Shown here one piece after another: positions 1-26,365 of a DNA stretch of 26,365 nucleotides (positions are counted from its first letter, which is position 1; every line of letters begins with the position of its first letter). The translations under genes and the position numbers were made by a program. The notes beneath the pieces were generated by a model that saw only the letters and a program-made list of their open reading frames with translations, was not told the DNA's origin and ran no database searches. The DNA comes from a virus, in the IMG/VR virus record IMGVR_UViG_3300020417_001190, positions 1 to 26,365 of that record; one strand, 5' to 3'.

Positions 1-30
1 ACTGATCACTACAGATGGGTGCATTGTAAT

Positions 31-50
31 GGGGTCAGTAAATGGGGTCA
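31..50. repeat. GGGGTCA direct repeat pair, 13-base spacing
   Basis: Two copies of GGGGTCA begin at 31 and 44, separated by GTAAAT. The same heptamer with the same 13-base spacing returns at 222-254, and a one-base-shorter version lies at 25018-25036. No gene covers this stretch. The regular spacing suggests a protein-binding array or a mobile repeat remnant; the sequence alone does not say which. Confidence 0.75.
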
Positions 51-92
51 ATCCCTATGAAGGCCTTGATATTACTGACATACGACACGGTC

Positions 93-128
93 TGCAACGG
101 CTTGCAAAGCCGTAATTGGGGCTCGATA
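93..128 (+). other. Degenerate tRNA-Cys-like anticodon arm (possible tRNA remnant)
   Basis: TGC then A precedes a perfect five-base stem ACGGC/GCCGT (97-101 with 109-113) that encloses the seven-base loop TTGCAAA, with anticodon GCA at 104-106. A TGGGG plus CTCGATA stretch (117-128) resembles the 5' half of a T arm, but the 3' stem (TATGA) does not pair and no acceptor stem is found. The layout TGC-A-stem-loop matches the intact tRNA-Cys at 271-345. It may be a decayed tRNA gene or a coincidental hairpin. Confidence 0.3.
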
Positions 129-162
129 TATGACAAATGTAATAGAAAAAGGGGTTTAGATG

Positions 163-206
163 TACGTTAGATCTACGTTAGATATACATCTGTTATACGT
201 TAGATG
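163..206. repeat. 11-base-period iteron array, TACGTTAGAT
   Basis: TACGTTAGAT begins at 163, 174 and 196. The 11-base slot between the second and third copies (185-195) holds a diverged unit starting TACATCT. Four consecutive 11-base units therefore occupy 163-206, roughly one DNA helical turn each, so bound proteins would sit on one face. It lies between the two GGGGTCA clusters in a gene-free terminal region. Such arrays are typical of replication initiator or regulator sites, but no cognate protein can be named here. Confidence 0.7.
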
Positions 207-221
207 TCCCTCGTGACCCAG

Positions 222-264
222 GGGGTCAGTAAATGGGGTCAGTAAATGGGGTCAAATGGGGTCA
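222..264. repeat. GGGGTCA direct repeat cluster, four copies
   Basis: GGGGTCA begins at 222, 235, 248 and 258. The first three copies are 13 bases apart with GTAAAT spacers; the last is 10 apart. The cluster ends six bases before the tRNA-Cys gene. Together with 31-50 it makes six copies in the first 264 bases, far more than chance for a heptamer. Confidence 0.8.
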
Positions 265-270
265 ATAATT

Positions 271-345
271 GGTCGGGTGGCAGAATGGCTTATGCAATGG
301 TCTGCAACACCATCTATGCGGGTTCGATTCCCGCCCCGACCTCCA
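271..345 (+). tRNA. tRNA-Cys (GCA)
   Basis: A full cloverleaf can be folded by hand. The acceptor stem GGTCGGG (271-277) pairs perfectly with CCCGACC (335-341). The D stem is GCA/TGC with GG in its loop. The anticodon stem ATGGT/ACCAT closes the loop CTGCAAC with anticodon GCA at 304-306. The T stem GCGGG/CCCGC encloses TTCGATT. Discriminator T342 is followed by an encoded CCA (343-345). The anticodon reads UGC and UGU, so the tRNA is cysteine-specific. It lies on the plus strand, opposite to the late operon, and is followed about 70 bases later by a terminator. It could be a phage-borne tRNA or, if the window is a prophage, a host tRNA next to the element. Confidence 0.93.
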
Positions 346-415
346 ACATTTTTTAAAAATAGTGTATTATTGTTTTTGGTCAACGTGGATTTATCACTTC
401 TGTGCTAAGTTCAAT

Positions 416-452
416 AAAAAGCCCCAGCATCCTCCAGTGTTGGGGTTTTTTT
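416..452. terminator. Bidirectional intrinsic terminator
   Basis: CCCCAGCA (422-429) pairs with TGTTGGGG (438-445), one G-T wobble, around an eight-base loop. Seven T follow on the plus strand (446-452) and AAAAA precedes (416-420), which gives a U run on the minus transcript too. It sits between the plus-strand tRNA and the end of the minus-strand late operon and can stop both. The rest of 346-529 shows nothing else. Confidence 0.85.
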
Positions 453-529
453 ATGGGTACAAAATAATAAAGCTGGCAACCAGTGAGCCTTGAAAGATTC
501 GAAACATTGTTTCAAATTTACTTCGAACT

Positions 530-811
530 TTATCTGCGCTTCATAATCTCAGCACCATAGGTCGCGCCAACGATCCCCGCCATCGACAGAAAAAAAAGGT
601 CGGACAGACTAGCCAAAGTCTCCAGGCGTGCATCTGAAAGAGGAGCGAAAGCACACAGGACCGGAAAGGCGACCATCGCTGTGATGGCAATATACGATTG
701 CTTCCGCATAGTATCTGATTTGTAGATTTCAGTAGCCACCGCAACTTCATCTGCTGTGACTATCCCGTCATGATCCAAATCGAGCTCTTCATCAATTTGA
801 GGATGTCTCAT
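530..811 (-). CDS. Small EF-hand membrane protein
   Basis: A 93-residue protein. Residues 11-22 form a canonical EF-hand calcium loop with D11, D13, D15, G16 and E22 in register (DLDHDGIVTADE). Two hydrophobic segments follow (about 38-57 and 70-88), with a basic C-terminus. The topology is therefore a short acidic N-terminal domain attached to a two-helix membrane anchor. The start is supported by the strong ribosome site AGGAGG five bases upstream. It overlaps the preceding lipoprotein gene by 20 bases and is the last gene of the late operon, behind other membrane genes. Two membrane helices plus the lysis context suggest a holin-like or envelope role; calcium binding is inferred from the loop only. 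Similar small EF-hand membrane proteins are known from marine phages, without assigned function. Confidence 0.8.
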   Translation of the reverse strand: MRHPQIDEELDLDHDGIVTADEVAVATEIYKSDTMRKQSYIAITAMVAFPVLCAFAPLSDARLETLASLSDLFFLSMAGIVGATYGAEIMKRR

Positions 812-995
812 GAAACCTCCTGTCTTCCGGATCTAGTTCACAGTCAACATGTTCGTTGCTGCGCTCAAACGAAAACTCTCCATCAATAAAGGGTATCGTC
901 TCAGGCAGAGTCACTTTGTAAGTTCGTGACTGGCAGACATCAATGCTTGAGCATCCAGAGATAAAAAATATAAAAATCGGTAAAACTCTAATCAT
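792..995 (-). CDS. Small lipoprotein, possible outer spanin
   Basis: A 67-residue protein starting MIRVLPIFIFFISGC. The hydrophobic signal ends in the lipobox ISGC with the lipidated cysteine at residue 15. The mature part is about 50 residues with Cys21 and Cys52, possibly a disulfide. A longer reading from a TTG at 1016 exists, but the ATG at 995 overlaps the upstream stop and puts the signal peptide at the true N-terminus, so I chose it. An outer-membrane lipoprotein of this size in a phage lysis region would fit an outer spanin, but I see no proline-rich or coiled-coil feature to confirm it. Confidence 0.75.
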   Translation of the reverse strand: MIRVLPIFIFFISGCSSIDVCQSRTYKVTLPETIPFIDGEFSFERSNEHVDCELDPEDRRFHETSSN

Positions 996-1206
996 AGGTC
1001 GGGGTTCCTTCTTCAACCATTTTTGGGAGGCAATACGCCGTCACATTGACGTCTCTCAATGACGGCCTTCCATACTCGCGGTACCGACCGCTCTCGATAG
1101 CATGTGCAAAAAAATTGCAACGAAGCACATCACGAAAAATCATTCTGTCGTCCGACACTTGCTCATCAGAATTAATTACGACCACCAAAAGAAACACTAA
1201 AATCAT
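988..1206 (-). CDS. Small exported or membrane-anchored protein
   Basis: A 72-residue protein. Residues 1-11 (MILVFLLVVVI) are strongly hydrophobic, followed by a soluble polar domain with two cysteines (Cys30 and Cys59). The hydrophobic part is short for a signal sequence but fits an N-terminal anchor. It starts within the stop of the upstream membrane protein (ATGA) and overlaps the next lipoprotein by eight bases. Its position directly before a lipoprotein gene is what one expects of an inner spanin subunit, yet it lacks the usual long coiled coil. Function unknown. Confidence 0.65.
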   Translation of the reverse strand: MILVFLLVVVINSDEQVSDDRMIFRDVLRCNFFAHAIESGRYREYGRPSLRDVNVTAYCLPKMVEEGTPTYD

Positions 1207-1673
1207 TCAACTGGCGTGTTCTCCAAGAACCAGACGACTGCCCAAACGCAGCCCATAAAAAACACCCATGCAAATGCGATTGTTGCGCCAAGAGCTATCC
1301 ATTCTCGAATTTGTTTTCGTCGCTTTCTAATTCGAGCGACTTCTTTTTCATGAGCAATTCGGCTTTCTTCCATTCTGCGTTTAACAGAGTTATATAAGTC
1401 TCCTTGATTTTGCATTAGGCAAATATCTTTGAATTGCCGATCAAAGTTTTCTAATTGGCGTTTAGCAGATTCCATAGCAAGAGCTTCTTTGTATGACATC
1501 TTCCCCGCTTTAGCGCGTTCTACATCGTTGTAGGCTTCGCTTGCCTCTCCCCAGCGAGAAACTAGACCTTGGAGCGATTGACCATGCCCCGCCGTTTCTT
1601 TAAGCACGTTCAGCCCATCGTTAAGAGCCTTCAACGCCGCCAAAACGCCAGCAACGGATTCAATGACAGGCAT
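1203..1673 (-). CDS. Coiled-coil protein with C-terminal membrane anchor
   Basis: A 156-residue protein. The N-terminal two thirds are helical and highly charged, with a very basic segment just before the membrane (RIRKRRKQIREW, about 114-125). A single hydrophobic helix spans about 126-150 and is rich in W and F, with a short acidic tail. Topology by the positive-inside rule places the large domain in the cytoplasm. The gene starts two bases after the stop of the preceding small membrane protein. I do not recognise a named family; it belongs by position to the lysis or envelope cluster. Confidence 0.75.
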   Translation of the reverse strand: MPVIESVAGVLAALKALNDGLNVLKETAGHGQSLQGLVSRWGEASEAYNDVERAKAGKMSYKEALAMESAKRQLENFDRQFKDICLMQNQGDLYNSVKRRMEESRIAHEKEVARIRKRRKQIREWIALGATIAFAWVFFMGCVWAVVWFLENTPVE

Positions 1674-1675
1674 GA

Positions 1676-1876
1676 CTAGAACAATTTTGCGAGAAAGACG
1701 CTGCCCAGCACGAACGGATAGACCCCAATCACAAACATCAAAATGTTGTGCAGCCGATTTTCCATCCGATCCATTCTTTCAGAACCGGCTTTCAGGCGTT
1801 GCTCAATAGCGGAAAACCGAATCGCACACTCTCGTTCATGCGTTTCAAGTTCTGTGATTGGATCACGGTCGGTCAT
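1676..1876 (-). CDS. Holin-like small protein, coiled coil plus one membrane helix
   Basis: A 66-residue protein with a charged helix with heptad character at about 7-44 and one C-terminal membrane helix at 45-65 ending in AKLF. This layout (amphipathic helix followed by a single C-terminal helix) resembles the XhlA type of phage haemolysin or holin-accessory proteins. Its start overlaps the stop of the DUF1353-like gene (TGATG), so translation is probably coupled. It is a plausible holin or holin partner for the window, but no functional residue can be cited. Confidence 0.7.
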   Translation of the reverse strand: MTDRDPITELETHERECAIRFSAIEQRLKAGSERMDRMENRLHNILMFVIGVYPFVLGSVFLAKLF

Positions 1877-2328
1877 CAGGTGAACTCTTGCACTGCGTGA
1901 GCTTCTGCTTGGTCAGCACCAGGGGCCATCTTTGATAAAACGTTCACGCCAAAAAACATGAAAAATGGTGTGAATCTTCGCCAGCGCGGGATACGAGCTT
2001 TGCATTCGTCGGCGAACCATCGATCAACCGCTCGTTTCATTTCGCGATCCCTGAGTGCTTCAAACTCATCCTCGCTCTTGTCTTGCCAGTAATAGTGTCG
2101 CCACCAGAGCATCGCGTCGTGAATCGCCGATGGAACAATCACCCAGTCGTGATCGGGGAACGCATTAGCACCGTTCCAAGCGAAGCCCGCTTTTAAGGTC
2201 AGATATTTGTTATCAACTTTTATCCTGGCGTCTTCATACGCGGATCGGAATTGCAACGGAAACCAAGTCGGCAGTGGGAATTTAGTGTCTTCATCGACAA
2301 CATATTTGAAACCGCAGCGAATTTTCAT
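1876..2328 (-). CDS. DUF1353-like phage protein
   Basis: A 150-residue protein. Residues 48-57 (GFAWNGANAF) and 66-71 (PSAIHD) match the two conserved blocks of DUF1353, in which a glycine-rich strand (usually GxxTDGAS) is followed by an HD-containing helix (AxxHDxLY). The first block has NGAN where most members have DGAS. The rest is rich in W, R and F, with a hydrophobic stretch at about 121-131 (PFFMFFGVNVL) that might contact the membrane. DUF1353 genes are frequent next to phage lysis and tail genes; their role is not established. ATGA overlap with the lipoprotein gene upstream fixes the start. Confidence 0.75.
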   Translation of the reverse strand: MKIRCGFKYVVDEDTKFPLPTWFPLQFRSAYEDARIKVDNKYLTLKAGFAWNGANAFPDHDWVIVPSAIHDAMLWWRHYYWQDKSEDEFEALRDREMKRAVDRWFADECKARIPRWRRFTPFFMFFGVNVLSKMAPGADQAEAHAVQEFT

Positions 2329-2522
2329 TCATCACCCCGCAGCGCTTCTTTATCAATTTCCACTTCGATGGATCTCGGACCAATTTGGCCGTCGCCAACG
2401 GTTATTTGTGGTGCCACTTTGATTAACCCGCCGAGGGCTTCTAACTCAATCCCCAGGTCGAGCGGCTGCATGTTTGCACAACCGCCAGTCAACAACAAAA
2501 GAACAAAGGCAAACTTTTTCAT
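2325..2522 (-). CDS. Small lipoprotein
   Basis: A 65-residue protein beginning MKKFAFVLLLLTGGC: a basic N-terminus, a hydrophobic core and a lipobox-like TGGC with the cysteine at residue 15. The mature part is only 50 residues, acidic at the C-terminus and without further cysteines. It starts two bases after the nuclease stop and its stop overlaps the next start (ATGA). Size and signal fit an outer spanin as well as the second lipoprotein at 792-995; only one would be needed, so one of them may do something else. Confidence 0.75.
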   Translation of the reverse strand: MKKFAFVLLLLTGGCANMQPLDLGIELEALGGLIKVAPQITVGDGQIGPRSIEVEIDKEALRGDE

Positions 2523-2524
2523 CT

Positions 2525-2869
2525 CTAGGCTCCATAGTGTTCTGCCAGACCGATTTTTATCATTTCTTGATTAAGGTTGACGCCATCAGCGAAGAGCTCG
2601 CCCAGCAGCCGACCATACATGCCTTCTTTGTCTTTATAAGTTTTGATAATTATTTCGTCAGCGTCGTCCAGTCGATCTCGGAGCCAGTCTCTAGCCTCCA
2701 GGCCGCGCTGCTTCTCTTCTTCGTCCACTCCCCTCAATTCGGGCGTGTTAATTTTGTAAAGCCGAACCTTTTCTTTGTATCTCATTGTTCGAAGCCCAAG
2801 ATCAATGTCGAGCGTACAGGTGTCGCCGTCGTAAACGCCGTGAACTTTTTTTACTTTATATTCGTACAT
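2525..2869 (-). CDS. Thermonuclease-like (SNase) protein
   Basis: A 114-residue staphylococcal nuclease homologue, expected to hydrolyse DNA or RNA with calcium. The conserved elements are VYDGDT (12-17), RLYKINTPE (36-44) and YGRLLG (85-90). By alignment with the S. aureus enzyme, Arg36, Glu44 and Arg87 correspond to catalytic Arg35, Glu43 and Arg87, and Asp16 to the metal ligand Asp21. The second metal ligand Asp40 is Asn41 here. There is no signal peptide, so the protein should act in the host cytoplasm, for example on host DNA or DNA ends. It is shorter than the mature S. aureus enzyme, mainly in the C-terminal helix. The start overlaps the DUF5675 stop (TAATG). Confidence 0.9.
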   Translation of the reverse strand: MYEYKVKKVHGVYDGDTCTLDIDLGLRTMRYKEKVRLYKINTPELRGVDEEEKQRGLEARDWLRDRLDDADEIIIKTYKDKEGMYGRLLGELFADGVNLNQEMIKIGLAEHYGA

Positions 2870-3315
2870 TAGAAGCCCATATACTCAATCGTTGCACCTT
2901 CCTCGATGATGTCATCCACCATCTGAGGGTACATTCGGCGATACGCATTCGTACTGTCCCCAATGAAGCCGGCTTTTGTCACATTCTGATAACTGCTATC
3001 GCCTACGAGCAAACAGCCCATCGTGTCTTCGTCGTCATTACCGATGTGAATCAAAATATCAGTGAAATTTGGAACGTCCATTACCTCAATCATGCCGCGA
3101 TGGAAATCAAACTTGTTTTGATACCTGGCATGAAATCCACCGTGTTCACGAATTGCTAGGTCGTATTTCCCATTAGGTATTCGTGTTTCACCAGCAACCT
3201 TGACGGCTCGCTGCTCGTCCTCGAGGGTGAAGCAAACAAACTCTTTGTCACGATAGAGAGCTCCCAACGTGTCATTCTCGCCAGAGCTAAACCTTAATAC
3301 TATGTATTCGATCAT
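2869..3315 (-). CDS. DUF5675 family protein, candidate peptidoglycan enzyme
   Basis: A 148-residue protein with the DUF5675 pattern: TLGAL (16-20), CFTLED (28-33), IPNGKYDL (46-53) and then ILIHIGN with DTMGC (87-93, 98-101). His90 and Cys101 in HxGN-x4-DTxGC resemble the catalytic HxG...SxGC arrangement of L,D-transpeptidase (YkuD) folds; this likeness is my inference. No lysozyme, amidase or transglycosylase motif occurs elsewhere in the window, and the gene stands between the virion proteins and the lysis-type cluster, so it is the best candidate for cell-wall work. It has no signal peptide or membrane helix. ATGA overlap with the upstream internal protein sets the start. Confidence 0.8.
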   Translation of the reverse strand: MIEYIVLRFSSGENDTLGALYRDKEFVCFTLEDEQRAVKVAGETRIPNGKYDLAIREHGGFHARYQNKFDFHRGMIEVMDVPNFTDILIHIGNDDEDTMGCLLVGDSSYQNVTKAGFIGDSTNAYRRMYPQMVDDIIEEGATIEYMGF

Positions 3316-5540
3316 TCCGACTCCGTATATAGAACTGTTGGAGCCATCAAAGCTCCGCGATTGACAGGTTGCCCTAAAGCGGTTCCAACTCGACCAACTG
3401 CTTCTTTAACCTTTTCCGTTGCTTTCTTAGCTTCAGGATCTAAACGAGCTTTTATGTCATCTCTGAACACAGAGTTGCGATCAAACTCTTTACCAAATAT
3501 CTGTTTGCCATACTTATTTGAATCGTTATATTCCAAAGCGGCACGCGCGACTTTGTCGGCAAAATATTTCAGAGAAGGGATTGGCACACGCTGGATGAGA
3601 TACCAAAGCCCTTGAGCAGAACCAGACGGGGTTCCTAGCGCATCTGGAGGTACCAAAGATCTAATGGCATCACTAAATCTCTCCATTTCTGCTATCTCTT
3701 CTGGCTCGAATAACGCCTCGACAACCTCTTTGTTGTCAGCCATGAATTTTTTAATATCGTTCGAGACAGCCTTGTAGCCATTGTCTGTTTTGAAGCCTAC
3801 CTCATCATCAACCTTAGCCAGCTTTGTTTTGGTCATTTTGTCCATGACCGCTTCTCGCAAGGTGCTTCGTATTCTTGCTGACCTTTCTGGCGCTAACGTC
3901 TTATTTGTCTCACGAAGAAACTCCAGCATTCTGCTGCCGCGGCTGGACATCAGCATGTCAATAAATTGACCGCTTGACATCGTGCCAGCCTCTAACTGAT
4001 TAACTGCCTTCGACAAAACGGACTGAACTTCTTGGCGGTTAGGCAGCTTTACTTTTTGATCAACTAGATCGAAACGTTTTGCAGAGGCCTCGATAGCATC
4101 GCGGAACGAACTCGCCGCAGCTTTGTTGTAACCTCCCTCGTCTAACACGTCTCGTGCGATCCGATTAAATGCGCCATAAACGTTTTTAACCAAAGCATTT
4201 TCTACCGATCCAGCTTGGCCAGAGTACGACCAAATGTCCCGTCTAATATTGTCTAAACCGCCGGCTGTTAGCCCTTCGCCAGGCTTCCCTTTGGAGGTTA
4301 TTGTCGTTGGTTCAGGATCAAACTGGCCCAGCGGCCCGACTTCACGAGACGGCTGAGATAGTTGAGGAATTGGAACTTCTCGATCAGGAGTGCCTCTGCC
4401 TCGCGCAGCACCTTTTGATAAATAATTTATCAGGCCCTGGACGTTGTTCATTTCTTCGTTTGGTCTCAAGCTCCTCACATGCTCCAGCAATCGACTAAAC
4501 AACCTTTCCGTTTCGTTTGGACCGAAGACTAGATCATCAACATTTTCAGTTGCCGTGTCCCAGGCCGATCTTTCTGCCGCCTCACGCTCACCCAGCTCAG
4601 TTAGGAGCTCTGTTTTGATGTCGCCCCCAGTTTCTTCAGCATTACGTCCAACGAGGCTTGGCAAGTTCCCTTTGCCTTCACGCATCGTTTTCTCGATGCC
4701 TTCTTGTGTCGCACGCTCACTACCCAAAACCCATTTTTGAACAGGAGATCCAATCATACGACGAGCGACTTGCATGGCTCCCAGGCCTTCTGTGTCGCCC
4801 TCAGTTATAAATCTACGTTGAGCAGGGTTGATGTAGGTGTATTCCTCAACTGGAGCAGCCATGCCGCTCACACTTGGATCATCGCCGCCACGATTTAGGT
4901 TTGGAATATCAATAGCGTCAATAGCGTCACCAGCTTCATTGACACGCCGCCCAAGCGCATTAATCGCGCTACCACCTAGCTCAGCAAACCCGCCTGCTAA
5001 AGCTCCCACGCCAGCTTGTATAGCCTTCTCAGTCCCGTAACTATCTAACGTGCCAGCCGACGGCATTAGTGCAGGCACTTCCACGGCCCCCACGGCTGAT
5101 TGTCCAAGTAATCGAGTAGCGCCTGATGCTCCGCGTAATGCGGTGCCAGCAATACCGACTGGAGCGGCCAGCATCGCAAGCTCAGCGGTTAAGCCTCCCG
5201 CCAGGCCCGCACTGCTTTCGCGCAATGGCGCGTTCCTAAAGTCTGCTTCTTGCTGCTCAACCAACAACTCTTGTAGTCGCTCATCATCGCCCGACGCATA
5301 GTTATAAAGTTGTTGAATAGATCTGCCGGCCCCGGTTACTGCATTAGCTGCTCCCTGGCCAAAAGACACGATGGGATTTTGCTCTTTCGTTTCAACATAC
5401 CGATCAGATTGTTCTTGCACGATCTCTTGTTCAAGCTCAGCCGCCTTTTTAGCCAAGTCTCTTGCTTCTTCAGTATTGCCCGCTTCATGAGCGATCTGAA
5501 AATCTTTATATAACTGCCGTAACTGCGATAATTCAGCCAT
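3312..5540 (-). CDS. Large internal virion / DNA ejection-type protein
   Basis: A 742-residue protein. It opens with a charged helical segment (about 1-55), then a long Gly/Ala-rich hydrophobic stretch (about 100-200, for example GLAGGLTAELAMLAAPVGIA and GVGALAGGFAELGG), then a long charged, helical, mostly soluble body to the end. Such glycine-rich hydrophobic segments in a big helical protein are typical of podovirus ejection proteins, which leave the head and form a channel across the envelope. It has no signal peptide. It follows two other large proteins of similar style, matching the usual set of three internal proteins. The start lies 12 bases after the preceding stop, with GAG eight bases ahead. 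The exact role in the channel cannot be assigned. Confidence 0.75.
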   Translation of the reverse strand: MAELSQLRQLYKDFQIAHEAGNTEEARDLAKKAAELEQEIVQEQSDRYVETKEQNPIVSFGQGAANAVTGAGRSIQQLYNYASGDDERLQELLVEQQEADFRNAPLRESSAGLAGGLTAELAMLAAPVGIAGTALRGASGATRLLGQSAVGAVEVPALMPSAGTLDSYGTEKAIQAGVGALAGGFAELGGSAINALGRRVNEAGDAIDAIDIPNLNRGGDDPSVSGMAAPVEEYTYINPAQRRFITEGDTEGLGAMQVARRMIGSPVQKWVLGSERATQEGIEKTMREGKGNLPSLVGRNAEETGGDIKTELLTELGEREAAERSAWDTATENVDDLVFGPNETERLFSRLLEHVRSLRPNEEMNNVQGLINYLSKGAARGRGTPDREVPIPQLSQPSREVGPLGQFDPEPTTITSKGKPGEGLTAGGLDNIRRDIWSYSGQAGSVENALVKNVYGAFNRIARDVLDEGGYNKAAASSFRDAIEASAKRFDLVDQKVKLPNRQEVQSVLSKAVNQLEAGTMSSGQFIDMLMSSRGSRMLEFLRETNKTLAPERSARIRSTLREAVMDKMTKTKLAKVDDEVGFKTDNGYKAVSNDIKKFMADNKEVVEALFEPEEIAEMERFSDAIRSLVPPDALGTPSGSAQGLWYLIQRVPIPSLKYFADKVARAALEYNDSNKYGKQIFGKEFDRNSVFRDDIKARLDPEAKKATEKVKEAVGRVGTALGQPVNRGALMAPTVLYTESE

Positions 5541-5552
5541 AGTTTTAACTCG

Positions 5553-6464
5553 CTAAGATGAGCCCACCAGATATTTATCCATTGAAGGTGGGCGACCCAA
5601 TGTTCCCAGCCCTGATTGCGCTTGCCTCCTACCAGCATCGGCCCGATAGCCGCCGTATTGCTCGATAAGTTCGTCTTCGATCCTTTTTCTGTTTTTACTC
5701 AACTCTCTTAGTTTTGCTGGGTCATCTGCTGCCGCTTGATATCGACGCGCCATCTCTTCCGACACTTTTGCGCCAACCATTAAGCGGAAATACCAGTTCT
5801 GCCAAACCTGTTCGTTATCGCTAGGTTGCGGGACCGTCGAAACAGCGAAATCGAGCTCTTTATTTGATAACGCGCCTTTCAGCTTTTGCGCGACATCAAG
5901 AGCAGCTTCTTTTTGAGCCATCGTCAGATCTGCTGTTTTTATAGAAGCCTCGGTTTCGAACCAATTCCCCAACCATTGTTGGGCAGTTCCTTCTATCGCG
6001 CCTAAATTAGTATCTTCTGTCGCCAAAACATTTAGAGTCTTATCTGCCTGCCTTGCCAACGCGGTGGAATCATCAATGACTTGTTGCGAAGCCCCCACCC
6101 TCTCCATGTCTTGATCGTAAAGGGCTTTTTGTCCAGCAGTCATACTCAAAGAAGGATCGAGTGTTAACGAACGCAATAATTGTGCTTTCTCCCAATTAAA
6201 CTTGTCACGCTCCAATGCCTGTTGTTGCGCGTAGTTGTCCATTTGAGCTAAGCGGAGCTCTTCATCGCCTAGAGCCTTTGCGTGAGCAATTTGATCGGGG
6301 TGCATCCCTAAATTCCAGTACTCAGCGCTGCGACTTTCCCCATAAGGGTCTGCTTCATGACCAGGCCTCAATGTTCTTACAGCGTCAACAAGGAACCCTC
6401 CAACCCTTGAACGTTTAGGATACCGAGACGGGTCCAGGTACGCATTGCCTTGATAAATACTCAT
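5553..6464 (-). CDS. Internal virion-type protein, medium size
   Basis: A 303-residue protein without recognisable domain. It is hydrophilic and mostly helical; a glutamine-rich helix (about 70-100, around NYAQQQALERDKFNWEKAQL) is followed by charged helices to a C-terminus rich in Gly, Arg and Gln. I start it at the ATG at 6464, which has GGAG six bases upstream, rather than at the in-frame TTG at 6476 that would cover this ribosome site. It lies between two large internal proteins and probably belongs to the same ejection or core set. Function otherwise unknown. Confidence 0.7.
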   Translation of the reverse strand: MSIYQGNAYLDPSRYPKRSRVGGFLVDAVRTLRPGHEADPYGESRSAEYWNLGMHPDQIAHAKALGDEELRLAQMDNYAQQQALERDKFNWEKAQLLRSLTLDPSLSMTAGQKALYDQDMERVGASQQVIDDSTALARQADKTLNVLATEDTNLGAIEGTAQQWLGNWFETEASIKTADLTMAQKEAALDVAQKLKGALSNKELDFAVSTVPQPSDNEQVWQNWYFRLMVGAKVSEEMARRYQAAADDPAKLRELSKNRKRIEDELIEQYGGYRADAGRRQAQSGLGTLGRPPSMDKYLVGSS

Positions 6465-6476
6465 ACTTGTCTCCAA

Positions 6477-9400
6477 TTAGGCTGTTTGAGGCCCATAAAG
6501 TTTGTTGTATTCCTCTTTGAACTGCTCGACGGTTAAGGGGATTCCAAAATTGTTGAGCATGTTTTGAATGACACTGTCAGGCTGCTGCATAACAGCGGGC
6601 AGATTAACCATGTTGGCCAACATCGTAATCGCACCACTCACATTGCCCTGGCTTACCATGTTGCCGAGTCGAAGACTCGGATCAGGATTTGTGTGGCCGG
6701 CCATCATCGTGTTTGTTGCTCGGAATGAATTGTGATCGACTCCACCGACAATGCCGTCAGACGCCCAACCAGTGTCAGCCGCCTGTTGATTTTCCAGATT
6801 TCCAACATCACTAACATTTGTCGGCGATTGGCCTTGCCAGCCGCGAAAATCAGCCGCGATATCACGACCTGTGTAAACCCCAGAATTTCCGATCCCGCCC
6901 GATCCCGAGATGATGGAGGCTATGACATCACTTGGCACTCCTCCAAATGTGTTACCGCCAGGATTTACGTTACCGCCAGGATTTACGTTACCGCCAGGAT
7001 TTACATTGCCGCCAGGATTTACATTGCCGCCAGGATTAGCGCCAGCGTCAGACACACTAAAGATTCCAGGGAGCGCTTTGAGTCTGGCGAGCTCGTTTTC
7101 CAGAGGGCGCGGCAAACCACCGGACAGCGCCTTGAGGTCTTCAAGGTGACGTATCTGAGCGTCAATATCGCCGCGAGCAACCGCATCCTGGTATCTGGCC
7201 TGAATGGTGATCGCGTCGTTTTCTTGATCAGATATTGTGCCGTCATTAGATGAAACAGTGACGCCAGGTTGCGAATCGGGCTGCAAATCTTCTTCTGATA
7301 GCAAGCCCTCGGAAACCAGATACTCATCGAGCTTAAGTCGAGCGCCCATCATGGCATTCTCAGGCGTAAAATTTTCGTTTATGAGTCTGTTGTACTCTTC
7401 CTCATAAAGTTGCACACCAGCATCGATTTGTGCATCGGACGCACCCAAGCCCGACATGGCGGTTCTAATCGTTGCGACATCGACACTCTCATCTGTTTGT
7501 GCATCAGTGCCCGCTTCCTCCTGAGCCGTCTCGGCTGGCATTTCCAAGCCCAGCAAGTCATAAATCATCTGGCGAGTTGGAATTCGGTCAATTCTGTCCT
7601 CCTTGCGAATCTTGTCTTTCGCCTCGTTCCATTGGCCTTCTGAAAGATCATCCGGCTTTGACATTAATCCCTCGTCAGTCAAAACCCGATCATTGAAGAT
7701 CCATCCGTTTTCGCGTTTTGTAGCTCGCTCCTCGAGCTGGTCTTGACTCAAGGTGTCGTAGAACTCATCGGACGTTTCATCCAACTGTTCATCCGTTCCC
7801 GCCGTACCGCCGTCTGTTGGTTGCTCAGCGGTCGGCTGTTGCGTCGTCGCACCACCCGGATTTGGATTAGTGGTGCCAGGTGAGGTCGAGGTTGACGAAC
7901 CTCCCCACCAGCCTTTTTCTTTACCGAAATCCCAAATCGCTTTAGCGCCAGCCACCCCACCGAGGATCGAGCCAATCGTTTCAAGAGCGCTAGAATCCCC
8001 CGAATTGACAGCGCCATTAATCAGGCCATCAACCGTTGAGTTGCCAGTTGAGATACCACCGCTACCGTTGTCGCCTGGCTGTTGGCCACCGCCACCACTT
8101 AACAATTGATCGATAAGGTTAGCAGCAGCATTCAGTGCCGCGAGCTCCTTATTGAACTTGTCAACCGTCACCGTTTGGTCAGTTCCAAACCTGTTGAACA
8201 TCGGTTGAGCAATGTTGACGGCGCTTTGCAGTTGCTCCATCGGCAGTTGCTGATCACGCAAGAACTTTTCACGTTCCGCATCGATTTCCGCTTGATTCTG
8301 CGTCTGGAACGCCTGGTTCGCTTCGTAGATGTCTCGGAAGTTTCCACGACGGGCCGCGTCACCCTGCTGCATTAAATTAAATCCAATATCGCCAATTGCT
8401 CGCAGATTGTTTGCTGCCGTGAGGCCTTGCCCCCGATTCTGGAATGCGAGCCTGGCATTCTCGGAAGCTACATCACTAGCGATACCAAGACCTCGATTGT
8501 AGGCGTCATACCTTAGATTACTGCCGACGTCAGCGATCCGATCAGCCGCGCCCCTGGCAGCAATAGCCTCTGCTGCGCCTCTTCGCGATGAAGCGGCCTG
8601 CCCTACACCAGCCGCCGACGCTGCAATGCCAGGCATTTGGTCTTCGTACAGGTTCCTCGTGACATCTCTCGACGTCGCGTCAATCATTCCATCAATATAG
8701 GGGTTGTTGGAAATACGATTAACCATATCCATATCCGGTCCCATGTTCCGAATTGGCGACCAATCAAGCGCAGAGGTGTAGTAGCCCTGAGCGTCTCGCA
8801 TTGCCGGGCTTAACTCTTCCCCAGCACCATATATCGCATCAGCATATTGTTGACCCCCGCCACCTTGACTCGCATACGCGGCGAGATTGTTGAGCGCTGC
8901 GATTTGATCTGGCGTCATGTCAGCGATCCAGTCGCCGCCGTATGTTTGCCAGGGATACTGTAACTGTGCATTCGTGCCGCCGGAGATATTTCCAAGCAAC
9001 GTTGCGAGCCAATCAGGTGGCGCACTTTGTTTGGTCGTCTCCTGAACCGAATCAAAAGTATCGTCATCAACCGTCGGCGCTGGGTCTACATCTGTGCTGT
9101 TGTTCGTCGCTGCCGTCCACCAGGCATTTTCTTCAACTGGCGGGGTGCTGTAGCCGAATTGCTGATTGAGATAGTTATGCGCTGCACGAGCTCTCGTCGA
9201 CGGGTCTGGATTGTCGTTATAAATCTGAACTAACGCGCCTCTCTGCGTGTCGGAAAGCGCAGACCAATTGACTGGAACACGACCTTTGTTGCCCATGCCG
9301 TCATCGATTAAAACGTTGCGAACCTCATCGCCTTCCCCTGCTGGGTTCATGTTGAACGGGTTGTCCATCGTCGCTTGGTTCGGCGGCTGACGAGATTGAG

Positions 9401-10151
9401 TCGTGTCCGCAGTGTCTCCCATGTTTGTTTCGTCAGGCTGAATTCTTCCTTCAATGTTTGTTTCGTCAGTTTGTTGATTAACGTAATCTTGAGCGCGGGC
9501 CTCGTTCTCTAAACGAATCCTTTCTCGCTCGGCAATTATTTCGTTTTGCCCAGCAGCTTGCTGTCGACGTCGTTCCTCATCTTGAGCTCGCATTCGATCT
9601 TGCTGGGCCTGCTGTTCAGCAGCTTGTTGCTGGGCGGCAGCCTCTTGTGCAAGCCGATTCCGTTCCAACTCCGCGTAGTATTCATCTTGCGCGGACATGC
9701 CCGTCCCTGACGCAGCGCTCGCGGCAACGTTCGACTGCATGGTCGCTTGGATTGGTGTCGTTTGTGCTGCTGTTAATGGCTGGGTCGCTGCCATTGGCTG
9801 GGTCGCTGCGGTCTGCTGCATTGCTGCCGCTGGCTGGGTTGCCATCGGCTGGGTTGTCGTCACGGGAGCAGTTGAACCAGTCACTACACCGGTCTGTGGT
9901 TGTCCAGTGTTCGCCACACCAGGCATCGGCAATGGCGGCAATCCTTGGGCTGCACGAGCTGCGTTTTGCGCGGCAATAGCTTCCGGCGTGGCGAGAAGTT
10001 GGTTGAAATCCGCAGGGTTGTAGCCTTGCCCCGCATTCATATTGCCGTAGCCAAAAGGACTGTACTGCATATTCGGATTCATGGTTTGCGGATAGCCAAG
10101 TTGAGCCGGATTCGAAAACGGAAACTGAACTGGCATGTTCGTGTATGACAT
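6477..10151 (-). CDS. Giant structural (internal virion / ejection-type) protein with low-complexity N-terminus
   Basis: A 1224-residue protein, the longest in the window. Residues 1-60 are rich in N, P and Y; about 60-260 are rich in Q, A and T with a charged coiled segment; about 390-670 contain a helical core (around DGMIDATSRDVTRNLYEDQ and AASSRRGAAEAIAARGAA) of a kind often seen in podovirus structural proteins encoded beside ejection proteins. A Gly-rich linker (about 690-790), an acidic region, and five tandem GGNVNP hexapeptides (about 1038-1066) precede the C-terminal domain. The start has AGGAG seven bases upstream, nine bases after the previous stop. Assignment to the virion is by composition and context; it may be a core protein or long tail component. 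Confidence 0.75.
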   Translation of the reverse strand: MSYTNMPVQFPFSNPAQLGYPQTMNPNMQYSPFGYGNMNAGQGYNPADFNQLLATPEAIAAQNAARAAQGLPPLPMPGVANTGQPQTGVVTGSTAPVTTTQPMATQPAAAMQQTAATQPMAATQPLTAAQTTPIQATMQSNVAASAASGTGMSAQDEYYAELERNRLAQEAAAQQQAAEQQAQQDRMRAQDEERRRQQAAGQNEIIAERERIRLENEARAQDYVNQQTDETNIEGRIQPDETNMGDTADTTQSRQPPNQATMDNPFNMNPAGEGDEVRNVLIDDGMGNKGRVPVNWSALSDTQRGALVQIYNDNPDPSTRARAAHNYLNQQFGYSTPPVEENAWWTAATNNSTDVDPAPTVDDDTFDSVQETTKQSAPPDWLATLLGNISGGTNAQLQYPWQTYGGDWIADMTPDQIAALNNLAAYASQGGGGQQYADAIYGAGEELSPAMRDAQGYYTSALDWSPIRNMGPDMDMVNRISNNPYIDGMIDATSRDVTRNLYEDQMPGIAASAAGVGQAASSRRGAAEAIAARGAADRIADVGSNLRYDAYNRGLGIASDVASENARLAFQNRGQGLTAANNLRAIGDIGFNLMQQGDAARRGNFRDIYEANQAFQTQNQAEIDAEREKFLRDQQLPMEQLQSAVNIAQPMFNRFGTDQTVTVDKFNKELAALNAAANLIDQLLSGGGGQQPGDNGSGGISTGNSTVDGLINGAVNSGDSSALETIGSILGGVAGAKAIWDFGKEKGWWGGSSTSTSPGTTNPNPGGATTQQPTAEQPTDGGTAGTDEQLDETSDEFYDTLSQDQLEERATKRENGWIFNDRVLTDEGLMSKPDDLSEGQWNEAKDKIRKEDRIDRIPTRQMIYDLLGLEMPAETAQEEAGTDAQTDESVDVATIRTAMSGLGASDAQIDAGVQLYEEEYNRLINENFTPENAMMGARLKLDEYLVSEGLLSEEDLQPDSQPGVTVSSNDGTISDQENDAITIQARYQDAVARGDIDAQIRHLEDLKALSGGLPRPLENELARLKALPGIFSVSDAGANPGGNVNPGGNVNPGGNVNPGGNVNPGGNTFGGVPSDVIASIISGSGGIGNSGVYTGRDIAADFRGWQGQSPTNVSDVGNLENQQAADTGWASDGIVGGVDHNSFRATNTMMAGHTNPDPSLRLGNMVSQGNVSGAITMLANMVNLPAVMQQPDSVIQNMLNNFGIPLTVEQFKEEYNKLYGPQTA
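6955..7038 (-). repeat. In-frame 18-base tandem repeat (GGNVNP x 5)
   Basis: CCGCCAGGATTTAC recurs at 6955, 6973, 6991, 7009 and 7027, exactly 18 bases apart, inside the giant structural gene. On the coding strand each unit gives the hexapeptide GGNVNP. The copies differ only at synonymous positions: one end has GTT-AC and the other ATT-GC in the plus-strand text. The repeat probably encodes a flexible linker and can change length by slippage. Confidence 0.9.
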
Positions 10152-10160
10152 AAGTATCTC

Positions 10161-10409
10161 CTAGCCCAATTTATTCCAGGCGGCGTTGTAATAGGTGTAC
10201 ACGCCCTGGCCTGCACCTGGGTTCCAATTTGTGCCGTCCGCAAGGACAGTTAAACCATCCCACCGTTTGGTCGGCTCCGCGTTGACGGTAAAAAACGTAA
10301 ATTCAGTTCGATCAGCATGAAACTGCTGCGCGATCTGCCGAAAATATTCATTTAAAAAAGGTTCAATATCCTGGGGCGTGGGCGAAAACTGTGGTCGCTC
10401 GTCGGTCAT
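10161..10409 (-). CDS. Small phage protein of unknown function
   Basis: An 82-residue soluble protein with no signal, membrane helix or cysteine. It has a helical N-terminal half (PQDIEPFLNEYFRQIAQQF) and a C-terminal half rich in W, Y, N and G ending GVYTYYNAAWNKLG, a pattern like small virion or fibre-associated proteins. Its ATG overlaps the stop of the nozzle-like gene (ATGA) and it ends nine bases before the giant structural gene. I do not recognise a family; context suggests a minor structural or assembly role. Confidence 0.7.
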   Translation of the reverse strand: MTDERPQFSPTPQDIEPFLNEYFRQIAQQFHADRTEFTFFTVNAEPTKRWDGLTVLADGTNWNPGAGQGVYTYYNAAWNKLG

Positions 10410-12034
10410 CTGCGTCCCCTTGGAGTCGATATCTCGATGTCCAGACCATTGAGGCTGAACAGCGCGGGATTTGAAGTGTCATTAGGCTCGATTCGATACG
10501 CAAGATAGCGACCCGCAGCACGAACATCGACCGCATAGTCGGTATCATCATCCAGGTCGTAGGTGACAGATGCTTTCCAATCAATTGAACCCTCTGCTGT
10601 TGCATGAGTGCCGACGGTAAACTTGACTACGCCCTGGCCTGCCATCTGAGGGATGATTCGATTCAGATAGATGATCTTATTCGCCCCCTCTCCAGCTTCG
10701 TCAAGATCAATTGCGCGGTGCTCAATCATCGCATCGCGACGAAACGTTGTTACGGGGTTTGTCGCTCCCGCGTAGTCCATATTCCACACGACGCCGCTAT
10801 AGCTGCTCACGCCGAGCAAGCTAACCGTTTCATCAGCACCGGACATTTGCGCGTAGGTGGTGTCACCGAAGTCGCCATACGTCTCGCTCGTTAGACCGCT
10901 ATAGTTGACAGAACTATCGGCAGGCCGAGGTCCGACCGCGATGTGTTTCAAAATTCCGTTCCCGTTTAGCTCTGCGACGACTTGCGTGAACGCATAGTTG
11001 TGAATTGAGTTGGCAATAAAGAAGAGGTTGCCGTCGCCGCTCGAATAACTCCGACAAAGAAACACGACTTCGTTGCGTTTGGGGTAATAAGCAGCGACCG
11101 GTTTGAAATTTAGATTGAGAGTGTCGTACAGGTAGCGCGTGTTTTTTTGATCACTGATGGATTGCTTAGAGAAGCCGTCATGCACATAGATGTCGCGATA
11201 GCCGAAAACAACAGCACCATCGCTGGTGATCGCATGGCTTAGCGGGCCTACGCACCCATCATCTTCAAAAACTTTTTTAAATTCGAAGACGTATGCACCG
11301 CCAACAAAGTCTGCTTTCCACGTCCGACGCTCAAAATAGATCATGAGAGAGTCTCGAACCGGTTGCAACGCAGTCAAATTACCGCCTGGCTCAGCCAGCA
11401 ACGTTTCACCGGCCAGCAACGTTGGATCGGTGTGATCCCAATAAGTTTGCGTGTCACCGTCGGCAAATGGGTGGCTCCACTTCACCATTCGTGATTCTTC
11501 ACCGCTACCACCTGACTTGCTGATGCCAACTGCAACCAGAATATTTTTATAAACACTGAGGACGTTGCACTTGTACGTCGTTGGCCAGCCAGGAAGGTCG
11601 ACCATTTGGGATAAGGCAGCAGATGTCCAGTGCGGGTTATCGACAGCACTGTTGTTCGTAATGATAAAATAGCTGCCGAGCTGTACGGCCTGCCACTCGG
11701 TCGCAGTCGTAGACATCGATACCGGTGGACTCACATCAGTTTTACTGCCTGTTAAATCGACAAACTCGACCTTGATGGTGTCTGGCGATCCTGTGACTTT
11801 CGAGACGACAATCCAGCCATCACCGGAACTTCTCGTGAACGGGTGACAAAACAAGAATGTTTCGTTCGCCACATCGTCGAGAAAAACAGATGCATTTGAA
11901 AAACTCGACAACGACTGGTCTTGAATCCTGATTGATCGAGCGCTTCGAACGCCTTGCGTTGGAATGTCGCTGTTCGCAATATCTTTTATTTCGCCGGCAA
12001 GCCCGATCTGACGTAGTGCTATCGTTTTGTTCAT
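10406..12034 (-). CDS. Tail nozzle / DNA stabilisation-like protein
   Basis: A 542-residue protein with dense beta-strand character throughout, consistent with a beta-propeller or nozzle fold. The N-terminus (GEIKDIANSDIPTQGVRSAR, residues about 11-30) resembles the opening of podovirus nozzle and gp10-type stabilisation proteins, in which a short specificity segment is followed by a propeller. It sits after the adaptor and receptor-binding genes and before the internal proteins, the normal place for the tail hub. I use the ATG at 12034 because it overlaps the upstream stop (ATGA); a GTG five codons earlier is also open. The family call is moderate; the structural role is more secure. Confidence 0.65.
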   Translation of the reverse strand: MNKTIALRQIGLAGEIKDIANSDIPTQGVRSARSIRIQDQSLSSFSNASVFLDDVANETFLFCHPFTRSSGDGWIVVSKVTGSPDTIKVEFVDLTGSKTDVSPPVSMSTTATEWQAVQLGSYFIITNNSAVDNPHWTSAALSQMVDLPGWPTTYKCNVLSVYKNILVAVGISKSGGSGEESRMVKWSHPFADGDTQTYWDHTDPTLLAGETLLAEPGGNLTALQPVRDSLMIYFERRTWKADFVGGAYVFEFKKVFEDDGCVGPLSHAITSDGAVVFGYRDIYVHDGFSKQSISDQKNTRYLYDTLNLNFKPVAAYYPKRNEVVFLCRSYSSGDGNLFFIANSIHNYAFTQVVAELNGNGILKHIAVGPRPADSSVNYSGLTSETYGDFGDTTYAQMSGADETVSLLGVSSYSGVVWNMDYAGATNPVTTFRRDAMIEHRAIDLDEAGEGANKIIYLNRIIPQMAGQGVVKFTVGTHATAEGSIDWKASVTYDLDDDTDYAVDVRAAGRYLAYRIEPNDTSNPALFSLNGLDIEISTPRGRR

Positions 12035-12615
12035 TTGAAGCAAATCCACATTAGATTGGCAGCAGTCAGATAATCAGTTTTTGAGATCGTGAAGCCATCC
12101 GCATCGAAACTGCTCAGCGTCCCGCTTGCTTGTGTCGTAATGCCATTCCAGGCGTAGTAGAGAGCAGATGTGTACTGGTTAGAACTGTCTCTGCCAGAAC
12201 TGCCCGCGGCCAACGTGCCAAGGCATTGGCCTGCCGGATAATCAGCGCTTGCCGCACCGATGCTCACATTCATATAGTTCGTCGTCACGACGTTGGCCAC
12301 GACCACGATGACTGACGGCTGAAATCCAACGCCCGTCACAGCATGAGTTCCCGCGCTTGCAGTTGTTTGCAGTAAACCGATTTCTGGAGATGTCAGAGTC
12401 GGCAATGTCACGCCCTCGAGCGCCGTGATTCTCGCGTCAAAACCATTCATCTGCGCTTGAGTCAAATTCATCGCAGCATCGAATCCGTTCGGAAACGTTT
12501 GCGTGATGGCCTTCTTGATTGAGCGCAAGTGATCGTCAGCCTGGCTCGTAGGATCGCCAACGACGGGGTTTGACGAATCAAGATCGTAGATAAAATTTGC
12601 AGGATCAAGACTCAT
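12031..12615 (-). CDS. Receptor-binding-type tail protein, paralogue 3
   Basis: A 194-residue protein, third of three tandem paralogues. It shares an N-terminal block (ADDHLRSIKKAITQTF, about 26-41), a short helical connector (RITALEG, about 62-68), and a beta-rich C-terminal half with VTGVGFQP and the SFDADGFTIS motif, ending in MWICFK. The DHLR-x-IK block is typical of the N-terminal attachment part of phage fibres and collar proteins, and the beta half is then the likely host-contacting part. The start overlaps the stop of paralogue 2 (ATGA) and the stop overlaps the nozzle-like gene, so the row is translated as a coupled set. The middle of the C-terminal domain differs strongly from its sisters. 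Confidence 0.7.
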   Translation of the reverse strand: MSLDPANFIYDLDSSNPVVGDPTSQADDHLRSIKKAITQTFPNGFDAAMNLTQAQMNGFDARITALEGVTLPTLTSPEIGLLQTTASAGTHAVTGVGFQPSVIVVVANVVTTNYMNVSIGAASADYPAGQCLGTLAAGSSGRDSSNQYTSALYYAWNGITTQASGTLSSFDADGFTISKTDYLTAANLMWICFK

Positions 12616-13208
12616 TGAATTGCCATCCAAGTGATATCGATGTCCCAAAGCCCGAGGGACTCGTTTAGTGTAAAACCGTCACTGTCAAAACTGACTAGCG
12701 TGACTCGTGCAGCAGAAGTTTCGTTTGCGCCATACATATCGAGAAGGTAAGACGACGATTGATAAGTTCGATCAGCCGTCGGATGCCAAGCATCTGTCGT
12801 GCCGGATAACGTGTAGGTGTTCGTGCCGTCGGCGAATCCAATCGAATAGTTCGCTGAAACAATTCCAGCCACGGTGTCGTCGCCAGTCGACATGGCAATT
12901 AATTTTGTCGGCTGATAGCCAACGCCTGTCACACTGTAATTGCCTGAACTCGTATTGATCGAAAGACGTCCGGTTTTGACTTTTATTTGAGGGAAGTTCA
13001 GCATCGATGCTTCCAAAGTCGCGATGCGAGACTCCATTAAATTAATTTTTGTCGGGCCGACTGTGACCGCCCCCGTCACACCAGAAAAGGTCTGCCGCAA
13101 TGCTTTCTTGATGTGACGAACATGTGAAGCAGCGTCCGCAAAGCGGTCGTTGTATGAAGGATCGTTTGCGTTCAGCCCCTGAACGTATTCGGCGTTATTT
13201 AAACCCAT
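12612..13208 (-). CDS. Receptor-binding-type tail protein, paralogue 2
   Basis: A 198-residue paralogue with the same plan: attachment block SHVRHIKKALRQTF (about 28-41), connector RIATLEA, then VTGVGYQP and VSFDSDGFTL, ending TWMAIQ. The aspartate of the DDHLR motif is replaced by SHVR, so this copy is the most diverged at the N-terminus. The start at 13208 overlaps the stop of paralogue 1 as TAATG; a longer GTG reading would lie within the preceding gene and adds nothing conserved. Predicted short fibre or receptor-binding subunit; no enzymatic motif. Confidence 0.7.
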   Translation of the reverse strand: MGLNNAEYVQGLNANDPSYNDRFADAASHVRHIKKALRQTFSGVTGAVTVGPTKINLMESRIATLEASMLNFPQIKVKTGRLSINTSSGNYSVTGVGYQPTKLIAMSTGDDTVAGIVSANYSIGFADGTNTYTLSGTTDAWHPTADRTYQSSSYLLDMYGANETSAARVTLVSFDSDGFTLNESLGLWDIDITWMAIQ

Positions 13209-13819
13209 TATGGAAATGCCACCCACATCATGACCGGCTCCTCGCCGCCTGACGCTTGTAAATTTATCGTGATGTCGAATCCATCGCTGTTAACTGCTCC
13301 GATTGACAGCGAGGACAGCGACTGACCGCTAGAGGCGTACATGAAGGTCGCGAAACTCACAAAGTTGGCACTGTTCGCGAACGTGCCTAGATCAGTCGAA
13401 AGGCTGGCAACATAACCGCTGGTGTGATCCTCGTTCCAAGCGCTAAACGATATACCGCCACGGCTGTTTGTGGTTTTTGCTGTTGACCAAGCCCATATCG
13501 TTTTTGGCTGAAAACCTAGTCCGGTCACACTAATCGTGTCATTCGATGCATAGCCGGTTGTGTCTGTAACGCCAAGTTTTGGCGTGATTTGCGAGAACGT
13601 CAGCCCTTCCAGCGTTGTCAGTCTGGAGTCCCACGAGTCGATCTGGGTGCTCGTCGCGTTTATCGCCTCATCAAACTCATCGCCAGTTGATCCGGCAAAT
13701 GTTGCGAGAACAAATGTCTTTATCAGTCGCAGATGATCATCTAGCTCATTTGCTGGATCGGTATCAGCGGGTAGCGCGACGTTAAAGTCTGAGATGTACG
13801 TTCCCGTCTCAACGGTCAT
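13208..13819 (-). CDS. Receptor-binding-type tail protein, paralogue 1
   Basis: A 203-residue paralogue, first in reading order. It has DPANELDDHLRLIKTFVLATF (about 21-41) at the N-terminus, the connector RLTTLEG, then VTGLGFQP and NSDGFDI near the end, finishing MMWVAFP. The domain order (attachment block, short trimer-like connector, beta-rich tip) is shared with the two genes that follow. It overlaps the adaptor gene by 11 bases. The three copies probably arose by duplication; they may assemble as separate fibres or as one mixed structure. Confidence 0.72.
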   Translation of the reverse strand: MTVETGTYISDFNVALPADTDPANELDDHLRLIKTFVLATFAGSTGDEFDEAINATSTQIDSWDSRLTTLEGLTFSQITPKLGVTDTTGYASNDTISVTGLGFQPKTIWAWSTAKTTNSRGGISFSAWNEDHTSGYVASLSTDLGTFANSANFVSFATFMYASSGQSLSSLSIGAVNSDGFDITINLQASGGEEPVMMWVAFP

Positions 13820-14432
13820 GGTAAACAGCCTGAACTTGAATTGGCGAACCGGAGTAAAGTTCGTCGCTTGTGTTTTCGACGATCATCGTCAACGTATCCA
13901 TGTAATATTTTTCCCACGTTGGGATACGCTCATCCTCGTTAAGATATGGCGCTGCCATCATGAGAGAACCGAAGACGTAGAGATCGGGATGCGTCGTCAT
14001 GACAGAGTTGGTCGCCGTGTCGCTCGTCACGTCGCTAGAAACATCCGCGTAGTAATATAAATCGATGTCGTAGGTCGCATCTGGCGCTGGATGAAACACA
14101 AACGCATTATTGATTCGGCAAAACACTTTTGGCTCGCCCCCTGCGCTTTCGTTCTTCAAGCGCAACCGAAGCTCCGATTCTGATACCGCGTCAAGCGGCA
14201 GATCGTTGACAAGCATGTACTTTAACGACCGGTAATCGCTTGGCACGGTGTACGAGTTTGTGACCAGTGATCCACTGCTCACGGCCTCATTTTCTCGACA
14301 CTTCAGAACTCTGAATATCCTCGCCTGTGCCATATCAATAAAATTGGGCACTTGTGACGCCAGGTCTGTCCGATCATAGAGATAAGACGTTATCTCAGTT
14401 TTAAGCGTACCGATGTCAGATACTATCGCCAT
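13809..14432 (-). CDS. Head-tail adaptor, SU10-type
   Basis: A 207-residue protein. The helical N-terminus (LKTEITSYLYDRTDLASQVPNF, split by the usual short loop) and the following SLVTNSYTVPSDYRSLKYM segment match the phage adaptor family (SU10 adaptor type), which forms the ring that joins the portal to the tail. A long C-terminal helical region around HPDLYVFGSLMMAAPYLNEDERI is also typical. It lies downstream of the portal, scaffold and capsid genes and directly upstream of tail proteins, as expected. AAGG is found about 11 bases before the ATG. It overlaps the preceding gene by 17 bases. Confidence 0.82.
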   Translation of the reverse strand: MAIVSDIGTLKTEITSYLYDRTDLASQVPNFIDMAQARIFRVLKCRENEAVSSGSLVTNSYTVPSDYRSLKYMLVNDLPLDAVSESELRLRLKNESAGGEPKVFCRINNAFVFHPAPDATYDIDLYYYADVSSDVTSDTATNSVMTTHPDLYVFGSLMMAAPYLNEDERIPTWEKYYMDTLTMIVENTSDELYSGSPIQVQAVYHDR

Positions 14433-14829
14433 CTGCCGTTACCTTTTTTCGCTCTGGCAAATGCGTTTTAGCACCGCCAGGGATTAAAATTTGTGAAGAC
14501 TTTTTCTTTTCAGGTCGCAGCTTGCTCATCTCAGAATGAAGCCACTGCATGTGCTTCGTCTTCAATTCTGGCGTCGTCGCGAACTCGTGATGTGTATGTC
14601 CCGTCATCTTGCACCAGTGAGCCAGCAAAACAGGCGTTGTCGATCCGGCGTAATGCCAGCCATTTCGATTTCCAGCTTTGGGTGCAGTGTTCACCATCTG
14701 ACTGAGATGCTTGATGTGCTCAATCACTGGACCTAAATTTTGGTGCTCGCCGCGATAGTTTTGGCCGTCTTCAGAGGCAAAAGTACGAAAGCTATCTCCC
14801 GCCATTCTTGTTAAACGTTTTTCAGCCAT
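14416..14829 (-). CDS. Small phage head-region protein, unknown
   Basis: A 137-residue protein, starting MAEKRLTRM at 14829. This ATG has GGAG five bases ahead; a longer reading from 14862 would run through the terminator stem behind the capsid gene and is unlikely. The protein is basic and hydrophilic, with several histidines (GHTHHEF, EHIKHL) and a Lys-rich C-terminus. The position between capsid and adaptor suggests a head-completion, capsid-associated or adaptor-partner role. I do not recognise a domain. Confidence 0.72.
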   Translation of the reverse strand: MAEKRLTRMAGDSFRTFASEDGQNYRGEHQNLGPVIEHIKHLSQMVNTAPKAGNRNGWHYAGSTTPVLLAHWCKMTGHTHHEFATTPELKTKHMQWLHSEMSKLRPEKKKSSQILIPGGAKTHLPERKKVTADGDSI

Positions 14830-14838
14830 GCTGTCTCC

Positions 14839-14886
14839 AAAAAAAGAGGGGGAGAAAGGCAAAGAGGCAAAAGCCCCTCTCCCCCC
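14839..14886 (-). terminator. Intrinsic terminator or attenuator behind the capsid gene
   Basis: On the minus strand GGGGGAGA (14885-14878) pairs with TCTCCCCC (14855-14848), and the transcript continues into TCTTTTTTT (to 14839). The loop contains a second possible stem (AGGGGC/GCCTCT type) that would compete. It lies between the stop of the capsid gene and the start of the next gene, so it probably lets more capsid messenger accumulate while some transcription reads through to the tail genes. Confidence 0.85.
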
Positions 14887-14919
14887 AAGCCCTGCATAAG
14901 CAGAGCGGGAGTAGGTGAT

Positions 14920-15864
14920 TTAAGTCAATCCACTCGGGATTTCATCTACCATGCCGTGCGCCTTGCTGTTCAACACAGCAAACGTTGACTCCCGAAGAAT
15001 CTGACGTGAATCAGAGTCACCGGACTTGGCCAGCGGCCAGTCAGCCGTCGTCCTGAGAACAGGCGTAGCAAGATAGTTGAAATCGAGAAGCAAGAAGCAC
15101 TCGTTTGTGCTGTCCATGTTTCTGTCGAGGATGACGTCCAACTGTCCGAAGTTGCTCACATAGAGATCAATCACGTTAACGAACTGACGTTCGTTTCTGA
15201 TGTCTCGACTTCTACCAGACTGATAGGCGAAAGCCGGTATGTAATTTGAGCTTGTTGGTGAAGTCACCAAATAGCTTGGATTACCGCCTGCGTTGTAAGT
15301 CGCTTGGTGCGCGTCTAAGAGACAGTCTTCCAAAGCGGTTACAGTCGTTATGTCTGTACCATTGGAAGCTCGTGTGTCTGTCGCAAACTTGATGACAGAA
15401 CTGTCAAGCTGACCATGCAGCGATGCCATCTTTCTGGCCGTAGATGCATTACCAGCAGTAGCTGTTTGTCGCGTACCGCCTGGGGCACCGACAACGGCTA
15501 ATTCCTCATCGTTTGCGAGCTCGCCGTACCGCAATTCAAGCTGGTACGCCATTTCTGAATCTCGACCGTACTTCTCGACCTCTTCCAAGGTGCCGGATAT
15601 TTCGGCTCGCTTAGTCATGATCTGACAGTAGTTGTTCTTCTCAACTACCGCGCTTGAAGAATCGGCGGGTGCTGCTGCACCTTCAACGGCGGCGTTTGCT
15701 GCCGCTGCTGCGAGTACGTCTTCAGTCCACTCGTGAAGTTTGCCTCGTGCGCGAATAGTTCGCGACATGGAGCAAACAGGGTTGTCGACAGGCGAGATGA
15801 TATAAATCTCATCCTGAACGTCTTCAGCTTGTCGAAGCTGTGTGTATGTTTCAAAAACTGCCAT
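14920..15864 (-). CDS. Major capsid protein, SU10/DUF5309-like
   Basis: A 314-residue protein. The N-terminal half has the signature of the SU10-type major capsid family (formerly DUF5309): a segment around SPVDNPVCSMSRTIRARGKLHEWTED, then an Ala-rich stretch and the NYCQIMTKRAEISGTLEEVEKYGR block. The C-terminal part (VIDLYVSNFGQLDVILDRNM to AHGMVDEIPSGLT) is beta-rich as in HK97-type folds. It forms the icosahedral shell with the scaffold encoded just upstream. The ribosome site GGAG lies ten bases before the ATG, and the gene is followed by a strong terminator hairpin, as befits the most abundant virion protein. Confidence 0.88.
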   Translation of the reverse strand: MAVFETYTQLRQAEDVQDEIYIISPVDNPVCSMSRTIRARGKLHEWTEDVLAAAAANAAVEGAAAPADSSSAVVEKNNYCQIMTKRAEISGTLEEVEKYGRDSEMAYQLELRYGELANDEELAVVGAPGGTRQTATAGNASTARKMASLHGQLDSSVIKFATDTRASNGTDITTVTALEDCLLDAHQATYNAGGNPSYLVTSPTSSNYIPAFAYQSGRSRDIRNERQFVNVIDLYVSNFGQLDVILDRNMDSTNECFLLLDFNYLATPVLRTTADWPLAKSGDSDSRQILRESTFAVLNSKAHGMVDEIPSGLT

Positions 15865-15879
15865 TTGGATAAATCTCCG

Positions 15880-16875
15880 TTAACGGCCCTCACTCTCCCG
15901 CTTAAGCTTCTCCATGAAATAATTTCGTGCAGACCCGCGCACATTAGGATTGTCAATCATCTCCTGACGAGCCGAACGGAATTTCCCATCTGAGCTACGA
16001 CCTTGCTGAGCTTTGTTTCGCCCGCTGGCCGGCGGTTGTTGTGAGGACTCTCGTTTAATATTTTGAACACGAGAATTGGCGTTTTCGGTTGACCATCGAT
16101 AGTGCAAAGCAGACATCACTTTATGGTCTGTAATGTCCATAAATTCTTGCTCTGTCCAACCCAGCTTATCTATCGAGAATTGAGCAACGCTTTGATAGGT
16201 ATCTTGGCCCCAGTTAGGAATAGTCGTTGCTAAAATATCCGAAGATACTTCAATTTCGTGCTCCCTAACTTTTGTTTGCTGAGCCTTATGCCTTTCCACA
16301 ATATCATTGTGGAATCGCTGCATTTGATCACGGTCATTAATCGCCTTCTGGTACTTTTGCACTTCTAGCTGGTACTGGCGCGGGTCCATCGTTCTTTGAA
16401 GATGATTCCAATCTGTTCCTGCCCAGAACTGAACTTGTTGTTCAGCCGCAGACAAATAAGACTGAGATATACCCTCATTTAACTGGATGTCATCGCGCAA
16501 TTGGCGATTTTTGTTCGCTAATTCTTGCGTTTTCTGTGTGTAGTCGGTTTGCATCTTTTGACGCAAATCCTCGGCCTCGTGATACTTGGCCTCCCAGCTA
16601 CCTGGTTCTGGGACCGGAGGTTCATCCACTCCATCATCGGTCTGATCGTCGGTTGGTTGCTCATCAAGCGACTCCGAATAATCATCCTCGAGTTCAGGTT
16701 GGTGGGCGTCGTCGATCTCCGATTGACGTCCGACTTCTGGTTGGCTGTTTTGCACAGGAGGAGCATCTAAGCCCTTTTCCTTATTCAATTCAGCCGCTTT
16801 CCTATCACGGAAAGTTTCTCTCACGTTTTCAGACTCCCCCATTGGGAGGTTGGTCTGAGTAGCTTGTTCTGACAT
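15880..16875 (-). CDS. Scaffolding-type protein
   Basis: A 331-residue protein with no globular-domain signature. Residues about 50-95 are very acidic (ELEDDYSESLDEQ and DDQTDDGVDE), followed by long charged helices that should form coiled coils (about 95-215), and a basic C-terminus (around GRNKAQQGRSSDGKFRSARQ) that would bind capsid protein. This acid-helix-basic layout is the hallmark of phage scaffolds. It stands immediately upstream of the capsid gene (15-base gap). Expected to direct procapsid assembly and to leave before DNA packaging. Identity rests on composition and place, not on a conserved motif. Confidence 0.82.
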   Translation of the reverse strand: MSEQATQTNLPMGESENVRETFRDRKAAELNKEKGLDAPPVQNSQPEVGRQSEIDDAHQPELEDDYSESLDEQPTDDQTDDGVDEPPVPEPGSWEAKYHEAEDLRQKMQTDYTQKTQELANKNRQLRDDIQLNEGISQSYLSAAEQQVQFWAGTDWNHLQRTMDPRQYQLEVQKYQKAINDRDQMQRFHNDIVERHKAQQTKVREHEIEVSSDILATTIPNWGQDTYQSVAQFSIDKLGWTEQEFMDITDHKVMSALHYRWSTENANSRVQNIKRESSQQPPASGRNKAQQGRSSDGKFRSARQEMIDNPNVRGSARNYFMEKLKRESEGR

Positions 16876-16895
16876 ATTTTTCTCTCTACGTTACG

Positions 16896-17243
16896 TCATT
16901 CAAATTGCTGATTTATTTCTTCGTTTTTTATTTCTTCGAGATTTAGGGCTTGACTGGCCTGGACCATTCTCGCCAACTCGTGCTGCACGTCGCTCAACGC
17001 CATCATCTTGAAATAGAGAGACTCTCTCTTCTTCTCCTCGTGTGGTGCTGTCGCCGCCCATTGATCTTTCAGTGATCCTATCGTCGACCGGTACGCCAGG
17101 TTGTATGTCGGCGAGTTCAGTAACGCTGCCGCTTCCTCCCCCTGCGCCAGGAGTTCCTGGCTGCTCAGTTGGGGCTGAGCGAAGTGAAGCGAGATGCTGT
17201 CTCGCTTTGGCTTTTCTTTTGTTGTTCCTGGCTTCTGGGTCAT
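16896..17243 (-). CDS. Small protein between portal and scaffold, unknown
   Basis: A 115-residue protein. The section ALLNSPTYNLAYRSTIGSLK followed by KRESLYFKMMALSDVQHEL is a recognisable helical pattern of small phage proteins encoded beside portal genes, and supports this frame. The N-terminal 20 residues are basic and less convincing. No strong ribosome site precedes the ATG at 17243. A second frame (17319-16900, 139 residues) starts with an ATGA overlap of the portal stop and runs across the whole gene, but its later part is Gly/Arg/Ser-rich, as expected for an out-of-frame reading. A TAG closes the 115-residue frame three codons ahead of its ATG. Confidence 0.7.
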   Translation of the reverse strand: MTQKPGTTKEKPKRDSISLHFAQPQLSSQELLAQGEEAAALLNSPTYNLAYRSTIGSLKDQWAATAPHEEKKRESLYFKMMALSDVQHELARMVQASQALNLEEIKNEEINQQFE

Positions 17244-17315
17244 TGGCTTCTAGTCTCTGCAATTTCCTTCGAATGTGGGGTGTTGTCACTGTCGAGCTAT
17301 GCGGTTTTCGGTATG

Positions 17316-19409
17316 TCATATTTGAACTCCGCGCTTTTGGTCACGCTCCATCTGGATTTCAGCGATGTCGACTTGAGCATCGTGCGTAAATTTACGCCGA
17401 GCTAGATCGTTGTCCTCCCGCATGTTGGTCGCTTTGTTTTGCTGCTCTTGATTCTTGATATTTGCCAGGAACCAATCACGCTGATCTTTCGATCCCTCGA
17501 TTTGGTGATCATGCTGCTGCTCACGCATTGCCAACGATAGCCTCGCTTGTTCCTGTTCGAGCATCTGTCGCTGCTGCGCGGACAATGCTTCTTGCTGCTG
17601 CATCGTCATCATTTGCTGCTGCTGTACCCTCTGCATGTACTCTGGAGAATTTGGGGCCAACAAGTAAGACGACAGATCGCCGATACCAAGATGGTCTGCG
17701 ATGTCCTTTAACATTGAATGCTTTTGAGGATAATCGAACGCCAGCATTAGCCCGGGATCGGCAGACAGCATCTGATAAAACTGCATCAACGTCTGCGCGT
17801 GTTTACGGCCCTGATCAGGGGTCAGCGCAACGGAAACTTCCATCTCTACATCATCGTCTGGCCATGAAGCAGGCATCACTATTTCGAATTTCCCAGCGAC
17901 TTCCTCAATGTAGGTTTTACTATCGTTGCGACGGCCTAATTTGTAGATGTATTGGCACATCGGAATCATGAACGTTTCTGCAAAGTCTCTCGCCGCTCTC
18001 ATGACTCTCATTTGAGAGGCGTTTGTCAGGCGCTCAATCATGTCGGCAGCGTTTTGGTAACGAACCGCATCGTTGTTCATGCCTTTACTCAAACGCGACA
18101 CGCCCGAACGTTCCTCTTTGTCTTGATCGAGCATCTCAATCACGGAGAGGGATAGAGGAGACAATTCGGGGGTCGCGAGTGGGGTAACGGAGCCGGCTTG
18201 ACGTGTCCAAACGACCCCTCCGATAGAGTTATCTAAAAGCTCACGAGGATTGCGAACAGCGCCCTGTACGGCCTCGTAACGAGAGGTGTTCCTAGCTTGC
18301 TGGTTATCAATAATTAAGCGCTTAAGCGTGCTGAGCGTCTTCTGCGTGTGACTAACCAGGTCCGCATCACTCAGGCCATGCTCGGCATGAGAAATCTTAA
18401 ATTCGGTCCATTCAAAACACGGTATCTCAGGAACTGGATAGATCGCTTGAGTGCCATCCGCATAGCGAAGAATTTCACCGTGGCACCAGCAAACGTAGTA
18501 TAGCTGCATCCCTTCGACTGGTTCGTCAACGTCTGAAAAATCAGCGAGGTCGAGCCACGTCCAGGTGTGATAAATCGTCACTTCTTCCTGTTCGTCTACG
18601 CGGTTGTGCTGTCGTTTGCGTGTCCACGAGTTATCGTGTGCTTTTCTTGACGAATCTTCCTCGCTGGATCGAAAGCGATAATCCGCTTTGAGCATTGCAA
18701 CCTGGTCAGGATCGTAACCTTCTCGAATCAACTCGCCCCGCGTTATCTCTCGATCATACGCATAGTATTGGCAATCTCGGATATAAGTCGCGCTGGGATC
18801 GCGGTAGACACGCTCTGGCTGAATTAGCCTTATGTCAACACGACTCTTATCGATTGTGAACGTAGCAACACCGCTAAACGTCGCTGCACCGCCCATTGGC
18901 ATTTCATCAGGAAGCAATTGGTTGGTATCCGCGTCAACAATGTTTGTCTGTTGAGATAGCGTGTAGTCAATCTGCTCGCGGGTTGCGTTAGCAAACTCAA
19001 TTTCGCCCTGCTCTACTTCATCTTTCCAATGGACACAGACGTTCATTCGCTTAGCGATGAAAGCATCATGCCAACCGTCTCGCATTAGCTCAAAAGCATG
19101 GTTAAGTTTTAACTGCCGATTAACATAGGCGGTGCGCTTTTCAGCTTCCAGCTTGTCGTTCTGACGAAACGGTTTAAAACGAACAATCGGACGTCCACTG
19201 AAAAACGTTTCAGAGAAAAATGCTTTCTTCGCTTCAACTGAGTCTAAAACGTCAGGTGAAATATAATGTGAGCGACCCTTGATCTCATTGCCAAGAGGTT
19301 CAAGTGAATAATACTCGTGATTGCGCTGACGCTGATTGCCAACGCCCTCATTTTGATTCTCACTTTCCTGAACTTGGTGCTCAAGAATTTTGACTAAGGA
19401 ATCGCTCAT
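17316..19409 (-). CDS. Portal protein, P22-like
   Basis: A 697-residue protein, close to the 725 residues of the P22 portal. The N-terminus (REHYYSLEPLGNE-like NHEYYSLEPLGNEIKGRSHY) and VRFKPFRQND-type wing region, the long central helices with RLSKGMNNDAVRYQ and a glutamine-rich coiled C-terminus (about 590-660, with several Gln runs) fit portal proteins of short-tailed phages. It forms the dodecameric ring at one vertex through which DNA enters and leaves and to which the large terminase docks. It is followed by accessory, scaffold and capsid genes in the normal order. The upstream gene stops six bases before the ATG, with GAG as a weak ribosome site. Confidence 0.88.
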   Translation of the reverse strand: MSDSLVKILEHQVQESENQNEGVGNQRQRNHEYYSLEPLGNEIKGRSHYISPDVLDSVEAKKAFFSETFFSGRPIVRFKPFRQNDKLEAEKRTAYVNRQLKLNHAFELMRDGWHDAFIAKRMNVCVHWKDEVEQGEIEFANATREQIDYTLSQQTNIVDADTNQLLPDEMPMGGAATFSGVATFTIDKSRVDIRLIQPERVYRDPSATYIRDCQYYAYDREITRGELIREGYDPDQVAMLKADYRFRSSEEDSSRKAHDNSWTRKRQHNRVDEQEEVTIYHTWTWLDLADFSDVDEPVEGMQLYYVCWCHGEILRYADGTQAIYPVPEIPCFEWTEFKISHAEHGLSDADLVSHTQKTLSTLKRLIIDNQQARNTSRYEAVQGAVRNPRELLDNSIGGVVWTRQAGSVTPLATPELSPLSLSVIEMLDQDKEERSGVSRLSKGMNNDAVRYQNAADMIERLTNASQMRVMRAARDFAETFMIPMCQYIYKLGRRNDSKTYIEEVAGKFEIVMPASWPDDDVEMEVSVALTPDQGRKHAQTLMQFYQMLSADPGLMLAFDYPQKHSMLKDIADHLGIGDLSSYLLAPNSPEYMQRVQQQQMMTMQQQEALSAQQRQMLEQEQARLSLAMREQQHDHQIEGSKDQRDWFLANIKNQEQQNKATNMREDNDLARRKFTHDAQVDIAEIQMERDQKRGVQI

Positions 19410-19415
19410 TTACGT

Positions 19416-19604
19416 TTACTCGTCGTCTGCCGACTCTTCGACAGCCTCTTCAATAGGTGCAGGCTCTTCGACAACAACCGGCTCTTCGACAGCAGTTGGA
19501 TCGGCATCAATACCGAATTGTGCAAAGACACCAATCACAGAATTTCGACGATTGCCGGCAGCTTCCAGCACTGCCTCGATCAACCCTTCCGGTAAACCGC
19601 TCAT
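19416..19604 (-). CDS. Small acidic phage protein
   Basis: A 62-residue protein. The first half is a mixed helix (LPEGLIEAVLEAAGNRR); the second half is a run of Glu, Val, Pro and Ala (VEEPVVVEEPAPIEE) ending in DDE. Such flexible acidic tails occur in scaffold partners and DNA mimics; nothing more can be concluded. ATGA overlap with the preceding basic protein and an AGGAG six bases before the start support a real, coupled gene. It ends six bases ahead of the portal gene. Confidence 0.72.
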   Translation of the reverse strand: MSGLPEGLIEAVLEAAGNRRNSVIGVFAQFGIDADPTAVEEPVVVEEPAPIEEAVEESADDE

Positions 19605-19792
19605 ACAGAACTCCTTCGTCCTTTTCGATATTGAGTGGAGCGCTTGTCTTCACGCGCCACCGTGAATGCTTTCGTATCCTGAAACTTGCGACGTGAACCT
19701 GGCTTGCTAAGACTGTTGCCTGCCGTCATGTCGCTACCCATTTGATTTCTTCGACCGCCAACCTTGGTTGACTTGTCACATTTATTTGCCAT
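19601..19792 (-). CDS. Small basic phage protein
   Basis: A 63-residue protein starting MANKCDKSTKVGG. I chose the ATG at 19792 because it has GAGG six bases upstream; the open frame continues to a TTG at 19804. It is rich in Lys, Arg and Ser and lacks hydrophobic segments, so it is probably unfolded or nucleic-acid binding. It is directly coupled to the acidic 62-residue protein, and the opposite charges raise the possibility that the two interact. No family recognised. Confidence 0.7.
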   Translation of the reverse strand: MANKCDKSTKVGGRRNQMGSDMTAGNSLSKPGSRRKFQDTKAFTVAREDKRSTQYRKGRRSSV

Positions 19793-19843
19793 ATCGATCC
19801 TCAATTTGATGGAAACACATAATTTTTTCTCGACTTCTGTTCA

Positions 19844-20347
19844 TTAACTGCTCGGTGGTGTCGGCCAATCGTCATCTTCGTCACCAACCGGCCCCGGCGT
19901 CCGCAAGTTAGGCCAGCGCTCATGTGCCGTGATGTCTCTGAGTTCTTGCCGGTAGGTTGCCCAATCAGAAGCCAGGGTCGCGCTTGTCTCTGTTGCCTTG
20001 ATCACCATCCAATCTGTTTCGGCGAGCAAATCATCACGTTTTTTCCGATTTATCGTGGCTGTTTCTGCATCCTGGGCAGCGACGAGCGCCGCCTGCTCAT
20101 CTGACGTCAGGTCAACAACACGACATGTGTAAACAACGTTAGACTCAATAAACGGATCGACCTTCTCTATTTTTTGCGTGGCGGGATCATAAGGAAGACC
20201 GAAAGTGACAGGCATCGCGCTGTTTTCCGTATACCACGCCTCATTCGGCCCCTCTTTCGGGAAACTGGTGTTTGGAAACAGCTCTTTCAGAAACCCAATT
20301 TCATCGATGGTGTTATCTGCGTTAATTTTGGCGACTTGCATATTCAT
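19844..20347 (-). CDS. Tail fibre assembly chaperone-like protein (Phage_tail_APC type)
   Basis: A 167-residue protein. The C-terminal third carries the pattern of the phage tail assembly chaperone family: RDDLLAETDW (104-113), W..YRQELRDI (129-140) and a closing WP..P (151-155). The N-terminal part begins MNMQVAKINADNTI and is variable, as expected of the fibre-specific region. It lies right behind the lectin-domain fibre gene, so it likely helps that fibre fold or trimerise. The start two bases after the fibre stop has no strong ribosome site of its own, consistent with coupling; a second Met two codons in is possible. Confidence 0.82.
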   Translation of the reverse strand: MNMQVAKINADNTIDEIGFLKELFPNTSFPKEGPNEAWYTENSAMPVTFGLPYDPATQKIEKVDPFIESNVVYTCRVVDLTSDEQAALVAAQDAETATINRKKRDDLLAETDWMVIKATETSATLASDWATYRQELRDITAHERWPNLRTPGPVGDEDDDWPTPPSS

Positions 20348-20349
20348 TC

Positions 20350-22431
20350 TCAGCTATTCGGGAAAGCATCTGCCGGCGGCGTGAAATCAGAGGTGTAGAC
20401 GGCCTCCGCAGTAATTCTTAACTCATCAAGATAACCGGAATAATCGGTATTTGACGTTCCTCGCCCAACTTTCAAACCGTTCGTATGGTGATCGGTAAAA
20501 TCCGTGCTCAAGGTTAAAGCCCCAGACGTGCTTTCCGTTCCATCAAGATAGGCTCTCACCTCTGAACCACTTCTAACGATTGCGACGTGATACCAGGTGC
20601 TGGTCGACATGGTTGGGACTGTCCAAGACTTATTAGTCATGCCCGTGGTGCCATTCGTGAAATGAGCCAGACCTAAAGCAGTAGTTCCTTCAGTCCTGAT
20701 GATCCAGTTATTGATCGCACCACTTGAGTAGTAGTTGGCGCTCGAAAGAATTGCGCCCCACGTTGGAAACGTTGAACGGAACATCCAAAATTCAATCGTG
20801 AAATCTTGCAATATCGGAACATGTTTTATGTTGAGATCAGTCGAAGAAAACCAAGCAGACGTAGCACCGAATTTCTTTTGCGCTGTTAGAACTTGTGCGC
20901 TGCCGTTCACCAAGGTGTCGTTTTGACCGGTCGAGTCAATAAGATTGCATTCGAAATTCATGATGAGTTTGGTGTCGGCATTGCCACCTGTGTCCGCTGA
21001 ATTGCCAACCAAACCAGTTGGGATCGTGATCGATGTTGGCGCAGAGCCGTTCACCATGTGCTCGCAATAATTGGAGATTAACCGGAAGTTGGCGATCTTC
21101 CCGTTGTAGTGATACGCGGGATAATCGCTGTAGAACCGCCCCATGATGAATTGACCTGGAGAGCCGCCCGTGTTTGTTGCAGAATCCAACGTCCTAACGC
21201 CATTCAGCCATGCCGCCGTTCTCGTGTTAGGCGTTTGTTGACGACAGATCGCAACGTGGTTCCAGGCGTTTTGCTGTGGGGTGCCAATAGCGGTATCGTA
21301 ATAGCTGAAACCGGTGCTACGCCCCAGGTAGAGGACGCCACTGAGCATGTGAATGTTATAGGCGATCTGCGTTTGATAGTAAGGAGTGCTCGTATTGCCG
21401 ATGAGCGCTGAATAACTGCCCCCATCTCGCGGATAGAACCAAAAATCTATGGTCCAATTGGGATTAACGGCTATGGCAGATGCATAGATCCAATCGCTGC
21501 CATCGAAATCGGCAGCGCCACCATGTGTGGAAGGGTCATAGTCCGCATTATCGGTGCCGTTGTAGTTGAAAGGGGCATCAGGCTTAACCAGCGGCCCGTG
21601 TACCAAGCCGGCAGGATAGCTGCCAGCAGGCAATGAACTCGCATAGTTGCTGTTATCAACCGCCATGTGGGACTGGTGGATCAACAGTTCTGTCCAAAGG
21701 TTGGCGGTTAATGGCGTCGTGGGAGGCGTAAACGCGCTCGTATAAGTCGCCGCGTAATGTACCTTAAAATTGCTAATGTAAGCGTTGACGCCGTTACTGT
21801 TATAGCTGAATCGATTACCAATCGTCCACTGAGTGCCACTGTAAGTGTCTGTATCTGACACCGATGTTTTTTCAACACCGTCTAAAAAGACTTTTAAGGT
21901 GCCACTGGATCGGCAAATGGCAATGTGATGCCAAGCGCCAAGGTTAATATCGTTGTTTGTGATACCGGAGCTACGATAATTGCCGGATGCTGTTCCTAAA
22001 CTCCAAGGGGTAGAATTATTACCAGACGATGTATGGAGATAAGTGTGGCTGGTGCCGCCAGAATAACGACAATCGAAGATAAATTTATCAAGTCCCAGCG
22101 TGACGAATGAGATCCAAAATTCAACCGTAAAGTCACTTGTTGAAAACGCGGATCGTCCCGTATAGAGAGTCGCCTCTGAAGCGCCATCGTAGAGCGCCGA
22201 CCAACAACCATGCGGACGACGAAACGGCCCACCTTCGCTCTGATACGGATCACCGCCACCAGTATAAAAAGTCGGCGAAACAGTGCCACCCGATGCCGCG
22301 AAACCCTGGTTAGTAGAGCCATTAGCACCATCAAAGTGATAGAGGGCTTTGACCTTGTTCCACGTTGCCTCTGGATCTGCGCCGGCACTACCAGCAGCAG
22401 CCATCTGCAATTTTCGGGCTAGGACACTCAT
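20350..22431 (-). CDS. Tail fibre with three lectin-like (LamG/ConA-type) domains
   Basis: A 693-residue protein with three repeats of a laminin-G / concanavalin-A-like fold, at about 25-245, 300-460 and 490-690. Each repeat shows F[ST][TV]xFW (DFTVEFWI, WTIDFWFY, DFTIEFWM), then W[HYN]HVAI[CV]R and a [FAY]LDG or WLNG turn, and closes with a strand followed by [AV]xYTSxFTPP in repeats 1 and 3. LamG/ConA folds bind sugars or proteins, so the protein is a good candidate for a receptor-binding fibre. The N-terminal 20 residues (ARKLQMAAAGSAG) may anchor it. It overlaps the upstream fibre stop (TGATG) and is followed by its putative chaperone. Confidence 0.85.
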   Translation of the reverse strand: MSVLARKLQMAAAGSAGADPEATWNKVKALYHFDGANGSTNQGFAASGGTVSPTFYTGGGDPYQSEGGPFRRPHGCWSALYDGASEATLYTGRSAFSTSDFTVEFWISFVTLGLDKFIFDCRYSGGTSHTYLHTSSGNNSTPWSLGTASGNYRSSGITNNDINLGAWHHIAICRSSGTLKVFLDGVEKTSVSDTDTYSGTQWTIGNRFSYNSNGVNAYISNFKVHYAATYTSAFTPPTTPLTANLWTELLIHQSHMAVDNSNYASSLPAGSYPAGLVHGPLVKPDAPFNYNGTDNADYDPSTHGGAADFDGSDWIYASAIAVNPNWTIDFWFYPRDGGSYSALIGNTSTPYYQTQIAYNIHMLSGVLYLGRSTGFSYYDTAIGTPQQNAWNHVAICRQQTPNTRTAAWLNGVRTLDSATNTGGSPGQFIMGRFYSDYPAYHYNGKIANFRLISNYCEHMVNGSAPTSITIPTGLVGNSADTGGNADTKLIMNFECNLIDSTGQNDTLVNGSAQVLTAQKKFGATSAWFSSTDLNIKHVPILQDFTIEFWMFRSTFPTWGAILSSANYYSSGAINNWIIRTEGTTALGLAHFTNGTTGMTNKSWTVPTMSTSTWYHVAIVRSGSEVRAYLDGTESTSGALTLSTDFTDHHTNGLKVGRGTSNTDYSGYLDELRITAEAVYTSDFTPPADAFPNS

Positions 22432-23852
22432 CAGGCGAGAGCCAAGGCCGCAGCGAAGCCGTACCAGTTTGAGCCCTGATCGTTCGTCACAAACGTCCAG
22501 GCGTCCACCTCATTTGCGCCACTGCTCGGGGTTGGCGCTGTGCCTGCTGCCCACCTGACGTTGGCAGGCCATGCAATCGAATGCCCGCCCGTGCCGTCTT
22601 GCTTCATGATGAGCGTAAATGAATGGGCAGTACCGGATGAGGCGATGTTATTCCATGTGAACGTCGTTATATTGTGAGCAAGGGTGACTTCAAAAAGGCC
22701 ACCGTCATTTAAATCAATCGCGTGTGTGGTGCTTGCCGTCGTGCTGGAGGTTGATTGTTCGTGAATCGCCCCGTTGAAGCTCGTGACATCGTTCGCGTCA
22801 GTGCCAATCAGGTTGCCCGTCTGGGTTGGCAGGGTTAATTCGACATTTCCGCTGTATGCAGCGTGTGCTGGAGACTGGATTCGAGCGTAGTGCGCGTTTG
22901 CATTCTCGCAATAAAGATCAATATGAGACACCGATCCACCGTTTTTAACGGCTATTGCGCCTTGCGAAAGGCTGACACCGTTAGTGGAGCCGCCGCCAAC
23001 ACCTAAACTGGTGGTCACATCAATGGCGGTTGCCAGTTTCGCGGACGTCACAGAAAGATCGGCGGGTGACAGAGCATCAATCGCCTGTTTGATACGCTCC
23101 GGGGTGAACCGTTTGACATCAGTGACGGTGCCCGCCTCTGCTTCTGCCTGAGAGGCAACGGCAACTTGATTGTTGTACGCGGTTTCGATCTCTGAATCGC
23201 TCTGATCGGCGGTTGAACCGTCTTCAACGTTAATCAGTGTCCTGACATTGGCTGCTGACAGCTCTTCAGCACCACCGGACCCAGCCGTGGTTCGACCGAG
23301 GATAATATCGTTTGTTGATACAGCAACCTGGGCCTCAGTCACCGATAAAGCGGCCTGGTGCTGGGTTACTGACGATTCTGAAATGCGACCATCGGCAAAC
23401 GTGCCACTCGTGGTCGCTGACGCCGGTAACGCATTGACGGCATAATCAATTTGGTCGCCGGCATCGTCGTAAGTGACAGAAATGTTGGTCGTCGTGCCAA
23501 TCATGCCGCCAACAACGTCCTGAATGTGCTCGTTTGACTGACTGGCTTCGTCTTTGATGTCGGTTAACAGTGCAGCAGCGATTCTGAGCTCTACCACCGC
23601 ACCAGATGAGAAAGCGCTGGCTGATGTGCCGTCTTGAGCGCGGACAACGGTTAAATCATTGCTTGAAATAGCGGTAACTTTGACGATTTCGCGTGTTGGC
23701 GAGCCGCCACCGGTATCGAGGGTCACATAGCAGTAATCACCGCCACCCACGGTCGGTAAACCGGTCGCAGAAGCCACGGTAATCGTGGTTGCAACGTCCG
23801 AAATAGCCCCGTTTAACGTGCTCGAGTAGTTATTTGTGTATTTAACTGCCAT
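22431..23852 (-). CDS. Tail fibre protein
   Basis: A 473-residue protein. Residues 1-95 form the common phage fibre attachment domain: TTITVASATGLP, an EIVKVTAI strand and VVRAQDGTSA followed by GAVVELR. The middle (about 95-290) is rich in Ser, Thr, Ala and Asp with short repeats, as in fibre shafts. The C-terminal part (about 345-473) has the VELTLPTQTGNLIGTD and HSIAWPANVRW motifs of fibre tips. No enzyme signature is seen. Start by TAATG overlap, stop by TGATG overlap with the lectin-domain fibre, so the two fibre genes are coupled and may build one appendage. Confidence 0.82.
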   Translation of the reverse strand: MAVKYTNNYSSTLNGAISDVATTITVASATGLPTVGGGDYCYVTLDTGGGSPTREIVKVTAISSNDLTVVRAQDGTSASAFSSGAVVELRIAAALLTDIKDEASQSNEHIQDVVGGMIGTTTNISVTYDDAGDQIDYAVNALPASATTSGTFADGRISESSVTQHQAALSVTEAQVAVSTNDIILGRTTAGSGGAEELSAANVRTLINVEDGSTADQSDSEIETAYNNQVAVASQAEAEAGTVTDVKRFTPERIKQAIDALSPADLSVTSAKLATAIDVTTSLGVGGGSTNGVSLSQGAIAVKNGGSVSHIDLYCENANAHYARIQSPAHAAYSGNVELTLPTQTGNLIGTDANDVTSFNGAIHEQSTSSTTASTTHAIDLNDGGLFEVTLAHNITTFTWNNIASSGTAHSFTLIMKQDGTGGHSIAWPANVRWAAGTAPTPSSGANEVDAWTFVTNDQGSNWYGFAAALALA

Positions 23853-24268
23853 TAACTTACCGTCAGAACCCAGTTGAATTGCATGGTGTCGGTCGCTCCC
23901 TTCGTTACAGCGTCAAAAACGGATCGACACAGCATGGTGCCCGCCGATCCAGCGTTTAGAATGCCCGCTTCTGTCACGCTACCAGTCCCTGTGCCGGGTG
24001 GAATGGAGGCCACATAGGTGACTTGAGCGCCGGAAACCGTTGTGGAGGTCAGTGCAACCCGCGCTAATTCGGTCAAAAGAGCGGTTTGATTGGCCGCAGC
24101 CGCTGTATTGTCGCTACCAATGGCCAGATGGGACATGACAGACGCTGATGTGCCATGCATCCGGCTCGAGACGAACGAAATACCGGTAGAAACGACCATA
24201 TTGGGCACTTCACGCACCAAATCGTCGTTTAAATAGACTTGTAACGCGCCAGATAGCGCAATGTTCAT
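23852..24268 (-). CDS. Phage tail protein, fibre-associated
   Basis: A 138-residue beta-rich protein. The C-terminal half (VTYVASIPPGTGTGSVTEAG, then GTMLCRSVFDAVTKGATDTM and FNWVLTVS) is a pattern widely seen in phage tail proteins that sit with fibres or baseplates. The N-terminal half has GALQVYLNDDLVREVPNMVV. The ATG at 24268 overlaps the preceding stop (TGATG); a TTG one codon earlier is the only longer reading. It probably helps attach the fibre encoded next. Confidence 0.75.
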   Translation of the reverse strand: MNIALSGALQVYLNDDLVREVPNMVVSTGISFVSSRMHGTSASVMSHLAIGSDNTAAAANQTALLTELARVALTSTTVSGAQVTYVASIPPGTGTGSVTEAGILNAGSAGTMLCRSVFDAVTKGATDTMQFNWVLTVS

Positions 24269-24567
24269 CAATTTAACGTTCCTTCGTTAATTTCAGCCAC
24301 ATTTAACGGCCCAAATCCTTCAACAAGCGTCACTGTCAGCGAATCTGCGATGGCCACGGCGTCAGTAAGGACCGGTTTCATCCGATCTAACGCGCCAGAA
24401 GCCGGATTGAGGTATAAACGCTCCTCTGGCTGCACATTTCGCTCATTTTTGAGCATTTCAGCGACCGGAATACCCGTTCCACCCTTCCCCAGGACACTCG
24501 GTGCCCGAAATGAGGATTTCTGTGTGCGAGCATTCTTAATTCGCCCCGCTTTAAACCGTCTAGCCAC
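24268..24567 (-). CDS. Small phage protein with FKAGRI motif, second copy
   Basis: A 99-residue protein. Residues 1-20 are basic (RRFKAGRIKNARTQK) and share the motif FKAGRI-x-N with the gene just upstream. The remainder is neutral to acidic with a beta-rich C-terminal third (VTLVEGFGPLNVAEINEGTLN). The start is a GTG at 24567, ten bases downstream of the previous stop, without a clear ribosome site. It may be a virion-attached fibre accessory; the motif could be an attachment or sorting tag. No family recognised. Confidence 0.6.
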   Translation of the reverse strand: MARRFKAGRIKNARTQKSSFRAPSVLGKGGTGIPVAEMLKNERNVQPEERLYLNPASGALDRMKPVLTDAVAIADSLTVTLVEGFGPLNVAEINEGTLN

Positions 24568-24576
24568 GATAAAAGG

Positions 24577-24786
24577 TCATCTTTTGGTCCTATAACCCAA
24601 GCGTCCGCGTCTGCGACGTAATTCCTCCTCTTCTTCAAGCTCTTCCTCGTCCTGACGATGCTTATCCAAGCCATCAAGACCCGTGATTTTCACCCCCTTA
24701 CCCGCTAGGGACTCAGCAACAACCTTTGTTTCCTTCTTAGACCGTCGATTACCAATGCGACCAGCCTTAAATCCCTTTTTCTCCAT
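24577..24786 (-). CDS. Small basic phage protein with FKAGRI motif, first gene of late operon
   Basis: A 69-residue protein. The N-terminus (GFKAGRIGNRRSKK) is basic and shares FKAGRI-x-N with its downstream neighbour. A strongly acidic stretch follows (about 46-55, Glu-rich) and the C-terminus is Arg-rich again (RRRRGRLGYRTKR). No hydrophobic segments. It is the first clear gene of the long minus-strand block. The ATG overlaps a stop (TAATG) of an open upstream frame discussed separately. Charge pattern suggests nucleic-acid or protein binding; no specific function can be given. Confidence 0.62.
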   Translation of the reverse strand: MEKKGFKAGRIGNRRSKKETKVVAESLAGKGVKITGLDGLDKHRQDEEELEEEEELRRRRGRLGYRTKR

Positions 24787-25236
24787 TAGGTATTCACCAA
24801 AATGATGGAACGTAAATCTCTGATTTTTTTAAAAATTTTTTTCAGAAGTGCCAAGAGCTCGGACGGGGAGAACTGACGGGAAAAAAGGGGCCATTCAGGA
24901 AAATGATGACTTCGCGCAGGGCTGGACGTACTAGGATATGATATGCCTCGTCGTGATACGCGCCGAATCTGACGTTGGGACGGGGTGCCGGCGAAACGCC
25001 GCCAAAAACCGAAAAGTGGGTCAGAAAAATGGGTCATATTAACCAAATCCCGCATAAATAAAGGCCTGTAGACGGTTGTCACGCGGTCTTTCAAGCCGTT
25101 AAAGCCGAATAATGGCGCGTCTAGATCGATCAAACAACTATATGCGGGCTTCGTATATCGAAAAATTGAGGCGCGGGCTCTCACCCCTACAGCCCAATCT
25201 CAAAATCCAAAATGGACCGCTTAGGATCTAAACCAA
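24787..25236. other. 450-base gap upstream of the late operon
   Basis: No gene can be stated with confidence. The gap contains a T7-A5-T7 tract between TCTGA/TCAGA half sites (24819-24846), a small GC hairpin CGGCG-AAA-CGCCG (24989-25001), the GGGTCA pair at 25018-25036 and, at its right edge, an inverted repeat GGACCGC/GCGGTCC (25214-25220 with 25253-25259). A minus-strand frame stays open from at least 25184 to 24786 and ends in TAATG at the first late gene, but its composition (Arg, Ser and Phe rich) is poor for a protein. This is the expected place for late-operon control signals. Confidence 0.6.
25018..25036. repeat. GGGTCA direct repeat pair, 13-base spacing
   Basis: GGGTCA begins at 25018 and 25031, each preceded by T and separated by GAAAAAT. 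The spacing of 13 bases and the A-rich spacer repeat the plan of the left-end clusters at 31-50 and 222-254, which carry GGGGTCA. It lies in the gap ahead of the late operon. Confidence 0.65.
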
Positions 25237-25437
25237 CTAGTCTGGACCTGATGCGGTCCTAGTCTCTTTTACTCTTTCTATATTACTTTCGATTAGCTTT
25301 GCAGCTTGATGTGCTGTGATTGCGTAGTCAGTGAACGTTTGGTGCTTATAGCTGCTAACTTCTACCAGGGCTCGTAATTCTAAGAAGTGTTTCTCTATTT
25401 GCTCTAGATTTGCCGGAAGATCGTCTAGGTCGATCAT
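25237..25437 (-). CDS. Small helical protein paired with small terminase-like gene
   Basis: A 66-residue soluble, helical protein (LPANLEQIEKHFLELRALVE and AITAHQAAKLIESNIERVKE). No motif for a known enzyme. The start overlaps the stop of the small-terminase-like gene (ATGA), so the two are translated together and may work together in packaging. The last codons include GGACC-GCATCA-GGTCC on the coding strand, a small hairpin without a T run. The next minus-strand gene is 450 bases away. Confidence 0.72.
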   Translation of the reverse strand: MIDLDDLPANLEQIEKHFLELRALVEVSSYKHQTFTDYAITAHQAAKLIESNIERVKETRTASGPD

Positions 25438-25748
25438 GCTGTAATCTTTTCCGCTTCGATATTTTCCATATCAAGTGTAATAGCCTGGGGCTTTGACTCA
25501 ATGGCTTTTGGCATTTCCAGGCCAATCATATTCACTTCAAGTACTTTATGAGTGTGGGTAACCTCTGCCTGTATTTGGCTCGGCAATATCTTACTCAGCA
25601 AACCCATAAACGCGGTCGGGTTTTCGTTCGCCTGGCGTTGTAAGTACTGTACGCCGCCTTCTTTATCGAGCGCCTCGAGCACCATGCGCCGGATATTTGC
25701 CGGAACCTTATTTGGGCTTCCTTTCGGTCTTCCCGCCTTCCTGGCCAT
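25434..25748 (-). CDS. Small terminase subunit-like protein
   Basis: A 104-residue protein starting MARKAGRPKGSPNK. The basic GRPKGSxNK start followed by a helix and then GGVQYLQRQANENPTAFMGL with LLSKILPSQI is a pattern of small phage packaging proteins usually annotated as small terminase. It would bind the packaging site and recruit the large terminase. An in-frame GTG at 25790 adds 14 hydrophobic residues that do not fit; the ATG at 25748 is therefore used, with GGAG 25 bases upstream as the only nearby purine box. No large terminase follows. It heads a two-gene minus-strand unit. Confidence 0.7.
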   Translation of the reverse strand: MARKAGRPKGSPNKVPANIRRMVLEALDKEGGVQYLQRQANENPTAFMGLLSKILPSQIQAEVTHTHKVLEVNMIGLEMPKAIESKPQAITLDMENIEAEKITA

Positions 25749-25780
25749 AAATATTAATTGAATATTTAAACTCCACGCCA

Positions 25781-25807
25781 ATTCTAGCACGTCTATTACA
25801 CTTGCAA
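25781..25807 (-). promoter_or_regulatory. Possible promoter of the small terminase unit
   Basis: On the minus strand TTGCAA (25807-25802) lies 15 bases ahead of TAGAAT (25786-25781). This would start a transcript about 25 bases before the ATG at 25748. The elements match the sigma-70 type only roughly and the spacing is short, so this is a weak call. The 120 bases between 25790 and 25909 are gene-free and must serve divergent transcription. Confidence 0.3.
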
Positions 25808-25849
25808 TAAAAAAGGCCTCAATTACTTTTATTTTAGTTTTACCTGGTG

Positions 25850-25884
25850 TAGAATTCTCCTACCCCAATAAAGACGGGGCTTTT
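25850..25884 (+). promoter_or_regulatory. Leader of plus-strand gene: TAGAAT box and CCCC/GGGG hairpin
   Basis: TAGAAT (25850-25855) could be a -10 box, though no convincing -35 lies upstream. It is followed by a short hairpin, CCCC (25863-25866) with GGGG (25876-25879), and CTTTTC. The string CGGGGCTTTTC resembles CGGGGCTTTC behind the next gene (26292-26301), so this may be a recurring leader element of the plus-strand genes. Confidence 0.3.
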
Positions 25885-25909
25885 CATTCACAAAAATAGG
25901 ACAAACCAC

Positions 25910-26254
25910 ATGTTACGAAAACAACCAGAACTCGCAGAATACATGGCCCTGGTGCCTAACATTCAAGCACTAAACCCGAAGAACCAGAAGCTTGTCACGC
26001 GATTCATCGAAGCACACCGACGAGTTGATTTTTACGTCGACATGATCGCATTTCTAGAAGACCAGGCCTTTGAAGATCCTGAAAGCCAAAAAGCTCGGGC
26101 AAACGCGGCACTAATACGGATTCATTCCCGCGCCGAGGAACGATGGTTCGATAACTGTCTAACACGCGAGCAAAAACTAACGCAGCGCGAAGCGAATAAC
26201 GCGATCCGGCAGTACATGTATTCGAAGACGTTTCAGGAATTCGAGCAAAGCTAA
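25910..26254 (+). CDS. Plus-strand phage protein of unknown function
   Basis: A 114-residue soluble, helical, charged protein without cysteine-rich, membrane or signal features apart from one Cys. Notable segments are LVTRFIEAHRRVDFYVDMIAFLED and the C-terminal QREANNAIRQYMYSKTFQEFEQ. I do not recognise a domain; the early position and small helical nature would fit a regulator or host-interaction protein, but nothing proves it. The ATG is preceded by AGGA eight bases upstream in the leader AGGACAAACC. It is divergent from the terminase unit and is probably the first gene of the early strand. Confidence 0.75.
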   Translation: MLRKQPELAEYMALVPNIQALNPKNQKLVTRFIEAHRRVDFYVDMIAFLEDQAFEDPESQKARANAALIRIHSRAEERWFDNCLTREQKLTQREANNAIRQYMYSKTFQEFEQS

Positions 26255-26279
26255 AACCACTAAAACCATAACGTCGAGC

Positions 26280-26322
26280 GCCTCGGTCTTCCGGGGCTTT
26301 CGTCGTAGAAGACTACGGTTTT
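26280..26322 (+). terminator. Two consecutive hairpins with T runs
   Basis: GCCTCGG (26280-26286) pairs with CCGGGGC (26291-26297) around TCTT and is followed by TTTC. Immediately after, CGTAG (26304-26308) pairs with CTACG (26313-26317) around AAGA and is followed by GTTTT. The pair sits between the plus-strand gene and a second copy of the AGGACAAACC leader. It may be a partial terminator or a leader structure. The T runs are short, so full termination is uncertain. Confidence 0.5.
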
Positions 26323-26355
26323 CGACCTGGAACTAAACCAACCAGGAAAACGAAC

Positions 26356-26365
26356 AGGACAAACC
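26356..26365 (+). promoter_or_regulatory. Repeated ribosome-site leader AGGACAAACC at the window edge
   Basis: AGGACAAACC at 25898-25907 precedes the ATG at 25910 by two bases; the identical ten bases end the window. By analogy a start codon should follow at or near 26368, so another plus-strand gene probably begins just outside. AGGA would be the ribosome-binding core. Confidence 0.6.

Follow-up and report, generated by a model that had tools for sequence, protein, structure and literature searches.

The short tail fibres of Escherichia phage SU10 are six homotrimers of gp16, one for the dock loop of each nozzle subunit (PMC9509320). Within this loop, nozzle residues Trp839, Trp847 and Trp857 form a quasi-threefold star, and each of these tryptophans touches Ile24 of one gp16 subunit; residues Tyr23, Ile24 and Tyr25 of the fibre clamp the dock loop (PMC9509320). 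The SU10 tail carries more than one kind of fibre, including a long fibre that is attached to the adaptor (PMC9509320). Bruynoghevirus (LUZ24-type phages such as TL and vB_PaS-HSN4; structures 9nxk and 9nwi) has a single fibre gene of this kind directly upstream of the nozzle gene. The fibres in 7z47, 9nxk and 8zkk are each deposited as three chains with one sequence.

To judge by the papers searched and by the solved relatives, tailed phages have homotrimeric tail fibres. A search of open-access literature for heterotrimeric ones yielded none from a tailed phage, only the virophage DSLV2 and heterotrimeric baseplate wedges. For DSLV2 (Dishui Lake virophage 2), a 1:1:1 heterotrimer of gp37-like proteins from three successive genes is reported on the basis of modelling, biochemistry and electron microscopy (PMC12724248). 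What is new in the locus described here is a strictly conserved short tail fibre, apparently of the gp16 type, that is encoded by three genes and faces a quasi-threefold dock; from it we infer a heterotrimer.

Three fibre genes between adaptor and nozzle

The DNA analysed, referred to here as the window, is an entire virus record of 26,365 bases, possibly itself a fragment of a genome. Three minus-strand genes, A, B and C, lie between the genes for an adaptor and a nozzle (Table 1), a position shared with the short fibre gene of SU10-type phages. A preliminary description had noticed three coupled paralogues of nearly equal size (194-203 aa) in which each start overlaps the previous stop, and all three open reading frames are present as claimed. 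The overlaps amount to 11 nt between adaptor and A, 1 nt between A and B (TAATG), and 4 nt both between B and C and between C and the nozzle (ATGA in each case). The motifs said to be shared were found as well (H29, R31, K34, L70-E71, VTG.G.QP and DGF). Paralogy is well above chance: in a search within the record, A retrieves C at 4e-23 and B at 3e-13. Full-length identity between the A, B and C families is about 16-39%. The same module encodes a portal (PF23899), a capsid protein (PF17236), a scaffold and a DNA ejection protein, and together with the adaptor these surroundings mark what is, by family assignment, an SU10-type podovirus structural module.

Table 1. Positions of the fibre genes, their neighbours and the sites discussed in the text
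Feature	Position	Strand	Basis
Adaptor protein (SU10 adaptor family), upstream of A	13809..14432	-	PF24175, 1e-25
Gene A: short tail fibre subunit, 203 aa, ELDDHLRLIK type	13208..13819	-	ORF; orthologous family A
RhxxhE coiled-coil trimer motif of A (RLTTLE)	13607..13624	-	
Gene B: short tail fibre subunit, 198 aa, DAASHVRxIK type	12612..13208	-	ORF; orthologous family B
RhxxhE trimer motif of B (RIATLE)	13011..13028	-	
Gene C: short tail fibre subunit, 194 aa, QADDHLRxIKKAI type	12031..12615	-	ORF; orthologous family C
RhxxhE trimer motif of C (RITALE)	12415..12432	-	
Nozzle (tail tube) protein with fibre dock, 542 aa	10406..12034	-	PHROG 3287 and 14417; PDB matches
Putative short-fibre dock loop, VNYSGLTSETYGDFGDTTYAQM	10844..10909	-	aligned to SU10 gp17 Trp839/847/857 segment

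The N-terminal 60-90 or so residues of A, B and C, searched as a profile of their relatives, match SU10 gp16 (7z47_I, 7e-7) and 9nxk_A (1.5e-18), a protein of 215 aa named "tail fibers protein"; gp13 of 8zkk is a weak match (0.015). Over the 58 aligned residues, 9nxk_A does not differ from its counterparts in Pseudomonas phages such as TL, and PHROG 6465 ("tail protein") matches all three proteins over the same attachment domain. The nozzle matches 9nwi_Y (9e-40), 8zkk_O and SU10 gp17 (7z47_G, 3e-15). A, B and C share the N-terminal domain of SU10 gp16 and are therefore, on homology, subunits of the short tail fibre in a podovirus whose tail is of the SU10/LUZ24 type. From this homology and the RhxxhE motif, we infer that they are present in the virion as a trimer.

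The likeness to SU10 (PMC9509320; 7z47) extends to the N-terminal domain, the gene position directly upstream of the nozzle and the three aromatic dock sites. SU10 differs in having one gene, a homotrimer, tryptophans in the dock, and T4-like collar and tip domains, whereas the virus studied here has three genes and another, beta-rich tip. A gp16-type fibre is encoded by a single gene; since three genes are found in all six lineages discussed below, this fibre is treated as a variant. Bruynoghevirus provides the closest solved N-terminal domain and nozzle and has the same gene order (portal, scaffold, capsid, adaptor, fibre, nozzle), but it possesses one fibre gene, the aligned part of which lacks both RhxxhE and the VTG.G.QP tip. 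DSLV2 resembles the triplet, by its description, in having three adjacent, distinct tail-fibre-like genes; it differs in being a virophage, in having proteins like T4 gp37 and in lacking a nozzle dock (PMC12724248).

Monomer models of A and C (mean pLDDT 66-68) contain two helices followed by a beta-rich domain, with confident strands at about residues 80-110 and 165-200 and a poorly predicted middle. Foldseek returned no match for either model in the PDB at E <= 0.001 and seven matches at this threshold in BFVD, all with TM-scores below 0.5; hence no fold is claimed beyond a beta-rich tip.

Descent of the triplet among relatives

Relatives were sought by alignment-based scans of 2.9 million viral contigs, with alignments of A, B, C and the nozzle as queries. 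Alignment queries were needed, as the single query P0003 gave no match among the viral contigs. A search of genome contigs for a relative of the nozzle found none. The scans uncovered five more lineages with this type of nozzle (L006, L008, L009, L014 and L015), at 63-73% nozzle identity. All six lineages encode exactly three fibre copies in the same order and one nozzle gene, and their fibre genes are coupled or nearly so, either overlapping or lying no more than 3 nt apart. Whichever of the four alignments served as query, the same contigs came up again, so the triplet group looks nearly fully sampled in this collection at the sensitivity used. Among distinct loci with complete upstream sequence, about 75 carry one copy, about five carry two (four identified by script, and L048 by reading of its open reading frames), six carry three and none carries more.

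In a tree of the N-terminal domains, A (support 100/99), B (100/99) and C (90/61) form separate groups, each of which holds all six lineages; the three positions must therefore have been established by the time these lineages diverged. By this tree, A, B and C are shown to be three orthologous families that stem from an old triplication, each gene position being inherited without sign of tip swapping. The triplet genomes constitute one lineage related by descent, and the residue and motif counts given below are therefore not independent; a plain Fisher p-value computed from them would exaggerate the contrast and is given no weight here.

The two-gene relatives (L037, L064, L088, L048, L102 and L030) likewise have tandem gp16-type N-terminal domains upstream of one nozzle. 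They differ from the triplet in their collar-type or unequal-length tips, in lacking RhxxhE, and in having Ile or Val at the Ile24 position in both copies. Two tandem gp16-type fibre genes with collar-type tips and one nozzle are seen at L064:7675-8973, L048:1052-2341, L088 and L102:13-1416, and the nozzle dock loop of L102 is a clear threefold YxxF repeat (YESF/YNDF/YSGF).

Dock contacts and assembly of the fibre

The three aromatic sites of the dock loop, Tyr378, Tyr386 and Tyr394, align to SU10 gp17 Trp839, Trp847 and Trp857, with spacings of 8 and 8 compared with 8 and 10 in SU10. The residue three positions after each aromatic is Trp/Leu, Phe and Leu/Met in the triplet phages, versus mostly A/T/S, V/I/T/A and Q in single-gene phages (Q at site 3 in 38 of 41). 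On the side of the fibre, a gap-free alignment places one residue opposite SU10 Ile24, and this residue is hydrophobic in 55 of 60 single-gene and 10 of 10 two-gene fibres. Across the six lineages it is always Ala in the A family (accompanied in every case by Leu26), always Val or Phe in the B family, and Ala or Thr in five of six members of the C family. It is plausible, from these alignments, that hydrophobic bulk has shifted from two of the fibre subunits to the dock. All A, B and C proteins keep the whole N-terminal domain with P17, H29, R31 and K34, and its net charge differs by family, from -8 to -11 in A, -4 to +1 in B and -5 to -6 in C. The RhxxhE motif, near residues 61-71, is kept in 18 of 18 triplet proteins (with R, L and E invariant), compared with 6 of 60 single-gene and none of 10 two-gene relatives.

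Taken jointly, the contact residues, dock, charge, motif and gene coupling agree better with a single copy each of A, B and C on every dock than with three homotrimers sharing one dock, although none of them alone proves co-assembly. We therefore favour, at a probability of roughly 0.6, a 1:1:1 A:B:C heterotrimer matched to the quasi-threefold dock. Homology to gp16, itself a trimer on a quasi-threefold dock loop (PMC9509320), argues for this reading, as do the constant number, order and coupling of the genes beside a single nozzle gene in all six lineages, the three orthologous groups of the tree, the enrichment of RhxxhE over single-gene relatives, and the family-specific Ile24-aligned residue and N-domain charge together with the altered +3 dock residues. 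DSLV2 offers a precedent for three consecutive fibre genes that give a 1:1:1 heterotrimer (PMC12724248). The preliminary description had offered either one mixed appendage made at a fixed ratio or a three-receptor host range, and the former is the better-supported branch, given the gp16-type trimer homology and three non-interchangeable orthologues in every lineage.

Several observations weigh against the heterotrimer. The triplet genomes being one lineage, their conserved features may have a single ancestral cause. In single-gene phages, too, the three dock sites differ from one another; asymmetry of the dock thus needs no heterotrimer, and asymmetry per se was dropped as evidence. A few phages with one or two fibre genes likewise have Phe at dock site 3. 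A hydrophobic plug is not universal, since 4 of 60 single-gene rows, and the 9nxk homotrimer, have Lys at position 23. RhxxhE is a trimeric coiled-coil motif that favours homo- and heterotrimers alike and is present in some dimers too (PMC3653964). Finally, two-gene relatives exist that look like separate fibres.

The main rival is that homotrimers A3, B3 and C3 compete for the six identical docks and so yield a mixture of receptor-binding tips. Homotrimers are the rule among solved relatives, the C-terminal halves differ strongly between A, B and C, as the low full-length identity reflects, and two-gene relatives with different tips are known. Against this, a single type of dock would need to accept all three homotrimers, although the residues that align with the SU10 dock contact differ consistently by family; three genes are always kept, in order, without swapping or loss, and the tips bear no sign of diversifying selection, which makes this rival unlikely. 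Less probable again is a tail with three kinds of fibre in three places, in which one of the proteins occupies the nozzle dock and the other two sit elsewhere, for example on the adaptor. SU10-type tails do have several fibre kinds, with the long fibre of SU10 on the adaptor (PMC9509320), and B is the only family that is consistently hydrophobic at the Ile24 position. On the other hand, A, B and C share the whole N-terminal domain with its four conserved residues, and the adaptor is not enlarged, at 207 aa against an annotated 208 aa in one-copy Bruynoghevirus. Tandem duplication of fibre genes is common in phages, and two-copy relatives were found here, so the triplet might consist of ordinary redundant duplicates with no special assembly; we regard this as very improbable, because families that are so far diverged are all retained under purifying selection in six of six lineages.

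In the favoured heterotrimer, the N-terminal helices and the RhxxhE coiled coil would join A, B and C, one copy of each, into a trimer in which every subunit meets its own site of the three-site dock loop, with one dock per nozzle subunit and six identical docks per tail. The beta-rich C-terminal domains would form a three-faced tip that contacts the cell surface, probably after a rearrangement of the nozzle as in SU10, and the overlapping stop and start codons may help to hold the A, B and C products near 1:1:1. A further proposal, to which we give even odds, is that the fibre is an obligate A:B:C assembly: an ancestral homotrimer would have been triplicated and each subunit specialised to one non-equivalent dock site, dock and fibre losing symmetry together. 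If the fibre is an A:B:C heterotrimer, its mixed subunits would be unusual among the attachment fibres of tailed phages and its tip would have three different faces, and the triplet lineage would represent a natural experiment in the passage from homomer to heteromer on a binding site that lacks true symmetry.

Fibre tips and neighbouring genes

The C-terminal halves had been described as strongly diverged in their middle. They are indeed less conserved on average, with mean pairwise distances of 0.55-0.57 compared with 0.34-0.37 for the N-terminal halves, but they are homologous too and not merely diverged, since profile-profile E-values among A, B and C reach 3e-8 to 2e-16 (1e-10 to 1e-21 for the N-halves). 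The expected unequal conservation along the length holds for these averages and is reversed in B, whose C-half is more conserved than its N-half between the record and its nearest relative, L006 (75% versus 61% identity). The proposed comparison of amino-acid with silent changes gave dN/dS values of 0.11-0.32 for C-halves and 0.06-0.11 for N-halves (0.06-0.32 overall) in the pairs L008-L014 and L009-L015, the comparison of the record with its nearest relative being saturated (pS about 0.8). The C-halves thus exceed the N-halves and are still under purifying selection.

To judge from these rates, the pattern is that of an ordinary surface-facing tip under purifying selection and not that of a hypervariable device. 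A fast-switching three-receptor device is unsupported, given purifying selection with dN/dS mostly at 0.1-0.3. The idea of a three-receptor host range is also weakened by the lack of tip swapping and by the parallel divergence of the A and C C-halves across lineages (r = 0.94). In line with the preliminary description, no match to the reverse transcriptase family PF00078 was found in the 26-kb record, possibly a fragment; with C-half dN/dS at 0.1-0.3 in the comparable pairs, a diversity-generating retroelement target was set aside.

Other tail genes are found in the window. The separate fibre with three lectin folds noted earlier is borne out by three Laminin_G_3 stretches at 20350-22431. The minus-strand region 20350-23852 encodes two proteins, a tail fibre protein of 473 aa and another of 693 aa that has these three lectin-like domains, which together probably constitute a long fibre module; a tail assembly chaperone (19844-20347) lies alongside them, upstream of the portal. 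An 82-aa gene without family match (10161-10409, minus strand) directly follows the nozzle, where SU10 has its tail needle gene gp18, and is far shorter. Beyond it, a 1224-aa ejection-type protein (6477-10151, minus strand) has a C-terminal part in which PGGNVN recurs (NPGGNVNPGGNVNPGGNVN). Next to a DUF5675 protein (2869-3315) lies a small staphylococcal-nuclease-like protein (PF00565; 2525-2869, minus strand).
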